Positions 1-64,000 are shown, counted from the first letter of the stretch. The stretch: 64,000 bases of DNA from Haloarchaeobius amylolyticus (GCF_026616195.1 NZ_JANHDH010000001.1:186001-250000), one strand, 5' to 3'. Program-made: numbers and translations. Notes: generated by a model from the sequence alone, not told the origin.

Positions 1-1552
1 CCCCGCCGGTGACGAAGACGGAGGACGAGGCCACCCAGCAGTTGTCGAGGTCGTGGGTGCGACACTCGGGGTCGACGACGCTCTCGGCGGGGTCCTCGCC
101 CATCCGCGTCGTGCCCATGTGGTGGAACGCCGGGCCGGTGCTGTCGGGTCCGACGACCCAGTGCACGTCGGCGCCAAGTTCGTCCATGATGGCGCGCTGG
201 CGCTCGTTGGCGGCCTCGATGGTCCGTCTGGTCCGGTCGTCGATGGACCAGTGGATCTCCGGGACGGGGTTCCCGTGGTCGTCGGTCACGTCCGGGTTCA
301 ACTCGACCCGGTTGGCCTTCTGCGGCGTCTGCTCGCACAGTCCCGTGACCTCCAGGTAGTTGCCGTAGGACTCGCGGATGTGGTCGAGGAGGCCGTCGCC
401 CCAGGGTGCCTCCGGGCCCGAGGTCAGGGCCTCGCCCACCGGCGAGGGCCCCGCGTAGTTCAGGAACTCGAGCTTGAAGGGGCCGCGCGCTTCGCCCCCA
501 TCGTCGTAGAACTGGTGGCTCTCGGTCGTGATGAAGCCGACGTGGTTCTGGCGCGTCTCCTGGTCGACGGTCCCGCCGACCCGGGCCGCGAGGTGGTCCA
601 TGAAGTAGTTCCCGACGAGCCCGGACGAGTTCGCGAGGCCGTCGGGGTACTGCTCCGACCGCGAGAGCAAGAGCAGGCGCGGGATCTCGATGCCACCCGC
701 GGCGAGCACGAACTGGCGAGCCTCCTGGCGGTGTTCCTCGCCGTCGGGCGTCGCGTAGACGGCGGCCTCGATGGTGTCGCCAGCGTCGTCGTGTTCGAGG
801 CGCTGGACCGGGGCACGGTCGATGACTCTGGCCCCGGCCTCCTCGGCTCGCGCGACGTGGACCGTCGCGTCGTACTTCGCCCCCGAGGGGCAGACGGGCT
901 TGCAGGTCCCGTAGCCTTGGCACGGCACCCGGCCGTCGTAGGCCTCCGAGTTCCGGGCGTTGGGGGCCGAGTGCGTCGTTATCTCCAGTGCCTCGCACGC
1001 CTCCGCGAAGATGGAGTCCGAGTACGAGGGTGGGAAGGCCGGCATCGGGTATGGTTCCGCGCGCGGGGGCGCGAAGGGGTTGTCGTCGGCGCCGGCCACG
1101 CCGAGTTCGGTCTCGGCGGCGGCGTAGTACGACTGCAGGTCGTCGTAGCCGATGGGCCAGTCCGCGGTCACGCCGTCGCGGCTCCGGCGCTCGAAGTCGG
1201 CCTCGTGCAGCCGGTACACCATCCCCTGCCAGTGCAGGGTCGTCCCGCCGATACCCTTCACCCGCGCCGCGTTGAGGGGGTAGTACATGTCGCCCTCGCT
1301 GGTGAAGGCGTCGCGCTCGCCGCCCATGTCCCAGACCGACTCGGGGCCGTGGGCGGGGCGGATGCGCCGCTCCATGCGCTCCGTGCGCTCTGCGGGGTCG
1401 AACCGCGGCCCGGCGTCGAGGACGACCACGTCGTGCCCCGACGTGGCGAGTTCGGCCGCCACGAGGGCGCCTGCCGGCCCGGCACCCACGATGCACACGT
1501 CGGCCCGTGGTGCGGGGCTCCGGTCCGTGCCCTGGCCGTCCTGCCGGCTCAT
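1..1552 (-). CDS. GMC-family FAD oxidoreductase (C-terminal end cut off by window edge)
   Basis: A flavoprotein of the glucose-methanol-choline family, probably oxidising a sugar, sugar acid or alcohol. Reading the minus strand, the N-terminus has the FAD-binding motif VGAGPAGALVAAEL. Around 1213-1260 it encodes GIGGTTLHWQGM, the family's FAD-proximal motif. Near 85-130 it encodes HHMGTTRMGED followed by CWVASSSVFVTG, the C-terminal signature, so only a short tail is missing (about 517 residues are present). The start overlaps the stop of the upstream subunit-3-like gene by four bases (ATGA), so the two are translationally coupled. In bacteria this pairing forms the large and small subunits of membrane-associated gluconate 2-dehydrogenase. 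The substrate here cannot be read from the sequence. Confidence 0.9.
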   Translation of the reverse strand, partial: MSRQDGQGTDRSPAPRADVCIVGAGPAGALVAAELATSGHDVVVLDAGPRFDPAERTERMERRIRPAHGPESVWDMGGERDAFTSEGDMYYPLNAARVKGIGGTTLHWQGMVYRLHEADFERRSRDGVTADWPIGYDDLQSYYAAAETELGVAGADDNPFAPPRAEPYPMPAFPPSYSDSIFAEACEALEITTHSAPNARNSEAYDGRVPCQGYGTCKPVCPSGAKYDATVHVARAEEAGARVIDRAPVQRLEHDDAGDTIEAAVYATPDGEEHRQEARQFVLAAGGIEIPRLLLLSRSEQYPDGLANSSGLVGNYFMDHLAARVGGTVDQETRQNHVGFITTESHQFYDDGGEARGPFKLEFLNYAGPSPVGEALTSGPEAPWGDGLLDHIRESYGNYLEVTGLCEQTPQKANRVELNPDVTDDHGNPVPEIHWSIDDRTRRTIEAANERQRAIMDELGADVHWVVGPDSTGPAFHHMGTTRMGEDPAESVVDPECRTHDLDNCWVASSSVFVTGG

Positions 1553-2082
1553 TCTGGCCCCCGCTGGTAGCTCTCGGTCCCGCCGGGGTGGCCGATGGGG
1601 TTCTCCGTCCCGGCCAGTTCGCCACCCGTCGGCGACGTGTAGAAGGCGTAGAGCAGTTCGTTCACGACGTAGTAGCGGATCCGCGCCGCGGTCGAACCGG
1701 CCGGGTCGGGGTCGATGGCGTCGACGCCCATCTCCCGGAGCAGGCTGTCTCGCTGGTCGCGGTCGAGGTCGGCGTAGGCGTCGTCGTACCAGTCCCTCGC
1801 CGTGTCGTCGATGGCTTGGAGCCCCTCGGCGACGCCAGCCCGGTAGTCCGGTCGGTCCTGCGTCCGGCCGGCGACGTAGGTCCGGACGAACGACTCGACG
1901 TTCGCGACCTCGCTCGGGTACACCACCTCGGCGACCGCGACCAGCGTCTCGACGTCCACCGTTGCCTCGACCGTCTCCTCGGCCTCGCGCAGGTCCGCCC
2001 GGGAGAGGGCGGCCGCCCCCGAGCCGACGACCACCCCACCCGAGGCGAGCGCGGCGAGCGCGTCGCGCCGTGTCAGTTCCAT
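1549..2082 (-). CDS. gluconate 2-dehydrogenase subunit 3-like protein, exported
   Basis: A 177-residue small subunit of the gluconate 2-dehydrogenase subunit 3 family. It begins MELTRRDALAALASGG, a twin-arginine-like signal followed by a hydrophobic Ala/Gly/Val stretch, suggesting Tat export and possibly retention by an uncleaved anchor. The rest is acidic and alpha-helical, with the family's YYVVNELLYAFYTSPTGG segment near the C-terminus. It precedes and overlaps the GMC oxidoreductase by four bases, so it likely acts as chaperone or escort that carries the cofactor-loaded flavoprotein across the membrane. The role is inferred from the bacterial family. A TATA-like AT-rich stretch (aggccaacctaaacctt) lies just upstream of the start. 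Confidence 0.85.
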   Translation of the reverse strand: MELTRRDALAALASGGVVVGSGAAALSRADLREAEETVEATVDVETLVAVAEVVYPSEVANVESFVRTYVAGRTQDRPDYRAGVAEGLQAIDDTARDWYDDAYADLDRDQRDSLLREMGVDAIDPDPAGSTAARIRYYVVNELLYAFYTSPTGGELAGTENPIGHPGGTESYQRGPE

Positions 2083-2109
2083 TCGACGCGGATTAGGCCA
2101 ACCTAAACC

Positions 2110-2847
2110 TTAAGCGCTGGGAATCTCGACCGTGTGTTCGAGTCGCCCGACGCCCTCGACCTCGACGACGACCTCGTCGCCGTCCTCGAGCTTGCCGACG
2201 CCCTCGGGCGTCCCGGTGGCGATGACGTCGCCGGGTTCGAGGGTCATGTACTGGGTGATCTCCGCGACGAGCTCCGGCACCGAGAAGATCATCTGGTCGC
2301 GCGTGCCGTCCTGGCGCACCTCGCCGTTGCAGTACGACCGGACCGAGGCGTCCGCGGGCACGTCCTCGGCCGGCGCGATGACCGGCCCGATGGGAGCCGC
2401 CCCGTCGAAGGCCTTCCCGCGGACCCAGTTCGTCTCCTGACGCTGGTCGTCGCGGTTCGAGAGGTCGTTCACGCAGGTGAACCCGCGGACCACGTCCATC
2501 GCGTCCGCCTCGTCGACGTGGCGACACTGCTCGTCGATGACCACGCCCAGCTCGGCCTCGAAGTCCAGGCGGTCCTTGCCCGCCGGCAGGGTCACCTCGG
2601 ACCCGTGCGACGAGACCGCGTTCGGCGGCTTCAGGAACAGCAGCGGTCGGTCCGGGACGTCGCTGTCCATCTCGGCCGCGTGGTCGGCGTAGTTGCGACC
2701 GATGCAGACGATCTTCGTCGGCTCGCAGGGCGGGAGGATCTCCACCGCGGACTGGTCGTACTCGCGGCCACCGAACCGGACGGTACCGTCGTCCCACTCG
2801 CCGGTCCTGACCGCGCCTGCCGGGTCGCGAAAGCGTACCTGCTTCAT
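2110..2847 (-). CDS. fumarylacetoacetate hydrolase family protein
   Basis: A 245-residue protein of the FAH superfamily, metal-dependent enzymes that hydrolyse, decarboxylate or isomerise acyl-pyruvate compounds, often in aromatic degradation or oxaloacetate handling. Visible signatures are PPCEPTKIVCIGRNYADHAAEM (start of the FAH fold), LFLKPPNAVSSHG, the metal-ligand segment FEAELGVVID, and LEPGDVIATGTPEGVG near the C-terminus. Start: an in-frame ATG lies 16 codons upstream, but MKQVRFRDP matches the family N-terminus and the extra codons look non-coding, so 2847 was chosen. It follows 27 bases upstream of the dehydrogenase pair on the same strand and may share transcription. The exact substrate is unknown. 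Confidence 0.9.
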   Translation of the reverse strand: MKQVRFRDPAGAVRTGEWDDGTVRFGGREYDQSAVEILPPCEPTKIVCIGRNYADHAAEMDSDVPDRPLLFLKPPNAVSSHGSEVTLPAGKDRLDFEAELGVVIDEQCRHVDEADAMDVVRGFTCVNDLSNRDDQRQETNWVRGKAFDGAAPIGPVIAPAEDVPADASVRSYCNGEVRQDGTRDQMIFSVPELVAEITQYMTLEPGDVIATGTPEGVGKLEDGDEVVVEVEGVGRLEHTVEIPSA

Positions 2848-2971
2848 GTTCGGGCCTGTCTCGCCGCCCCGGGTTAAAGCTTGTAGCGGTGGCAATCGAC
2901 GGCCCGGTGAACCGGCAGAGGCCTCGCCCGCCCCCGTACTTTTGCGCCGTGGGCGCCTCTATCTAGCCGGG

Positions 2972-3439
2972 ATGATCGAGTTCCTCATCGGGTTCCCGTT
3001 CGCGCTGGCCGGCCTGTGGCTCACCTACGCCGGGGTGCAGGAGTACCGGTCACAGCGGCGGGTCCTCGCAGGCACGGTCGCCGTCGACGCACGGGTCGTC
3101 GAGACGGGAATCGAGGAGCGCCAGCGGTCGCCGGCGGACGACGGGGCGTACTTCGTCCCCCACGTCCGGTACCAGTACGAGTTCGAGGGCGAGACCTACG
3201 AGTCCGAGCAGGTCTACCCGACCCGGACGCGGGTCGGCTACCCCTACCGCGACCCGGTCCGGGAGATCGTCACCCGGTACGAGGGCAGGGCGTCCGTGAC
3301 GGCACACGTCGACCCGGCGCAACCCGATGTCGCGTTCCTCGAGGTGGAGGGGATGAACAACCCGCTCCTGTTCGCGACCTTCGGCGCGTCCCTGACGCTC
3401 CTGACGGGCGTCTACGCGCTCGTGCTCTCCTTCGCGTGA
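2972..3439 (+). CDS. DUF3592-like small membrane protein
   Basis: A 155-residue protein with a hydrophobic N-terminal helix (IGFPFALAGLWLTYAGV) and a C-terminal helix (LFATFGASLTLLTGVYALVL). Between them lies a soluble beta-rich domain of about 100 residues with tyrosine- and charge-rich strands (YFVPHVRYQYEFEGETYES). This arrangement matches DUF3592 proteins, whose function is unknown. The start at 2972 places the first helix at the N-terminus; a longer open frame upstream is a shadow of the divergent gene. It ends about 77 bases before tRNA-Glu and seems to be a single-gene unit. Confidence 0.75.
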   Translation: MIEFLIGFPFALAGLWLTYAGVQEYRSQRRVLAGTVAVDARVVETGIEERQRSPADDGAYFVPHVRYQYEFEGETYESEQVYPTRTRVGYPYRDPVREIVTRYEGRASVTAHVDPAQPDVAFLEVEGMNNPLLFATFGASLTLLTGVYALVLSFA

Positions 3440-3477
3440 GTGTGATTCACCACCCACCGCCGGAACAAAAGGACGGA

Positions 3478-3486
3478 TTTATACTT
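3478..3486 (+). promoter_or_regulatory. TATA-like box of tRNA-Glu
   Basis: The sequence tttatactt lies about 31 bases before the mature 5' end of tRNA-Glu. This is the spacing expected for an archaeal TBP/TFB promoter giving a short 5' leader. It is an AT-rich island in a GC-rich setting. Confidence 0.6.
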
Positions 3487-3516
3487 ACCCACATCTTCGT
3501 CTCGGATGCGGAGCAC

Positions 3517-3591
3517 GCTCGGTTGGTGTAGTCCGGCCAATCATTTCGGCCTTTCGAGCCGATGACCGGGGTTCAAATCCCCGACCGAGCA
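3517..3591 (+). tRNA. tRNA-Glu (anticodon TTC)
   Basis: A 75-base cloverleaf can be folded by eye. The acceptor stem pairs GCTCGGT with ACCGAGC, followed by discriminator A. The anticodon stem TCGGC/GCCGA encloses the loop CTTTCGA with anticodon TTC. The T arm is CGGGG-TTCAAAT-CCCCG. No intron is seen, and CCA is not encoded. The last 21 bases are repeated exactly at 3723-3743, which suggests use as an integration site. Confidence 0.95.
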
Positions 3592-3722
3592 TTTTCCTTG
3601 AACCAATCCGCGAGCGACAGCGAGCGGGTGGTGATTCGTGAACGCGCAGGGAGCGGGATTTGAGCAGACGAGTCGCAGCCCGGAACGGCGCGAAGCGCCG
3701 CATGCCCGGACCGTCTCGGTGA

Positions 3723-3743
3723 GTTCAAATCCCCGACCGAGCA
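3723..3743 (+). repeat. direct repeat of tRNA-Glu 3' end (candidate att site remnant)
   Basis: These 21 bases are identical to 3571-3591, covering the T loop, the T-stem 3' side, the acceptor 3' strand and the discriminator base of tRNA-Glu. Duplication of a tRNA 3' end is the hallmark of tyrosine-integrase insertion. Only 131 bases separate the copies, with no integrase between them, so this looks like the scar left after an element was lost. The spacer has no recognisable gene. Confidence 0.65.
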
Positions 3744-3800
3744 GCATCCTACGAGCGCCCAATTCCGAGAAGCACCCGATAGACCCGAACGAGAACGCTC

Positions 3801-4205
3801 TCAGGCTTCGGTGTCGGACTCCCTGGTGGTCAGCCAGTCGAGGACCGCACCGAGGACCGACCCGGTGAAGAGGCCGGCGGCGGCGCCGAGCACGAGGCCG
3901 GTCACGAGGGACCCGGAGACCGACCAGGCGGAGACGATGCCGGCCGCGGTGCCGAACAGCAGTCCGATACCGGCACCGAGGACGACGCCCGGGACGGCCG
4001 AATCGGAACCGTGGTAGGCGTCGATGAGGCTGCCGGTGAGCAGGCCGGTCAACAGCCCGCTGCCGGCGCCGAAGGTGAGGCCGTTCGCGAGGTCGGCGCC
4101 GACGAGCGTCGAGACGAGGAGGCCCACGAAGGCGCCGAAGCCGACACCGATGCCGATGCCGGCACCGGCGGCAGGGACGGGTCTGGTCGTGGTGGCGGTG
4201 GTCAT
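3801..4205 (-). CDS. glycine-rich membrane protein, function unknown
   Basis: A protein of about 134 residues made almost wholly of Gly/Ala/Val/Leu-rich hydrophobic segments with repeated small-residue patterns, such as GIGIGVGFGAFVGLLVSTLVG and LVTGLVLGAAAGLFTGSVLG. Four or so membrane helices are expected, resembling glycine-zipper or DUF456-like small membrane proteins. A longer start exists at 4235; the ATG at 4205 (MTTATTTRPV) was chosen because it leaves a short polar N-terminus before the first helix. It is divergent from the nucleobase permease, and a perfect hairpin or dyad lies between them. No function can be assigned. Confidence 0.65.
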   Translation of the reverse strand: MTTATTTRPVPAAGAGIGIGVGFGAFVGLLVSTLVGADLANGLTFGAGSGLLTGLLTGSLIDAYHGSDSAVPGVVLGAGIGLLFGTAAGIVSAWSVSGSLVTGLVLGAAAGLFTGSVLGAVLDWLTTRESDTEA

Positions 4206-4242
4206 ACTAGACGAGACGTGTCCCGTGAACGTCAACGCCGCT

Positions 4243-4269
4243 GCTGGTTCTCCGCCGGCGAGAACCAGC
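4243..4269. promoter_or_regulatory. 10-bp perfect inverted repeat between divergent genes
   Basis: The arms gctggttctc and gagaaccagc pair perfectly around a 7-base spacer. It sits 38 bases before the minus-strand membrane protein start and 89 bases before the permease start. Between two divergent starts it cannot be a shared terminator, so an operator or an RNA hairpin in the permease leader is more likely. Confidence 0.5.
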
Positions 4270-4357
4270 CGGCACGACGCTCTCGCGGATTCCGGTCGTG
4301 CAGGAACGAATCAATACACCTATTCTGGACGATGTGGAGGGACCGAGTGGTGACGTC

Positions 4358-5887
4358 ATGACCGAGGGAGACACGGACGGAACATCGCAGACGGGCTCGG
4401 ACGACGGGTCGAGTTTCGTCGAGTACGGTATCGAGGACGAACCGCCGCTGTCCACGTCGGTACTGCTGGGGGTCCAGCACTACCTGACGATGGTCGGCGC
4501 GAACATCGCGGTCCCGCTGATTCTCGCGGGGGCGATGGGCATGCCCGCGGGGGTGACCGCGAAGTTCGTGGGGACGTTCTTCGTGGTCTCCGGCATCGCG
4601 ACGCTGGCGCAGACGACGTTCGGGAACCGCTACCCCATCGTGCAGGGGGCACCGTTCTCGATGCTCGCGCCGGCGCTGGCCATCGTGGCGACCGCGCCGA
4701 CGCTGCCGGGCGGTGTCGCCTGGGAGAGCAAGTTGCTGTTCCTGCAGGGCGCCATCATCGCGGCGGCGACGACCGAGGTGTTCATCGGCTACCTCGGTAT
4801 CGTCGGGCGCCTCCGCCGGCTGCTGTCGCCGGTCGTGGTCGCGCCGACCATCGCCCTCATCGGGCTGTCGCTGTTCAACGTCCCGCAGATCACCGCGCCG
4901 GACCAGAACTGGTGGCTGCTCGGGCTGACGGTCGGGCTGGTCGTGCTGTTCTCGCAGTACCTCGGCGACGGCCACCGGGTGTTCCAGCTGTTCCCGGTGC
5001 TGCTCGCCATCGTCCTCTCGTGGCTGGTCGCAGCGGGGCTCAGCGTCACCGGCGTCCTCGCGTCGGGGACGAAGGGCTACGTCGACCTCGCGTCGGTCAC
5101 CGACGTCGAGCTGGTGTTCGCCATCTACCCGCTCCAGTGGGGGATGCCCCGGTTCGAGGCGGCGTTCGCCATCGGGATGTTCGCGGGCGTGCTGGCCTCC
5201 ATCGTCGAGAGCTTCGGCGACTACCACGCGGTCGCCCGGTTGACCGGGTCCGGCGCGCCGAGCGAGTCCCGCATCAACCACGGTATCGGGATGGAGGGGC
5301 TGATGAACGTCTTCGCCGGCATCATGGGCGCCGGCGGGTCGACCTCCTACTCCGAGAACATCGGGGCCATCGGGCTCACGGGTGTCGCCTCCCGGCGCGT
5401 CGTGCAGGTCGGTGCGGCCGTGATGCTGGTCGTCGGGTTCTTCGGTCCCTTCGGCCAGCTCATCGCGACCATCCCCGCGCCCATCGTCGGCGGGCTGTTC
5501 GTCGCGATGTTCGGCCAGATCGTCGCGGTCGGCCTCTCGAACCTGGAGTACGTCGACCTCGACTCCTCGCGGAACGTGTTCGTCATCGGTATCGCCCTGT
5601 TCACGGGGCTCGCGATTCCGAACTACATGAACGGGCTCGAGGGCGTCGCGGCACTGAAGGAGGGCCTGGCGGGCATCGCGGTCCTCGGGCCGGTGCTCGG
5701 CACCGACCCGGTCGCGAACACGCTGTTCGTCATCGGCGGCACGGGCATGGCCGTCGGCGGGCTGGTCGCGCTGCTGCTCGACAACACGATTCCGGGCACC
5801 GACGAGGAACGCGGTGTCGCGGCCTGGGAGGACGTGGCGGAGGACGAGAGCGACTTCTCGCCGGTCTGGGCTGCCGCCGACGACTGA
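4358..5887 (+). CDS. NCS2-family uracil/xanthine permease
   Basis: A 509-residue nucleobase:cation symporter of the NCS2 (NAT) family, importing uracil or purine bases. It has a polar, acidic N-terminus of about 35 residues, then LGVQHYLTMVGANIAVPLIL, the typical first-helix region, and GNRYPIVQGAPFSMLAPALA, the family's short TM3 strand. MEGLMNVFAGIMGAGGSTSYSENIGAIGLT covers the TM10 substrate region with the conserved TxYxEN-like motif. Around 14 helices are expected. Start: MTEGDTDG at 4358 was preferred over an in-frame ATG 20 codons upstream, as the extra codons are in the spacer. The neighbours give no pathway link. Uracil versus xanthine preference cannot be settled here. Confidence 0.92.
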   Translation: MTEGDTDGTSQTGSDDGSSFVEYGIEDEPPLSTSVLLGVQHYLTMVGANIAVPLILAGAMGMPAGVTAKFVGTFFVVSGIATLAQTTFGNRYPIVQGAPFSMLAPALAIVATAPTLPGGVAWESKLLFLQGAIIAAATTEVFIGYLGIVGRLRRLLSPVVVAPTIALIGLSLFNVPQITAPDQNWWLLGLTVGLVVLFSQYLGDGHRVFQLFPVLLAIVLSWLVAAGLSVTGVLASGTKGYVDLASVTDVELVFAIYPLQWGMPRFEAAFAIGMFAGVLASIVESFGDYHAVARLTGSGAPSESRINHGIGMEGLMNVFAGIMGAGGSTSYSENIGAIGLTGVASRRVVQVGAAVMLVVGFFGPFGQLIATIPAPIVGGLFVAMFGQIVAVGLSNLEYVDLDSSRNVFVIGIALFTGLAIPNYMNGLEGVAALKEGLAGIAVLGPVLGTDPVANTLFVIGGTGMAVGGLVALLLDNTIPGTDEERGVAAWEDVAEDESDFSPVWAAADD

Positions 5888-5929
5888 AGACGGGCACGCC
5901 TGCAGCCGGCGTGACCCGGCATCTGTGTG

Positions 5930-7132
5930 CTACCGGGCGCTCCGGGGGTCAAGGCCGTCGCGGACGGCGTCCCCGAGGATCGACGCCGAGACGACCGTCA
6001 GCGCCAGCGCCAGCACCGGCCAGAGGGCGATCCAGTAGACGTAGGGGAACTCGGCGCTGAACGTGCCCATCCCCTGGGCGGCGATCTCGCCCCAGGAGGC
6101 GATCATGATGTCGTTCATGTCCATGTACGAGATGGCCGCCTCGATGAGGATGATGGTCGGAATCAGGCGCGTGAGGCCGACGATGGCGGCGTTCGCGACG
6201 TTCGGGATGACGTGCTTGACGAGGATGGACAGGTCCGAGGCGCCGGCGCTCTTCGCGGCCAGCACGTAGGCGTCCTCGCTGCGCTGGATGGCCTCCGAGC
6301 GCACCAGCCTGGCGAGGCCACCCCACGACAGCAGGCCGAAGACGGCGACGAACAGGAACAGCGACCGGCCCCAGTACGAGAGCACGAGGTAGGCGACGAA
6401 CGCGGGGATGGTCTGCTGGACGTCGACGTAGCTCATCAGGACGGTGTCGACCCGGCCGCCGAAGTAGCCCGCGACGGAGCCGACGACCGTCGCGATGGGC
6501 ACGATGATGGTGCCGGTGATGAGGGCGACCTTGACGGCGATGTGGGCACCCGAGAAGAGGAGGGGGATCATGTTCTTGCCGTAGGGGCTGGTGCCGAGTG
6601 GGTACCTGAGCGTCCCGTAGCAGCGCTCTGCCGTCTCGACGCCGACACAGGGGTTTGCCGGGCGGGCGGGCCCCCACAGGAACGCCGGCGGCTGGAAGGC
6701 GTGGGGGAGGTTGAGGTCGGGCTTCCAGAAGATGGGGCCGAGGAAGCCGGTCACGACCACGAGCGTGAGGTACGCGAGACTCGCCATCGCGAGGGGACGG
6801 GCGCGGATGACCCGCCAGTAGCGGCCCCGGAGCCGAGCCGAGGTCGCGAAGGGGACCACGACGAACAGCAGGACGGTCCAGACCGAGAGCACGAACAGCC
6901 AGTCGGTCTCGACGAGGTCCCACGTGAACTTGGTGACGAGGAAGAACCCGAGGTCGATGCGCGGGCCGACCGCCTGGAAGGTCGACGTCGTCGGTGGGAG
7001 GACGAAGTAGTCGTAGAGGAACGCGGCGACGAGGACGGCCACGCCGACGAGGAACACGAGGACGCGGATCGAGGGCAGCGAGGCGCCGCCGTCGAGTTCG
7101 TCCCAGTCGACGTTCTCGAACGTCTCGCTCAT
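5930..7132 (-). CDS. peptide/nickel-type ABC transporter permease (DppC-like)
   Basis: A 400-residue inner-membrane permease of the Dpp/Opp class. After an N-terminal acidic tail and extra helices (residues about 20-110) comes a spacer with two cysteines (NPCVGVETAERCYG), then the binding-protein-dependent transport domain. This has the cytoplasmic coupling motif AAKSAGASDLSILVKHVIPN, and the protein ends ILGDAVRDGLDPR, typical of DppC. It lies divergent from two DppB-like genes that would supply the heterodimer partner. No substrate-binding protein or Dpp ATPase is in the window, so these must be encoded elsewhere or supplied by another system. The substrate is unknown; peptides, nickel or sugars are all possible. 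Confidence 0.88.
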   Translation of the reverse strand: MSETFENVDWDELDGGASLPSIRVLVFLVGVAVLVAAFLYDYFVLPPTTSTFQAVGPRIDLGFFLVTKFTWDLVETDWLFVLSVWTVLLFVVVPFATSARLRGRYWRVIRARPLAMASLAYLTLVVVTGFLGPIFWKPDLNLPHAFQPPAFLWGPARPANPCVGVETAERCYGTLRYPLGTSPYGKNMIPLLFSGAHIAVKVALITGTIIVPIATVVGSVAGYFGGRVDTVLMSYVDVQQTIPAFVAYLVLSYWGRSLFLFVAVFGLLSWGGLARLVRSEAIQRSEDAYVLAAKSAGASDLSILVKHVIPNVANAAIVGLTRLIPTIILIEAAISYMDMNDIMIASWGEIAAQGMGTFSAEFPYVYWIALWPVLALALTVVSASILGDAVRDGLDPRSAR

Positions 7133-7225
7133 CGTATCGCCTCCGTCTTCGACGGGTCGCGGGGTCTGGTGAGCGAGACCATGAGAGACTCCACACGGAC
7201 GCAGTATTAGTAATTGACATAATGT

Positions 7226-7239
7226 AAAATGGCCATTTT
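7226..7239. promoter_or_regulatory. 14-bp perfect palindrome in divergent permease promoter
   Basis: AAAATGGCCATTTT is its own reverse complement. It sits in the AT-rich gap between the divergent DppC-like gene (start 7132) and the first DppB-like gene (start 7322). A palindrome in a divergent promoter is a candidate operator for a dimeric regulator controlling both transcripts. An in-frame ATG for the right-hand gene lies inside it, but that start would add 31 non-conserved residues. Confidence 0.5.
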
Positions 7240-7321
7240 CGTCACCGGAGACGTTTTCGTGTGCGACGGGGTCACGGAGACATATGCAGCCGACAGTCGT
7301 GCCCGAGAGCGTGGTGCGCCC

Positions 7322-8290
7322 GTGAGCAGGCTCTCGTTTCTCGCGCGCCGGCTCGGGTTCTCCGTCCTCGCGGCCTACGTGGTGATGACCGTCTCGTTCT
7401 TCGTCGTCGCCATCATCCCGGACCCGAACGTCGGGTACGCCGCCTGGCTGGCGAAGGACGACCCCGACGAGGCGGCACAGGCCGTCGTCGAGGCGAAGAA
7501 CCTGAACGAGCCGCTGTACGACCGGTACGTGAACTGGCTCGTCGACGTGACGACGTTCGACTGGGGGCGCTCGGTCGGTGGGTTCGGCGACCGCGGGCTA
7601 CCGGTGACGGAGCTCCTGGAGACCACGATTCCGGTCACGCTCGCCTACCTCGTCCCGGCACTCCTGCTCTCGACGACGCTCGCACTCGCCCTCGGCTCCT
7701 ACGTGGCTCTGCGCCCGGACTCGCGCCTCGCCGAGGCCGTCTCCTCGGTCGGCTACCTCGCGCTCGGCGTCCCGAGCTTCTTCGTCGCCGAGTTGCTGTT
7801 CTTCGCGGCCAACACGGAGTTCGACTGGGTGACGCTCGCGTTCCCCCGGCGCATCGACCTCGCCGACCCGGTCTCGCTGTGGCCCTACCTCGTCCCGGCG
7901 GTGGTGCTCGCGACCTCGCTTGCGGCCGGGCAGTTGCGCTACGTCCGGGCCGAGTCGAGCGAGTTGCTCGGACGGGACTTCGTGAAACTGGTCGAGGCGA
8001 AGGGCGCCAGCGACCTGCGGGTCGTCCGGCACGTGCTCTCGAACGCCGCCTTGCCCCTCCTCTCGCTCTTCTTCGCGGACATGGTGTCGACGCTGGTCGT
8101 GCAGGTGTTCGTCATCGAGTTCGTGTTCGGCCTGCAGGGCATCGGGACGCTCACGCTCCAGGCCGTCTCCGACCGCAACATGCCGGTCATCATCGGCTCG
8201 ACCATGGCCATCGCGTACGCGGGCATCGGCGCGAACTTCCTGCAGGACGTGGCGGCCGCCTGGTTCGACCCCCGGACCGACCTGGAGTGA
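7322..8290 (+). CDS. peptide/nickel-type ABC transporter permease (DppB-like), copy 1
   Basis: A 322-residue Dpp/Opp permease. It starts (GTG) VSRLSFLARRLGF, and the first helix ends in the DppB-like FFVVAIIPDPN. The coupling segment KLVEAKGASDLRVVRHVLSN lies near residue 220. The C-terminus has the family block [20 protein letters not shown] followed by [19 protein letters not shown]. The GTG at 7322 was chosen because the tandem paralogue begins at the equivalent GTG ([13 protein letters not shown]); an upstream ATG at 7229 falls inside a palindrome. It is followed by a close paralogue 167 bases away. With DppC it could form the membrane pore of one importer. Confidence 0.87.
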   Translation: MSRLSFLARRLGFSVLAAYVVMTVSFFVVAIIPDPNVGYAAWLAKDDPDEAAQAVVEAKNLNEPLYDRYVNWLVDVTTFDWGRSVGGFGDRGLPVTELLETTIPVTLAYLVPALLLSTTLALALGSYVALRPDSRLAEAVSSVGYLALGVPSFFVAELLFFAANTEFDWVTLAFPRRIDLADPVSLWPYLVPAVVLATSLAAGQLRYVRAESSELLGRDFVKLVEAKGASDLRVVRHVLSNAALPLLSLFFADMVSTLVVQVFVIEFVFGLQGIGTLTLQAVSDRNMPVIIGSTMAIAYAGIGANFLQDVAAAWFDPRTDLE

Positions 8291-8457
8291 GTCAGGGTTG
8301 CAGCGGCCGCCGACCGGCCGGCCCGCAGCCGCCGGCCGTGAGACGGAATGTCAAACGCTCGTTTGCGTCTCCGTCCGGTATTTCCTCCCCTAGCGAGATA
8401 CTCCGGTATGGTCTCCGTACCCTCCCAGAACGACCGATTCGACCGGGGTGAGACCCC

Positions 8458-9429
8458 GTGAGCAGGGCCACGTTCGTCCTCCGGCGGTTCGGTTTCGCCC
8501 TCCTCGCGACGTACATCGTGATGAGCATCGCGTTCTTCGTGGTGGCGCTCATGCCGGACCCCAACCTCGGCCTCGTCGCCTACGGCGCGGAGGACCCCGA
8601 GGCCGCCGTCGCCGCGGTGAAGGAGGCGAAGAACCTCGACGAGCCACTGCTCGACCGGTACGTGAACTGGCTCGTCGACCTCTCCACGCTGGACTGGGGG
8701 CGCTCGGTCGGGAGCTTCGGCAACAAGCGCGCCCCGGTGACCGACCTGCTCGCCGAGACCATCCCGCGGACGCTCGCGTACGTCCTGCCGGCGCTCGCCC
8801 TCTCGTTCGGCCTCGCACTCGCCATCGGGTCCTACGCCGCGATGAACCCCGACTCCCGGCTCACGTCGTTCGTCTCGACCACCGGCTACTTCGGGCTCGG
8901 CCTCCCGAACTACTTCCTCGCGGCGCTGGTGACGTTCGGGCTCGCGGTCGAGCTGGGCCTCCAGCCCACGTACCCGGGCGACCCGCTCGGCGCCCTGGTC
9001 GGCGACCCGCTCTCGGTGTGGGGCTACCTCCTCCCGACGCTGGTGCTCACGTCGACGCTGACGGGCGGCCAGTTGCGGTACGTCCGGGCCGAGTCGGCCG
9101 AGATACTCGGCGAGGATTTCATCAAACTGGTACGCTCGACTGGCGCGGGGAACCTCCGCATCGTCAGGCACGTGCTCTCGAACGCCGCGCTCCCGCTGGT
9201 CTCGCTCGTCTTCGCGGACATGGTGTCGACGCTGGTCGTGCAGGTGTTCGTCCTCGAGTTCGTCTTCCCCGTCCGGGGCCTCGGGTCGCTCGCGCTCCAG
9301 GCCATCCGGGACCGGAACGTCCCCGTCATCATCGGGACGACGATGGCCGTCGCGTACGCCGGCATCGGGGCGAACTTCCTGCAGGACGTGGCCTACGCGT
9401 GGTTCGACCCACGGGCCGACTTCGAATGA
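8458..9429 (+). CDS. peptide/nickel-type ABC transporter permease (DppB-like), copy 2
   Basis: A 323-residue paralogue of the gene immediately upstream, aligned over the full length without large gaps: the same start (GTG AGC AGG), the same first helix pattern and the same C-terminal block ending [21 protein letters not shown]. The two genes share a 42-base identical stretch (8072-8113 and 9211-9252) that is longer than protein conservation alone needs, so they arose by tandem duplication, perhaps with later gene conversion. Either each copy partners the single DppC under different conditions, or DppC works with a mixed pair. It ends 43 bases before the uL16 gene. Confidence 0.87.
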
Positions 9430-9434
9430 ACAGG

Positions 9435-9440
9435 TTTATT
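9435..9440 (+). promoter_or_regulatory. TATA-like box of the uL16 gene
   Basis: The hexamer tttatt, 38 bases before the uL16 start codon and overlapping the stop region of the permease gene, is the only AT-rich element in reach. It would give a leader of about 5-10 bases. Confidence 0.45.
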
Positions 9441-9472
9441 CGCACCCTGACAGTGAGTTTTCCGTACTGACC

Positions 9473-10003
9473 ATGTCGGACAAACCCGCCTCCATGTACC
9501 GGGAGATCTCCAAGCCCGCGTACACGCGACGCGAGTACATCACGGGCATCCCCGGCTCGAAGATTGCACAGCACAAGATGGGCGACACCGGCTCGGAACC
9601 CGACGACTGGCCGGTCCAGATCAGTCTGGTGCTCGAGGAGGAGTGCCAGATTCGCCACGGGTCGCTGGAGGCCTCGCGGCTCTCGGCGAACCGCCACCTC
9701 ATCAAGGAGCTCGGTGAGGGCAACTACTACATGATCCTGCGGAAGTTCCCGCACCACGTCCTGCGCGAGAACAAGCAGGCGACCGGTGCTGGGGCAGACC
9801 GTGTCTCCGACGGGATGCGCCAGGCGTTCGGGAAGGTCGTCGGCACGGCCGCGCGCATCCAGCGCGGCGAGCGACTGTTCACGTGCTGGTGTACCGTCGA
9901 GCAGGCACCCGTCGTCAAGGACGCGTTCCGCCGCGCGTACAACAAGATCTCCCCGCCGTGTCGCGTCGTCGTCGAGCGTGGCGAGGAGAAACTCATCGCG
10001 TAG
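9473..10003 (+). CDS. rpl10e: 50S ribosomal protein uL16 (archaeal L10e)
   Basis: A 176-residue large-subunit ribosomal protein of the L10e/L16 family, located near the peptidyl transferase centre and the tRNA entry region. Diagnostic segments are [24 protein letters not shown] at the N-terminus, [21 protein letters not shown] in the middle, the loop [21 protein letters not shown] and the C-terminal [26 protein letters not shown]. The length matches archaeal orthologues. It is a single-gene unit here, with its own TATA-like box. Its last 11 bases overlap the convergent gene on the other strand. Confidence 0.97.
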
Positions 10004-10643
10004 GGTCGTCGTCTTCGACGAACGACCGCCGTTCCTGCTCGTCGAGCCGTTTCTGCCGTGCGGACCGCAGGTGGACAGCCGCGGTGACCGCGAGTGCGAC
10101 CGTGAACAGCGCGGCGTACGCGAGGCCGCCGAGACTCGCGAAGGGTGCGAGCCCGAGCCAGGCGAGCCCGACGAGGATGCCGAAGACGGCCGAGAGGCCG
10201 AGGTAGAACTCGCTCCAGTGCAGTTCGTCCTCGGGCACCACCTCGAGGTAGACGTCGAACGCGGCGAGGTCGGCCGCCGGCTCGACGGTCCCGCGTGACT
10301 TGTCGTACGCGACGATGTCGTGTTTCTGCATCATCGGGAGGTGGGTCTGGACGAGCGAGGTGTACACCCGCTTTCGCTGCTTGTAGTCCAGGTCCGCCTC
10401 GTCGATGCCGCATTCGCGCGCGGCGACGTAACTCGTCAGCTCCCGCACCGTCACCTGTTCGTGCTCCGCGAGTGCCTCGAGGACGAGGCGGCGACGCTGG
10501 TTGCTCAGCGTGTGGAACACGGTGTCCTGTGTGAGGACAGTGCCCCCCGTTCCATCGCCCGCCACCTGTGCCACCGTCACAGACGGCCCCCCGTCCCCCG
10601 GGTCCGCGACGACCATATCCGTCGATGGAGAAGTGTGTTTCAC
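9993..10643 (-). CDS. DUF7344-type winged-helix protein with membrane anchor
   Basis: A 216-residue haloarchaeal regulator-like protein. Residues about 40-125 form a winged-helix domain recognisable from [18 protein letters not shown], then [12 protein letters not shown], then [21 protein letters not shown], the pattern of DUF7344. The C-terminal third carries two hydrophobic helices ([21 protein letters not shown] and [19 protein letters not shown]) and then a charged tail, so it is predicted to be membrane-tethered. It is convergent with uL16 with an 11-base overlap. A second member of the family lies at 12293-12829. DNA targets and signals are unknown. An ATG near the AT-rich promoter (agtagttaacaaggg) supports the start. 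Confidence 0.82.
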
Positions 10644-10881
10644 TAGTAGTTAACAAGGGAGTGAGTAGTCTTAATCTTTCGCTTGGCGGGGTAATGGTGG
10701 GAGAGGCGGCGGTTTCGTCGTGTTGCGGTTTCGTCGGCTAAGTGTATCGATTCTGGTCTTTTGGGCGTCGTATCCCGCCGGGAGACGCAGCCACCTCTGG
10801 GTAATGGTATCATACCTATACTCTGCTGGGCTGTAAATAACGTGACGTGTGGTCGCTGTCGCGACCACCGGGGGAGACAGC

Positions 10882-11724
10882 ATGCAACAGGCAGGCACAT
10901 CTACGCCAGGAGAGTCGATAGTGAGTCGGATACGTCGTCCGGAGTACACCGGGGAGAACCGCTGTATCCCGTGTACCGTGACCAATCTCGCGATAGCCGC
11001 GGTGCTGACGGGCGGGTCGGTCCTCCTCTGGCCGCCGGCCGCCGTGGGCGTGGCGGCGTTCTCGCTCGGGATGATCTACTTCCGGGGCTACCTGGTCCCG
11101 GGGACGCCCGAGTTGACCAAGCGGTACTTCCCGGACTGGCTCCTACGGGTCTTCGACAAGGAGGCGAAGCCACGGTACGACGGCGGCGAGTTCGACATGG
11201 AATCGACGCTGCTCGAGGCGGGTATCATCGAGGAGACGCCGGACCAGAACGACGTGATGCTCACGCCCACGTTCGCCGCGGCGTGGGCCGAGCGGATGGC
11301 ACACGTCGCCGCCCGTGACGCCGACATCGACGAACTCGCCGGCCTGCTGGGCGTCGAGGAGGAGCGGCTCGCCATCACCGAACACGGCTCGGAGTCGTTC
11401 ATCGCCTGGGTCGACGGCGAGTGGCTGGCCCAGTGGGAGTCCCGCGGCGCGTTCGTCGCGGATATGGCCGCCGCGAAGGAACTCGAGTCGCGTTACGACG
11501 ACTGGCACGACCTCCCGATGATGCTCCGCTCGGAGATGCTGGGTGGCCTGCGCCTGTTCCTCGAGGAGTGCCCCATCTGTGGCGGCCGCGTCACGCTCGG
11601 CCAGCGCGTCGTCAAGTCCTGCTGCCGGTCGTACGACGTGGTCGCCACGTCGTGCCAGGAGTGTGGCGCACGGCTGTTCGAGACGGAGATCGACACGGAG
11701 TCGCTGGAACAGCAACAGCCGTAG
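10882..11724 (+). CDS. haloarchaeal membrane protein with C-terminal zinc ribbon
   Basis: A 280-residue protein of unknown function. The N-terminus has the motif RRPEYTGENRCIPCTVTN with a CxxC, followed by two hydrophobic stretches (LAIAAVLTGGSVLLWPPAAVGVAAF). A soluble acidic middle part follows. The C-terminus has a probable zinc ribbon, with CPICGG paired with a distant CQECGA and extra cysteines in between (KSCCRSYD). The start at 10882 (MQQAGTSTPG) is preferred over an ATG 11 codons upstream. The combination of CxxC, membrane helices and a zinc ribbon suggests a membrane-associated adaptor or sensor, but that is a guess. It lies between two DUF7344 regulators, the nearer one divergent. 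Confidence 0.75.
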   Translation: MQQAGTSTPGESIVSRIRRPEYTGENRCIPCTVTNLAIAAVLTGGSVLLWPPAAVGVAAFSLGMIYFRGYLVPGTPELTKRYFPDWLLRVFDKEAKPRYDGGEFDMESTLLEAGIIEETPDQNDVMLTPTFAAAWAERMAHVAARDADIDELAGLLGVEEERLAITEHGSESFIAWVDGEWLAQWESRGAFVADMAAAKELESRYDDWHDLPMMLRSEMLGGLRLFLEECPICGGRVTLGQRVVKSCCRSYDVVATSCQECGARLFETEIDTESLEQQQP

Positions 11725-12292
11725 TCCCGCCTGTCGAGCGCGAGCGACGAGACCCGGTCCTTTTCGTACTGTACACCGTTCGGGCACAGAGCCACGGCAC
11801 TGCCGGCGTCTGTTCCTTCACGGCTACATCGATGCTCTTCGTTCTGCCGGGCGAGTGCCACCGGACCCTCGGCCGGTGAGCGTCACTGCTGCCAGGGTGC
11901 TGCCCGGGTGCGACCGATGGACCAGTCGGGTATGGCAAGATGGACCTGCCCGGTACGTCAGCGAGAGCGCGAGCTACGGAGCCACGAGACAGCCACGAGA
12001 CGGAAAACGGCCGGGGTGGCCACGAACCTTCGGACGCGACTCCCCCTGTCGCTGGTCGCCGCCCTGGGCCGTCGGATGCGCCTGCCGACCCGGTTGCACC
12101 CTGCCTACCGACCAGCCGACCAGCTGCATTGGGCACGAAGGGTGGGCACACCGATACCGGGAGAAAACCCGCCCACTGCGGCCGTTTCTGGCACGCCCTA
12201 CCGGTGGGCGAACGCGACGTTCGACCCCGACCGAGCCCGTGGACGAGGGCTGTCGCTCGCGGGTCGGCGTCGAGCAGAGAACGGAGAAAGAA
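11725..12292. other. intergenic region without a supported gene
   Basis: About 570 bases between two convergent genes. Several open frames cross it, but all are Arg/Pro/Ser-rich with no domain, start context or codon pattern to favour them. I see no tRNA, repeat or clear terminator. Confidence 0.5.
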
Positions 12293-12829
12293 TCAGCCGA
12301 AGAACTGCCGCCGGAGCGACCCCCGGAACTTCCACAGCTGGTAGGCCGTCGAGGCCGCGAACGTCGCGAGGAACCCGCTGGCGACGAGGCTCGGGTGGAG
12401 CTGTCCGAGGAGCGGGAGACCGTTGACCGACGCGACCACGGCACAGAGGCCGAGCACGCCGAGCCCGCGGTAGTACTCGCCCCAGGTGATGCCGTGGCCC
12501 GTCGTCACGTCCATGTACTGGGCGACCTCGCGAGCCCCCTCGTCGAGGGTGATGACCTTGCGGTTGCAGTCGTACTGGAGGATGCCGAGTTCGTCGAGCT
12601 TCGGCAGGTGCGTCTGGTGCAGCGAGATGTAGACCGTCTCGCGGATGTTCCGCGGTGCCGGTGTCTCGCCAGATTCGATGGAGGCGATGAGCTCTGAGAG
12701 GTCCCGCAGCGAGATCGACCCCGCCGAGCGGTTCAGGACCCGCAGTGTCTCCCGCCTGCGCGGGTTGCTGAGAATCTGGTGGATGTCGCACTCCTGTAGC
12801 CGATTGCGTCGTGTCGTAACTGGAAACAT
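12293..12829 (-). CDS. DUF7344-type winged-helix protein, membrane-anchored
   Basis: A 178-residue protein with a winged-helix core: CDIHQILSNPRRRETLRVL, SLRDLSELIASIES, then RNIRETVYISLHQTHLPKLDELGIL and a wing-like DCNRKVITLDEGA. Two hydrophobic segments follow (YRGLGVLGLCAVVASVNGLPL and PSLVASGFLATFAASTAY), then a basic tail. The HQTHLPKL signature is shared with the protein at 9993-10643. It is divergent from the SipW-type secretion island, 353 bases away, so it is the nearest candidate regulator of that island. This link rests on position only. Confidence 0.83.
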   Translation of the reverse strand: MFPVTTRRNRLQECDIHQILSNPRRRETLRVLNRSAGSISLRDLSELIASIESGETPAPRNIRETVYISLHQTHLPKLDELGILQYDCNRKVITLDEGAREVAQYMDVTTGHGITWGEYYRGLGVLGLCAVVASVNGLPLLGQLHPSLVASGFLATFAASTAYQLWKFRGSLRRQFFG

Positions 12830-13182
12830 ACTTCCCCCACGCTGCCTCCCCAGGACCCCCCGGTCCCGGCTAGCATGTGTGCTATCCGAATATAGCGGCT
12901 GTGATATACTTAGATATGGATTTGATACCGTAATTTCCTGATATTTTGAGGTTTCTCGGCTGAAAACCGAGCGACTGCATCGACTGTAGGCTCGAGCTAC
13001 GGGGTTCTAACCGGTGATATCCTCGTGGTAACCCGGTACTCGGGAACTCTACTGGTTGCTTCGACCACCACGAAGCGAATCATAAGTAAGTTGGTAACAA
13101 CCCAAGGATAGCTCGACCCGTTCCGACCGGACCTCCGGGGGGAGGCGGGCACACGCAACAGCGATACCAACAACGAAGAACC
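12830..13182. promoter_or_regulatory. AT-rich divergent promoter region with hairpin at 13056-13078
   Basis: This gap separates the DUF7344 regulator from the first secretion-island gene. It holds AT-rich stretches (gatatacttagatatgg, accgtaatttcctgatatttt) in an otherwise GC-rich window. It also holds an 8-bp stem built on gcttcg/cgaagc around accacca. A TATA-like aatcataagtaag near 13078-13090 is about 95 bases before the start at 13183, so the transcript would have a long leader rather than being leaderless. No gene is visible. Confidence 0.5.
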
Positions 13183-14937
13183 ATGACACAAAAGAATTCG
13201 ATGAAACTGTCCCGGCGCCAGGTACTGGCCGGACTCGGAACGATCGGGGTCGCGTCCGCGGGCGCAGGCCTCGGCACCACTGCGTTCTACAGTGACCGTG
13301 AATCCGTCGAGGGATGGTTCGAGGCTGGTCGCGTCGACCTGCTTCTGGACTACCGCACGACCTACATGCCGTGGGAGCGCTACGACCTGCAGAACATCCC
13401 CATGGAACAGCGTCCGCCCATCGTCCCTGAGACGGACGACATGGTGTACCAGCTCGGCTCCGTCCCGGACTTCGGTGAGGTCCTGACCCACGACGAGTGG
13501 GGCCGCCGTGTCCTCGAGATCGACGCCTGTGCGACACCGAAGACCGAACTCGGCGCACAACTCATCGACGGCGAAGAGGGCATGTTCATCGACCTGATGG
13601 ACATCAAGCCGCTCGACCGTGGTGAGACCACCTTCTCGCTACACCTCTGTGGCAACCCGTCGTACCTGAAGATGCGTGCGACCGGTGACTCCGAGGGCGA
13701 CACCGACGGACCGCGCTTCGAGGAGGACTACCGCGAGGGCGTCAACAACAGCACCGAGCCCGAGATCGAGTTCGGTGACATCCTCGACGACCCGATGGGT
13801 GAGCTCCAGGACTTCATGCACGTGTGCTTCTGGTACGACCCGAACTGCAACAACGTGCGTGACCAGGAACCCCAGACCGTCTGTGTCCAGCTCGCACTGG
13901 ACAACAGCGACTCCATGGACGCGGAGTACGTTCCCGGCGGTGAGGCAGACCCGACCAAGATCGCGAAGACGAAGGACGGGGCACTCGCCCTGATCGACGC
14001 ACTCGAGGACGAGGTCGACCCGGACGACGATGACCTCACCCCGAAGCATATCGGTGTCACGCTGTTCAACGGTGACGGGGATGAGAACCCCATCATCAAC
14101 GCGAACAGCATCGACCCCACGACGGACGCAGCAGCGCTCCGGACCCTGATCAACGACGACTACAACGGTGACCAGGCCGACGCCAACGGGAGCGTCGCGA
14201 CCGGCATCACCGACGCCGCCGACCGCGTCGAGGACTGTGCGGACTACAACATCGTCGTCGCCACCTCGAACGGTGTCGAGAACGTCGAGGGTGCTCGTGA
14301 CGCAGCTGACGAAGCCCTTGGCCGCGACGGTGTCGACGAGGTCGTCATGGTGCTCATCCAGCCGGGTGACGCTACCGTGGACGAGTTCGCCGACTTCGAC
14401 GGACAGGTCTTCGTGGTCAACACGCCCGAGGAGACGGACGCCGCATGGCTCGACATCGTTCAGTTGGTGAAGGCCGCCCAGGTCGTCGCCGGTGAAGAGG
14501 TCTGCCTGTACGAGGGTCCCCTCTCGGGCTTCCTCGACATCATCGACGAAGACGGCGTCATCCTCCCGCCCGGAGCCGGTGAGGAGGCGGTCTGCACGCT
14601 CGGTGAGGCGACCAACACCGCGGGCAACTGCTGGCAGGAGGGCGTACACTGCTTCGCCCTCGAGTGGTACATCCCGTGCAAGGCAGAGGGCACCATGGCG
14701 GAGCCGGGCTACATCGACCTCGGAGCCTGTGGTTTCGACAACTACGCCGAGTTCCTCATCGAGGAATACGAACTGGGCAGTGCGGACGAACTCGACGGCC
14801 TCGTGAACATCACCCAGACCGACACGGTCCACTTCGGGCTGGAGTTCACCGCCGAACAGTGCCGCCACAACACCGTTCCGGAAGAGAACGGCGACAACGG
14901 CGACAACGGCGACGACGGCACCACCGCGCCGGCCTGA
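13183..14937 (+). CDS. SipW-type exported protein with inserted vWA domain (TasA/camelysin-like)
   Basis: A 584-residue exported protein. The N-terminus KLSRRQVLAGLGTIGVASAG followed by GTTAFYSDRE is the SipW-type signal with twin arginines, as in the paralogue at 15105. The flanking regions align with that paralogue (EGWFEAGRVD, WERYDLQ, RPPIVP, CGNPS, LYEGPLSGFLDII, and near the end NITQTDTVHFGLEFT). Between about residues 232 and 430 it carries an extra domain beginning LALDNSDSMDA, the DxSxS MIDAS motif (Asp240, Ser242, Ser244) of von Willebrand A folds. The usual third-motif Asp appears changed (ATSNG). The tail is an acidic GDNGDNGDDGTT repeat. It is probably a calcium- or magnesium-binding surface or matrix protein. 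Confidence 0.88.
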   Translation: MTQKNSMKLSRRQVLAGLGTIGVASAGAGLGTTAFYSDRESVEGWFEAGRVDLLLDYRTTYMPWERYDLQNIPMEQRPPIVPETDDMVYQLGSVPDFGEVLTHDEWGRRVLEIDACATPKTELGAQLIDGEEGMFIDLMDIKPLDRGETTFSLHLCGNPSYLKMRATGDSEGDTDGPRFEEDYREGVNNSTEPEIEFGDILDDPMGELQDFMHVCFWYDPNCNNVRDQEPQTVCVQLALDNSDSMDAEYVPGGEADPTKIAKTKDGALALIDALEDEVDPDDDDLTPKHIGVTLFNGDGDENPIINANSIDPTTDAAALRTLINDDYNGDQADANGSVATGITDAADRVEDCADYNIVVATSNGVENVEGARDAADEALGRDGVDEVVMVLIQPGDATVDEFADFDGQVFVVNTPEETDAAWLDIVQLVKAAQVVAGEEVCLYEGPLSGFLDIIDEDGVILPPGAGEEAVCTLGEATNTAGNCWQEGVHCFALEWYIPCKAEGTMAEPGYIDLGACGFDNYAEFLIEEYELGSADELDGLVNITQTDTVHFGLEFTAEQCRHNTVPEENGDNGDNGDDGTTAPA

Positions 14938-15051
14938 TCGTGAACACCGGGACCAGACGCCCCTGACCCGACCGCGGGTCCGGACCGGTCCGTCTCTTCC
15001 CGACACCTGACCCGACCCACGAGGGGAATCCGTGACCCGATGGCCGGTCAC

Positions 15052-15076
15052 GCGGCGGTTCGACACCGCCGGTGGG
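15052..15076 (+). promoter_or_regulatory. leader hairpin A, also found before the signal peptidase gene
   Basis: GGCGGT and ACCGCC pair around the loop UCGAC. 22 of 25 bases match 18230-18254, including one stem change (A to G) that keeps pairing as U-G. A second small hairpin, CCTC-GGAA-GAGG with a GNRA loop, follows before the start at 15105. It could be a shared RNA element or a site for regulation of the island. Confidence 0.5.
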
Positions 15077-15104
15077 TCCTCACCTCGGAAGAGGTATCTA
15101 CATC

Positions 15105-16367
15105 ATGCAATCACGACGGTCACAACTCACACGTCGCAAGGTCCTGGCCGGGCTCGGGACCATCGGGGTGGCGAGTGCAGGAGCGGGGCTCGGCACGACG
15201 GCCTTCTACAGCGACAGGGAAGCACTCGAGGGCTGGTTCGAGGCCGGCCGGGTCGACAACGTCCTCAGTTTCCGGTCGGTCTACGAGGCCTGGGAGCGCT
15301 ACGACCTTCAGGAGGTCCCGCTTGCGGACCGCCCGCCGATCGTCCCCGGCGGGAATGACATGCAGTACCTGCTGGCGGAGGCGCCGGCGTTCCGCGACGC
15401 GACCGACGAACCGCTCTCGTTCGCGTCGTGGCGCGACGACATCCGAACCATCGACGCCTGTTCGCTGACCGACCTGACCGACATCGGTATCAGCATTGAC
15501 AGCATCGAGGGGCTGACCGCGGTCGGGGTCGACCAGGTACCGAACGACCTCTTCCTGCCGGGACTGGTCGACGGCGCCGAGGGTATCTTCCTCGAACTCG
15601 ACGACGTGAAGCCGAAGGACCTCGGCGCGCTCCAGTTCGACATCCACGTCTGCGGGAACCCGTCGCTCGCGTTCCTCTCGCTCGCCGTCGACGAGCTCAC
15701 GCAGGAGGGCGTCGCCGAGAACGTCGAGAACGGCGTGTTCGAGTCGGAGGAGGAGGCAGGCGAGACGCTGGACGCGAACTTCGACACCGCCGGTTTCGAC
15801 ATCCTCTCGGGAACGGAGCTGGCGGGCGAACTGGGCCCGTACCTCTACGCTGTCCTCCTGAAGTCCGACGGCGTCTACCAGTCGTTCGACGTCGTCTTCG
15901 ACAAGGTGGTCGCCGCCGCGGACGACATGGACGACGACGTGCTCTACGCCGGCTCGCTGACCGGACTGGTCGAGACGCTGGTCGACGCCGGCACGCCCGG
16001 TGTCCAGCTCGAACCGTCGGGCAACGCGGTCGCGACAGAGGCTCTCTGTTTCGATCTCGACGTCCACAGTTACCAGCTGAGCTGGTTCCTCGCGTGTGCG
16101 GAGACCGACCCGCAGGGGCTCGGGTTCGAAGACCTGTTGCTGGTCAACCGCTTCACCGAGAACACCTTCGTCGTCGAGGGTGGAGTCACCGTCGACGACA
16201 ACGACGGCGACGCGAAGTTGACGCTCAACGACGAGCTCCGCCAGCGTGGGTTCTACCAGGCCGGTGACATCGAGACGGGCATCACCGTCGACGTGAACGT
16301 CACCCAGACGGACTCGGTCCGCGTCGGCTTCGAGTTCACGCTGGAGCAGTGCCGCGCCAACCTGTAG
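15105..16367 (+). CDS. SipW-type exported protein (TasA/camelysin-like)
   Basis: A 420-residue paralogue of the preceding gene without the vWA insertion. The N-terminus SQLTRRKVLAGLGTIGVASAG then GTTAFYSDREALEGW is nearly identical to that of its neighbour and fits a SipW-type signal with cleavage before the FYSDRE region. Conserved blocks include WERYDLQEVP, RPPIVPGG, IFLELDDVKPKDLG, FDIHVCGNPS and the C-terminal VNVTQTDSVRVGFEFTLEQC. The middle is acidic and low in complexity. These features match haloarchaeal members of the TasA/camelysin group, whose bacterial members form biofilm fibres. A fibre-forming role here is inference. ATG 15105 was chosen over an upstream in-frame ATG lying in the leader hairpin region. 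Confidence 0.87.
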   Translation: MQSRRSQLTRRKVLAGLGTIGVASAGAGLGTTAFYSDREALEGWFEAGRVDNVLSFRSVYEAWERYDLQEVPLADRPPIVPGGNDMQYLLAEAPAFRDATDEPLSFASWRDDIRTIDACSLTDLTDIGISIDSIEGLTAVGVDQVPNDLFLPGLVDGAEGIFLELDDVKPKDLGALQFDIHVCGNPSLAFLSLAVDELTQEGVAENVENGVFESEEEAGETLDANFDTAGFDILSGTELAGELGPYLYAVLLKSDGVYQSFDVVFDKVVAAADDMDDDVLYAGSLTGLVETLVDAGTPGVQLEPSGNAVATEALCFDLDVHSYQLSWFLACAETDPQGLGFEDLLLVNRFTENTFVVEGGVTVDDNDGDAKLTLNDELRQRGFYQAGDIETGITVDVNVTQTDSVRVGFEFTLEQCRANL

Positions 16368-16897
16368 GTGCGTGGTCGCCCCCGATTTTCGGCTACGTCT
16401 TTCGTCCATCGCTTCACACGAACCGAACTCGGAGTGGCTCCGTGAGCCAGCCCCGGTGACGCGCACGTGTGGTCGACCTGCCGCATCTCGGCGGTCGCCG
16501 GGAACGGACCGTAGCCGCGGTGGCGCCGGTGATCTCGTGGACGGTCGGAACAGTTCACCAGAGAACCGGTAGACTGCGCGGCGTCTAACCGGCTGTTCGA
16601 CCGGAACTGTCCCGGCCTATCGAACGGTTCTGTGAACGTTCACCCGGGTTACCGCGCAGTAGCTTCAGCATACCTAATGTATCAAGAAACATATGGTCGT
16701 CTGTCAGGGGGAGTCGCGTGCCCGCCCGGCCGGAGCCGAAACGGGCAGCGACAGCTGGCACGACGCCACATCAATGGGGAATCAGACATGACTCGAACAG
16801 GAGACGCACGAAGCCGACAGAGACGCGAGACGGTCGCGTCCGCGCGGGGGCGTGCGAATCGCCACGGAGGACGGAGGGAAACTCGCGAGGTGACATC
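16368..16897. promoter_or_regulatory. 530-bp gap with AT-rich promoter-like segment
   Basis: It separates the second and third exported-protein genes. The clearest AT-rich element is cagcatacctaatgtatcaagaaacatatgg at about 16664-16694. This suggests the third gene has its own promoter with a leader near 200 bases. A short Arg-rich frame (16788-16901) ends in a GTGA overlap with the next start, but has no other support as a gene. Confidence 0.4.
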
Positions 16898-18187
16898 GTG
16901 AGAGAGGGTGGACGCGTCAGCCGCCGCCGGCTGCTGTACACGCTGGGAAGCGTGGGCGCCATCACCGCGGCAGCCGGCGCGACGGGGACGACCGCCACCC
17001 TGCTCGACAGGGAGGCGTTCAGCGGCCTGTTCACCGCAGGGAGCCTCGACCTCGACATCTGCTGGCAGGACGCCGGCTTCCACGCGGCCGACGCCGGCGG
17101 CGAAGGCCAGGTCGTCGAACCCGGCATGTGCCCGGAGTTCGTCAACGGGACGGTCATCGACATCGACCTCCCGGACCTCGACGCGGAGAACCGGACCGGC
17201 TCGGGCAGCGCCCGGGTGCGCCTCCCCGACGACGGCACGAACAACGTCGCCTGGCTCTGGTTCCGGACCAGCTGCCCGGAGTCGCCGTGCACGGACGTCG
17301 GCGACCACGCGCTGGCGAACCTCTACCGCCAGCTCGAGGTGCGGGTGTTCTACGACGTGGACTGCGACGGCGAGTCCGAGGGGGAGGAGACCGTCACCAT
17401 CACCGAGGGGACGCTCTGTGAGGTCCTCTCGGAGCTCCACACCGGGTTCCGCCTCGACAGCGACCTGGAAACGCCAGACGCGGTCGAACCGTTCGAGCCC
17501 GGCCAGGAGGTCTGCATCGGCTTCGAGTGGGAACTCGTCGGCGACATCTGCATCGAGGGCGGCTCGCGGGCGGACTTCCGCATCGAGTTCTACGGCGAAC
17601 AGGCCCGGCACAACATGGCCGTCGAGTCGCCGTGGGACGACGAGTGCACCGTGGACTGCGAGGAGGTCTGCCAGGAGTGCGTCCAGGGCAAGGGCATCAG
17701 TTTCGTGTCGTTCTGCGTCGCGGACGGCGAACCGCTCCAGGACGGCGACGTCTGCTTCGCCGTCACCGGGACCAACAGCGACGGCGAACCGACCCGGATC
17801 GACTGGTACCTCACGCAGGCTGCCATCGAGCGTGGCGTCGACGGCGTCGACTACGTCGTCCTCAAGACGGGGAACGGTCCGATGCCGACGGACTTCGCGA
17901 TGGAGAATTTCTACTCCACCACCGGAACCGAGGGGTCGGCGACCATCCACCAGGGCGAGCCGGCCGAGACGGAGCAGGTCCCCTCCAGCCCGTGCAAGGA
18001 GGGCCACACCGGCATCAAGTACGACTACGAGGCCGGCTTCGACAGCCCGAACGACCCCTGTGTGCCGGACGACTGGGCGTTCGACGAGACGCGGGACACG
18101 TCGAAGGAACCCGAGTCGAACGAGTCGGAGCCGGAAGACTCCGCTCCGGACAACTCCGCCCCGGACGACCCGGGACCGAACAACTGA
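16898..18187 (+). CDS. SipW-type exported cysteine-rich protein
   Basis: About 429 residues from GTG 16898. The N-terminus VSRRRLLYTLGSVGAITAAAGATGTTATLLDREAFSG is a twin-arginine plus hydrophobic signal ending in the same LDRE-type boundary seen in the two upstream genes. The mature part has many cysteines, including the cluster DDECTVDCEEVCQECVQGKG near residue 250, and blocks CIGFEWELVG and FRIEFYGEQARHNM that recall the C-terminal EFT..QCRHN of the neighbour. The tail is rich in Glu, Ser, Asp and Pro (SEPEDSAPDNSAPDD). Metal binding or disulfide cross-linking is plausible. An ATG at 16718 would add 60 basic residues before the signal and is unlikely. Function is unknown beyond export. Confidence 0.8.
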   Translation: MREGGRVSRRRLLYTLGSVGAITAAAGATGTTATLLDREAFSGLFTAGSLDLDICWQDAGFHAADAGGEGQVVEPGMCPEFVNGTVIDIDLPDLDAENRTGSGSARVRLPDDGTNNVAWLWFRTSCPESPCTDVGDHALANLYRQLEVRVFYDVDCDGESEGEETVTITEGTLCEVLSELHTGFRLDSDLETPDAVEPFEPGQEVCIGFEWELVGDICIEGGSRADFRIEFYGEQARHNMAVESPWDDECTVDCEEVCQECVQGKGISFVSFCVADGEPLQDGDVCFAVTGTNSDGEPTRIDWYLTQAAIERGVDGVDYVVLKTGNGPMPTDFAMENFYSTTGTEGSATIHQGEPAETEQVPSSPCKEGHTGIKYDYEAGFDSPNDPCVPDDWAFDETRDTSKEPESNESEPEDSAPDNSAPDDPGPNN

Positions 18188-18229
18188 CCGACCGACTGAC
18201 CGACCAGACCCGCGTGGTACGAGGCCACC

Positions 18230-18254
18230 GCGGCGGTTCGATGCCGCCGGCGGG
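18230..18254 (+). promoter_or_regulatory. leader hairpin B, matching hairpin A at 15052-15076
   Basis: gcggcggttcga, two differing bases, then ccgccgg and ggg. It differs from hairpin A at three of 25 positions, with the stem preserved (GGCGGU/GCCGCC with a U-G pair). It lies 60 bases before the signal peptidase start. Confidence 0.5.
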
Positions 18255-18277
18255 CGTCCCTTCGGGGAGAGTATTCC

Positions 18278-18297
18278 GGGGCGTCACGCGACGCCCC
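18278..18297 (+). promoter_or_regulatory. perfect 8-bp hairpin before the signal peptidase gene
   Basis: GGGGCGTC and GACGCCCC pair around ACGC. The stem ends 16 bases before the start at 18314, and agggaaggga lies between, which could act as a ribosome-binding site. No T run follows, so intrinsic termination is less likely than control of translation or RNA processing. Confidence 0.5.
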
Positions 18298-18313
18298 AGG
18301 GAAGGGAGTTCAC

Positions 18314-19495
18314 ATGACACGAAAGGATTCAAACGACCGGCGATGGCTCATCAGGGGGGCACTGGGGACGGTGCTGAACGTCGTCGGGTTACTGCTGTTA
18401 CTGGCTATCGTCGTTCCCTTCGTCATCTACGCGGTCCCACAGGTCGCCGGTGGCGACCAGAGTTACGTCGTACTGACGGGGAGCATGGAACCGGCAATCA
18501 GCCCGGGTGACGTGGTCATCGTGACGCACGTCGACCCGACGACCATCGGGGTCGGCGACGTCATCATCTACGAGCGGGCGAACATGAACGTCCCGACGAC
18601 CCACCGGGTCGTGGAACGGACCACGACAGAGACAGGGGACGTCGCGTTCGTCACCAAGGGTGACGCGAACGAGGACCCGGACAGCGGACTGGTCACCACG
18701 AGCGCGGTCATCGGGAAGATCTCGTTGACTCTGCCGAAGGTGGGCTACGTCATCCAGTTCGTCAACTCGAAGACCGGCTTCCTGGCGCTGGTACTGGTCC
18801 CGTTCGGCCTGCTCATCCTGAGCGAGGTCTGGTCGCTGATCAGCACCGGCGTCCTCGGGCGTGGGCGCGACACCGAGTCGGCCACCGGGGACGACGAGGA
18901 CCAGTCCGCCGCCACCGAACAGGCGGGCGCGTCCGCGGCGACCGCCGCCGCGGCCGACACGGATGCAGCCGAGGAGGACGCCTTCACGTTCACGCGCGAG
19001 GAGCTCCGCATCGGCATCGGCGTGACCGGTCTGCTGGTGCTGTACTCGGGGGTCATCCTCTGGCTGGTGTACAGCCGGATGCTCGGCTTCCAGCAGTTCC
19101 TCACGGTCAGCATGATGGGCTTCGTCGCCTCCATCGGCTTGCTCGTGCTGCTCGGGAGCTTCTGGCGCCAGTGGCCCGAGCCAGCCGACCAGGGCCGCTC
19201 GGTCACCGACGGCGGCGTGACTGTCGCCGACGAGCCCCGAATCGTCCCGCGAGCCCCGGTCCGGGTCGCGGACGAGGAGCCGGCAGCCGAGGCCGAGCCC
19301 GCCATCGACACCGGCTCGACCGACGATGCGGATGCCGATGACGACGGGTCGGCCGCGGATGCAGCCGACAGCACAGACGAGACGACCGAGGCCGAGGACG
19401 AACACGGGGCCGACACGCACTCACCGCGACGTGGGACGTTCGGGCCCTTCCTCGGCGACGAATCCCCGTCCGCGGGCGGAGACAGCGATGACTGA
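18314..19495 (+). CDS. signal peptidase I, archaeal/ER (SipW-like) type
   Basis: A 393-residue membrane peptidase. An N-terminal helix (about residues 18-42) is followed by the extracellular catalytic domain. TGSMEPAISPGD has the nucleophile Ser57, THRVV has His97 (serine-histidine, ER-type, rather than serine-lysine), and TKGDANEDPDSG holds the conserved acidic residues. A second helix (about 153-178) follows, then an Ala/Asp/Glu linker, two more helices (about 234-285) and a long acidic tail. The C-terminal two-helix extension and the acidic tail are additions to the minimal enzyme. Set among genes with SipW-type signals, it is the likely dedicated processing enzyme. Its stop overlaps the next start by 8 bases, so the two are coupled. 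Confidence 0.92.
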   Translation: MTRKDSNDRRWLIRGALGTVLNVVGLLLLLAIVVPFVIYAVPQVAGGDQSYVVLTGSMEPAISPGDVVIVTHVDPTTIGVGDVIIYERANMNVPTTHRVVERTTTETGDVAFVTKGDANEDPDSGLVTTSAVIGKISLTLPKVGYVIQFVNSKTGFLALVLVPFGLLILSEVWSLISTGVLGRGRDTESATGDDEDQSAATEQAGASAATAAAADTDAAEEDAFTFTREELRIGIGVTGLLVLYSGVILWLVYSRMLGFQQFLTVSMMGFVASIGLLVLLGSFWRQWPEPADQGRSVTDGGVTVADEPRIVPRAPVRVADEEPAAEAEPAIDTGSTDDADADDDGSAADAADSTDETTEAEDEHGADTHSPRRGTFGPFLGDESPSAGGDSDD

Positions 19496-20744
19496 CGCGA
19501 GACGGCTGCTCGTCGCGCTGGTCGCCCTCGTGGTCGTCACGGCGGCGTTCGTCGGTGGCGGCGGCGCCGCCGCCTTCTTCAGCGACAGCGAGGCGGCCAA
19601 CGTCTCCGTCTTCGCTGCCGCGACCATCGACCAGGTCGAGCCGACGACGGTCGAGGTCAGTGGCTTCCACGCGGACACCCTGCAGGGACACGTCCTCGCA
19701 GCCGAGTACGGGAGCGACGTCATCTACGTCGAGGTACTCCGGTCCGCGGACGGGACCGTCACGATGACGTTCACCCGCGAGGCCGACGACCCGGCCCGCA
19801 TCTACATCGACGCGGCCCGCCTCGCCGACGTGCTCGGCGTGTCCACGACGGACCTCACCAGAGCGACCGTCTCGCTGGACAGCGCGCTCGTCGAGAGCGG
19901 CCTGTACGAGACGACGGTGACGGGCAAGGCGAAGCAGTCGGGCAGCAGTGGCGTGTACCTCACGTTCGTCATCGACTCGTTCTCCACCCGGACGGTGGAG
20001 ATCGCGGTGGCACCCGAGCCCGAACCGGCGGGTGACGACAACGGCACCGTCGAGGACGGCTCGACCGGCGGCGCACCCGTCGGCGGCCAGTCCGGTGGCG
20101 GTAGCTCGACCGGCGACGACGTCACTGGTGAGGACAACACCACTGACAACGTGACCGGCGGCGACAACGTCACTGACGGTATCGACAACGTCACCACCGG
20201 CGACAACACCACGGACAACGTCACCACCGGCGACGACAACGTCACTACTGGCGACGACAGCACCGACAACGTCACCGACGGCGGGGACGTGGCTGGCGGT
20301 GACAACTCGACCGACGACAACGTTACCACCGGCGACGACACCGCCGACGACAACGTGACTGGTGGGGACAACACGACCGTCGACGACTCGACGACCGGCA
20401 GCGACGACACCACCGACAACACGACCGGCGGTAGCGAGACGGACGACGGTGGCACGGACACCGGCGACGACAGCACCACCACCGGCTCGGACGACGGGAC
20501 GAACACCACCACGACGGATGGCGGTGATGGCACGGAGACGGCCGACGACTCGACCACCAGCGACTCGTCGACCACCGACGACAGCACGACCACGACCGAC
20601 GACTCGACGGGTGAGACCGAGACCGAGACCGGATCCGAGACGGACTCCTCGACTGGAACCGCGACCGAGACGACCGACACGTCCGCTGGAGCGACCCCCG
20701 ACTCCACGACCGACGACCAGACCACCGATGGGGCAGCCACCTGA
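19488..20744 (+). CDS. exported Thr/Asp/Asn-rich repeat protein with SipW-type signal
   Basis: A 418-residue protein translated from inside the end of the signal peptidase gene. The N-terminus LLVALVALVVVTAAFVGGGGAAAFFSDSE resembles SipW-type signals, with cleavage near AAAFFSDSE. A folded domain of about 150 residues follows. From about residue 180 to the end it is almost only D, N, T, G, S and V in imperfect repeats such as GDDNVTTGDDSTDNVTDGGD. This creates dozens of N-x-T sequons (NVT, NTT), consistent with heavy N-glycosylation, plus many threonines open to O-glycosylation. It may be a mucin-like stalk or matrix protein. No membrane anchor or PGF-CTERM motif is seen at the C-terminus. 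Confidence 0.85.
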   Translation: MTDARRLLVALVALVVVTAAFVGGGGAAAFFSDSEAANVSVFAAATIDQVEPTTVEVSGFHADTLQGHVLAAEYGSDVIYVEVLRSADGTVTMTFTREADDPARIYIDAARLADVLGVSTTDLTRATVSLDSALVESGLYETTVTGKAKQSGSSGVYLTFVIDSFSTRTVEIAVAPEPEPAGDDNGTVEDGSTGGAPVGGQSGGGSSTGDDVTGEDNTTDNVTGGDNVTDGIDNVTTGDNTTDNVTTGDDNVTTGDDSTDNVTDGGDVAGGDNSTDDNVTTGDDTADDNVTGGDNTTVDDSTTGSDDTTDNTTGGSETDDGGTDTGDDSTTTGSDDGTNTTTTDGGDGTETADDSTTSDSSTTDDSTTTTDDSTGETETETGSETDSSTGTATETTDTSAGATPDSTTDDQTTDGAAT

Positions 20745-20976
20745 CGCTCGTGGCGATTCCCGCCGTCGTGGGCCCTGGCGCCTGGTGATACTCTCCCTGC
20801 TGGCGGTCCCCGGGTCGCTCTGGAACAGCGCGGACTCCGGCGAACAGGGACGAAAGCGCGGGTTGCGCTACCGCGTCGGGCTGCGAGCGAACGCGCCGAA
20901 ACGGAACGCGTTGCTCGTGCTCGTCTACCTCGTCGTCGGGCTGTACCTCGCCGGGCTCGTCCTCACGCTCCTGTGA
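20728..20976 (+). CDS. small basic membrane protein ending the secretion island
   Basis: An 82-residue protein that starts 17 bases before the end of the upstream repeat protein gene, so it is likely coupled to it. It has a basic N-terminus with a hydrophobic stretch (WRLVILSLLAVPGSLWNS), a basic loop (RKRGLRYRVGLRANAPKRN) and a C-terminal helix (ALLVLVYLVVGLYLAGLVLTLL). It overlaps the convergent histidine kinase gene by 14 bases. Two membrane helices with a positive loop would suit a helper of the signal peptidase or an assembly factor, but there is no family match I recognise. Confidence 0.6.
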   Translation: MGQPPDARGDSRRRGPWRLVILSLLAVPGSLWNSADSGEQGRKRGLRYRVGLRANAPKRNALLVLVYLVVGLYLAGLVLTLL

Positions 20977-23068
20977 GGAACTCGAACCGCGCCCCCGACA
21001 GTTCCACCTCGGCGGCCTGTGCGGCCTCGTCGGCCGCCGGATCGACCGACGTTTTCCCGGCTTCTTCACCGAGTCGAACCGTCCAGCCGTGGGCTTCGAC
21101 GATGCGTTCGACGATGGCCAGCCCGAGGCCGGTCCCGGACGACCCCGACACACCGGGGTCGAACAGGTGGTCCCTGACCGTGGGGTCGATTCCCGGCCCG
21201 TCGTCGCGGACGACGAAGCCGGCGGTGCCGTCCGGCAGGTCCTCGACGGTGACCGTGACCGTGTCGCCGCCGTGCTCGACCGCATTGCGGAAGAGGTTCT
21301 CGAAGACGCGTTCGAGGAGGCTCCGGTCGGCGACGATTGTCTGGTCGGTGTCGGTCGCCAGCGTCGCGGCGCCCGTCTCCACGTTGCCCCAGGCATCGCG
21401 GGCGAGGGCGGCCACCGAGACGGCCTCCGTCTCGCCCAGTTCGGTCCCGTCGCGCGCGAGCGCCAGGACGTCGTCGATGATGCGCCCCATCCGGTCGTGG
21501 CTCTCGGCGACCTCCGCGACGTAGGTGGCCGCGTCGCCATCGACCGTCTCCTCCAGCAGTTCGACGTAGCCCTGTGCGACGTTGAGCGGGTTGCGCAGGT
21601 CGTGACTGACCACGCTCGCGAACTGGTCGAGTCGGTCGTTGGTCTCGGCGAGTTCGCGCTCGCGGCGCTTCCGCCGGGTGATGTCGCGCGAGTTGACGAC
21701 GAAGCCGCCGACGGCCGGGTCGTCGAGCAGGTTCCGGCTGAGGGCCTCGAACGTCCGCCAGTCGCCCTCGGCGGTGCGGATGCGGTACTCGCTTCGTTCG
21801 ATGCGCCCCCCTTCGCCGACCCCCTCCTGGAAGAGCGACGCGAGGTCGTCCCTGTCGTCGGGATGGACGTACGAGAGCGCGTTCGTCCCGATGACGTCCT
21901 CGGGGTCGTACCCGAGCAGTTGCTCGGTCGAGGGGCTCTGGTACTCGACGGTCCCGTCCGGGTCGACCACCGTCACGATGTCCGAGGAGTTCTCGATGAG
22001 TGCCCGGAACCGACGCTCGGTGCTGCGGCGCTCCGTGATGTCGCGCAGGACGACCAGCGTGCTGCGGGTCCCGGGCCCCAGCGAGGAGACCGAGACGTCG
22101 ATGTACCGGCGGTCACTGTCGTCCCCGAGGACGAGTTCGGTCCGGGTGTCGCTCCCCTCCGCGTCGTCCGGGGGCGTCGCCGCCCCGTCGTCGAGGAGGT
22201 CGGTCACCGCCGGGAGAACCGACTCGACGTGTTCGCCCGCCAGCGAGCCCTCGCCGAGCAATCGCGTCGCGGCCGGGTTCGTATCGACGATGCGGTCCTG
22301 TTCGTCGACGACCAGGTAGCCGTCGCGCATGTCCTCGATGACCGACTCGCGGGCGACCGGGACCACGTCGAGCAACCGGTAGCGGGCGATGGCCGTCCAG
22401 AAGGCGACGCCCGAGAGCGCGAACACGGGCGCCGTGAGGTTGATGTTGTCGGGGCCGACCCCGAGCTGGAAGGCGATGTTGGAGACGACCGGGAAGAGCG
22501 CGCCTGCCGTCAGCAGCACGGCCTGCCCCCGGTACACCCCCTGCTGGCGACGGGACCACTGGACGAGGATGCCCGTCCCGAGCAGGATGACGAGGTACGA
22601 GTACAGCGCGTGGACGTGGAACAGGGGGCCGAGTTCCCGGGTGAGCAGGAGGAACGGCTCCGTGGTGATGCCGGTGTCGTACCAGTAGAGCCGGGTCGTC
22701 TGGGTCGTCGGGACCGTCGCGACGACCAGGAGCGGCTCGATGGCCAGCACCCCGGCCGTCCGCCAGTCGAGCCACCGGTCCTTTCCGGTGTACGAGAGCG
22801 CGAAGAGCAACCACGTCGCCGGCGCGACGACGGTCCCGACGTTCGCGAGCGCGAGCCAGACCAGTTTCGCCTCCTCGGTCGTCGACCAGAGCTGGAGCGA
22901 GTACGCGCCCGCCCAGAACGCAGAACTCCCCATCAGTACCGCGAACAGCAGGAGGGTCCGGCGGTGTTCGGGCCGGCGCCGCGCGACGACCCCCGCGTAC
23001 CCCGAGAGCGTCGAGAGGACGACGGTCGCGAGGACGAGCAGACCCACGTACGCGAGCCGCTCGGACAC
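20963..23068 (-). CDS. membrane-bound multi-PAS histidine kinase
   Basis: About 700 residues. The N-terminal third has seven or so membrane helices of the histidine-kinase 7TM sensor type (for example SGYAGVVARRRPEHRRTLLLF and GPLFHVHALYSYLVILLGTG). Two PAS domains follow (DGYLVVDEQDRIVDTNPAA and ENSSDIVTVVDPDGTVEYQSP). Next comes the HisKA helix FASVVSHDLRNPLNVAQGY with the phospho-accepting histidine, then a HATPase domain with N box LFRNAVEHGG, VRDDGPGI and GTGLGLAIVERIVEAHGW. No receiver domain is present and no response regulator is adjacent. GTG 23068 was chosen as start; an ATG at 23188 adds 40 residues that look like leader. It is convergent with the secretion island. Confidence 0.9.
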   Translation of the reverse strand: MSERLAYVGLLVLATVVLSTLSGYAGVVARRRPEHRRTLLLFAVLMGSSAFWAGAYSLQLWSTTEEAKLVWLALANVGTVVAPATWLLFALSYTGKDRWLDWRTAGVLAIEPLLVVATVPTTQTTRLYWYDTGITTEPFLLLTRELGPLFHVHALYSYLVILLGTGILVQWSRRQQGVYRGQAVLLTAGALFPVVSNIAFQLGVGPDNINLTAPVFALSGVAFWTAIARYRLLDVVPVARESVIEDMRDGYLVVDEQDRIVDTNPAATRLLGEGSLAGEHVESVLPAVTDLLDDGAATPPDDAEGSDTRTELVLGDDSDRRYIDVSVSSLGPGTRSTLVVLRDITERRSTERRFRALIENSSDIVTVVDPDGTVEYQSPSTEQLLGYDPEDVIGTNALSYVHPDDRDDLASLFQEGVGEGGRIERSEYRIRTAEGDWRTFEALSRNLLDDPAVGGFVVNSRDITRRKRRERELAETNDRLDQFASVVSHDLRNPLNVAQGYVELLEETVDGDAATYVAEVAESHDRMGRIIDDVLALARDGTELGETEAVSVAALARDAWGNVETGAATLATDTDQTIVADRSLLERVFENLFRNAVEHGGDTVTVTVEDLPDGTAGFVVRDDGPGIDPTVRDHLFDPGVSGSSGTGLGLAIVERIVEAHGWTVRLGEEAGKTSVDPAADEAAQAAEVELSGARFEFLTGA

Positions 23069-23204
23069 GAGTGGGGAAGGGGTGGTCGGAATGATCTCAC
23101 CGGACAGGATGTCTGTCGTGAATCCCCAGGGTGGGCGCCGGCTTAACTCCGACGGCCGTGGGTTCCGGTCGATTCTCCGGCAAGTCAACGACCGAATCGT
23201 CGGG

Positions 23205-23210
23205 ATTTAA
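23205..23210 (+). promoter_or_regulatory. TATA-like box of sucCD
   Basis: atttaa centred about 30 bases before the sucC ATG, in an otherwise GC-rich gap. The spacing predicts a leaderless or nearly leaderless transcript. Confidence 0.55.
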
Positions 23211-23237
23211 GCGGCCACGGGGCGGGGTTTCGAACGC

Positions 23238-24389
23238 ATGAAACTTCACGAGTACCAGGCGAAGCAGGTCTTCGCCGACGCCGGTATTCCGACGCCGGAT
23301 TCGACGCTCGCCGACAGCGTCGAGGACGTCGTCGCGGCGGCCGAGGATATCGGTTATCCGGTCGCCGTCAAGGCGCAGGTACAGGTGGGAGGTCGAGGCA
23401 AGGCGGGCGGCATCAAGCTCGCCGAGAACGAAGACGAAGCGCGGGAGGCTGCCGAGTCCATCCTCGGGATGGACCTCAAGGGCCTGCACGTCGACAAGGT
23501 GCTGGTCGAGGCGGCCGTCGACTTCGTCAACGAGCTCTACGTCGGTGTCACGATGGACCGCGGCGAGGGCAAGCCGGTCGCCATGGTCTCGACGAAAGGC
23601 GGCGTCGACATCGAGCAGGTGGCCGAGGAGGACCCCGACGCCATCGTCCGCGAGCACGTCGACCCCTCCTTCGGGATGCACCCCTACCAGGCCCGCAAGG
23701 CCGTCTACGACGCCGGCGTCGAGCGCGACGTCGCCAACGACGTCGCCTCGGTGCTTCGCACACTGTACACGCTCTGGGACGACAAGGACGGCGCCGACGC
23801 CGAGATCAACCCGCTCATGATCACGTCGGACCGCGAGGTCGTCGCGGCCGACGCCGTCATGAACATCGACGAGGACGCTTTGTTCCGTCAGCCCGACCTC
23901 GCCGAGATGGAGGAGGAAGCCGCAGCAGGCGCTGACGAACTCGAGCGCAAGGCCGACGAGTACGGCTTCGACTACGTCCGGCTCGACGGGAACGTCGGCA
24001 TCATCGGCAACGGTGCCGGCCTCGTCATGACGACGCTCGACCTCGTCGACTACTACGGCGGCAAGCCCGCCAACTTCCTGGACATCGGTGGCGGCGCCAA
24101 GGCCGAGCGCGTGACGAACGCACTCGACATGGTGTTCTCCGACGACAACGTCGACGCCGTCGTGTTCAACATCTTCGGTGGCATCACCCGCGGTGACGAG
24201 GTCGCCAAGGGTATCAACGAGGCACTCGAGCAGTTCGACGAGATCCCCAAGCCGGTCGTCGTCCGCCTCGCGGGCACGAACGCCGAGGAAGGTATGGAGA
24301 TTCTGAACAAGGAACTCGTGACCGTCGAAGCGACGCTGGAGGACGCGGTCCAGCGCACGGTCGAGTTCGCAGACGAGGTGAGCGAATAA
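23238..24389 (+). CDS. sucC: succinate-CoA ligase, ADP-forming, beta subunit
   Basis: A 383-residue beta subunit of succinyl-CoA synthetase, converting succinyl-CoA, ADP and phosphate to succinate, CoA and ATP in the TCA cycle. The ATP-grasp domain begins [20 protein letters not shown], with [19 protein letters not shown] for nucleotide binding and DAEINPLMI for metal ligands. The CoA-ligase domain follows, with [20 protein letters not shown] and [18 protein letters not shown]. Length is typical. The stop and the sucD start share one base (taatga), so the subunits are co-translated. A TATA-like box sits about 30 bases upstream. Confidence 0.97.
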
Positions 24390-25258
24390 TGAGTGTACTC
24401 GTCGACGACGACAGCAAGGTTATCGTACAGGGCATCACCGGCGGCGAAGGCAAGTTCCACGCCGGCCAGATGATCGAGTACGGCACGAACGTGGTCGCTG
24501 GCGCCGTCCCCGGCAAGGGCGGCGAGGAGGTCCACGGCGTGCCGGTCTACGACACGGTCCAGAAGGCCGCCGAGGAGCACGACGCCGACACGTCGGTCAT
24601 CTTCGTGCCGCCGGCGTTCGCCGCGGACGCCATCTTCGAGGCGCTCGACGCGCCGCTGGACCTCGCCGTCGCCATCACCGAGGGCATCCCGACCCAGGAC
24701 ATGGCGAAGGTGAACAAGCGCCTCACCGAGGTCGACACGCGACTCGTCGGCCCGAACTGTCCCGGCCTCATCACGCCGGGCGAGGCCAAACTGGGCATCC
24801 TCCCGGGCAACATCTTCGAGGCCGGCAACGTCGGCCTCGTCTCCCGCTCCGGTACCCTCACCTACCAGGTCGTCTCCAACCTGACCGAGCGCGGCATCGG
24901 CCAGACCACCGCCATCGGCATCGGCGGCGACCCCATCATCGGGACGGACTTCATCGACGCCCTCGAGCTGTTCGAGAACGACCCCGACACCGAGGCCATC
25001 GTCATGTGCGGTGAGATCGGTGGGGAGGACGAGGAGGAGGCCGCGGCCTACATCGACGAGCACGTCGACACGCCGGTCGCCGGCTTCATCGCGGGCCGCA
25101 CCGCCCCGCCGGGCAAGCGCATGGGCCACGCCGGCGCCATCGTCTCCGGCTCCGGGACCGGCACGGCGCAGTCCAAGATCGACGCCCTCAACGACGCGGG
25201 CGTCCCGGTCGGCGACACTCCCGAGGAGGTCGCAGACCACATCGAGAGCTTCCTGTAA
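24389..25258 (+). CDS. sucD: succinate-CoA ligase, alpha subunit
   Basis: A 289-residue alpha subunit that binds CoA and carries the phosphohistidine. It starts [25 protein letters not shown] (CoA-binding Rossmann fold). [19 protein letters not shown] and [13 protein letters not shown] follow. The active-site histidine lies in the segment [16 protein letters not shown] near residue 250. It overlaps sucC by one base, and the pair forms the complete enzyme. Order and length match other archaeal sucCD operons. Confidence 0.97.
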
Positions 25259-25319
25259 GCTCACTACTCTCTCGGTTCATTTCTTCGCGACGCAGCACTG
25301 GAACTCGAGGAGCCGTGGC

Positions 25320-26981
25320 TCAGAAGAGCCCGCGGAGCCACGCCGAGAAGCGCCCGAGGAGTCCCGGGCTCGATTCGCTCTTCCCCTCGTCGTCCGGTTC
25401 CGCGTCGCTCGGGTCGGCGGGAGCGTCGCCCGTTCCAGTCTCCGCCTCTTCTATCGCCGGCCCACCCAGGTTGCCCGCAAGGGGGCCGTCCGTGTTCGAC
25501 TCACCGTCGCCAAGGTCCGGCTCCTCGAAGTCGTCGACGTCGAGCTCCACGTCGGAGATGGAGGGCGTGTCCTCCGGCTCGTCGTCGGTCGCCGGGGTGG
25601 CCTCGGGGTCGGCTGCTGGCGTCTCGGCAGGGGCCGGTTCTGGGGCCGCGTCGCCGACCGTCTCGGCTTCGGGCGGCTCTGGAGACTCGGCATCCGGGGC
25701 CGCCACGTCCTCCTCGTCAGCGACGGAATCGGCGACTGGCTCCGGTTCGACCTCGTCCGCGGACTCGCTGTCTTCGCCGGCGGAATCCACGGCCTCGCTG
25801 GCGTCCTCCTCGTCCTCGGCGGTGTCTTCCGCCTCGTCATCCGGGGTCTTCGACGGGCCGACGGAGGCCGCGGCCGCCGCGAGGTCGGCGACGCGCTGTT
25901 CGGCCTCGGCGTCGGGGCCGGACCGGTCGGCCGATTCAGCTGCGGGTTCGTCGTCTGCGTCACCAGCCTCGGTGTCTGCTGAGGGTGCCTCTGCCGCCGG
26001 GCGCTCGTCTTCATCCGCCGCTTCCTCGTCGTCGAACATGTCGTCGACGCTGCCCTGTACGACGGTCGTGCGGGGGGTCCCGCCGACGAGGCTGTCGCCG
26101 GAGCCGGACGACGAGTTTCCGACTTCGCTCGGTTCGTCGTCGTCCATGCTGACGGTGTGAGTCGAGGGGTCATCGGCGGACTCGGCGTCGTCCGCCATCG
26201 CCTCGAACACCTCGTCGACGCTCTCGCCGACGACCGTCTTCGGCTCCGCCGAGCCGCCGGCGTCCTCGTCCAGCGGGCGCGAGGAGCGATGGACCCGGGG
26301 ACCGGTCCCGAACGACTCCGCGAAGGCGTCACCCGCGAGCCCGGCGAGTTCGTCCTCGCGGTCCGACCCGGCCACCGCCTCGGCGAAGTCGGCCGGCTGG
26401 TCGGCGGCCAGCAGGGGCCGGCGGAAGACACGGATGCGCTCACCGTAGTCCCCGCGGAGGGCGTCGAGGTCGTCCTCGGGGAGGAGGACGAGCCGCCAGC
26501 GCCCGTCCTTCTCGGTCAGCAGGACGAACGTCTGGCCGTTGAGCAGGGAGCCGACGGCGTGAGCCAGCGCCGGGAGGTTCCCGGCGCCGAGGGGGTGGTC
26601 CGGGTAGCTGAAGGTCCCGGACCGGGCGTCGCCGTCGGAACCGGTCACGGTGAGTTCCAGCGAGTCCTCGTCTTCGCCCTGGTCCTCGACCGCGAGGTCC
26701 CAGCCCTGCTCGTCGAGCACCGCGGCGAGGGCCGGGACGTGGTCCTCGGCCTCGCGGTCGGCGTCGATACCGCGAGCCGACCCCGCGATGGCGTCGTGGG
26801 TGTGTTCGTACAGCGACTGCTCGGTCGCTGTCTCCAGCGGCTCGTCGAGGCGGTCGACGAGGTCGGCCCCGTCGTCGGGGTCGAGCCCGTGTCGCGCGCA
26901 GATGTCGGCGTCGGACAGGCCGAACCCGCGGAGCACGGCGACGTACTCCGCGAGCCGGTCGCTCCGGTCACGGTCGGTCAT
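25320..26981 (-). CDS. acidic-tailed haloarchaeal protein, paralogue 1 (function unknown)
   Basis: About 553 residues. The first 210 form a folded domain shared with the gene at 27338-29155. Matched segments are YVAVLRGFGLSDADICARHGL, LYEHTHDAIAGSARGID, TFSYPDHPLGAGNLPALAHA and GRWRLVLLPEDDLDALRGDYGE. The GLSDADIC part looks like a helix-turn-helix-like entry. Then come some 320 residues almost free of hydrophobics and packed with Glu, Asp, Ala and Pro, predicted disordered. The protein ends SSPGLLGRFSAWLRGLF, a short amphipathic basic/hydrophobic helix. That end could bind membrane or a partner. The start at 26981 (MTDRDRS) was taken over 26999. No known function. Confidence 0.75.
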   Translation of the reverse strand: MTDRDRSDRLAEYVAVLRGFGLSDADICARHGLDPDDGADLVDRLDEPLETATEQSLYEHTHDAIAGSARGIDADREAEDHVPALAAVLDEQGWDLAVEDQGEDEDSLELTVTGSDGDARSGTFSYPDHPLGAGNLPALAHAVGSLLNGQTFVLLTEKDGRWRLVLLPEDDLDALRGDYGERIRVFRRPLLAADQPADFAEAVAGSDREDELAGLAGDAFAESFGTGPRVHRSSRPLDEDAGGSAEPKTVVGESVDEVFEAMADDAESADDPSTHTVSMDDDEPSEVGNSSSGSGDSLVGGTPRTTVVQGSVDDMFDDEEAADEDERPAAEAPSADTEAGDADDEPAAESADRSGPDAEAEQRVADLAAAAASVGPSKTPDDEAEDTAEDEEDASEAVDSAGEDSESADEVEPEPVADSVADEEDVAAPDAESPEPPEAETVGDAAPEPAPAETPAADPEATPATDDEPEDTPSISDVELDVDDFEEPDLGDGESNTDGPLAGNLGGPAIEEAETGTGDAPADPSDAEPDDEGKSESSPGLLGRFSAWLRGLF

Positions 26982-27104
26982 CGATTGGTTAGCAATCACG
27001 GGGCCCGGATATTAACTGTTGGCAGCCGGAAAGTCGCCCACGGCGTCCCGGCGGGGGAGCGTTGTGGGGCAAGTGCTATCACCCTGCGTGGCGGGCCTTC
27101 GGGT

Positions 27105-27341
27105 ATGGCCAGAGAAGTGACCCACACCGAGGACAGCCCCTACATCATCACGCCGGACGACATCCACGACGAGAAGGGCGACGTGGCCATCTGCCAGTGC
27201 GGGCTCTCCGCGACCCGACCGTTCTGTGATGGCTCGCACCGCGCGACCCACGACGAGGACGAAGACGTCCGCTACAAGTACGAGAACGACGACGACGACG
27301 GTGAACGCCGCGAGATAGACGAGATCGTCTTCCGCGACTAG
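27105..27341 (+). CDS. CDGSH-type iron-sulfur protein
   Basis: A 78-residue protein with the signature CQCGLSATRPFCDGSH, providing three cysteines and one histidine for a redox-active, pH-sensitive 2Fe-2S cluster as in mitoNEET-related proteins. The rest is short and acidic (KYENDDDDGERREIDEI). It lies on the plus strand between two minus-strand acidic-tail genes, and its stop overlaps the stop of the convergent gene at 27338 by four bases. A role in electron or cluster transfer is family knowledge; the partner is unknown. Confidence 0.93.
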   Translation: MAREVTHTEDSPYIITPDDIHDEKGDVAICQCGLSATRPFCDGSHRATHDEDEDVRYKYENDDDDGERREIDEIVFRD

Positions 27342-29155
27342 AACAGGCCCCTGATGGCACCGAGTAGCTTGCCGACGAACCCCTTCGACTCCGACTGCTG
27401 AGAGTCTGCCGCGTCCGCGTCGGCGGTCTCTTCGTTCCCAGCTGAAGCCTGCGCGTCGTCGGCACCGGTGTCGGTTCCGCCGCCGATGGTCACCGGTTCG
27501 GGGCCGTCGGTCTGGTCCGGGGTCTGCGCGGTCGCCGGTTCTGTGTCCGCCGGTTTCGCCTGCTCCGGCTCCGGGTCGGGGTCCGCCTCGCTGGCGGGTG
27601 CCGGGTCTGCGGCCGGCTCCGATTCGGACGTCGGGTCTGCCGCCGGTTCGGGTTCGGTCTCCGGAGCCGGCTCGGGCTCGGATTCGGCGACCGGCTCGGG
27701 GGCTTCGGCCGGCTCGGACTCGCCGGCCGGCTCTGCCTCCGCTGTCTCTGACGCCGCATCCACGGCTTCGGGCTCCTCGGCGGCAGCCGATTCCGCGCTG
27801 GCTGGTTCCGGGTCGGAAGCCGGTTCCGGTTCCTCGACGGACTCGGGCGCTTCTGCGACCGGTTCCGGGTCGGCTGCAGGCTCGGGCGCCTCCTCGACGG
27901 GCTCTGGCTCGGCCATTACGAAGCCACCGTCCTCGTCCGGACCGCCGCTCTCGGCGGGCTCGGGTTCCGGTTCCGGGTCGCTCGCCGCTACCGGTTCCGC
28001 GGCGGCCGAGGCGTCGGCGGATTCGGGGTCGGTCGCATCCGGAGTCGGTTCCGGCTCTGGGTCGGGTGCCGACGCCGGCTCGGGCTCCGGCTCCGCCGTC
28101 CCTGCCGGGTCTCCGGTCGGGTCGGCAGTGCCGGCGTCCCTGCCCGTCCCACCGACGAGGTCGCGGACGCTCTTGCCCGTCGACTGGACCTCGACGCCGG
28201 TCTCCCCGGCGGGGTCGGCGGCGGCCTCCATCTCCGAGAAGATGGAGTCGAGTGCGGAGTCAGCCTCCGGCTCGGCGGCGGCCTCCGCGGGCTCCTCGGC
28301 CGGGTCCTCGTCCTCGCCGTCGAGGTCGACCTCGCTCAGGTCGGCCAGCCCGTCGCCAAGCCAGCCCTCGGTGGACTCGTCGACGCCGATGTCGCCGTCA
28401 CCGGACCCCGTCGTGCCGGAGCCACTCCCGCCGGCGGCCGCGGTCTGTGCGTCCGTCTCCTCCGCCGCGCTCCCGGCGGCAGCAGTGGCCTCGGCGGCCG
28501 CGGTGGCCTCGGCAGCGAAGTCGGCGGGGCTCTGCTCGTGCAGGAGCGGCTCGCCGAACGCCTCGATACCGTCGCCGTAGTGCGATTCGAGTGCGTCCAG
28601 GCGCTTGGCCTCGAAGAGGACGAACCGCCAGCGGTCCTCGGCCCAGTTCGAGAGCATCGCGAACGTGAGCGGGACGCCGTCGAGCAGGTCCTCCTGGAGT
28701 GTAGCGATGAGTGCCGGGTAGTTGTGCTCGCCGAGGGCCGTCTCCGGGTACGAGAAGCGCGTCTTGCGGACGTTCCCGTTCGGGTCCTCGAGGGCGATGG
28801 TGAACGGCTGCGTCGGTTCCGCGCCCGAATCGACCGGGTCGCCGTGTTCGTCGAGAAAGTAGATGCCGAACCCGTACGCACCGAACACCGTGTCGAGTTG
28901 CTGTGGGACCACGCGGTCCGGGTACTGCCGCGGCACGTCGATGCCCCGGCTGGAGGCGGCGAGCACCCGGTGGGTCTGGTCGTACATGGTGCGCGGCGTG
29001 AACTCGCCGTCGTAGCCCCGTTCCACGACGGCTTCCAGCGAGACGTCGTCTGGCGGGTCGCTGAGCCCGTAGACCTCGCAGATCTCCTCCGCAGAGAGAC
29101 CACACCGTTCCAGTACCGTGATGTGGTGGGCGATGAGATCCTGGGAAGTAACCAT
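27338..29155 (-). CDS. acidic-tailed haloarchaeal protein, paralogue 2 (function unknown)
   Basis: About 605 residues. The N-terminal 220 residues align with paralogue 1: LIAHHITVLERCGLSAEEICEVYGL, MYDQTHRVLAASSRGID, RFSYPETALGEHNYPALIA and DRWRFVLFEAKRLDALESHYGDG. The next 370 residues are a Glu/Pro/Ala/Asp/Ser tail with runs such as PEPEPAPETEPEPAADP, predicted disordered. The end, SKGFVGKLLGAIRGLF, is again a basic amphipathic helix finishing in GLF. The same layout in two genes, with near-identical ends, argues that the terminal helix is functional. The start at 29155 (MVTSQDL) was preferred over 29167. Confidence 0.75.
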   Translation of the reverse strand: MVTSQDLIAHHITVLERCGLSAEEICEVYGLSDPPDDVSLEAVVERGYDGEFTPRTMYDQTHRVLAASSRGIDVPRQYPDRVVPQQLDTVFGAYGFGIYFLDEHGDPVDSGAEPTQPFTIALEDPNGNVRKTRFSYPETALGEHNYPALIATLQEDLLDGVPLTFAMLSNWAEDRWRFVLFEAKRLDALESHYGDGIEAFGEPLLHEQSPADFAAEATAAAEATAAAGSAAEETDAQTAAAGGSGSGTTGSGDGDIGVDESTEGWLGDGLADLSEVDLDGEDEDPAEEPAEAAAEPEADSALDSIFSEMEAAADPAGETGVEVQSTGKSVRDLVGGTGRDAGTADPTGDPAGTAEPEPEPASAPDPEPEPTPDATDPESADASAAAEPVAASDPEPEPEPAESGGPDEDGGFVMAEPEPVEEAPEPAADPEPVAEAPESVEEPEPASDPEPASAESAAAEEPEAVDAASETAEAEPAGESEPAEAPEPVAESEPEPAPETEPEPAADPTSESEPAADPAPASEADPDPEPEQAKPADTEPATAQTPDQTDGPEPVTIGGGTDTGADDAQASAGNEETADADAADSQQSESKGFVGKLLGAIRGLF

Positions 29156-29268
29156 ACGGGATTTCACCAGTCTCCTACCCTTAGGCGTATCGGCCGTTTC
29201 GGGGGAGCGGCGCCGCTCGCGGGGCGAGAGAACGAGAAGGGTCGATGACCTGTCTGCCCGGAGAGCGG

Positions 29269-30141
29269 TCAGGACGAGAGGATGGACCGGATCTTGCTGG
29301 CGAGCCCGCCGGAGCTGTCGTCGTCTTCGTCGTCGGCGGCGGGCTCGGCGTCGGCAGCCTCCTCAGCATCCGGTTCGTCGTCCTCGCCGGACTCGGCCTC
29401 TGGCGCGGCCTCCGGAGTCGCTTCCTCCTCGGTGGTCGCTTCCGGGGCCGGTTCGTCGGCCTCGAACGTCGCGTCGAGGGACGAACCGGAGTCGAGTTCC
29501 GGTTCGGCGGTCGATTCCGCCGTCGGTTCTGGCTCGTCTTCGGTCGCGTCCTCCGCAGTTCCGTCCTCCGAAGCCAGGTCGGCCTCGACCTCCGCGTCGG
29601 GGACATCGAAGGGTTCGGGTTCGTCGGCCTCCGCGTCGTCGAAGTCGGGCTCGTCCCCGGCGGCCGATTCGTCCTCGTCCTCGAGGGACTCGAAGACGGG
29701 TTCGGACTCGTCCGCGGCGTCGGCCGCGTCCGTCCCCTCGGCCGACTCGTCGTCCTCCGTCTCCACCCACAGGAAGCCGTCAGCCTTCGTCCGGCCGTCC
29801 AGCAGGAGGTCGTCGAGCAGGTCGTCGTCGGCCGCGATGGCCTCGTCGACCTCGTCGACGTGTTCGACCGCCTCGTCGGCGCTCGCGATTATCTCTTCGG
29901 GTGATTCGTCGGAGAGTTCGGCGTAGCCGTCCTCGGAGTCGACGGCGGCGGCGTGGTCGTCGCTGAGCTGCTTGAACAGCTCGCCGGCGGTCACGTCTTC
30001 GATGTCGTCGGTCTCGTCGGGTTCGCTCTCGGGCTCGGATGTCGTCGTCGGTTCGCTCTCGTCTGCTGGCTCGGCGTCGGGGTCGGCGAAGAGCTCGTCG
30101 ATATCGAGCGAGGAACCGGTTTCCAGCGTGCTGTTGGTCAT
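29269..30141 (-). CDS. acidic-tailed haloarchaeal protein, related architecture (function unknown)
   Basis: A 290-residue protein of the same strand and style as the two neighbours but without their N-terminal domain. It begins MTNSTLETGSSLDIDELFADPD, has a helical middle part (ITAGELFKQL-like, then EEIIASADEAVEHVDEVDEAI and LLDDLLLDGRTKADGFLWVE), then about 150 residues of Glu/Asp/Ala/Pro, and ends SSGGLASKIRSILSS, another short amphipathic helix. It is the first of three genes in transcription order. An AT-rich promoter (ttaaatttttactatcattac) lies directly upstream of the start. No family is recognised. Confidence 0.7.
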   Translation of the reverse strand: MTNSTLETGSSLDIDELFADPDAEPADESEPTTTSEPESEPDETDDIEDVTAGELFKQLSDDHAAAVDSEDGYAELSDESPEEIIASADEAVEHVDEVDEAIAADDDLLDDLLLDGRTKADGFLWVETEDDESAEGTDAADAADESEPVFESLEDEDESAAGDEPDFDDAEADEPEPFDVPDAEVEADLASEDGTAEDATEDEPEPTAESTAEPELDSGSSLDATFEADEPAPEATTEEEATPEAAPEAESGEDDEPDAEEAADAEPAADDEDDDSSGGLASKIRSILSS

Positions 30142-30273
30142 CGAGGTGTTAGTACGTAAACTCGTACCACACCCAGTTAAATTTTTACTATCATTACACC
30201 TAATTTGTTGAAAGTCTGCAACCATCGACGCGTGCCACCGGAACTTTAGGCAACAGGGCGCGACCGGACGCCC

Positions 30274-31248
30274 ATGCGATTCGGTATCCTCTCGACCGCG
30301 AACATCGGACTGAAATCGGTCGTGCCGGCCATCCAGGCCTCCGAGCACGAGGTCGCAGCCATCGCGTCGCGCGACGCGGACCGGGCGGCGGCGGTGGCGC
30401 GCGACCACGACGTCCCGGAGGCGTACGGCTCCTATCAGGAGCTGCTGGACGAGGCGGCCGTCGACGCGGTGTACGTCCCACTCCCGAACTCGCACCACGC
30501 GGAGTGGACGAAGCGGGCCGCCGACGCCGGGCTCGACGTCCTCTGCGAGAAGCCCCTCGCGGTCGACGCCGCGGAGGCGCGCGAACTCGGCCAGTACTGC
30601 GAGGACGCCGGCGTGACGCTGATGGAGGCGTTCATGTACCGGTACCACCCGCGGACGGAGCGCGCCGCCGAGATCGTCGCCGAGGAACTCGGCGCGGTCC
30701 GCGGTGCCTTCGCGACCTTCCAGTTCCCGCTCCGGGGTCGCCCGGACGACATCCGGCTGGACCCCGAGCTGGCCGGCGGGAGCCTCATGGACGTGGGCTG
30801 TTACGCCGTCAGCGTCCTGCGGACGCTGCTCGGCGAGCCCGAGGCGGTCTCGGCCCGGGCGCTCGACACCCGCGACTGCGGCGTCGACACGCACCTGACG
30901 GGCCGGTTCGACTACGAGGGCGCGACCGCCCAGCTGTCCAGTAGCTTCGACACCCAGCTCGTCCAGCAGTACCGCGTCGAGGCCGAGAACGGCTGGCTGG
31001 AGGTCGAGGACGCGTTCAACCCCGCGAACCCCGACGAGGTGACCCTCGAGTACGGGGTGGACGGCCGCGAGGTCACGGAGTCGTTCGAGGCGACCGACCA
31101 GTACCGGCTGCAGGTCGAGCACTTCGCCGACTGCGTCGCCGAGGACCGCCAGCCCCGGACGGACGCGGCCGAGGCGACCGCGAACATGCGGGTCGTCGAC
31201 GCGCTGTACGAGAGCGCGGACACCGGCGAGACGGTCCGGCTGGACTGA
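30274..31248 (+). CDS. Gfo/Idh/MocA-family NAD(P)-dependent oxidoreductase
   Basis: A 324-residue dehydrogenase. The N-terminal Rossmann fold starts MRFGILSTANIGLKSVVPAI, and LDVLCEKPLAVDAAEA holds the EKP motif whose lysine is catalytic. VTLMEAFMYRYHPRTERA and GGSLMDVGCYAVSVLRTLLG are typical of the dihydrodiol / D-xylose dehydrogenase branch. The likely reaction is oxidation of a sugar C1 hydroxyl with NADP. Xylose is a reasonable guess but not proven. It is followed 32 bases later by a HAD hydrolase and then RuBisCO on the same strand, which suggests a sugar-phosphate context. Confidence 0.88.
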   Translation: MRFGILSTANIGLKSVVPAIQASEHEVAAIASRDADRAAAVARDHDVPEAYGSYQELLDEAAVDAVYVPLPNSHHAEWTKRAADAGLDVLCEKPLAVDAAEARELGQYCEDAGVTLMEAFMYRYHPRTERAAEIVAEELGAVRGAFATFQFPLRGRPDDIRLDPELAGGSLMDVGCYAVSVLRTLLGEPEAVSARALDTRDCGVDTHLTGRFDYEGATAQLSSSFDTQLVQQYRVEAENGWLEVEDAFNPANPDEVTLEYGVDGREVTESFEATDQYRLQVEHFADCVAEDRQPRTDAAEATANMRVVDALYESADTGETVRLD

Positions 31249-31280
31249 GCTAATTACGGTCCGGCGCCAAGGGTCCGGCA

Positions 31281-32063
31281 ATGGACCGGTTCGACGGCGC
31301 GATACTCGACGTTGATGGGACGGTCCTGCGCGGCCCCGACGCCATCCCGGGCGCGGTCGAGGCCGTGCAGGCACTCCGCGACGCCGGCCTCTCGCTGGCG
31401 TTCTTCTCGAACAACCCGACGAAGTTCCCCGCCGCCTACGCCGACCGGCTGACCGCGGCCGGTGTCGAGGCGAGCACCGCGGAGGTGCTGACCTCGGGGA
31501 CCGTCACCGCCGAGTACCTGTCCCGGAACCACGCCGGCGAGCGGTTCTTCGTCATCGGCGAGCCTGGGCTGTGCGACCAGCTCCGCGACCTCGACCTGGA
31601 GCTCACCGGGGACTACACCGAGGCCGATACCGTGGTGGCCTCCATCGACCGCGAGTTCACCTACGAGGACCTGAAGACCGCGCTCTGGGCACTCTCGGAC
31701 GACGCGGTCGGGTTCGTCGGGACCGACCCGGACCGGGTGGTGCCCGCGGCCGACCACCTCATCCCGGGCTCTGGTGCCATCATCAACGCGGTGGCCGACG
31801 TGGCCGGGCGCGACCCCGAGGCCGTCCTCGGGAAGCCCCACGACGCGGCCCGCGAGGCGGTGCTGGCCAGACTCGGGGTCCCCCCTGAGCGCTGCCTCGT
31901 CGTCGGCGACCGCCTCGACACCGACATCGCGCTCGGTGAGGGTGCCGGGATGACGACCGTCCTCGTCCTCTCCGGCGTGACCAGCCGGGCCGAGGTCGAG
32001 GAGAGCGAGCACGACCCCGACTTCGTGGTCGACTCGCTGGCGGACGTCCCCGACCTGTTCTGA
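31281..32063 (+). CDS. HAD-IIA (NagD/phosphoglycolate phosphatase-like) hydrolase
   Basis: A 260-residue HAD phosphatase with a C2-type cap. Motif I is ILDVDGTVLRG (nucleophile Asp and acid/base Asp), motif II is FFSNNPTK, motif III lies with GKPHDAAREAVL, and motif IV is CLVVGDRLDTDIALGEGAGM. The HAD-IIA group includes NagD, Pho13-type p-nitrophenylphosphatases and eukaryote-type phosphoglycolate phosphatases. The next gene is RuBisCO, 87 bases downstream, so dephosphorylation of 2-phosphoglycolate made by oxygenation is an attractive role. Sugar-phosphate substrates are also possible. Confidence 0.88.
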   Translation: MDRFDGAILDVDGTVLRGPDAIPGAVEAVQALRDAGLSLAFFSNNPTKFPAAYADRLTAAGVEASTAEVLTSGTVTAEYLSRNHAGERFFVIGEPGLCDQLRDLDLELTGDYTEADTVVASIDREFTYEDLKTALWALSDDAVGFVGTDPDRVVPAADHLIPGSGAIINAVADVAGRDPEAVLGKPHDAAREAVLARLGVPPERCLVVGDRLDTDIALGEGAGMTTVLVLSGVTSRAEVEESEHDPDFVVDSLADVPDLF

Positions 32064-32150
32064 GCGGCGGCGAGAGGGAGTCAGCGGCCCGGAACCTGTC
32101 AGCCAGGGGAACGACCAAGTAGTTCGCCAGTAAACCTTTCAGATTCAACC

Positions 32151-33410
32151 ATGACCGGCATCGAGTACGACGATTTCCTCGACCTGGACTACACCCCGAC
32201 AGACACCGACCTCGTGTGCGAGTTCCGCATCGCCCCCGCCGAGGGGATGTCGTGGGCGGACGCCGCCTCCCGCGTCGCCAGCGAGTCCTCGAACGGGACG
32301 TGGGCCGCACTCCACGTCGACGAGGCCGAGTTGACCGACCTCTCCGCGGTCGCCTGCGACGTCGCGGAGGACGCGGGAACCATCACGGTCGCCTACCCCG
32401 CCGACCTGTTCGAGCCGGGCTCCATGCCCCAGATACTCTCGTGCATCGCCGGGAACATAATGGGCATGAAGGCGGTCGACTCCATCCGCCTGCTCGACTG
32501 CGGGTGGCCGGAGCAGACCGTCTCTGGGTTCCCCGGCCCGCAGTACGGGACCGACGTGACCACCGAGAAACTCGACGCCGGCGACCGCCCGGTCCTCGCC
32601 ACCGTCCCGAAGCCGAAGGTCGGCCTCTCCACGAAGGCCCACGTCGACATCGCCGAGCAGGCCTGGCGCGGCGGCGTCGACCTCCTCAAGGACGACGAGA
32701 ACCTCACCGACCAGGACTTCAACCCCTTCGAGGAGCGCGTCGAGCGCTCGCTCGAGGTCGCCCGCGAACTCACCGACGAGACCGGCGAGAAGAAGGACTA
32801 CCTCGTCAACATCACCGCCGAGACCGACGAGATGATCCGCCGCGCCGAGTTCGTCGAACAGCAGGGGGGCGGTTTCGTGATGGTCGACGTGGTCACCTGC
32901 GGCTGGTCCGCGGTCCAGACCGTCCGCAAGCACTGCGAGGACTTAGACCTCGCCATCCACGCCCACCGCGCCATGCACGCGGCCTTCGACCGCATGGAGC
33001 ACCACGGCGTCTCGATGCGGGTCATCGCGCAGGTCGCCCGTCTCTGCGGCGTCGACCACATCCACACCGGGACGGCGGGCCTCGGTAAGCTCGCCAACGA
33101 GGACACGCCGGGCATCAACCAGTGGCTCACGTCCGACCTCTACGGCCTGAACCACGTGCTCCCGGTCGCCTCCGGCGGCCTGCACCCGGGCGTCATCGAC
33201 GCGCTCATCGACGCGCTGGGCACCGACATCGCCATCCAGGCCGGCGGCGGCATCCACGGTCACCCCGACGGCACCGAGGCCGGGGCGCGTGCCCTCCGCC
33301 AGTCCGTCGAGGCGAGCATGCAGGACGTGGCCCTCGAAGAGTACGCGGCGGACGGCCACGACGAACTGGCGACCGCGCTGGAGAAGTGGGGCAGCGAGAC
33401 GCCGCGGTAG
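32151..33410 (+). CDS. rbcL: ribulose-bisphosphate carboxylase, archaeal form III
   Basis: A 419-residue form III RuBisCO, used by archaea in the AMP/pentose-bisphosphate route to turn ribulose 1,5-bisphosphate and CO2 into 3-phosphoglycerate. Catalytic residues are all visible: Lys154 and Lys156 in VPKPKVGLS, the carbamylated Lys180 with Asp182 and Glu183 in GGVDLLKDDENLTDQDFNPF, His272-Arg273 in HAHRAMHAAF, His305 in IHTGTAG, loop-6 Lys313 in GLGKL, and Ser341 in SGGLHPG followed by QAGGGIHGHP. The N-terminal domain is short, as expected for form III. A HAD phosphatase and a sugar oxidoreductase precede it. AMP phosphorylase and ribose-bisphosphate isomerase genes are not in the window. Confidence 0.96.
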   Translation: MTGIEYDDFLDLDYTPTDTDLVCEFRIAPAEGMSWADAASRVASESSNGTWAALHVDEAELTDLSAVACDVAEDAGTITVAYPADLFEPGSMPQILSCIAGNIMGMKAVDSIRLLDCGWPEQTVSGFPGPQYGTDVTTEKLDAGDRPVLATVPKPKVGLSTKAHVDIAEQAWRGGVDLLKDDENLTDQDFNPFEERVERSLEVARELTDETGEKKDYLVNITAETDEMIRRAEFVEQQGGGFVMVDVVTCGWSAVQTVRKHCEDLDLAIHAHRAMHAAFDRMEHHGVSMRVIAQVARLCGVDHIHTGTAGLGKLANEDTPGINQWLTSDLYGLNHVLPVASGGLHPGVIDALIDALGTDIAIQAGGGIHGHPDGTEAGARALRQSVEASMQDVALEEYAADGHDELATALEKWGSETPR

Positions 33411-34106
33411 TCAGCGCCGGGCGACCAGCAGCGTTCCGAGGAGCGCGAGGACGACGCCGACGGCGGTGAACCCGGGCGTCGACCCGGCCGAGTCGGTGGC
33501 AGTGTTCTCTGCGCGTGGGTTCTCTCCGTCGGTTGTCGTCGCGGAATCGTCGCCGGAACCGGTCGTGTTATTCTCGCCGTCGTCGCCGCCAGCCTCCAGT
33601 TGTTCGGCGATGGTCTCGGCCTTCGCCTTGGACTCTGCGGCGAGGACGAACCGCGGGTCGTCCTCGAAGTCACCGGACTCCATCGACGAGGCGAGGCCGG
33701 GGGACAGCGAGGCGGCGAAGGTCACCTCCCCGTCGACGACCGTCAGCAGGCAGTAGCCGGCGTCGGCCTCGGTCTGCTGCCAGCGACAGCCCGAGACGCC
33801 GTCGGACGTGAAGCCGCTCTCGACGAGGGTCGAGGCGAACGACGTGCCGCCCTTCTCGGTGAGCGTAATCGGCACCCGGTACAGCCCGTTCTGCTCGGAG
33901 ATGGCGCCGACGGCGGCCACGTCATCCGGAGTCACGACCGTCTCGTTCTGGTAGCCGTCGTCGGTCGGGTAGTGTGCGACCACGGTGACGTTCGGGTCGT
34001 CGGCCGGTGTCGATTCGGCGCCCACCGGCGCGGCACCCAGCGCCACGGCGCAGGCCAGAAGGAGCAGACACGCTGTCGCGAGCAGGGACCGGTCGCGTCG
34101 GAGCAT
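33411..34106 (-). CDS. secreted surface protein with PGF-CTERM anchor
   Basis: A 231-residue exported protein. A Sec-type signal (LLATACLLLLACAVALGAAPVGAES) is followed by a soluble domain of about 140 residues with two cysteines (SGCRWQQTEADAGYCLLTVV). A Gly/Asp/Asn/Thr linker with a sequon (NNTTGSGDDSATTTDG) comes next, and the end is STPGFTAVGVVLALLGTLLVARR: the PGF motif, a hydrophobic helix and an Arg tail, recognised by archaeosortase A for lipid attachment. Part of the soluble region (PITLTEKGGTSFASTL) recalls the first extracellular domain of SecD proteins, a weak hint. Its stop directly abuts the RuBisCO stop, so the two are convergent. Confidence 0.85.
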   Translation of the reverse strand: MLRRDRSLLATACLLLLACAVALGAAPVGAESTPADDPNVTVVAHYPTDDGYQNETVVTPDDVAAVGAISEQNGLYRVPITLTEKGGTSFASTLVESGFTSDGVSGCRWQQTEADAGYCLLTVVDGEVTFAASLSPGLASSMESGDFEDDPRFVLAAESKAKAETIAEQLEAGGDDGENNTTGSGDDSATTTDGENPRAENTATDSAGSTPGFTAVGVVLALLGTLLVARR

Positions 34107-34231
34107 ACGAGAACCGTTACAGATGTATTACAAAAGTTTTCCGGCACTTCTGGTCGCCTCCGGGTGGGCCCCGTGCGAGGCGGTCGCACGACCGGGGTGG
34201 GGCTATGTCCCTCGCACGAGTTCCATCGGAC

Positions 34232-34405
34232 ATGCGAATCGAGCGAGACCCCCTCGTCTGCGAGAACTGCGGCGAACTCGACCACGACGACATCGAGACC
34301 GTCAGCGACGTGCCCCAGCTCGACCCGGAGTCCTACGAGGTCGGCCCGGAGTCGAGCGACGTGTACGTCTGCGCCGGCTGCAAGAACGTCATCGGCGTCG
34401 AGTAG
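34232..34405 (+). CDS. small zinc-ribbon-like protein
   Basis: 57 residues with two CxxC pairs: VCENCGELDHDD near the start and VCAGCKNVIGVE at the end, separated by an acidic loop. This is the layout of a small zinc ribbon, common in haloarchaeal genomes. The start at 34232 (MRIERDPLVC) is favoured; 34205 is an alternative. It is convergent with the methyltransferase downstream. Function is unknown, perhaps a nucleic-acid or protein adaptor. Confidence 0.7.
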   Translation: MRIERDPLVCENCGELDHDDIETVSDVPQLDPESYEVGPESSDVYVCAGCKNVIGVE

Positions 34406-34411
34406 CGGTCC

Positions 34412-35032
34412 TCACTCCTCGTGCTCTCGACGCTCGCAGAGGGCAACGTGGACCGTCTCGCCCAGCCCGTCGACCACGTCCCGCGCCCAGACCACGTCGA
34501 ACCCGGCGTCGTCGAGTTCGGCCATCGTCGCCTCCCGGCCGGGCGCGCTCCAGAACATCTCCACGTCGGGGCGGAGCCACCCCTGCCGGGTCCCCTCGTG
34601 GGCCTGCCGCGAGACGGTGAGGATGAGTCGGCCGCCGGGCCGGCAGACCCGCGCGAACTCGTCGTAGACCGTCTGGTGCTGGGTTCGGGGCACGTGGAAG
34701 ACCGAGTAGTACGCGACGATGCCGTCGACGCTCGCGTCGGCGACCGGGAGCCGGGTCATGTCGCCCTGTACCGGCGTCGCGGCCGGGACGGACTCACAGA
34801 GTCGGTCGAGTTGCCCCCGCGAGAAGTCCATGCCGAGCACGACGAACTCGTCGACGAGGTGGGCGGCGGTGCGGCGGCCGTCGCCACAGCCCACGTCGAG
34901 GATGCGGCTCCCCGGTTCGAGTGGCTCTGCGAACGCCGCGAAGAGGGCCGTCTCGGGGCCGTCGGCGTTCCTGAAGTCGCCGTAGGCGTCGCCGACCCGG
35001 TCCCAGGCGCGGCGGACCGCGTTTCGTTCCAT
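34412..35032 (-). CDS. class I SAM-dependent methyltransferase
   Basis: A 206-residue methyltransferase of the UbiE/Methyltransf_11 type. Motif I is ILDVGCGDGRRTAAHL for S-adenosylmethionine, followed by LGMDFSRGQLDRL, then GDMTRLPVADASVDGIVAYYSVFHV (motifs II-III) and RVCRPGGRLILTV (post-motif strand). The start at 35032 (MERNAVRRAW) was chosen over upstream starts that extend into the spacer. The substrate is not evident from sequence or neighbours. Confidence 0.87.
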   Translation of the reverse strand: MERNAVRRAWDRVGDAYGDFRNADGPETALFAAFAEPLEPGSRILDVGCGDGRRTAAHLVDEFVVLGMDFSRGQLDRLCESVPAATPVQGDMTRLPVADASVDGIVAYYSVFHVPRTQHQTVYDEFARVCRPGGRLILTVSRQAHEGTRQGWLRPDVEMFWSAPGREATMAELDDAGFDVVWARDVVDGLGETVHVALCERREHEE

Positions 35033-35198
35033 GGACGTACTGGGGCGGGAACGGGCATAGTCGTCGTGCCAACGAGAGGTGACAGTGGATATCGGAATAT
35101 CAGGGTGAAAGTGAAGACTGCAGTTTCGAAAGTAGATGTTACAGTGGCTCGAAAGCCGCTTTTTCACTTCCGAACCGGGGTTCGGGGAGAGGCTCGCG

Positions 35199-36956
35199 TC
35201 AGTCGTCCGCGGGCGCCGTCTCGACCAGCGTCTCGGGGTCGACCGACTCGTACCGGACCACGGCATCGAAGTGCTCCAGCGCGAACCGGTCTCCGCCGGT
35301 GATGCCCCGGGCGTCGTGGTCTCGGAGCCGGCGGTCGACGAACCGCTCGGCGACCAGTGCGAGCCGGGCGTCTGCTTCCGCGTCGATCTCGGCCTGGGCC
35401 TCCGCGAGCAGCAGCGACCCGGTGAACACGTCGAAGATGTAGTCGGCGAGTTCCTTCGCCTGTAGCTGGGCGTACTCGCCGTCCTCGGTGGCGAGGGTCG
35501 CCATGGCGGTCCCGAGGTCGGCGTAGGCGTCCTGTATCGTCTCCGTCGTCTCGGCCAGCGCCGGGTGCTCTGCCGCGTCGAGGTTGGCCTGGATGGTCTC
35601 CAGCAGCGGTTCGTGGGCGTCCTCGCGGTCGAGGGCGCGGAGCACGTCGAGCGCGAGGATGTTCGAGGTGCCCTCCCAGATGGGCAGGACCTGCGCGTCC
35701 CGGAGCATCCGGTGGGTCACGAAGTCCTTGACGTAGCCGTTCCCGCCGAGGATCTCCATCGCGTAGCTGGCCGTGTCGACGGCCATCCGGGCGGTCCGGG
35801 ACTTCGCGATGGGGACGAGCACGCGCATCAGGCGGTAGGCGTCGTCGTCGCCCTCGCGCTCGCGCCGGTCCAGCACCCGCCCGGCCTCGAAGGTGTACGC
35901 GACCGCGGCCTCGTGGTCGACCGCCATGTCCACGAGGTCCCGCTTCATCAGGGGGTACTCCTGGATGGGCGACCCGAAGGCCTCGCGGTTCGCGGCGTGG
36001 ACCTTTGCTTCGAGGAGACACCGGCCCATGATGGCGACCGAGGCGGTCGCGTTCGAGAGGCGTTCGAGGTTCAGCATGTCGGTCATGTACCTGAACCCGC
36101 GCTGCTCCTCGCCGACGATGTAGCCCGTCGCGCCCTGTAACTCGACCTCGCCCGTGGGCACCGAGATGGTCCCGAGCTTGTCCTTCAGCCGGCGGTAGAG
36201 CTGGTCGTTCAGCTCCCCGTCGACGGTGTGCGGGACGAGGAAGAGCGAGAGGCCCTTCGTACCCTCGGGGGCGTCGGGGGTCCGGGCCAGCGCCAGGGTG
36301 CCCTCGGCGTCGATGTTGGAACAGAACCACTTCTCGCCCGTGAGTTCGTACCGGTTCCCCGCGACGTGTTCCGCGACCGTCTCGTTCGCGCCCACGTCGC
36401 TGCCGCCCTGTTTCTCGGTGAGGAACATCGCGCCCTCGATGTTCTCGTCGCCGTCGCGGGTCACGAGGCCCTCGTAGTAGGATTCGAGGGTCTCGCCCTC
36501 GCCGTACTTGTCGAGGACGAGCGCGGCCCCCGCCGTCATCGACACCGGGCAGGTGAACCCCGGGTCGGCGTACGAGAGCAGGTACTCCATCGCGAGGTGG
36601 TGCGTGAGTGGCATGGGGTCGTCCCGGCCCGGCGGGGCCTCGAAGGCGTCGCTGACGATGCCGGCGCCGTAGGCGAGACGCTCGTTCTCTGCCTGCTTCG
36701 GGTGGTACTCGACGTAGTTCTGTACCTCGCCGTCGCGGTCGTAGGTGTGCAGGATGGGGCCGTGTTCGTCGACGACGTCCGCGTTGTCGGCGATGGTGTT
36801 CCCGACCACGTCGCCGAAGGACCGCAACTGCTCGGCGGCCCACTCGTGGTCGTCGGCGCCTGTGACGCGCCGGACCTCCCGCCGGAACGTCCGGTCCAGT
36901 TCGTAGTAGTTGACGTGTCGGCCGTCCTCGAAGCGGCCGTAGTCGATGGGGTCCAT
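35199..36956 (-). CDS. acyl-CoA dehydrogenase, AidB-like
   Basis: A 585-residue flavoenzyme of the acyl-CoA dehydrogenase family, long form similar to AidB and other fatty acyl-CoA dehydrogenases. It has EGAMFLTEKQGGSDVGANET (FAD and substrate contact), the FAD motif WFCSNIDAEG, LNLERLSNATASVAIMGRCLLEA, and LPIWEGTSNILALDVLRAL at the end of the catalytic core, followed by an extra C-terminal helical region of about 150 residues. It likely oxidises acyl-CoA in beta-oxidation or branched-chain catabolism, but AidB members can have other roles. It stands alone with an AT-rich upstream region (aaaaacaatgttagaaataaactg). Confidence 0.9.
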   Translation of the reverse strand: MDPIDYGRFEDGRHVNYYELDRTFRREVRRVTGADDHEWAAEQLRSFGDVVGNTIADNADVVDEHGPILHTYDRDGEVQNYVEYHPKQAENERLAYGAGIVSDAFEAPPGRDDPMPLTHHLAMEYLLSYADPGFTCPVSMTAGAALVLDKYGEGETLESYYEGLVTRDGDENIEGAMFLTEKQGGSDVGANETVAEHVAGNRYELTGEKWFCSNIDAEGTLALARTPDAPEGTKGLSLFLVPHTVDGELNDQLYRRLKDKLGTISVPTGEVELQGATGYIVGEEQRGFRYMTDMLNLERLSNATASVAIMGRCLLEAKVHAANREAFGSPIQEYPLMKRDLVDMAVDHEAAVAYTFEAGRVLDRREREGDDDAYRLMRVLVPIAKSRTARMAVDTASYAMEILGGNGYVKDFVTHRMLRDAQVLPIWEGTSNILALDVLRALDREDAHEPLLETIQANLDAAEHPALAETTETIQDAYADLGTAMATLATEDGEYAQLQAKELADYIFDVFTGSLLLAEAQAEIDAEADARLALVAERFVDRRLRDHDARGITGGDRFALEHFDAVVRYESVDPETLVETAPADD

Positions 36957-37039
36957 ACGCGGTAGGTGTCGCCGAGAGGATGAAAAACAATGTTAGAAAT
37001 AAACTGTCATGAACGCTGTTCGAGATGTTCGGCGGGCCG

Positions 37040-37528
37040 TCAGGCGACCCGCGCGACCGCGACCGCGGTCACGACCGTCACGAACACGCCGAGCGCGAGC
37101 AACAGCCAGTTCGCGACCCGGTTGTCCGCCCGGGTGACGTACACCGAGTAGGTCCGCGAGGAGAGCGGCCAGAACAGGGGGACCCCCGCCGGCGTGAGCA
37201 CGTCGCCGAGGAGGTGCGCGAGGATGCCGTAGGCACCCATCGCGAGACAGAACCCGGCGAGTAGCTGTGCGTCGAGCCCCAGCGCCGGCGCACCGTAGTA
37301 GCCGACCACCCCCGCGGCCCCGCCCACGAGCAGCGCGAACGCCAGCGTATGCGTGGGACCGCGGTGCTGGATGAACGGGGCCTGGTGGTCGAGGTCGGGG
37401 ACGCGCGAGAGCCCGAGGACGATGGCGCCGCCCAGCAGCGCGAACGCGGGGCGGTCCGCGAGCAGCATCGCCGCCCCGACCGGGGCGTAGGCGAGCAACG
37501 AGACACCGTAGTGACCGGTGCGATACAT
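37040..37528 (-). CDS. YdjM/DUF457-like membrane metal-dependent hydrolase
   Basis: A 162-residue membrane protein with about four helices. The sequence LSRVPDLDHQAPFIQHRGPTHTLAFALLVGG contains the DxDH and HRGxTH histidine/aspartate motifs of the YdjM (DUF457) family, placing a metal site at the membrane surface. HLLGDVLTPAGVPLFWPLS is the second conserved block. The start at 37528 (MYRTGHYGVSL) matches the family N-terminus; an upstream ATG adds 25 residues of spacer. The family role is undefined. It is divergent from mscS. Confidence 0.85.
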   Translation of the reverse strand: MYRTGHYGVSLLAYAPVGAAMLLADRPAFALLGGAIVLGLSRVPDLDHQAPFIQHRGPTHTLAFALLVGGAAGVVGYYGAPALGLDAQLLAGFCLAMGAYGILAHLLGDVLTPAGVPLFWPLSSRTYSVYVTRADNRVANWLLLALGVFVTVVTAVAVARVA

Positions 37529-37637
37529 CACCAGTATCGACCACGGCCCACGAAATGAAACCCCGGCCTTTCCGACTGGAGCCTGCGAGCACGCGGCACT
37601 CATCGATACTTAACCTCACAGGGAGTATAGGGATACC

Positions 37638-38801
37638 ATGCTCGCCGAAATCACCGAGTACCTCTCGGGGTTCCCCCTCTGGGAGCGGACCGTGCTGGTG
37701 CTCGGCCTCTCGCTGCTCGCGGCGGTCGTCCTCGAGGTCGGACTCATCCGGCTGGCCAGGCGGCTCGTCAGCCGGACCGAGAGCCGACTCGACAACATCG
37801 TCCTGGACGAACTCCGCTGGCCGCTGGTCATCTCGGCAGCACTGGCAGGCGTGTGGGTCCTGACCGCGACGCCGGACGGGTCGACCTCCGTCGCCTTCCA
37901 GCAGCAGCTGACCGAGTTCTTCGGCAAGCCGTCGCTGGCGGTCATCGTCCTCGTCTGGGCGCGCGCCCTGAACAACATCGTCAACCGTGCGGTCGAGGAG
38001 GTCAAGGACAACGGCGGCCGCTACGACTTCGCGCCGGTGTTCTCGAACGTCTGGACGCTGCTGATGCTCGTCGGTGCGACCGGCGCCATCCTCGCCATCT
38101 TCGAGATAAACATCACGCCCCTGCTCGGGGCCGCCGGTATCGCCGGCATCGCGGTCGGGTTCGCCGCGAAGGACACCGTCGCGAACTTCTTCGGCGGCCT
38201 CGCGCTCTACTTCGACGACACGTACAAGATCGGCGACTACATCGTCCTCGACACCGGCGACGCCGGGACCGTCGTCCGGGTCGGCATCCGGTCGACGACG
38301 CTCCTGACCCGCGACGAGGTGATGGTGACGGTGCCGAACTCCGTGCTCAACTCCGCCCGTATCATCAACGAGTCCGCGCCACAGCGCCGAAAGCGCATCC
38401 GCATCCCCCTCGGGGTCGCCTACGGCACCGACCTCGATGCCTTCGAGGAACTCGCGGTCGAGGTCGCCGAGGCCGAGACGATGACACTCGACTCGCCCAA
38501 GCCCCGGATGCGGTTCCGTCGCTTCGGCGACTCGGCGCTGGAGTACGAACTGCTGTGCTGGGTCACCAGCCCGAACCGCGAGCAACGCGCCCGCCACCAC
38601 CTCAACCGGAGCCTCTACGCCGCGATGAACGAGGCCGGCATCGAGATCCCGTTCCCGAAGCGCGACGTGAACCTCACCGTCGCCCGGGCCGGGGACGACA
38701 TCGGGTCGCTCGGGGAGGTCGAACGGGCGGCGAAGGAGGCCGACCAGGTCGAGACGAGCGAGTTCACGCCGGTCGCGGCAGAGGAACCCGCCGACGAATA
38801 G
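37638..38801 (+). CDS. mscS: small-conductance mechanosensitive ion channel (MscS family)
   Basis: A 387-residue MscS-type channel that releases osmolytes upon hypo-osmotic shock, relevant to a halophile. Three to four N-terminal helices lead to the pore helix, with small-residue packing GAAGIAGIAVGFAAKDTVANFFGGLALYF. The beta domain follows: YKIGDYIVLDTGDAGTVVRVGIRSTTLLTRDEV and VTVPNSVLNSARI. A C-terminal alpha/beta vestibule domain and an acidic tail complete it. A 40-residue membrane peptide follows 31 bases downstream on the same strand. Confidence 0.93.
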   Translation: MLAEITEYLSGFPLWERTVLVLGLSLLAAVVLEVGLIRLARRLVSRTESRLDNIVLDELRWPLVISAALAGVWVLTATPDGSTSVAFQQQLTEFFGKPSLAVIVLVWARALNNIVNRAVEEVKDNGGRYDFAPVFSNVWTLLMLVGATGAILAIFEINITPLLGAAGIAGIAVGFAAKDTVANFFGGLALYFDDTYKIGDYIVLDTGDAGTVVRVGIRSTTLLTRDEVMVTVPNSVLNSARIINESAPQRRKRIRIPLGVAYGTDLDAFEELAVEVAEAETMTLDSPKPRMRFRRFGDSALEYELLCWVTSPNREQRARHHLNRSLYAAMNEAGIEIPFPKRDVNLTVARAGDDIGSLGEVERAAKEADQVETSEFTPVAAEEPADE

Positions 38802-38832
38802 ACCGAAGTATCACCGGAACGACGGCTGGGAT

Positions 38833-38955
38833 ATGCTCTCGGTACTCGGCGACATCTACGAGACGTTCGGGCCGTTCCTCATCCCGGCCACCCTGTTCGC
38901 CATCGGCGTCCTCTTCTACGCCGTCATGGTCTACCTGAACCAGATACGGCTCTGA
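38833..38955 (+). CDS. 40-residue single-pass membrane peptide
   Basis: A short frame, MLSVLGDIYETFGPFLIPA followed by TLFAIGVLFYAVMVYLNQIRL. It is one hydrophobic helix with an acidic N-terminus and a C-terminal Arg. Position 31 bases after mscS on the same strand, and consistent high-GC codon use, support it. It could be a channel-associated subunit or independent. It abuts the convergent halocyanin gene (stop to stop 10 bases). Confidence 0.6.
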   Translation: MLSVLGDIYETFGPFLIPATLFAIGVLFYAVMVYLNQIRL

Positions 38956-38964
38956 GACGTCTCG

Positions 38965-39372
38965 CTATTCCTCGACGACGACCGTCCCGACCATCCCCAC
39001 GTTCCGGTGCGGGGAGCAGTAGTACTCGTACGTGCCGGGGACCTCGAAGGTGTACTCGTAGGTATACCCCTCGTCGTAGGTCTTCGTCGCGCCGCCCTCG
39101 GTGCCCGGCCAGTCGGCCTCCGCTGGCTGGCTCTCGACGACGATGTTGTGCGTGTTCGACTCCCACTCCCACGTGACGGTGTCGCCGACGGCGACCGTGA
39201 GCTCCTTCGGGTCGTAGACGAACTCCCCGTTCGGGCCGACGGCGACGGTTCCGGGCTCTCTCGTGGACGTGCTGTCGCCACCACCACCACCCATGCACCC
39301 GGCGAGCACGGCCGGGAGTGCAGCGACACCTGCGCGCAGGAAGCGACGACGGGACGGACTGGCGTCTGTCAT
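38965..39372 (-). CDS. halocyanin-like blue copper lipoprotein
   Basis: A 135-residue electron carrier. A Tat signal (SRRRFLRAGVAALPAVLAGC) ends in a lipobox, with Cys26 as the lipid anchor, followed by a Gly-rich spacer. The plastocyanin-like domain has type-1 copper ligands His75 (NTHNIV), Cys119, His122 and Met127 (YYCSPHRNVGM). It is expected on the outer face of the membrane, passing electrons to an oxidase. The next gene on the strand is an HMA-fold protein, and a copper theme is possible. Confidence 0.94.
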   Translation of the reverse strand: MTDASPSRRRFLRAGVAALPAVLAGCMGGGGGDSTSTREPGTVAVGPNGEFVYDPKELTVAVGDTVTWEWESNTHNIVVESQPAEADWPGTEGGATKTYDEGYTYEYTFEVPGTYEYYCSPHRNVGMVGTVVVEE

Positions 39373-39441
39373 CGGCCGGAACTAGCCACGCGAATAACAA
39401 ATAGGCGTTCATCGCACCGCGCGAGCGCGGCGGCGGGTGCG

Positions 39442-39645
39442 CTACTCGACCGTCTCGGCCTCGTACCCCGCCATCTGGACCTTCTCGAGGACCTCGTCGG
39501 GTGAGACGTCGCCTTCGACCGTGGCGACCTGCTCCTCGCTGTCGATGTCGACGGAATCGACCCCGTCGGCCATCTCGATGGCCGTCTGGACGATCTCCTC
39601 GTGCGTGTGGTAGGTCATGTCGCTGACGCGGATGCGCGTCGTCAT
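39442..39645 (-). CDS. HMA-fold (CopZ-like) protein lacking the CxxC metal site
   Basis: A 67-residue heavy-metal-associated ferredoxin-like fold: IRVSDMTYHTHEEIVQTAIE, GVDSVDIDSEEQVATVEG, then VSPDEVLEKVQMAGYEAETVE. In metal chaperones the loop reads MTCxxC; here Tyr12 and His15 replace both cysteines, leaving MTYHTH. So it either binds metal through histidines or has lost metal transfer and kept another role. It sits between the halocyanin and an Lrp/AsnC regulator, all on the minus strand. Confidence 0.85.
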   Translation of the reverse strand: MTTRIRVSDMTYHTHEEIVQTAIEMADGVDSVDIDSEEQVATVEGDVSPDEVLEKVQMAGYEAETVE

Positions 39646-39696
39646 GGCTGTCCCTGCGTCCCGTACCTATAGAACAGTTTTGGTCGAACCGGTCCC

Positions 39697-40176
39697 TCAG
39701 CGGACGACGGGCTGTTCGGTTCCCTCGGGGGCGTCGGGGTCGGCGACCTGGGGCTCCCACCGGTCGGCCGAGAGGAGACTGACCTCGTAGTTCTCGACGA
39801 GGTCGAGTTCGACGGCGTCGGCGAGCAGGTCGCGGACCTCGCCGCGGGGCACGTTGGCCTTCAGGACGACGCGGGAGTCGGCGGTCAGGTAGGCGTGGTC
39901 GACGGCTTCGAGGCCGGCGAACCGGTCGAGGACCTCGTCGTCGACGGTGGGGCAGAGGTCGACCTCGGCCAGGACGGCGACCCCGTCGGCGAGCTTGTCG
40001 GTGTCGACGTCGATGGTGAACCGCCGGATGATCCCCATCGAGCGGAGGCGGTCGATACGGTCGGACACGGTGGGCGGGGAGACGCCGACGAGTTCGGCGA
40101 TGTCGCTGTACGTCCTGCTGGCGTCTTCGAGGAGGAGCCGGAGGATGTTCAGGTCGGTGTCGTCCAGGTCTCGCAT
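39697..40176 (-). CDS. Lrp/AsnC-family transcriptional regulator
   Basis: A 159-residue regulator. Helix-turn-helix: MRDLDDTDLNILRLLLEDASRTYSDIAELVGVSPPTVSDRIDRLRSMGIIRRF (residues 1-53) with the wing after it. A short ligand-binding alpha/beta domain follows (GVAVLAEVDLCPTVDDEVLDRFAGLEAVDHAYLTADSRVVLKANVP). There is no TRASH metal domain as seen in copper-type haloarchaeal relatives. The start at 40176 was chosen because it directly precedes the HTH. The upstream region is AT-rich (gatttaaatccgtttact), a good promoter. It may control the HMA and halocyanin genes downstream. Confidence 0.87.
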   Translation of the reverse strand: MRDLDDTDLNILRLLLEDASRTYSDIAELVGVSPPTVSDRIDRLRSMGIIRRFTIDVDTDKLADGVAVLAEVDLCPTVDDEVLDRFAGLEAVDHAYLTADSRVVLKANVPRGEVRDLLADAVELDLVENYEVSLLSADRWEPQVADPDAPEGTEQPVVR

Positions 40177-40393
40177 GTCAGCAGTTGGTGGATTCACCAC
40201 CATACATTTTTCGACATTGTTTGAGAGATTAAAATACATGATTTAAATCCGTTTACTGTTCTCAACCTCCTGTGTCACTCGGTTTCACCAGCATAGATGG
40301 CACGGTCGTGTCCACCCGGACTCTTCCGGCGTGACCGACGACCGGCGTTTGCCTCACGAGAGCGAAGTTTCAGGTCCGGTGACCAGTCCGGGG

Positions 40394-40966
40394 TCAGCGG
40401 CCCATCGTGTGGAACGCGGCGTTGGGGCGCATGTCCGCGAGGTGGGCCATGCGGTTCGAGAGGTTGAAGAAGGAGGTGACACTGCCGATGTCCCAGATGG
40501 CGCGCCGGGAGAACCCGTGGTCCTCAAGGCGGGCGAAGTCGTCCTCGTCGATCTCCCCGGGGGACTCGGTGAGCGTCACGGCGAAGTCGAGCATCGCGAG
40601 GTGGGCGTCGTTCAGGTCGGCGGTCCGGTGGTTCGCGACGAGGTGGTCGGCGAGCAGCGGGTCGTCGGCGTAGATGCGCACCAGCGCCCCGTGGGCGACG
40701 TTGCAGTAGTAGCAGTCGTTGACGCCACTGACGGCGACGACGATCATCTCGATCTCCTCGCGTTCGAGTTCGGTGTGCTCGACCAGCGCGTCGTAGTACT
40801 GGAAGAACGCCCGGAAGTGCGAGGGGCGGTAGGCGTACGCGAGGAAGACGTTCGGGACGAACCCTGCGCGCTCCTCCTCAGCGTCGATTCGCTCTCTGAG
40901 GTCCTCCGGGAGGTCTTCAACGTCGGGCACCGGGAACCGGGTCATGGCTGGGACGTCGTCTGCCAT
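40394..40966 (-). CDS. AhpD-like / carboxymuconolactone decarboxylase family protein
   Basis: A 190-residue helical protein of the peroxidase-related AhpD-like family. The redox motif CYYCNVAHG (CxxC followed by His) lies in the helix after EIEMIVVAVSGVNDCYYC. RPSHFRAFFQYYDALV and a C-terminal FFNLSNRMAHLADMRPN are also typical. Such proteins reduce alkyl hydroperoxides or act as thiol-dependent partners. The start at 40966 (MADDVPAM) was taken; MTRFPVPD seven codons later is possible. Confidence 0.88.
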   Translation of the reverse strand: MADDVPAMTRFPVPDVEDLPEDLRERIDAEEERAGFVPNVFLAYAYRPSHFRAFFQYYDALVEHTELEREEIEMIVVAVSGVNDCYYCNVAHGALVRIYADDPLLADHLVANHRTADLNDAHLAMLDFAVTLTESPGEIDEDDFARLEDHGFSRRAIWDIGSVTSFFNLSNRMAHLADMRPNAAFHTMGR

Positions 40967-41101
40967 ACGCTGCCCGACGGCCGCCCGGCGTATGAAACGT
41001 GTGGGCACCCGCCGTCGGAGCGCACCCACGACGCGACGTGGCCGGCCCAAGTATCGTCGCTGAGCGAGAAGGTTAAAAACTGACCTGACGATATCACATC
41101 C

Positions 41102-41746
41102 GTGGAGAACGTCACTGACAGGGTGTCGAACCCGTTCGGCTTCAAACCGCCGGCACGGTTCCTGCCGGCCGACGGCGGGCCGGAGTCGGTCCCGGGCTAC
41201 GGCGACGCGAACGCGGACTTCCACGTCATCGGCGACCACGCCGGCGTCCACGGCGGGCAGTCGACCGGCGTCCCGTTCACCGCGTCGCCCAGCGGGGAGC
41301 GACTCCAGCGGGTGCTGCACGACGCCGGCTTCCTGGCGGACGAGTACGCGGACGCGCCGGTCCCAGAGAACCTCTACCTGAGCTACCTGTTCTTCCCGCG
41401 GTTGCCCGCGGGAAAGGCGCCGACCGAGGACGACTACTGGGAGCTGGAGCGCTACTTCGACGCGGAACTGCGTGCCATCAACGCGCACATCCTCGTCCCC
41501 GTCGGCGAGACCGCCATCGAGCACGTCGTCCGGGAGTACACGACGCTGCGGCATCGATTCCCCGACCCGCTCGACGTCGACGCGATGCACGCGATGGAAC
41601 TGCGCGGGCGCGGCTTCATGGTCGTCCCCGTGAAGGAGCCGAGCGAGTGGGAGGACGAGGAGGAGGCCGCGCTCCGGGAGCGACTGCTCGCCATCCTCGC
41701 GTCGGACTACAGACAGACGAAGGGCGTCGCGACCCTCGTCGGGTAG
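41102..41746 (+). CDS. uracil-DNA glycosylase superfamily protein
   Basis: A 214-residue protein, GTG start. It carries the UDG fold pattern: FHVIGDHAGVHGGQSTGVPFTASPSGERL resembles motif 1 (water-activating loop) and the following helix. LYLSYLFFPRLPAGKAPTEDDYWELERYF is the next conserved segment, and AHILVPVGETAIEHVV holds the strand before motif 2. No 4Fe-4S cysteines are present, unlike family 4. It may act on deaminated bases or be a non-catalytic relative. It ends one base before the stop of the convergent J-domain gene. Confidence 0.75.
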   Translation: MENVTDRVSNPFGFKPPARFLPADGGPESVPGYGDANADFHVIGDHAGVHGGQSTGVPFTASPSGERLQRVLHDAGFLADEYADAPVPENLYLSYLFFPRLPAGKAPTEDDYWELERYFDAELRAINAHILVPVGETAIEHVVREYTTLRHRFPDPLDVDAMHAMELRGRGFMVVPVKEPSEWEDEEEAALRERLLAILASDYRQTKGVATLVG

Positions 41747-41747
41747 C

Positions 41748-43142
41748 TCAGAACAGGGCCATCACGCGCGGCCGGACGAACGCCGACAGCAGCAACACGA
41801 CGACCGCCAGCACCGGGAAGACCAGCGTGAGCAGGTCGACGTAGAGGTAGGGGACCGCGCCGGCGTAGTCCAGCGCGAACCCGGCCAGCGGCGTCGAGAC
41901 CGCCAGGACGTACAGGTACGACGGGCGGAAGTTCTTCGCCTTGTGCGTGTGTTTGATGATGACCATGAACACGAACGGCATCACCAGCGCGCCGGCCAGC
42001 AACACGCCGCCGAAGGCGGCCGCCGCGATGGCCAGCGCGAGCGAGCTGCCGACGAGTTCGTTGATGCTGACCCACTTGTACGGGCGGGTGGCCCGCCAGG
42101 CGCGGTTGATGCCGAACAGGACGATGGGTACCACGACCAGCGCGGCGAGCGCGCCGTACCACTGCTGGGTCGGGAGCGGCGGGTCAGCGACCAGCGCGGC
42201 GTCCCCGAGCACGAACGACATCGGCTGGGCGATGTCGTACCGGGTCGACGACAGGGCGGCCCAGAGCGCCGCGGTGTCGGTGCCGGCGGCGGCGAGTTCG
42301 CCTGACAGCTGGCGGAGGCCGTCGGCGTAGGCCAGCCCGAACTGGGCCAGCCCGCCGACGTACAGCAGCGTCGACAGCAACATCAGGGGCCAGCCGAGGC
42401 TGAGGTCGTTCCACCAGTTGAACAGCGCGTTGTCGGTCCACGACCCCGAGGCCGTCCCAGAGGCGGTGCCGATGTCGCTGTCCGCGGCACTGCTGGACCG
42501 AGAAGACCGGCCCGAGCCGGTGGAACCGCCAGTCCGGCTCGACCGCGTGCTCGACGAACTCGACCGGTTGCGCGACGTGGAGGTGGCCGAGGACGTGGCG
42601 GAGGAGGTCGACGCCGAGGAACTGGACCGGCTGGACGACGACCCCGAGCGACTGCTGGTACTGCTGCCACTGCTGGAACTGCTGGTCCGTGTCCGCCGGT
42701 TGCTGCCAGAACGGCTGCTGCTGCCGGAGCGACTGCTGCTCGACCGGCCGGACCGCGACCGGCTGCTCCGCGACGACCGCGAGTTACCGGCCGACCCGGA
42801 GCCGGTGCTCGACGAGCGCGAACTCGTCGACGAACTCGTCGAACTGGACGTCGTGCTGCTGCTCGTGCCCCGGTTCCAGATGTCCGCCGAGGGGAAACTG
42901 ACCTTCCGCTTGGCGACGTAGTCCCTGTGTCCGAGTCGGTCGTACGCGTTGCGCTCGGACCTGTCGTTGAGCGTCTCGTACGCCTTCTTCAGGGCGTTGA
43001 ACTGGGCGGGGGCGTTCGGGTCGTCGTTGAGGTCCGGATGGTACTCTCGCACCTTGTTCCGGAACGCCTTCTTGACCTCCTCCTGGGAGGCGTCCTCGTC
43101 CAGTTCGAGGAGGTCGTAGAAGTCCATCTCGTCGTCGGGCAT
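41748..43142 (-). CDS. J-domain membrane protein with Ser/Arg-rich linker
   Basis: A 464-residue protein. Residues 6-75 form a DnaJ domain: FYDLLELDEDASQEEVKKAFR, then HPD at 35-37 and the DRLGHRDY end, so it should stimulate an Hsp70 (DnaK) ATPase. Residues about 92-225 are nearly all Ser, Arg, Thr and Gly, an SR-like disordered linker unusual for an acidic haloarchaeal proteome. The C-terminal half has six or more membrane helices (LSLGWPLMLLSTLLYVGGLAQFG through VFPVLAVVVLLLSAFV). This places a J domain at the membrane, possibly for insertion or quality control. No DnaK or GrpE gene is nearby. Confidence 0.88.
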   Translation of the reverse strand: MPDDEMDFYDLLELDEDASQEEVKKAFRNKVREYHPDLNDDPNAPAQFNALKKAYETLNDRSERNAYDRLGHRDYVAKRKVSFPSADIWNRGTSSSTTSSSTSSSTSSRSSSTGSGSAGNSRSSRSSRSRSGRSSSSRSGSSSRSGSNRRTRTSSSSSGSSTSSRSGSSSSRSSSSASTSSATSSATSTSRNRSSSSSTRSSRTGGSTGSGRSSRSSSAADSDIGTASGTASGSWTDNALFNWWNDLSLGWPLMLLSTLLYVGGLAQFGLAYADGLRQLSGELAAAGTDTAALWAALSSTRYDIAQPMSFVLGDAALVADPPLPTQQWYGALAALVVVPIVLFGINRAWRATRPYKWVSINELVGSSLALAIAAAAFGGVLLAGALVMPFVFMVIIKHTHKAKNFRPSYLYVLAVSTPLAGFALDYAGAVPYLYVDLLTLVFPVLAVVVLLLSAFVRPRVMALF

Positions 43143-43213
43143 GAGTGAGGAGACTCTCGTCAGTCATCGAAAACGAGGCGGGGGGTTATAGATGCAATGG
43201 CATCGGCGGGCCC

Positions 43214-44533
43214 CTAGAAGTCGGAGAGGGAGGTCTGGCCGCTGGGCAGTTCGGGGCCGCCCCTGGCCGAGTGGTTGTCCTCTGCTGGCGCAGCCCCGTC
43301 GGTGTCCTCCGCCCGGTCGTCGGCGTCTCCGGCGCTGCCGCCTGTCGGTCGCTCCTCGCCGCCGCCTCCGGGCCAGGAGTCCAGGCTCGCCTGCTCACGG
43401 TCGGTGAACTCGAGGTTCGAGACCCGCACGCCGACCTTCCGGATCTCGGCGTCCGCGAACTCCGTGAGCAGGTCCAGCGCCGTCTCGACCAGCAGCGACT
43501 CGTCCTCGACGGGGCCCGGGAGCGACCACTCACGGGTGTTCACGTCGAAGGGCGGTTCGACCGCCTTGATGCCGATGGTCCGGTAGAGCGCGCCCTCGCG
43601 ACGCGCCCGGTCGGCGACCGCCTCGGCCAGCGTCCGGACCTGCTCGCGCTTCCTGTCCGAATCGGTCACGGGACTCCCGAACGCGGACTCGCGCGAGAAA
43701 CTCTTGGGCAGGCCCCGCGGCGTGACGGGCCGGTCGTCGATGCCACGGGCCCGGTCGTGGAGTTCCCGGCCGCGCTCGCCGAAGCGGTCGCCCAGTTCGG
43801 CGCGGTCGGCCGCCGCGAGGTCGCCCGCCGTCTCGATGCCGGAGTCGCGGAGCTTCCGTGCCGTGACGGGGCCGATGCCGTGGATCTCCTCGACGGGGAG
43901 CGGGTCGAGGAAGTCGCGGAGCTCGTCGGGGGTGACGACGACCAGCCCGTCGGGTTTGTCGTGGTCGCTGGCGACCTTCGCGGCCGACATGTTCGGGGCG
44001 ACCCCGACGCTCGCGACGACGCCCACCTCGCGCTCGATGCGCTGTTTGACGTGGCGGGCGAAGCCCTCGGCGACCGGCCAAGCGGTGCGCTCCGTGACGT
44101 CCAGGTAGGCCTCGTCGATGCTCACCTCCCGGACCACGTCGGCGCAGTCGTGGAGGATGTCCTTCACCTCGCTCGCGACCTCCGAGTAGTAGTCGAGGTC
44201 GACCGGCCGGTAGTAGCCGGTGTCCGCGGGGTCGTCGGCGGTGGCCCGCCGGGGGAGGCGTTCGAGGGCAGTCGTGATGGCCTGGGCGCTCTCGACGCCG
44301 TACTCGCGGGCCTCGTAGCTCGCGGTCGCGACCGCGCCGCCGTCGTCCCCGGCCTCGTAGCCCATCCCGACCACGACCGGCTCGCCGCGGAGTTCGGGCT
44401 CGCGGAGGCGCTCGCAGGCCGCGTAGAAGCAGTCCATGTCGACGTGGAGGACGATGCGGTCGGCGTCCTCCGGCTCCGGCGCGACGCCGGGGAGGCGTTC
44501 GCCGGTCGGGGTCGGGTCGTCCGGGTCGGCCAT
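43214..44533 (-). CDS. dinB: DNA polymerase IV (Y family, DinB)
   Basis: A 439-residue translesion polymerase. Palm catalytic acids are in IVLHVDMDCFYAACE (Asp32) and VREVSIDEAYLDVTE (Asp140, Glu141). SYEAREYGVESAQ, PNMSAAKVASDHDKPDGLV and a helix-hairpin-helix IHGIGPVTARKLRDSGIETAGDL follow. The little-finger domain then leads to an acidic/Gly linker and the last residues QTSLSDF, a PCNA-interacting (PIP) box. The start at 44533 (MADPDDP) was used; an earlier frame opening would add 39 residues from the spacer. It acts in DNA damage tolerance. Confidence 0.96.
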   Translation of the reverse strand: MADPDDPTPTGERLPGVAPEPEDADRIVLHVDMDCFYAACERLREPELRGEPVVVGMGYEAGDDGGAVATASYEAREYGVESAQAITTALERLPRRATADDPADTGYYRPVDLDYYSEVASEVKDILHDCADVVREVSIDEAYLDVTERTAWPVAEGFARHVKQRIEREVGVVASVGVAPNMSAAKVASDHDKPDGLVVVTPDELRDFLDPLPVEEIHGIGPVTARKLRDSGIETAGDLAAADRAELGDRFGERGRELHDRARGIDDRPVTPRGLPKSFSRESAFGSPVTDSDRKREQVRTLAEAVADRARREGALYRTIGIKAVEPPFDVNTREWSLPGPVEDESLLVETALDLLTEFADAEIRKVGVRVSNLEFTDREQASLDSWPGGGGEERPTGGSAGDADDRAEDTDGAAPAEDNHSARGGPELPSGQTSLSDF

Positions 44534-44670
44534 CGCGTGTTCGGGTGGGCGTACGAAAGGAAGGTGGTTGAGTGTTCCGTCCGGCGTGTCGTGCGGTCCC
44601 TGCTGGCCGGTCGGTGTGGTCGTGGCGTTCAGGCCGACGATTTTTGCCATCTCTCCGTCATGGTATCAGC

Positions 44671-45099
44671 ATGGTCTCCGTGCCGCGAACGCTCACCACG
44701 AACCTCTTCGGACAGAATCGAGACGAGAGTGGGCGTGTGGTCGTCCTCGCGGTCGCAATCGCGATAGCGACCGTGCTTGTCGATGCGTTCCTGTTCGCGA
44801 TCGACCTCTCGATGGCTCCCGTCTCGTACCTGTTCTTCGGCTGCTGCCTGCTCCTGGCCGCCGCGGTCGGATTCAGGCGAGACGGGTTCCTCGTGGGCGT
44901 CTTCGTCGCGTGGGTAGTAGCCGCGGCAGCGGTCACGAGCGGGAGTTTCGCCGGGTTCCACGGCTCACCGACGGTCTGGGAACAGTACGTCGTTGCGGCG
45001 GTACTCGGCGGAATCGGATTCGGTGTTCCCGTCGGTGTCGTGGGCTATCTTTTCGGGAGGGTGGCCGGCCTGCTCGGTGAAACGCTGGCTACAGAGTGA
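44671..45099 (+). CDS. four-helix membrane protein, function unknown
   Basis: A 142-residue hydrophobic protein with helices VVVLAVAIAIATVLVDAFLFA, SYLFFGCCLLLAAAVGF, FLVGVFVAWVVAAAAVTSG and VVAAVLGGIGFGVPVGVVGYLF, and charged loops between them. The start at 44671 gives a short polar N-terminus; upstream frame is spacer. It is convergent with the aldo/keto reductase (one base apart). No family is recognised. Confidence 0.7.
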   Translation: MVSVPRTLTTNLFGQNRDESGRVVVLAVAIAIATVLVDAFLFAIDLSMAPVSYLFFGCCLLLAAAVGFRRDGFLVGVFVAWVVAAAAVTSGSFAGFHGSPTVWEQYVVAAVLGGIGFGVPVGVVGYLFGRVAGLLGETLATE

Positions 45100-45100
45100 G

Positions 45101-45919
45101 TCAGATACCGAGCGTCGCCTTCGCGAACGCCATCCCGTTCTTGACGGGGTCCGGGCGCGCGATGCGGTCGAGCTCGTCGCGGGTGAGCTTGAAGTCGAAG
45201 ATGTCGAAGTTCTGTTCGATGTGCTCCCGGCTGGTCGCCTTCGGGATGGCGGCGACGTTCCTGTGCTGGGTCGCCCACCGCAAGGCGACCTGTGCCGGCG
45301 TCTTGTCGTACTGCTGGCCGATGACGCGGAGCACGTCGTCGTCGAGGATGCCGCCGGTGCCGAGGGGCGAGTACGCCGTGAGCAGGATGTCGGAGTCCTG
45401 GCAGTACCGGAGGAGTTCGCGCTGGGGCTTGTAGGGGTGGAACTTCACCTGGTTCGTGAAGATGGGCTCGGGGGAGACGCGCTGGGCCTTCTGCAGGCGC
45501 TTCTTCGAGAAGTTCGAGACGCCGACGTGGCGCACCGCGCCCTCCTCGACGAGGTCGGCCATGGCCTGCATGGTGTCGTGGAGGTCGACGAGGGGGTTCG
45601 GCCAGTGCAGCAGGAGCAGGTCGACGTAGTCGGTGTCGAGCTTGCGGAGGCTCTCGTCCACCGAGCGTTTGAGCTTGTCCGGGGCGAAGCGGTCCGGGCG
45701 GACCTTCGTGGTGAGGAAGACGTCCTCGCGCTCGACGTCGCTGTCGTGGATGGCGTTGCCGACGTACTGCTCGTTGTCGTAGGCCTGTGCGGTGTCGACG
45801 TGCCGGTAGCCGACGGAGAGGGCGGTCTTGACGGCCGCGTAGCAGTCCTGCCCCTCGAGTTGCCACGTGCCGAGGCCGAGTCGCGGGACCTGCTCTCCCT
45901 GGACGGTCGTGAATTCCAT
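45101..45919 (-). CDS. aldo/keto reductase
   Basis: A 272-residue NADPH-dependent (beta/alpha)8 oxidoreductase. It has the N-terminal PRLGLGTWQLEG, YRHVDTAQAYDNEQYVG with the catalytic Asp and Tyr, LTTKVRPDRF with the catalytic Lys, YVDLLLLHWPNP with the His, VRHVGVSNFSKKRL, and the nucleotide-binding end AAIPKATSREHIEQNF. It is the 2,5-diketo-gluconate reductase type that reduces small carbonyls. The start at 45919 (MEFTTVQGEQVP) fits the family better than 45958. Confidence 0.93.
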   Translation of the reverse strand: MEFTTVQGEQVPRLGLGTWQLEGQDCYAAVKTALSVGYRHVDTAQAYDNEQYVGNAIHDSDVEREDVFLTTKVRPDRFAPDKLKRSVDESLRKLDTDYVDLLLLHWPNPLVDLHDTMQAMADLVEEGAVRHVGVSNFSKKRLQKAQRVSPEPIFTNQVKFHPYKPQRELLRYCQDSDILLTAYSPLGTGGILDDDVLRVIGQQYDKTPAQVALRWATQHRNVAAIPKATSREHIEQNFDIFDFKLTRDELDRIARPDPVKNGMAFAKATLGI

Positions 45920-46060
45920 GCCCGGGAGTAGGGCGTGCACGGGGATATGCGTTGACACCTCGGACGACTGGTGGGTGTTCCACGGGACGAGGTGGTTCGG
46001 CCGATTCTACCGCCGTCCGGTGCTCCGCAGAGATATAAGGCTGTTAATATGCTATTGATA

Positions 46061-46068
46061 CTTATAAT
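46061..46068 (+). promoter_or_regulatory. TATA-like box before small ORF at 46087
   Basis: cttataat lies 26 bases upstream of an ATG at 46087. This is the spacing typical of haloarchaeal leaderless transcripts, and it sits in an AT-rich 300-base region. Confidence 0.5.
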
Positions 46069-46086
46069 GATTGGCAAGAAAGGCTT

Positions 46087-46224
46087 ATGAGGGTGAGCCA
46101 TGCTATGAATCACCACATGAACGCAGACAAGCGGACCATGAAAGATGTCAGTCACACCCCACCGAACGGCGAATCTGTCACCAACGTGTGGAATCGAGGA
46201 GACGAGCGGAACGACGAAGAATAG
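46087..46224 (+). CDS. candidate 45-residue peptide, His/Asn-rich
   Basis: MRVSHAMNHHMNADKRTMKD, then a polar acidic end (ERNDEE). The frame is short and codon use is less GC-biased than in its neighbours, so proof is weak. In its favour, a good TATA-like box stands 26 bases before the ATG, which predicts a leaderless start exactly there. The His/Met content (HAMNHHM) could bind metal. It lies between the aldo/keto reductase and the cobalamin-linked genes. It could equally be a non-coding leader. Confidence 0.4.
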   Translation: MRVSHAMNHHMNADKRTMKDVSHTPPNGESVTNVWNRGDERNDEE

Positions 46225-46282
46225 CCGTTTCAGAGCGTCTCCTGCGCAGTCGTCCTGACCAATCAGGCCACCCTATATATAC

Positions 46283-46299
46283 TGTCTATAGAATAGACA
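46283..46299. promoter_or_regulatory. dyad tgtctat-aga-atagaca
   Basis: 7-bp arms separated by 3 bases in an AT-rich region, just upstream of a TATA-like ctataattta (46305-46314) and about 60 bases before the gene at 46361. It is a plausible operator for a dimeric regulator of that gene or operon. Confidence 0.5.
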
Positions 46300-46360
46300 A
46301 TAGTGCTATAATTTACCAATCACAGGAACGTTTTAGGTAGTTGCCGTAGCATCTAGGAGC

Positions 46361-46867
46361 GTGGCTCCAACAGACTCGCACCCGACCGACACACGCACCG
46401 CCGAGCTGTGGGTCCGCTCGCACTCGCCGTTCGGTGCCGCGCCCGAACGTGCGACGGTGCTCGACTCGCTCGAGACCCTCGAAGAAGCCGGCTACTTCGA
46501 CGACGTGGCCGCGCGCCTGTGGGGGAAGCGCGTGGGCCTCTCGACGATGGCCGCCCGGACCGAAGAGGGGACCGAGATACTCGACCGCGTCACCGACTTC
46601 CGCACGTGGGCAGAGCGGAACGACGCGACCATCGACCAGTTCTTCGAGAAGCGGATGATGGACTCCCAGCTGGTGAACGAATCCTACCTCGTCCAGGAAC
46701 TGCCGACGCTCGCGCTCGCGGAGTACGAGAACGGCGAGGTCGTCCACGTCGCACCCTGCATCATCGACGGGACGCTCCAGACCGTCGAGGACCGCGTCGC
46801 GACCATCGAGGCCGACGCCGAAGGCGAGATCGCCCAGCGCGAACTGGCACCAGCGAGCGTCCGGTAG
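46361..46867 (+). CDS. conserved haloarchaeal protein upstream of CbiX (function unknown)
   Basis: A 168-residue acidic protein with a GTG start and a TATA-like tttaggtag about 27 bases upstream, so it is leaderless. The sequence runs ELWVRSHSPFGAAPERATVLD, LEEAGYFDDVAARLWGKRVGL, then TEILDRVTDFRTWAERN and DQFFEKRMMDSQLVNESYLVQ, then a strand-rich ending. The mixed helical first half might be helix-turn-helix, but I do not recognise the family. It is followed two bases later by another small gene and then cbiX, so it is possibly one operon. Confidence 0.65.
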   Translation: MAPTDSHPTDTRTAELWVRSHSPFGAAPERATVLDSLETLEEAGYFDDVAARLWGKRVGLSTMAARTEEGTEILDRVTDFRTWAERNDATIDQFFEKRMMDSQLVNESYLVQELPTLALAEYENGEVVHVAPCIIDGTLQTVEDRVATIEADAEGEIAQRELAPASVR

Positions 46868-46869
46868 GG

Positions 46870-47076
46870 ATGTCGGTCTTCGTCGCTTCGAACGGTCGCT
46901 ACTACACGGCCTCCGAGGTCGTCGAGAAGCTCGAGGCGGGGCGGTGGACCTCGTGTCTGTGGGACGAGGACACGGGGCGCGAACTGGTCGAGACCCGCCG
47001 TGGGGAGGTGCTGTTGCTGGTCCCGACCTCGCAGGCGGACTTCGAATCGACGTTCGAGACCGAACCGGCACGCTGA
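46870..47076 (+). CDS. 68-residue conserved-looking protein
   Basis: MSVFVASNGRYYTASEVVEKLEAGRWTSCLW then TGRELVETRRGEVLLLVPTSQADFESTF. It is small, beta-rich and not membrane-bound. The ATG lies two bases after the previous stop, so the genes are co-transcribed. No function is recognised. Confidence 0.65.
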   Translation: MSVFVASNGRYYTASEVVEKLEAGRWTSCLWDEDTGRELVETRRGEVLLLVPTSQADFESTFETEPAR

Positions 47077-47185
47077 GACGGGAGCTGGATTCCGTCGGGA
47101 TTTTCTGTGGCCCACGACGCTGAGTGACGACCACGCTTTTCCGGGAGACGAAGCCCCTAAGGCCTCCAGTTCCTCAGGGACGGGT

Positions 47186-48061
47186 ATGCAAGCGCTGGTC
47201 ATCGTGGCACACGGGTCACACCTGAATCCCGAGTCCAGCACGCCGACGTACGCACACGCCGACACCATCCGCGAGGCTGGTGCCTTCGACGAGGTGCGCG
47301 AGGCGTTCTGGAAGGAGGAACCGAGCTTCCGCGAGGCGTTGCGGACCGTCGAATCGGACGAAGTGTTCGTCGTGCCGATGTTCATCTCGGAGGGCTACTT
47401 CACCGAGCAGGTCATCCCCCGCGAGCTCCGGCTCGACGACTGGGACCCCGACCTGTGGGACTCCGACGGCACGAGCGCCTCCCAGGCGACGCTCCACGCC
47501 GAGGACGTCGACAAGACAATCCACTACTGCGGCCCGGTCGGCACGCACGACGCGATGTCCGACGTCATCGTCAAGCGCGCCGAGACCGTGACGGGGGACC
47601 CGGACGTGGGCGAGGGCGTCGGCCTCGCGGTCGTCGGCCACGGCACCGAACGCAACGAGAACTCCGCGAAGGCCATCGAGTACCACGCCGACCGCATCCG
47701 CGCTACCGGCCGGTTCGACGAGGTGCAGGCGCTGTACATGGACGAGGAGCCGGAGGTCGACGACGTGACCGACTTCTTCGAAAGCGAGGACGTCGTCGTC
47801 GTCCCGCTGTTCATCGCCGACGGCTACCACACGCAGGAGGACATCCCCGAGGACATGGGCCTGACCGACGACTACCGGAAGGGCTGGGACACGCCCGCCG
47901 AGGTCGACGGGCACCGCATCTGGTACGCCGGCGCCGTCGGCACCGAGGCCCTGATGGCCGACGTGGTCCTCGAACGTGCCCAGGAGGCCGGCGCGGACGT
48001 GACCCGGGCGCTGGAGAAGGTCCGCGACGCGACCGGTGGCGTCCCGGCGATGGGTGACTGA
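47186..48061 (+). CDS. cbiX: sirohydrochlorin cobaltochelatase (double CbiX)
   Basis: A 291-residue class II chelatase that inserts cobalt into sirohydrochlorin early in anaerobic cobalamin synthesis. Two tandem chelatase halves are visible: the first starts MQALVIVAHGSHLNPES with His9, the second GLAVVGHGTERNENSA. Each half has a VVVPLFIADGYHT-like segment (VFVVPMFISEGYFT in the first). This is the long, duplicated form rather than the short archaeal CbiXS. It is followed three bases later by its common haloarchaeal partner DR2241. Other cob/cbi genes are not in this window. Confidence 0.93.
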   Translation: MQALVIVAHGSHLNPESSTPTYAHADTIREAGAFDEVREAFWKEEPSFREALRTVESDEVFVVPMFISEGYFTEQVIPRELRLDDWDPDLWDSDGTSASQATLHAEDVDKTIHYCGPVGTHDAMSDVIVKRAETVTGDPDVGEGVGLAVVGHGTERNENSAKAIEYHADRIRATGRFDEVQALYMDEEPEVDDVTDFFESEDVVVVPLFIADGYHTQEDIPEDMGLTDDYRKGWDTPAEVDGHRIWYAGAVGTEALMADVVLERAQEAGADVTRALEKVRDATGGVPAMGD

Positions 48062-48063
48062 CG

Positions 48064-49200
48064 ATGGCGGTGACAGGCGAGGCCACCATCGAGGACGACC
48101 AGTTCGAGGCCCTCCTCGACGCGGTCCGTGAGGGGCCCATCGACTTCGACGGCCTCGAGGTCCGCTACGAGGACGACGGCTACGTCTTCTCGGTACCGGA
48201 CCTCACCCGCAAGCACCTCGCCGAGGACGAACTGCACCGCGTCTGTACGGCCAACGCCGACTGGGTGACCAACTGGCACTACTGGGAGACGGTCGTCGAG
48301 GGCCACGACACGGCCCGTCGTGCCTTCCTGCGGAAGCTCGAGGCCGCCGAGTCCCACACCGTCCCGGAACGCTACGCGGCCATGCGGGACGTGGAAGCCC
48401 ACGAGGACGCCCACGAGGGCGACCTCGTCACCGAGTGGGGGCAGGTCCACATCTCGGTCGCCCTCGGCGAGGTCGGCTACCGTCGCTACGAGGTCCGCCA
48501 CGAGGACGACGCCGACGCCGACCGCGCCGACCTCGCGGTCCACGAGGACCCGCGCGAGGCCCGCGAGCTGGCGAAGTACGACGCGAAGGGGCGCTACCGG
48601 CCCCTGCGGACCGCCCCGTCGCTCCCCGGCGGCTTCGTCTTCCCCGACCTGACCAGCAAGGAGCTGCTGACGGTCGTCGACTCGCTCTACCCCGCGACCG
48701 TCGCCAACTGGCACCGCGAACAGCAGGGCAACCTCGACGTGAGCCACTGGCACGAGACCACCGAGCGCCAGACCGGCATCTACGGCATCGTCTCCGAGCT
48801 CCCGCGCGAGGCCGTCGACTGGGTCGCCGAGTCCTGTTGTGTGGACTCCCAGTGTCTCAAACGCCGCGAGTGGCACTACGAGGAGGACGACCATCTCGAC
48901 GCGCCCGGCGGTGACGGGCAGTTCCCCTGCCGGGAGCCCTGTTCGCTGGTCGTCGCCGCCTCGCGGAAGTGGACCAAACTCGAGGAGGAGCACGAGCACA
49001 CCTACGAGTTCGACCTGACCCCGAGCGAGAAGGAACAGGTCGAGGACATCATCGCGGCCGTCGCCGACGGCCGCATCGACGAGATCCGCGAGGCCGACGT
49101 GTACGAGGGTGCGAACCGCTACCGGGCGCGCTACCTGCGGGCAAAACGGTTCGACGACCACGGGAACCTCTGTGGCGTCGAGACCGGCGACGAGGAGTAG
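48064..49200 (+). CDS. DR2241-family protein (CbiX-associated iron-sulfur protein)
   Basis: A 378-residue protein of the DR2241 family, found fused or next to CbiX. The N-terminal half is an acidic alpha/beta domain. The C-terminal half has cysteine clusters CCVDSQCLKRREW and CREPCSLVVAASRKW, fitting a 4Fe-4S site. DYP-like SLYPATVANW and LPREAVDWVAESCC are also notable. It likely supports cobaltochelatase stability or electron supply for corrin synthesis. It starts three bases after cbiX, so it is clearly in one operon. Confidence 0.88.
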   Translation: MAVTGEATIEDDQFEALLDAVREGPIDFDGLEVRYEDDGYVFSVPDLTRKHLAEDELHRVCTANADWVTNWHYWETVVEGHDTARRAFLRKLEAAESHTVPERYAAMRDVEAHEDAHEGDLVTEWGQVHISVALGEVGYRRYEVRHEDDADADRADLAVHEDPREARELAKYDAKGRYRPLRTAPSLPGGFVFPDLTSKELLTVVDSLYPATVANWHREQQGNLDVSHWHETTERQTGIYGIVSELPREAVDWVAESCCVDSQCLKRREWHYEEDDHLDAPGGDGQFPCREPCSLVVAASRKWTKLEEEHEHTYEFDLTPSEKEQVEDIIAAVADGRIDEIREADVYEGANRYRARYLRAKRFDDHGNLCGVETGDEE

Positions 49201-49224
49201 TCGGGGACCTTCGTTTTCGGCGGG

Positions 49225-49797
49225 TCAGACGAACAGTATCCAGAGTGCCACCGCCACGCCGACGACGACGACCGCGAGCCCGAGGAACACCTCGAGGCTG
49301 GCGAGCGTCGCCGCGGCCCCGAGCGCCAGCACGAGCGCGAGGCCAGCGAGCACCAGCACGGGCAGCGACTCGTCGACCGGCAGGGCGTCGCGGAGTGACG
49401 TGCCGGGGTTCCCCGTCTCCGACGCCGGCGTCGCCTCGTCGCTGGTGCGCTCGGACGGCGGTCCGACCGGCTTCGGCTCCGTGATGGTGACCGGCACGTA
49501 GTGCTCCTCGGCGCCGTAGCCCGTCACGATCTTCAGGCGGCCGGAGACCGGGCGCTCGCCCGCCTGCACGTCGACGGGGAACGAGACCTCCGAGTCGGTC
49601 TCGACGAAGTGGTTCGTCTCGGGCAGCCGCGCCACTCGCGCCAGGTCGTCGTCGAGGTTGCAGTGCACGTGGACGGCCCGCCCGTGGTTCCGGAGCGTGA
49701 CGGTGAACGGCCCCGTCGTCTCGAACGAGTCGGCGGTGGGGCTGATGCTGTGGAGCCCGTCCTTGCTGATGTCGACCGGGAGCGCGTCACGTGCCAT
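49225..49797 (-). CDS. haloarchaeal membrane protein with beta domain
   Basis: A 190-residue protein. The first 105 residues form a beta-sandwich-like domain (PFTVTLRNHGRAVHVHCNLD, VSFPVDVQAGERPVSGRLKI), like an immunoglobulin-type module of the DUF7524 kind, though the name is uncertain. A Pro/Ser/Thr linker follows, then two C-terminal helices (LPVLVLAGLALVLALGAAATL and LEVFLGLAVVVVGVAVALWILFV). It is convergent with DR2241. No signal peptide is seen, so the domain may be cytoplasmic. Function is unknown. Confidence 0.72.
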   Translation of the reverse strand: MARDALPVDISKDGLHSISPTADSFETTGPFTVTLRNHGRAVHVHCNLDDDLARVARLPETNHFVETDSEVSFPVDVQAGERPVSGRLKIVTGYGAEEHYVPVTITEPKPVGPPSERTSDEATPASETGNPGTSLRDALPVDESLPVLVLAGLALVLALGAAATLASLEVFLGLAVVVVGVAVALWILFV

Positions 49798-49830
49798 GCG
49801 AAGAGAGCGTGAGAAGTCAGTGTAGTGTGT

Positions 49831-50025
49831 TCAGGCCGGGACGTCGTCGCGCATGTCCGGCGGCAGGAGGTTCGGGATGCCGTCCTCGATGGGGTAGGAC
49901 TCGCCGCAGTCGGCACAGACCAGCGTCCCCGTGAGGACCTCGTCCTCGTTCTGCTCGTCGATCTCCAGCTCGAGTTCGCCCTTGTCCATCGGACAGCAGA
50001 GGATGTCCATCAGGGATTCCTTCAT
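49831..50025 (-). CDS. Trm112-like zinc-binding methyltransferase partner
   Basis: A 64-residue protein matching Trm112: MKESLMDILCCPMDKGELEL, then GTLVCADCGESYPIEDGIPNLLPPDM. The cysteines CCP and CADCG bind zinc, and YPIEDGIPNLLP is the family signature. Archaeal Trm112 activates several RNA and protein methyltransferases. The start at 50025 was chosen from homology; the longer frame adds 40 spacer residues. It ends 33 bases before the start of the beta-domain membrane gene. Confidence 0.92.
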   Translation of the reverse strand: MKESLMDILCCPMDKGELELEIDEQNEDEVLTGTLVCADCGESYPIEDGIPNLLPPDMRDDVPA

Positions 50026-50175
50026 ACCGGGGCAGTTGGGCACCGAGAGCAAAAGGTTTCGGGAAGACGGCGAGGTGGGACGTGGCCGACCCGGTACTCG
50101 GTAGGGACGGCTCCCGTAGCGGATGTCGCCGGCCTCATCGGCCACGAAAGAAGCCGCGAAGCGGTCGGCAGCGGG

Positions 50176-51534
50176 TCAGTACGGGCTGTCGAGGACGAGC
50201 GTGTCCTCGCGGTCCGGGCCCATCCCGACGCAGTAGATGTCCGCGTCGAGTTCCTCGGAGATGTACTCGAGGTAGGTCCGGCAGTTCTCCGGAAGGTCCG
50301 CCCACTCCTCGACCGCGCTCCAGTCGACGGACTCCCATCCGTCGAAGGTGCGGAAGTTCGCCTCGCACTCTGCCCACTTCTCGGTCGTCGCGGGCATCGT
50401 CAGCAGCTCCTCGCCGTCGAGCGTGTAGGAGTGGCCGACCTGGACCTCGTCCATGCCGGCGAGCACGTCGACGTGGTTGACCGCGACGCCGGTGAAGCCG
50501 TTCACGCGGGCGGCGTGGCGGAGCATCGGGATGTCGAGCCAGCCGACGCGGCGTGGTCGGCCGGTGACGGTGCCGTACTCGCCACCCTCGTCGCGGATGT
50601 ACGTCGCGAGTTGCTCCTCCTCGCTGTCGGGGTCGCCGCCGGTGTAGCCCGCGGTCTGTCCCTCGACGCCGCCGAGTTCGGTCGGCATCGGGCCGGTGCC
50701 CACGCGCGAGAGGTACCCCTTCACGATACCGATGACCTCGCCCTGCCCGACGGCCGTCGGCGGCAGGCCGGTCCCGGTACAGGCACCGCCGGTGGTCGGG
50801 TTCGAGGACGTGACGAAGGGGTAGCTGCCGTGGTCGATGTCGAGGCTCGTCCCCTGTGCGCCCTCCATCATGACCTCGTCGCCCTCGGCGATGCGGTCCG
50901 CGAGGAACGACCCACCGTTGACGGCCATGTTCTCCTCCTCGATGCGACGCCCGTACTCGCGGTACTGCTCGTACAGGGCGTCGATGTCGAACTCCTCACC
51001 CGTCTCGATACCGAAGACGTCCTCGGCGAGCGCTCGTTTCTGGGGAACGACGTACTCGAGTCGTGCCCGGAGCACGTCGGGGTCGAGCAGGTCACCGATG
51101 CGGACGCCGCGGCGGCCGGCCTTGTCCTCGTAGGTCGGGCCGATACCCCGTCCGGTCGTCCCTGCGGAGAGGTCGTCTTCCTCCTTGGCGTCCTCCTCGA
51201 TACCGTCGAGGACGCGGTGGTAGGGGAGGATGACGTGTGCACGCTCTGCGACGCGAACGTCGGGGTCGAGGCCCCGCTCTCGCAGTCCGTCTATCTCGTC
51301 GAACAGCGTTGCCGGGTTCACGACGCAGCCGTTCCCGAGGACGCCGATCTTGCCGCGGATGACGCCGCTCGGGATGAGCGAGAGCTTGTACTCCGTGCCG
51401 CCCTCGACCACGGTGTGGCCCGCGTTGTCGCCGCCCTGGTAGCGGACGACCACGTCGGCACCGTCACCGTAGAGGTCGACGACACGACCCTTGCCCTCGT
51501 CGCCCAGCTGCGACCCGACTATGGTTACGGTCAT
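50176..51534 (-). CDS. purA: adenylosuccinate synthetase
   Basis: A 452-residue enzyme that condenses IMP and aspartate with GTP to adenylosuccinate, the first step from IMP to AMP. It has GSQLGDEGKGRVVDLYGD (P-loop with catalytic Asp), VRYQGGDNAGHTVV, SAGTTGRGIGPTYEDKAGRRGVR (IMP loop), EGAQGTSLDIDHGSYPFVTSSNPTTGG, and GTVTGRPRRVGWLD. The Q-L variant in GSQLGDEGKG is common in haloarchaea. It is a single gene upstream of the Trm112-like gene. Confidence 0.97.
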   Translation of the reverse strand: MTVTIVGSQLGDEGKGRVVDLYGDGADVVVRYQGGDNAGHTVVEGGTEYKLSLIPSGVIRGKIGVLGNGCVVNPATLFDEIDGLRERGLDPDVRVAERAHVILPYHRVLDGIEEDAKEEDDLSAGTTGRGIGPTYEDKAGRRGVRIGDLLDPDVLRARLEYVVPQKRALAEDVFGIETGEEFDIDALYEQYREYGRRIEEENMAVNGGSFLADRIAEGDEVMMEGAQGTSLDIDHGSYPFVTSSNPTTGGACTGTGLPPTAVGQGEVIGIVKGYLSRVGTGPMPTELGGVEGQTAGYTGGDPDSEEEQLATYIRDEGGEYGTVTGRPRRVGWLDIPMLRHAARVNGFTGVAVNHVDVLAGMDEVQVGHSYTLDGEELLTMPATTEKWAECEANFRTFDGWESVDWSAVEEWADLPENCRTYLEYISEELDADIYCVGMGPDREDTLVLDSPY

Positions 51535-51710
51535 TTACAGACACGGATTCCGAGGCTCCCGGTAAACCGATTTCGGTCCGTCGAGCGTCGTGAAGTATTG
51601 CCGGAGTCGTTCACGGTCGATGTGAACCGTTCCCAGTGAACAAAAGACATATAACCGCCTTCCGCCAACCATCCGATTCCCCCTTCTCGTATGCCATTGC
51701 GACAGCAAGG

Positions 51711-51717
51711 TTTAAAA
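51711..51717 (+). promoter_or_regulatory. TATA-like box
   Basis: tttaaaa centred about 30 bases before the ATG at 51744 predicts a leaderless or very short leader transcript for the small regulator-like gene. Confidence 0.5.
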
Positions 51718-51743
51718 CCTCCAAAGACAAGTTAACAAATGCC

Positions 51744-52049
51744 ATGATAGACCGACTGGAGAAGGAAGTCGATATGCTGGAACGCCATCTGCAGGTTCTG
51801 AAGATGGTGATCGAGAACGAGCCCATCGGCATCGTGAAGATGTCGAACGAGACCGGGTACCCCCACCACAAGGTCCGCTACTCCCTGCGCGTCCTCGAGG
51901 AGGAGAACCTCATCGAGCCGTCGAGCCAGGGTGCCATCACGACCGAGCGGACCTCCGAGTTCGTCGACGAACTCGACGGCAAGATCGACGAGATCGTCGA
52001 GAAGATGGAGGGCATGAAGATCGAAGGCGCGGCCGAAGTCGAAAGCTAG
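51744..52049 (+). CDS. small winged-helix protein with C-terminal coiled coil
   Basis: A 101-residue protein with coiled-coil-prone ends (MIDRLEKEVDMLERHLQVLK and DELDGKIDEIVEKMEGMK) and a winged helix between them (GIVKMSNETGYPHHKVRYSLRVLEEENLI). This layout suits a small homodimeric DNA-binding protein, common in haloarchaea. A TATA-like box about 30 bases before the ATG supports the start. Its stop overlaps the next, convergent gene by four bases. Targets are unknown. Confidence 0.78.
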   Translation: MIDRLEKEVDMLERHLQVLKMVIENEPIGIVKMSNETGYPHHKVRYSLRVLEEENLIEPSSQGAITTERTSEFVDELDGKIDEIVEKMEGMKIEGAAEVES

Positions 52050-54418
52050 AGCTCCGGGACGTTGATGTGGAACTCCCCGCCGCGAGTCTCCACCAGACAG
52101 AGATGATAGCCGGACTTTCGTGAGAGCTTCACGAAACTCTTCTTCGAATCCCGGCTGAGGAAACTCCCGCTCGTCGCCTCTGCTGCCGTCTCCAGCGCAC
52201 CAGGGTCGAAGAAGCTCGCGGTGACCAGGAACGCTCCCGAGAGCTGGTCGCTCGTCTGTTTCACTCGCGAGGCGCGCTGTTCGAGGTCGACCATCATGTC
52301 CTCGGTCGCGGGGTCGCGCGAGTCGTTCAGGTTCGCCACGACCAGCGGGTTGCCCATCCGGTCGCGGACGACCACGTCGAACGTGGTCTGCTCGCGGTGT
52401 TCCTCACCGTTCTCGTCGTAGCGCAGCGAGACGGAGCCGTTGAGCTCGGCACGGTCGGCCTCCGGAATCGCGTCGTAGAGGTCCGACATCGCGCTGGCGT
52501 TGCCCGTGTCGCGGATCTCGTAGAGCAGGTCGTAGACGAACCACTCGACGAACTGGTACTCGATGGTGTTCACGAGGAAGTCCTCGAACGCCTGCCCGTC
52601 GACCGCGGCGTCGGCCGCGTCGAACTGGGTGTGGTGTTCGAGGCGCAGGTTCCCGTGGACCGCCTCGGCGTTGGCCTCGCCCGCGTGAGCGGACTCCAGC
52701 GTGGCGTCGCCCTTCGAGTTGTAGCGGACGAACAGGTTGGTCCCTTCGAGCGCCTCGCGCGGGCTCAACTGGACGCTGGCGGTCGCGGCCGCGCCGCGGG
52801 CGTCGGCCAGTTCGGCCTCGAGGTCGGCGATCTCCGCCTCGAGGTCGGCGACCTCCGCCTCCAGCCGGTCGACGGTCTGCTGGAGCTGCTCGTTCTCGGA
52901 CTGGAGTCGGTCGCGCTCCTCCTCGAGTTCGTCGCGTGCCTCCTCCACGTTCGAGAGGCGCTGCTGGAGCCTGTCGATCTTGTCCTCGCGCTCGAGCATC
53001 TCGCGCTCCAGCGGCTCGTCGCTGCTCGACCGGCTCCGGCCCGCGTCGGTGCGGCCGGTGTTCTGCGGAGTCTGGGTGGACTGCTGGCTCCGGTCGGTCG
53101 CGGGCTGGTTCCCGGCCGGCTGTGACGAGCCGCCCTGGGACTGGCTCCGGTCCGAGCCCGAGCCACCCATCTCTCGCGGGGGCTGGGTCCCGCCGCTCCG
53201 TCGCTGGGCCCGGGACTTGCGGGCCTCGGTCGCGGCCGCAGACGCCCCCTGACTGTCACCTTCGGCGGACCGGTCGGGGTTGATGGAGGGGATGGAACGG
53301 GTCTTGCGCCACTGTTCCTCCTCCTGGAAGACGGGGTCGGTGTCCTCCTCGGTCTCGGCCTCGACCGCCTCGAGGACCTCGTCGGGGAGTTCGACGGGGT
53401 CGGCGTCGACCTCGTCAGAGACCGCCTCCCACTGTTCGTCGTCGGACTGCTGTTCGGGAGCCGGTTCGGCGGGCGTCCCGGCCCCGGCATCGGGAGTCGG
53501 TTCGGCCGACGCGGCGTCGGCCCGGCGGCCGGCGTCCGCTCGCCCGTCGGCGGGCTCGGTGTCGGGGTCGGGCGCTGGCTCCGCCCCGCGTGCCGGCTCG
53601 GCCTCGGTGACGGGGTCGGCGCCCGTCGCTGGCTCCGGGTCCGGCTCGGGTTCCGCGTCCGCGGGGTCGGGCTCGGGGACCGGGTCGCGGGTCGTGGTGT
53701 CGGCGCTCGGCATCGGTTCGGCCCCGCCCGCGGGGTCGTCGTCCGCCGGTTCGGCCGGCGGTGCCGGCGTCGCCTCCGGCTCCTCGGCCGGGGTGGTCAC
53801 GCCCGCCCCACCGTTCGGGGTCGCGTCCGTGGCCGGGTCGTCGGCGGGCTCCGGGTCCGGTTCGGGTTCGGGTTCCGGGTCGCCCGGGATGTCGACCACG
53901 TCGATCTCGACGTCCATCACGGTGTAGATGCCGACCTCGTCGTCGGCACGGTCGAACGCCTCGTCGCCCGTCAGCAGGCGTTCCTGGTTGCCGACGAACG
54001 CACAGCTCATCGACCGGCCACCGTAGTAGACGACGTAGTAGTCGCCCGAGAGGACGTTCTCGGAGAGTTCGATGTAGCCCGTGAAGTTCCCGGAGGTGAG
54101 CGTCGAGTCCGCCTCCGAGATGGGTGTGTCGTTGGTGTAGTACTTCGCACGTTCCTCGCCGCCTCGCTCCCGCATCGCGAACAGGAGCGGCAACGAGGGG
54201 TGTGGGGCCTCGTAGGCCGTCCCCGGTGCATCGTCGTAATCGTCGATAGTCCCGTCGAAGACGCCGACCACGCGGCCGTTCAGCATGAACAGCCACGTCG
54301 TCCCGGCCGTCACGGCCCCGGTGAACTCCGTGTCCGCGAGGCCACGAAGTTCGTCGAAACCGCCTGGGAACGGCCGGGAGTCCCAGCCCTCGACGCGCTC
54401 TACCGTGCGCGAGTCCAT
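52046..54418 (-). CDS. large coiled-coil haloarchaeal protein with possible decayed nuclease fold
   Basis: A 790-residue protein. Residues 1-165 form a beta-rich domain (FTGAVTAGTTWLFMLNGRVVGVFDG, PHPSLPLLFAMRERGG). A 270-residue Pro/Glu/Asp/Ala linker follows, with a Gln/Ser/Gly basic part. A coiled coil of about 85 residues (LEREDKIDRLQQRLSNVEEA to LEAELADARG) comes next. The C-terminal 215 residues are alpha/beta: AFEDFLVNTIEYQFVEWFVYDL, TFDVVVRDRMGNPLVVANLND and SGYHLCLVETRGGEFHINV. The FDVVV-(11)-VVANLN pattern resembles a PD-(D/E)xK nuclease core with the catalytic Glu and Lys changed. It may be a structural or segregation-type protein. I do not recognise a characterised family. Confidence 0.75.
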   Translation of the reverse strand: MDSRTVERVEGWDSRPFPGGFDELRGLADTEFTGAVTAGTTWLFMLNGRVVGVFDGTIDDYDDAPGTAYEAPHPSLPLLFAMRERGGEERAKYYTNDTPISEADSTLTSGNFTGYIELSENVLSGDYYVVYYGGRSMSCAFVGNQERLLTGDEAFDRADDEVGIYTVMDVEIDVVDIPGDPEPEPEPDPEPADDPATDATPNGGAGVTTPAEEPEATPAPPAEPADDDPAGGAEPMPSADTTTRDPVPEPDPADAEPEPDPEPATGADPVTEAEPARGAEPAPDPDTEPADGRADAGRRADAASAEPTPDAGAGTPAEPAPEQQSDDEQWEAVSDEVDADPVELPDEVLEAVEAETEEDTDPVFQEEEQWRKTRSIPSINPDRSAEGDSQGASAAATEARKSRAQRRSGGTQPPREMGGSGSDRSQSQGGSSQPAGNQPATDRSQQSTQTPQNTGRTDAGRSRSSSDEPLEREMLEREDKIDRLQQRLSNVEEARDELEEERDRLQSENEQLQQTVDRLEAEVADLEAEIADLEAELADARGAAATASVQLSPREALEGTNLFVRYNSKGDATLESAHAGEANAEAVHGNLRLEHHTQFDAADAAVDGQAFEDFLVNTIEYQFVEWFVYDLLYEIRDTGNASAMSDLYDAIPEADRAELNGSVSLRYDENGEEHREQTTFDVVVRDRMGNPLVVANLNDSRDPATEDMMVDLEQRASRVKQTSDQLSGAFLVTASFFDPGALETAAEATSGSFLSRDSKKSFVKLSRKSGYHLCLVETRGGEFHINVPEL

Positions 54419-54495
54419 ATACTGGCTAAAACCGGATGCGGAACAAATAGTTTCCGGGGATTCTCGCGGTTCAGCCAGCCGGACGTGTTAGAAAG

Positions 54496-54774
54496 TTAAA
54501 TCTTCGACTCGGCGTCGTCCGCGAGTTCCTCCATCCGCTTCTGGATGCGACCCGCGCTGGAGAACTCGTCCTCGCTCATCGCGCTCGCCAGGGCGTTCCC
54601 GAGGACGAAGACGGCGTGTTTGTGCTCGCTCTTGGACTTGTGGACGTCGGAGGGGTCGACGTTGAGGCCGTGGTACTGTTCGAAGATCTCGTCCGGGATG
54701 TCGTTCTGCTCCTCGAAGTACTCCATGATGAGCACCATCTGTTCGTGGAGTTCGAGAAGTTCGTCCTTGTGCAT
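54496..54774 (-). CDS. UPF0058 family protein
   Basis: 92 residues matching the archaeal UPF0058 family: MHKDELLELHEQMVLIMEYFEE, HGLNVDPSDVHKSKSEHKHAVFVLGNALA, then a helical end. The His-rich segment suggests metal binding, and the family is small and all-helical with no assigned role. The start at 54774 is set by the family N-terminus; upstream codons come from the spacer. An AT-rich stretch (gttccagatttaagcgttattg) upstream is a good promoter. Confidence 0.88.
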   Translation of the reverse strand: MHKDELLELHEQMVLIMEYFEEQNDIPDEIFEQYHGLNVDPSDVHKSKSEHKHAVFVLGNALASAMSEDEFSSAGRIQKRMEELADDAESKI

Positions 54775-54896
54775 GGGTGCCTGTTGGATAGTTCCAGATT
54801 TAAGCGTTATTGTGGACCTGAGAACCCGGCTCAGCCGGGGCGTCAGACGACTGGCATACAATGGTTTTTGTAATGCTCGGTCGTATTCGCCGATGA

Positions 54897-55802
54897 ATGC
54901 CGACCCTCCGCCTCGACCTCACCGAGGAGACGCTGCAGAAGCTCGATATGGAGACCGACCTGCTCGGCTTCGAGGACGTCCAGGAGTACCTGACGTGGAT
55001 CATCGGGAACCGGGCGGCCATCGAGCAGGGGACCGAACGCGACCAGTTGCTCACGGAGTACCAGGCGCGGGTCGAGGAGCTCGAAGCGGAGAGACAGGCG
55101 GATTCGGACGCCACCGGCGGCGATGGTGGCGGCAGGGCAGACACGGGCAGCCAGCAGGCCGAGGCCGACGGCGGCAGCCGCCGGCGCGGGACCGGCGAGG
55201 TCGTGGTCTCCAGTTCCGGCGGCGACGACACCGACCACCGCAGCCTCGGCGGGAACTTCGCGCCCGAGCGCGTCGAACGCTTCACCGACGAGGACCTCGA
55301 CACCCACGCGGGCGTCCTCAGCGGGGTCGAGGGCGAGCGCCTCGACGAGTTCGCCCGCCGGGCCGTCGCCCAGACACGAGAGCAACTCGGGCGGGACCCG
55401 ACGACCGGGCTCAGCTACAGCTCGAACACCACCATCAGCACCACGACCAGCGACGTCTCGCTCGGAGCCGACATCGCGGACCTCGCGGACATCGAGGTGC
55501 CGGGTCGCTCCGAGGAGAAGACCGAGCCCCGTCGCGAGGCCGTCGGCGCCGCACTGGCCTACCTGAAGGACGTCGGGTCGGCCCGTCGCTCCGACTTCGT
55601 CGACGAACTGTACGAGGAGTTCCCCGCGAAGTACGGCTCCCCGGACGGCTGGTGGGACTGCATCAAGACCGGGCTGAAGCAGGTCGACGTGGTCGAGGGC
55701 GGCGACGGCCGGCGCGTCTGGCGGTTCCGACGGACCGAGATATCGAACGAGTCGGGGACGCTCAAGGGTCGAGGACCGAAGCGCGTCGTTGATTCGAACT
55801 AG
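54897..55802 (+). CDS. haloarchaeal DNA-binding-like protein with C-terminal winged-helix region
   Basis: A 301-residue protein. The first 60 residues (MPTLRLDLTEETLQKLDMETDLLGFEDVQEYLTWII) resemble a ribbon-helix-helix module. A disordered Gly/Asp/Ser-rich part follows, then a region with SLGGNFAPERVERFTDEDLD and GVLSGVEGERLDEFARRAV. The end, EAVGAALAYLKDVGSARRSDFVDELYEEFPAKYGSPDGWWDCIKTGLKQVDVVEGGDGRRVWRF, looks like a winged helix. It is probably a chromatin or regulatory protein. A TATA-like tttttgtaa lies about 30 bases upstream. No close characterised relative is known to me. Confidence 0.72.
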   Translation: MPTLRLDLTEETLQKLDMETDLLGFEDVQEYLTWIIGNRAAIEQGTERDQLLTEYQARVEELEAERQADSDATGGDGGGRADTGSQQAEADGGSRRRGTGEVVVSSSGGDDTDHRSLGGNFAPERVERFTDEDLDTHAGVLSGVEGERLDEFARRAVAQTREQLGRDPTTGLSYSSNTTISTTTSDVSLGADIADLADIEVPGRSEEKTEPRREAVGAALAYLKDVGSARRSDFVDELYEEFPAKYGSPDGWWDCIKTGLKQVDVVEGGDGRRVWRFRRTEISNESGTLKGRGPKRVVDSN

Positions 55803-55882
55803 CTGCGCGCCCGCACTCGCCCCGTCCGCCTGCCCTGACCGAATTCTTCTTACCACTCACCTTCCTTTGCTCGACCAACCAG

Positions 55883-57556
55883 ATGGACGACCAGCGACGC
55901 CGTCTCGTGCTGTTCCTGCTCACACTGGCAGCGATCATCATCGTGTACACCACCGTGTACATGGTCGTGATGGGGCAGTTCGAGGGCACCCCGCGGACGT
56001 TCTGGGAGGCGCTCAACGTGGTCGTGGAGTCGATGACGCTGTCCGGGTTCGGCGAGGACTCGGACATCTGGTCACATCCCGTGACCATCCTGTTCGTCAT
56101 CGTCATGCAGTTCACGGGCGTCCTCGCGGTGTTCGCCGCGCTGCCGCTGTTCGTCGTCCCGCTGTTCGAGGCTCGCCTCACCCAGCAGGCCCCGACGACC
56201 ATCGACGAGCTCTCCGAGCACGTCCTCATCGCGGGCTACACCGAGCACGGTGCGACGCTCGTCGAGGAGCTCGAACAGCGCGACGTGGACTACGTCATCA
56301 TCGAGAAGGACGAGGAACTCGCGACCGACCTGTACGCCGCGGGCCGGTCGGTGCTCCACGGCGACCCCGAACAGACCGACACGCTGGCGGCGGCCCACGC
56401 CGGGAATGCCAGGGCCGTCGTCGCCGACCAGACCGACGAGGAGAACGCGAGCATCATCCTCTCGGCGCGCGAGTGCGCCGGCGACGTGCCCATCGTGAGC
56501 CTGCTGGAGCGCCCGGAGAACGAGCAGTACCACCGCTACGCGGGTGCGGACCGCGTCATCTCGCCCGAGCACATCCTCGGGCGCAGCCTGGCCGACAAGG
56601 TGACCCAGCGGGTGACGACCGAGTTCGACGACGGGTCGATGCAGTCGGCCATCCCCTCGGACCGGGACTTCGAGATCGCCGAGCTGTCGGTCCAGCGCAA
56701 CAGCGAGGTGTGCAATCGCCCGCTGGAGGAGAGTCGCATCCGCGAGCAGACCGGGGCGAACCTCATCGGCGTCTGGGACCGCGGCGAGTTCGAGTCGCCA
56801 CCGTCGCCCGACACCACCCTCGACGAGGGGACGGTCGTCCTCGCCGCGGGCACGGAGGACCAGCTGACGAAGCTCGCCGAGATGACCCGGTCGGCGAAGC
56901 GCCACCACAGCCACGGCGAGGTCGTCGTCGTCGGGGCCGGCGAGGTCGGGTCGACCGTCACCGACGTCCTGACCACCCGCGACATCCCGACGACGCTGGT
57001 CGACATCGAGGAGCGGCCGGGAGTGGACGTGGTCGGCGACGCGCTCGACGAGTGGACCCTCCAGTCCGCCGGCATCGAGAACGCGCGGACCGCCATCGTC
57101 ACCCTGCCAGACGACACGACGGCGGTGTTCGCGCTGCTGGTCATCCGCGAACTCAATCCCGAGGTCGAACTCGTCGTCCGGGCCTCGACCGCCGAGAGCA
57201 TCCCGAAGATGTACCGTGCCGGCGCGGACTACGTGCTCGCGCTGACGACGGTCTCCGGCCGGATGCTCGCCTCCATCGTCCTCGGCGAGGACGTCATCTC
57301 GCTCGACACGCAGATCGGGCTGGTCCGGTCGCCGGTCCCCGCCCTCGCCGGCCGGACGCTGGCGGAACTCGACGTGCGGGCGAAGACCGGCGTCACGGTC
57401 GTCGCCGTCGAACGCGGCGACGAGGTCCTGACCGACATCGAGCCGGAGTTCGAGATACAGCACGGGGACCTCGCCATCGTCGCGGGGACCGACGAGGACA
57501 TCAACGAGTTCCAGGCGTGGGCGGACCCGACGCCCAGTGCGGCAGAAGCGGACTGA
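55883..57556 (+). CDS. potassium channel / TrkA-type protein with two RCK modules
   Basis: A 557-residue protein. Two N-terminal helices (LFLLTLAAIIIVYTTVYMV and VTILFVIVMQFTGVLAVFAALPL) flank a pore loop with ESMTLSGFGEDSD (residues 50-60). Two RCK modules follow, each a Rossmann TrkA-N (HVLIAGYTEHGATLVEELEQR and EVVVVGAGEVGSTVTDVL) and a TrkA-C. The pore reads TLSGFGED where potassium channels usually have TVGYGD, so ion selectivity may differ. It belongs to the two-helix, RCK-gated archaeal channel type. It stands alone between unrelated genes. Confidence 0.9.
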   Translation: MDDQRRRLVLFLLTLAAIIIVYTTVYMVVMGQFEGTPRTFWEALNVVVESMTLSGFGEDSDIWSHPVTILFVIVMQFTGVLAVFAALPLFVVPLFEARLTQQAPTTIDELSEHVLIAGYTEHGATLVEELEQRDVDYVIIEKDEELATDLYAAGRSVLHGDPEQTDTLAAAHAGNARAVVADQTDEENASIILSARECAGDVPIVSLLERPENEQYHRYAGADRVISPEHILGRSLADKVTQRVTTEFDDGSMQSAIPSDRDFEIAELSVQRNSEVCNRPLEESRIREQTGANLIGVWDRGEFESPPSPDTTLDEGTVVLAAGTEDQLTKLAEMTRSAKRHHSHGEVVVVGAGEVGSTVTDVLTTRDIPTTLVDIEERPGVDVVGDALDEWTLQSAGIENARTAIVTLPDDTTAVFALLVIRELNPEVELVVRASTAESIPKMYRAGADYVLALTTVSGRMLASIVLGEDVISLDTQIGLVRSPVPALAGRTLAELDVRAKTGVTVVAVERGDEVLTDIEPEFEIQHGDLAIVAGTDEDINEFQAWADPTPSAAEAD

Positions 57557-57565
57557 TTGTGCGAC

Positions 57566-58252
57566 TCAGGCGGTCTGCTCGCCGTCGGGTTCGCCCGGTG
57601 CGGGCGTCGTCGCGGCCTGGAGGTCCCGGCGCGCCATCGTGAACACGAAGACGCCGAAGACGACCGCGCCGACCGCCTCGGGCACCGCGAAGTACGTCCA
57701 GGTGTCGCCGTCGCCCGTGAACGCCAGCGCCTCGAGGACGACCCAGAGCACCCACGCGAGCAGGTGGCCGATGCCGCCCCAGAGGACGGCGAGTCCACGG
57801 CGTGCCTCGCCCGCGAGGACGGTCCCGGTCCCGTACGCGAGCAGCGCGAAGGTGCCGAACAGGAAGAATGAGACGGCGGCGAGGAAGTGCAGGCTGGCCA
57901 CCGGCCCGTCGAGGTAGGCGATGCCGACCCCGGCCATGGCGACGAGCGCGACGACGAGGAAACCGACGCCGACGCGCTCGGCGGTGTTCCGGGCGAGTCG
58001 CCAGAGCCGGAGGGCGAAGGGCAGGCCGAGGGCCGCGCCGAGCAGCAGACCGCCGTTGAACAGCAGGAAGGCGAGCTGGTCGGCCGACCCGAGCGCGAAC
58101 AGCGGGTGCGGCGTGGCTTCGCCCATGCTGGACAGCGACCGGGTGGCCCAGTCGAACTTCGGGTCGACGACGGTCGCGAGGAACAGCGTCCCCAGTGCGA
58201 GCGTGGGCGCGACCAGTCCGAGGTAGTCGAGGGTGCGGCGTGTGTCAGCCAT
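57566..58252 (-). CDS. DUF998 family membrane protein
   Basis: A 228-residue protein with about six helices: LGLVAPTLALGTLFLATVV, the DUF998-like DWATRSLSSMGE, ADQLAFLLFNGGLLLGAALGLPF, VGVGFLVVALVAMAGVGIAYL, FLAAVSFFLFGTFALLAYGTG and AVLWGGIGHLLAWVLWVV. The family is of unknown function. ATG 58252 was chosen, with MK two codons upstream (58258) equally possible. It ends 9 bases from the channel gene (convergent). Confidence 0.87.
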   Translation of the reverse strand: MADTRRTLDYLGLVAPTLALGTLFLATVVDPKFDWATRSLSSMGEATPHPLFALGSADQLAFLLFNGGLLLGAALGLPFALRLWRLARNTAERVGVGFLVVALVAMAGVGIAYLDGPVASLHFLAAVSFFLFGTFALLAYGTGTVLAGEARRGLAVLWGGIGHLLAWVLWVVLEALAFTGDGDTWTYFAVPEAVGAVVFGVFVFTMARRDLQAATTPAPGEPDGEQTA

Positions 58253-58342
58253 CTTCATTCGGTACGTCGCCGAGTCTGAAGTAACTATCCGACGACATGC
58301 AACGGGCGAAGCGTTTTCTCGCCGGCGCTCGCAGGGGCGCAC

Positions 58343-58693
58343 ATGTCGGGAATCGTCTTCTTCCGGAGCACGAACTACGAGCGAGTGGCACGGTTCTACT
58401 GCGAACAGGTCGGCGCGTCGGTCTGGCTGGAGCAGTCCGCCTGCACCATCTGCAAGTACGACAACATGCTGTTCGGGTTCTGCGACGCCGAGGAGACCGA
58501 GACCGGGGGCATCCTCACGTTCGTCACCGAGGACCGCCAGGGCGTCGACGAGTTCTACGACCGCCTCGAAGACCGGGCCCGCGACGAGCCCTCGGTCACC
58601 GAGGCCTTCGACATCTACAACTTCTTCGCCGAGGACCCCGACGGGCGGACGATGGAGTTCCAGACGTTCCTCCACGAGACGGACCCGGTCTGA
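58343..58693 (+). CDS. VOC-superfamily (glyoxalase/bleomycin-resistance-like) protein
   Basis: A 116-residue single-module vicinal-oxygen-chelate protein: IVFFRSTNYERVARFYCEQVG, SACTICKYDNMLFGFCD, ILTFVTEDRQGVDEFYDRLED and IYNFFAEDPDGRTMEFQTFL. The last Glu is a probable metal ligand. Single-module forms act as dimers on small molecules; the substrate is unknown. It sits alone before the glycosyltransferase. Confidence 0.88.
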   Translation: MSGIVFFRSTNYERVARFYCEQVGASVWLEQSACTICKYDNMLFGFCDAEETETGGILTFVTEDRQGVDEFYDRLEDRARDEPSVTEAFDIYNFFAEDPDGRTMEFQTFLHETDPV

Positions 58694-58761
58694 GCCGAGG
58701 CGCCCCGGTCGGCCACACTTTTTGGCAAGCCTAAAGTAGGCGCGAACCAGAGCCAGAAGCG

Positions 58762-59472
58762 ATGAGTCAGGAGTCGACGGACGGCGAGCTCACATTCGAC
58801 GACCTCGCCGTCGTCATGGGTACGTACAACGAGGCGGAGGCCATCGAGCACGTCCTCACCGACATCGATGAGGTGACGGACGGACGAGCAGAGGTCGTCT
58901 GCGTGGACGGGTCGGACGACGAGACGCCCGAGGTCGCGCGCGACCACGGCGCGACCGTCATCGAACAGGAACCGCAGGGCTACGGGGTGGCGGTCCGGGA
59001 GGCCGTCCTCACGCCGGACCGGGAGGTCGTCGTCACGACCGACTGCGACGACACCTACCCGATGGAGGCGCTCCCGCGCTTCCTCGACCTGCTCAACGAG
59101 GGCTACGACGTGGTCTCGGGCGACCGGCTCTACCACGGCGCGGACGCGATGCCCGCGTTCAACCGGTTCGGCAACCACATGTTCGCCCTCGCCGCCTCGT
59201 CGCTGATGGGCGAGCGCGTCCACGACACGACGACCGGGATGCGGGCGTACCGCCGTGAGGTGGTGCAGGACATCACGTGGACCGAGAACACCGGCCTCTC
59301 CGCGGAGCTGCTCATCCGGCCCGCGATGCGGGGCTACCGCGTCGTCGAGACGCCCATCCGGTACGCCGAGCGCAAGGGCGAGACGAAGCTCGACCCGCTG
59401 GAGGGCGGCGCAGCGATCGGGAAGTCCATCGTGAAGGTCTGTCTCGAAGAACAGGCCAGACGACTCTTCTAG
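58762..59472 (+). CDS. dolichyl-phosphate hexosyltransferase-like glycosyltransferase (GT2)
   Basis: A 236-residue family-2 glycosyltransferase of the DPM1 type: LAVVMGTYNEAEAIEHVL, VVCVDGSDDETPEVARDHGA, the DxD-like VVTTDCDDTYPMEALPRFL, YDVVSGDRLYHG and TTGMRAYRREVV. It has no C-terminal membrane helices. It likely moves a hexose or mannose from a nucleotide sugar onto dolichyl phosphate, feeding protein N-glycosylation at the cell surface. A GT39-type membrane transferase follows nearby on the other strand. Confidence 0.9.
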   Translation: MSQESTDGELTFDDLAVVMGTYNEAEAIEHVLTDIDEVTDGRAEVVCVDGSDDETPEVARDHGATVIEQEPQGYGVAVREAVLTPDREVVVTTDCDDTYPMEALPRFLDLLNEGYDVVSGDRLYHGADAMPAFNRFGNHMFALAASSLMGERVHDTTTGMRAYRREVVQDITWTENTGLSAELLIRPAMRGYRVVETPIRYAERKGETKLDPLEGGAAIGKSIVKVCLEEQARRLF

Positions 59473-59569
59473 CCGAAAGAAGGCGGGCAGGATGGGGCAG
59501 GGCGCAATCGGGCGCGTCGGGCGCGCTGCAATGCGCTGGAACGCGCCGGAGCGCGCCCGAACCCGCCCG

Positions 59570-60562
59570 TCAGTTCCCTTCGATGATGGTCCCGCCGGCA
59601 CCGACCGCGATGGTCGGCTCACCGCGAGCGACCGCTTTCAGGTTCGACCCGGTCGGGGTCTGGTCCTGCGACCAGACGTCGTCCGTCAGGTCGTAGACGG
59701 CACCGCCGCCCCCGACGGTGTAGCCGTCGCAGACCGCGTCCCCGTCGGCGGCCGTGCTGGTCACGACCTCGACGTCGCGCAGGCTCTTGTCGCCGAGGTC
59801 CGTCGGGACCCAGCGGCTGCCGGTCCAGTGGAACACCATCCCGCCACCGCCGGCGACCCAGACGTCGTCGGGGCCGTCGGAGTCGACGCCGTAGAAGTTC
59901 ACGTTGGCGTCGGCGATGCCGACCACGTCCCAGGTCGCGCCGTCGTCGGTCGCGAACACCTTCCCGTTCGTGTCGACGACGTGGCCCGAGCGCGTGTCGT
60001 GGAAGTCGATGGCGGTCAGGGCTGCACCGCTACCGGGCTTCGTGTAGTCCCACGTGCCCGTCGTGCCGTTCGCGAAACTGTAGTGCTCGATGCCGGAGTC
60101 GTCCGCGATGTAGACGTTCGCCTCGTCGGCGGTGCCGGTCACCGAGACGGCGTTGAAGTTGTTCGTGTAGTCGTTCGGCGCGGAGTGGTCCGTCAGGACG
60201 CCGGCCGCGACGTCGTACTCGCCGATGGCGCCGGAGGCCCCGACGAACCAGAGGCGCTCGCCGTCGTCGGTCACGTCGGCGCCGTAGAGGTCGTTCCCGT
60301 TCCCGGTCGGACCACCGTCGATGACCTTCGTCCAGCCCGTCTCGGTCCGTTCCAGGACGATGCCACCGCCGCCGACGGCGAACGCGCCGGCGTCCGTGTA
60401 GACCACGTCGTGGAGGGCCTTGCCGGTCGGCGTCTCCGCGACGGTCCAGCCGGACGCCGAATCACCGGTCGCCGCACTGGCTGCCGACGTGCCGACCGTG
60501 GCGGTCGCCAGGCCGGCGGCGAGTCCTTTCAGCACGGTCCGTCTGGAGGGGGATTCGTCCAT
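59570..60562 (-). CDS. Tat-exported beta-propeller protein
   Basis: A 330-residue protein. Tat signal MDESPSRRTVLKGLAAGLATA followed by TVGTSAASAATGD. The mature part has about six repeats with a Gly-Gly-Gly core, such as AFAVGGGGIVLER, FVGASGAIGEYD, VWVAGGGGMVFHW, YTVGGGGAVYDL and IAVGAGGTIIEG. These match YCF48/sialidase-like propeller blades. It is probably a secreted protein of unknown role. The second of two adjacent ATGs, 60562, was used; 60565 would add one Met. Confidence 0.87.
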   Translation of the reverse strand: MDESPSRRTVLKGLAAGLATATVGTSAASAATGDSASGWTVAETPTGKALHDVVYTDAGAFAVGGGGIVLERTETGWTKVIDGGPTGNGNDLYGADVTDDGERLWFVGASGAIGEYDVAAGVLTDHSAPNDYTNNFNAVSVTGTADEANVYIADDSGIEHYSFANGTTGTWDYTKPGSGAALTAIDFHDTRSGHVVDTNGKVFATDDGATWDVVGIADANVNFYGVDSDGPDDVWVAGGGGMVFHWTGSRWVPTDLGDKSLRDVEVVTSTAADGDAVCDGYTVGGGGAVYDLTDDVWSQDQTPTGSNLKAVARGEPTIAVGAGGTIIEGN

Positions 60563-60687
60563 CATAGGTCGACGGGAGATGCTATCGGCCACGGTGCCGA
60601 ATGCGCCCCGCCAAGATGGTTTGGTGGAGCGAATCGCAGGACGAAGGCGGGGGTCGGTGCTGGTCGGCCGGTCGGTACCGGTGCCGG

Positions 60688-62841
60688 TTATCCGTCCCGA
60701 CCGGTCGCGGTCAGCGTGCCGTTGATCCAGACCCCGTCGATGTGCTCGTCGGGGTGGTCCGGGAGGTAGGTGCCTTCGGTGCCGCAGTCGACGGTGAGCG
60801 AACAGACCGAGGTCTCGGCCGGCCAGAGGACCTCGACGGTACCGCCCCGGGCCCGGGTGTCGAACTCCTGACGGTAGGTCAGGGTCGCCCCGCCGTCGTA
60901 GTTCAGGACGACCGCGACCGCGAGTTCCTCCGCCCCGTCGAACGCGACCGGACCGCTCTCACCGAGGGGGCGCAGGTCGTCGTCGGTGACCCGGAGGCTC
61001 CCGGGGCCGACCGTCCAGTTCACCGTGACGTTCTCGCCGACCGAGTCGTTCAGGTAGTACTCGTGGACCTCGTCCTCGCCCTCGATGCGGACGATGGCGC
61101 TGTCGACGCCCGGCGGGATGCCCATGCGCGTCGTCCCGCGCAGTCGCTCACCCTCGCGAACGTCCAGCGGCACGAGCTTGCCGGTGACGCGCTCGGTCTC
61201 GTCGGGGGTCCACACGCCGTGGTAGGTCCAGCGGTAGAGATTGCGGTCGCGATAGTGGTCGACCACCTCGTAGACGCTCTCGGCGTCCTGGTGCTGTGCG
61301 TAGACCACGTCGCCGTCGAAGCCGGGGTCGTTCCGCAGGGACTGGAACGGGTGGTTCGACCACGGGCCGTAGGCCGTCGGGACGAACACGAGCGCGTCGT
61401 CGAAGTCGGTCGATTCGAGCGGCTCGTACGCCTGTTCGTACTTCTCGGTGTAGTCCGCGCTGGTCCGGACCGGCTGGGAGAGCGCGGCCTGCTCGGCGAC
61501 GCCGACGACCGGGACCGTGAGGACGAGCGCGACGACGAGCGCGACGCGGGCGGCCCGCGGCGAGTACCGGCTGGCGACCCGGTCGCGGAGCACCTCGCCC
61601 GTCCGCAGGACGCCGAAGCCCCCGAACACCGACAGGGGCAGGAGCATGTCGAAGTGGTATATCGGCCCGTGGATGGCCATCAGGCCGTCGTGGGCCTCCT
61701 CCAGCCCGCCCTGCACGTTGTAGCTCCCCCAGAAGTAGATGTTGCCGACGGCGACCGAGACGAACACCCCGAGGACGAGCAGGCGCAGGGCGTCGTCGGA
61801 GAGGTGCGGGCGGTCGAACGTGGGGCTCGCGTCGCTCCCGCGCAGGTGGGCCGCCCAGGCGACCACACCGACCGCGAACACGACCGAGCCGACCCAGCCG
61901 GCGGCGGTCCACGTCGTCGCGAACTGGCGCAGCAGGGCGACGTTCGCCCGGAGCGCGAGCGCGGGCGTCCAGACGAGTTCGTGGTCGACGATGCGGCGCC
62001 TGCCGAACCCGAGGCCGTCGAGGGGTGCGAACGCCTCGAACGGGAAGAGGAGGGGGTCGCCCGTCAACAGCCAGTTGTAGCCGAGGGCGGTGGCCACGCC
62101 GAGGATGCCGAGCACGGCGACGACCAGGTTCCGGGCGAGGTGCGGGCGCAGGCGTCCGGCCTCGTGGCGGTAGCCGGTCCAGAGCGTCCAGCAGGCGTGC
62201 CCGATGAACGGGAGCGCGAACAGGACCGCGGTGTAGGGCCGGGCGAAGAACGCCAGCGCGATGGCGACCCCGGCGAGGCCGGCCCACCGACGGCTCGTGG
62301 TGGCCTCCGACGCCCTGACCGCCCGGACGTACCCGAGCGCGAACAGCAGGTTCAGGAACGTCGTCGGCGCGTAGGGCAGGAACAGGCTCGACGCGAGCAG
62401 GAACATCGGTGAGAGCGCGAGCACGACGCCCGAGAGGACGCCGACCCGGCGGTCGAACGCCTCGGTTCCGAGTGCCATCACGAGCGCGACGTTGCCGACC
62501 GCGATGGCCGCGAGGGCGAGGCGCGGCAGCCCGACCGCCAGCCCGAGCGCGAACATCCCCGCCGGGACCGGCGCGTACTTCGGGTACATCGTGCCGTCCT
62601 CGACGACGAAGAACCACGGCCGGAACTCGTCGGCCAGCGCCGGCGGTGGGTAGTGCTGGACCTGCCCCTCGAGCAGCAGTGCCGCCTGCTGCATGTAGAC
62701 GCCCTCGTCGTGGTTCAGCGAGTGGTACGGAAAGAGCCCTCTGGCGGTGAGGAAGACGACGAGGCCGGCCGCCAGCGAGAGCAGGAGGGTCGGGACGTAG
62801 CGACGGGTGACCAGACCGCGGATGCGGGCCGCCAGCGTCAT
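60688..62841 (-). CDS. GT39-like membrane glycosyltransferase
   Basis: A 717-residue membrane enzyme of the ArnT/PMT group. The first outer loop has the catalytic acid pair Asp45-Glu46 in NHDEGVYMQQA, then FRPWFFVVEDGTMYPKYAP. About 12 helices follow up to residue 470. The C-terminal 250 residues form a soluble beta-rich domain (VVLNYDGGATLTYRQEFDTR). It likely transfers a sugar from a polyprenyl phosphate donor to a surface acceptor. A DPM1-like enzyme nearby could supply the donor. It is separated by 4 bases from the downstream end of the ABC ATPase gene. Confidence 0.85.
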   Translation of the reverse strand: MTLAARIRGLVTRRYVPTLLLSLAAGLVVFLTARGLFPYHSLNHDEGVYMQQAALLLEGQVQHYPPPALADEFRPWFFVVEDGTMYPKYAPVPAGMFALGLAVGLPRLALAAIAVGNVALVMALGTEAFDRRVGVLSGVVLALSPMFLLASSLFLPYAPTTFLNLLFALGYVRAVRASEATTSRRWAGLAGVAIALAFFARPYTAVLFALPFIGHACWTLWTGYRHEAGRLRPHLARNLVVAVLGILGVATALGYNWLLTGDPLLFPFEAFAPLDGLGFGRRRIVDHELVWTPALALRANVALLRQFATTWTAAGWVGSVVFAVGVVAWAAHLRGSDASPTFDRPHLSDDALRLLVLGVFVSVAVGNIYFWGSYNVQGGLEEAHDGLMAIHGPIYHFDMLLPLSVFGGFGVLRTGEVLRDRVASRYSPRAARVALVVALVLTVPVVGVAEQAALSQPVRTSADYTEKYEQAYEPLESTDFDDALVFVPTAYGPWSNHPFQSLRNDPGFDGDVVYAQHQDAESVYEVVDHYRDRNLYRWTYHGVWTPDETERVTGKLVPLDVREGERLRGTTRMGIPPGVDSAIVRIEGEDEVHEYYLNDSVGENVTVNWTVGPGSLRVTDDDLRPLGESGPVAFDGAEELAVAVVLNYDGGATLTYRQEFDTRARGGTVEVLWPAETSVCSLTVDCGTEGTYLPDHPDEHIDGVWINGTLTATGRDG

Positions 62842-62845
62842 CTGG

Positions 62846-63967
62846 TCAGTCGTCCGCCTCGCTGTAGTTCCCCGACTCGTCGACCTTCGGGAACCACGCG
62901 AGTTCGTGGTCGGCGGTCAGTTCGACCCGGACCGGCTGGTCGAGGTCGACCTGGTCCGTGTGGTTGTGCATGCACTCGAGGACGTCGCCGTTGTCGAGTT
63001 CGACCCGGTAGAGGATGGTCGGGCCGAGGTAGCGCCGGTAGACGACCCGCCCGTTCGCCTCGGACGCCGGGCAGGGGTTGGCGTCGATGTCGTCGGGGCG
63101 GACCAGCACGTCGAGGGTCGTCCCGTCGTACTCCGTCGCCAGGCCGTGCATGACCTCGCGGTCGATGGCGCCGATGCCGGTCTCGACGCGGTCGCCGCGG
63201 AGGTAGCCCGAGAGGAACGACGCGTGCCCCAGGAAGCCCGCGACGAAGCGGGACTCGGGGTGCTGGAACACCTGCTCCGGCCGGCCGACCTGTTCGAGGT
63301 CGCCGTCGTTCATCACGGCCACGCGGTCGGAGATGCTCATCGCCTCCTCCTGGTCGTGGGTGACCGAGATGGCGGTGACGCCGGCCTCCTTCAGGATGCG
63401 TCTGACCTCCTCGCGCATCTCGACGCGGAGGTCCACGTCGAGGTTCGAGAACGGCTCGTCGAGCAGCAGGATGCGCGGCTCGGGCGCGAGCGACCGGGCC
63501 AGCGCGATGCGCTGTTGCTGGCCGCCGGATAGCTCGTCGGGGTAGGCGTCGGCGTGGGAGTGCAGGCCGACGAGGTCGAGCATCTCGTCGACGCGCTCCT
63601 GCTTCGCGGCCTCGTCCACGTCCGTCAGCCCGAAGCCGACGTTCTCGCGGGCGGTCATGTGCGGGAAGAGCGCGAACTCCTGGAAGACGACGCCGACGCC
63701 GCGGCGCTCGGGCGCGACGAACGAGCCGTCGCCCGAGACGGCCGAGCCGTTCAGGTTCACGAGGCCGCCGTCGGGGCGTTCGAGGCCCGCGATGAGGCGG
63801 AGCGTCGTCGTCTTCCCACAGCCCGAGGGGCCGAGCATGGTGAGTATCTCGCCCTCCCGGACCGACAGGGAGAGGTCGGTGATGACGTCCTCGGAGCCGT
63901 AGGACTTCGAGACGCCGTCCAGTTCGAGGACGGTCTCGGAGTCCTCCACCGAGGGGCGTTCGTACAC
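62846..63967 (-). CDS. ABC transporter ATPase with TOBE domain, start may lie outside the window
   Basis: A 373-residue nucleotide-binding subunit, PotA/FbpC type. Walker A GPSGCGKTT, Q loop VVFQEFALFPHMT, signature LSGGQQQRIALARSL, Walker B RILLLDEPFSNLD, and H loop SVTHDQEEAM. A C-terminal TOBE-like domain follows (VLVRPDDIDANP). This family powers uptake of ferric iron, polyamines, thiosulfate or molybdate. The GTG at 63967 is the first start seen, but the frame stays open to the window end, so the true start may be further upstream. It is not the partner class for the Dpp-type permeases at 5.9-9.4 kb. Confidence 0.9.
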   Translation of the reverse strand: MYERPSVEDSETVLELDGVSKSYGSEDVITDLSLSVREGEILTMLGPSGCGKTTTLRLIAGLERPDGGLVNLNGSAVSGDGSFVAPERRGVGVVFQEFALFPHMTARENVGFGLTDVDEAAKQERVDEMLDLVGLHSHADAYPDELSGGQQQRIALARSLAPEPRILLLDEPFSNLDVDLRVEMREEVRRILKEAGVTAISVTHDQEEAMSISDRVAVMNDGDLEQVGRPEQVFQHPESRFVAGFLGHASFLSGYLRGDRVETGIGAIDREVMHGLATEYDGTTLDVLVRPDDIDANPCPASEANGRVVYRRYLGPTILYRVELDNGDVLECMHNHTDQVDLDQPVRVELTADHELAWFPKVDESGNYSEADD

Positions 63968-64000
63968 GGTCTCGACGTCTGCGGTGATGGTGGGGTCGGT

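Follow-up and report, generated by a model that had tools for sequence, protein, structure and literature searches.

The TasA fibre of the Bacillus subtilis biofilm matrix is encoded at tapA-sipW-tasA, where tapA overlaps sipW (PMC10151520) and a dedicated ER-type signal peptidase adjoins its substrates. The cleavage region of TasA reads GGGTWA-AFND, with Phe at the second mature position (PMC10269814), and the interface between TasA protomers is a proline box involving F29, P62 and Q232 (PMC10151520). The sipW-calY-capP locus of Bacillus cereus combines several camelysin-type subunits and one SipW with a helper, CapP, that has a small N-domain and a disordered C-domain (PMC13082335). Hence, a SipW-processed TasA fibre is a known kind of structure. 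In archaea, the AbpA bundling pili of Pyrobaculum calidifontis are described, in PMC9674648, as a donor-strand fibre structurally related to TasA, and the Tat-fimbriae (tafi) are, as relayed from Galeva et al. 2025 (iScience 28:111793) in PMC12687288, a Tat-exported surface filament of haloarchaea. TasA relatives in archaea have already been mentioned (PMC10151520, PMC9674648); our search of the open-access literature found no paper that connects haloarchaea with SipW or camelysin.

We analysed a window of 64,000 nucleotides (C1:186001-250000) from the 4.6-Mb genome of Haloarchaeobius amylolyticus. We consider it probable that the operon at one locus in this window encodes a haloarchaeal extracellular fibre of the TasA/camelysin type, exported by the Tat pathway and processed by a SipW-like peptidase, with its parts predicted from sequence and structure. 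Counted from the first nucleotide of the window, the features are:

12293-12829, minus strand, divergent: DUF7344 regulator, winged-helix-type (PF24035, E 2.4e-26, Pfam)
13183-14937, plus strand: S1, putative TasA-like subunit of 584 aa with a Tat/SipW-type signal and an inserted von Willebrand A (vWA) domain; RR at 11-12, boundary GTTA|FYSDRE
13867-14484, plus strand: vWA domain inside S1, residues 229-434; DxSxS motif kept as DNSDS
15105-16367, plus strand: S2, putative TasA-like subunit of 420 aa with no passenger domain; 45% identity to S1 over 229 aa
16898-18187, plus strand: S3, putative TasA-related exported protein of 429 aa, GTG start; adjoins the peptidase gene on its 5' side, a TapA-like position
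18314-19495, plus strand: SipW-like ER-type signal peptidase of 393 aa; Ser57 in LTGSMEP, His97 in TTHRVV
19488-20744, plus strand: S5, exported protein with the SipW-type boundary AAFFSDSE and a low-complexity tail; 8-nt overlap with the peptidase gene
20728-20976, plus strand: S6, protein of 82 aa with two hydrophobic segments, from direct reading; 17-nt overlap with S5

All six protein genes named in an earlier sequence-only reading of this DNA (S1, S2, S3, the peptidase, S5 and S6) are present as described there, with the start of S3 best placed at GTG 16898. Reading the sequence confirmed the Ser57/His97 dyad of the ER-type peptidase, and both proposed couplings, of S5 to the peptidase gene and of S6 to S5, also held. 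The island had been delimited as 13183-20976; its genes do lie within these bounds, but the system begins upstream, at the DUF7344 regulator. A second DUF7344-type gene (9993-10643, minus strand; E 5.8e-13 to the cluster regulator) lies a few kb further upstream, outside the conserved layout. The string GLGTIGVASAG, which had been assigned to three exported proteins, occurs in S1 and S2 but not in S3, which reads RRRLLYTLGSVGAITAAAGATGTTATLLDRE. S1 and S2 are paralogues (blastp E 4e-53), and S1 has further homologues among paralogues elsewhere in the genome. The tail of S5 comprises 238 residues of Thr, Asp, Gly and Asn with 15 N-glycosylation sequons (NxS/T), compared with 5.6 expected from shuffles, an excess that the repeats inflate. 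Homologues of S6 near other clusters are weak and occasional.

The resemblance to tapA-sipW-tasA includes a dedicated peptidase gene beside its substrates, the cleavage region (GGGTWA-AFND in TasA, GLGTTA-FYSD in the haloarchaeal proteins), a fold match to TasA and the proline-box residues. In many haloarchaeal clusters, the gene preceding the peptidase gene runs into it by a few bases, an arrangement that recalls tapA and sipW; in the window, the two genes are separated by 126 nt. The haloarchaeal clusters differ in having Tat rather than Sec signals, several subunits per cluster, vWA or choice-of-anchor passengers, cysteines, a DUF7344 regulator, and a coupled low-complexity protein 3' of the peptidase. 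S5 is comparable to CapP in layout, and the export route and regulators differ from those of sipW-calY-capP. AbpA belongs to hyperthermophiles, and none of the fold-search matches listed is AbpA.

We aligned 92 subunits and derived the boundary consensus G-x-GT[TS]A|[YFLW][FYL][SNT]DxE. The boundary Ala and Asp are present in 92/92 and Phe is at the second mature position in 81/92. NCBI's SipW-signal model, TIGR04088, matches 82 of the 92; S1 scores 19.1 bits against a cut-off of 19. Twin arginines are found in 92/92, a count that is not independent since these subunits were chosen partly for RR; before that selection, RR was present in 145 of 153 matches by a loose rule. The combination of twin arginines with a SipW-type boundary, previously regarded as an oddity of the window copy, is instead the norm of the subunit family.

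Many subunits carry a second domain. Pfam detects vWA in 30 of the 92, about a third, usually lying between the core's two halves. The Pfam VWA model alone did not detect the domain in S1; a profile built from 24 other members did (E 2.3e-14), and ~30 members carry vWA in the same region of the protein. Other subunits contain choice-of-anchor W or L domains, and NCBIfam NF038133 (choice-of-anchor L) matches one family member at 3e-66. In an alignment of 19 pre-peptidase proteins like S3 (A5), RR, the boundary Ala and the C-terminal Gln are invariant. The S3 of the window has neither the box proline nor the KPGD motif, and it probably serves as the subunit that ends or starts the fibre.

We modelled S2 with AlphaFold2 using the 92 aligned sequences (pLDDT 79, pTM 0.80) and compared the model with 350,542 PDB chains using Foldseek. 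Three TasA entries ranked 1-3 (E 0.025-0.066, probability 0.38-0.69), and the next match had a probability of 0.01; for the TasA fibre form, E was 0.025 and TM was 0.20/0.33. Since S2 is large, we also folded a short family member (L108:8093-8881, 262 aa; AlphaFold2 pLDDT 80). Its top match was the TasA fibre 8aur (E 5.7e-4, probability 1.00, TM 0.41/0.45), the sole match at <1e-3. A TasA-like fold is thus predicted for the short member, with a weak E value for S2 itself. Alignment of the family to TasA, with residue letters checked against the PDB chain, places F at F29 in 19 of 23 sequences (Leu in the rest), P at P62 in 23/23, and Q at Q232 in 22/23, suggesting that the proline-box residues are conserved in the family; the placement is by MAFFT, and shared motifs can pull an alignment. 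Within the 92 subunits, P170 and Q415 are invariant. At F200, only hydrophobicity is kept.

Profile comparisons gave a mixed picture. The camelysin model PF12389, proposed earlier as a check on the substrates, matches 68 of the 92 members at E<=0.01, in part via the signal region, and reaches E 0.019 for S1; it does not match S2 and, once signal peptides are removed, matches 9 of 51 members (best 5.9e-5). A search of PDB sequences with the family profile returned signal-peptide, vWA-type and spurious matches and no TasA; hence, the link to TasA rests on the fold, hhalign and residue conservation. In hhalign, VGNEIQGASLEWNKSFYAEQAR aligned to VQNKYQGNSIKLQFSFEATQWN of TasA, placing the family Q on TasA Q232 (E 2.4e-4, probability 44%, alignment A4); with alignment A3, the probability was 1%. 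Against the family profile, TasA reached 12.2 bits, barely more than the 11.6 bits of the top-scoring shuffle among 300. From sequence alone, the evidence for TasA homology is thin and would not carry the claim. Comparison by profile and structure could have shown the substrates to be unrelated to TasA and to each other; instead, S1, S2 and the paralogues are homologous, and TasA ranks first among the fold matches.

An alternative that we regard as unlikely is that these are separate secreted or surface enzymes or adhesins, sharing a signal and a beta-sandwich and forming no polymer, with the peptidase acting as a maturation enzyme of the secretome. The polymer is itself a prediction, the camelysin family bears the name metallo-endopeptidase in Pfam, and vWA and choice-of-anchor passengers would suit lone adhesins. 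However, the TasA-fibre interface residues are the invariant ones of the family, the clusters encode multiple subunits, and the fold of the short member is matched best by the fibre form, all of which favour a TasA-type fibre.

The peptidase passes TIGR02228 (104 bits, cut-off 51.85). It scores 92.8 bits with the Bacillus SipW model NF046067, under the 190-bit cut-off, and we therefore describe it as SipW-like, outside that equivalog. H. amylolyticus also has a tafi-like locus, whose peptidase scores 32.1 bits with NF046067; a fragment of another peptidase from this genome scores 30.5. Across 242 Halobacteria genomes, the subunit profile was found in 104, the window peptidase in 111 and both in 104, with no subunit-only genomes and 7 peptidase-only genomes (phi 0.94). 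These genomes are related by descent, so a Fisher p-value is not a true probability; a better guide is the control over the same 242 genomes, in which the tafi-like locus peptidase was compared with the subunits (phi 0.02). We examined three of the seven peptidase-only genomes (L121-L123), and in all three diverged subunits adjoin the peptidase gene. Moreover, 112 of the 150 subunit matches listed are within 15 kb of a window-type peptidase gene, where ~1% would be expected by chance.

We then assembled 41 peptidase-centred loci: 40 from other genomes, found by peptidase match and mostly one per genus, and a second H. amylolyticus cluster (L024). The peptidase is encoded with substrates of SipW-dependent type in 41/41 loci, and there are at least two subunits in 37/41. 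A divergent regulator homologue lies upstream of the first subunit gene in 28/41, and an automatic rule identified a coupled exported protein with a SipW-type boundary 3' of the peptidase in 29/42 loci, usually with a low-complexity tail and an overlap. For 27 divergent DUF7344 neighbours within 1 kb, the median E value to the window regulator is ~1e-45, and for other nearby DUF7344 genes, which are more distant from it, ~1e-20; by this comparison, the regulator type is predicted to be specific to these clusters. In the opposite test, we used the subunit to find 37 loci from named species (Halorubrum, Halobellus, Halorientalis, Natronococcus and others); the peptidase is present in 28 of 32 full-length loci and a close regulator in 34/37. 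A query with the window peptidase only, using peptides from variable stretches, found no relatives in genome contigs; the subunit alignment did find loci. The arrangement is far beyond chance, being repeated across Halobacteria and duplicated in the H. amylolyticus genome. A random peptidase neighbourhood would have spoken against the sequence-only reading, and the neighbourhood is not random. Its proposal of a dedicated enzyme beside its substrates is supported by the almost perfect co-inheritance and linkage, with cleavage and fibre assembly predicted to follow.

A further possibility, which we judge improbable and somewhat more so than solitary proteins, is that the cluster is a form of tafi with diverged TafA/TafE subunits. 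Export route and locus plan are indeed alike, S1 and S2 weakly match the TafA and TafE models, and the H. amylolyticus genome carries a tafi-like locus with its own DUF7344 regulator and signal peptidase. However, the TafA matches are confined to the signal peptide (model 2-27 of 201), with 14.9 bits for S1 and 15.2 for S2 out of 190; for TafA, TafC and TafE alike, the subunits give signal-peptide matches only, far under the cut-off. The tafi-like locus is separate, with other subunit families, independent occurrence across genomes and a peptidase of another lineage (33.6% identity over 125 aa), and the fold match goes to TasA. We rejected identity with tafi on the subunit models and the failure to co-occur (phi 0.02). 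The tafi-like locus itself (L010:2340-8085, C1 ~1456340-1462085) encodes TafE/TafA-like Tat proteins, a large exported protein, the peptidase and the divergent DUF7344 regulator; its TafE model score, 87 bits, is below the cut-off. It is hardly credible that the enzyme is just one more ordinary Sec11-type signal peptidase whose neighbours are coincidental: it does pass the general archaeal signal peptidase model, but the co-inheritance, the 41/41 linkage and the absence of any cluster part from the 10 kb examined around each of two further peptidase genes in this genome already contradict this idea.

The second complete cluster of H. amylolyticus (L024, C1:1006000-1022000) encodes a divergent DUF7344 gene, two TasA-like subunits (the first with vWA), a third, small exported protein, a peptidase with 37% identity to that of the window, and a coupled exported protein. 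Five more subunits are encoded elsewhere in the genome: three in L009, one in L025 and one in L010. The L009 subunits lie in tandem (L009:5674-11750), and no peptidase was seen within the 19 kb examined; similar orphan triplets with a DUF7344 gene, also clusters with no nearby peptidase, occur in Halorubrum loci L131, L140 and L151. The L025 subunit (L025:5356-7314) has a long tail rich in Thr, Gly and Pro as well as a hydrophobic segment at the C-terminus, which suggests a cell-anchored member; no peptidase was seen in the stretch examined around it. The L010 subunit (L010:10148-12175) adjoins the tafi-like locus and has an apparent inserted choice-of-anchor L domain containing the stretch FGSEEYNEYV. 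Entire clusters are found on plasmids in Halorientalis marina and Natronorubrum bangense (L135 and L150), so the system may move between strains. Some members of the phylum outside the window's order also have homologues (12 genomes). Relatives of the short subunit lie in tandem at G341:C1:1490185-1491576 and G380:C16:21905-23295, likewise within the phylum and outside that order (best E ~1e-50).

We propose the following model for the fibre operon. The divergent DUF7344 regulator would control the operon. Since the twin arginines are conserved, S1, S2 and S3 would be exported through the Tat pathway already folded. From its co-inheritance, linkage and the TasA-like site, we infer that the SipW-like peptidase cleaves the subunits at G-x-GT[TS]A|[FY][FY]xD. 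Cleavage would free an N-terminal strand, which should enter the neighbouring subunit in the manner of TasA fibres; the conserved F, P and Q would form the proline box. S1 would display its vWA domain from within the fibre fold, most likely acting in adhesion or as the fibre tip. S5 has a short exported N-domain and a tail that can be glycosylated and is probably disordered; by analogy with TapA or CapP, it would probably anchor or start the fibre at the cell surface, although this is the weakest step. More tentatively, and with somewhat less than even confidence, we suggest a TasA lineage using Tat export, whose subunits are already folded and self-complemented on leaving the cell; SipW-type cleavage outside would trigger polymerisation, and whole vWA or choice-of-anchor domains inside subunits would give a decorated matrix fibre.

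If this reading is correct, the Bacillus biofilm-fibre plan, with its dedicated peptidase, would reach 46 of the 74 genera of Halobacteria sampled, via another export route. Haloarchaeal biofilm research would gain a defined operon with testable residues, and the model predicts how folded, Tat-exported subunits could stay inactive until they are cleaved.
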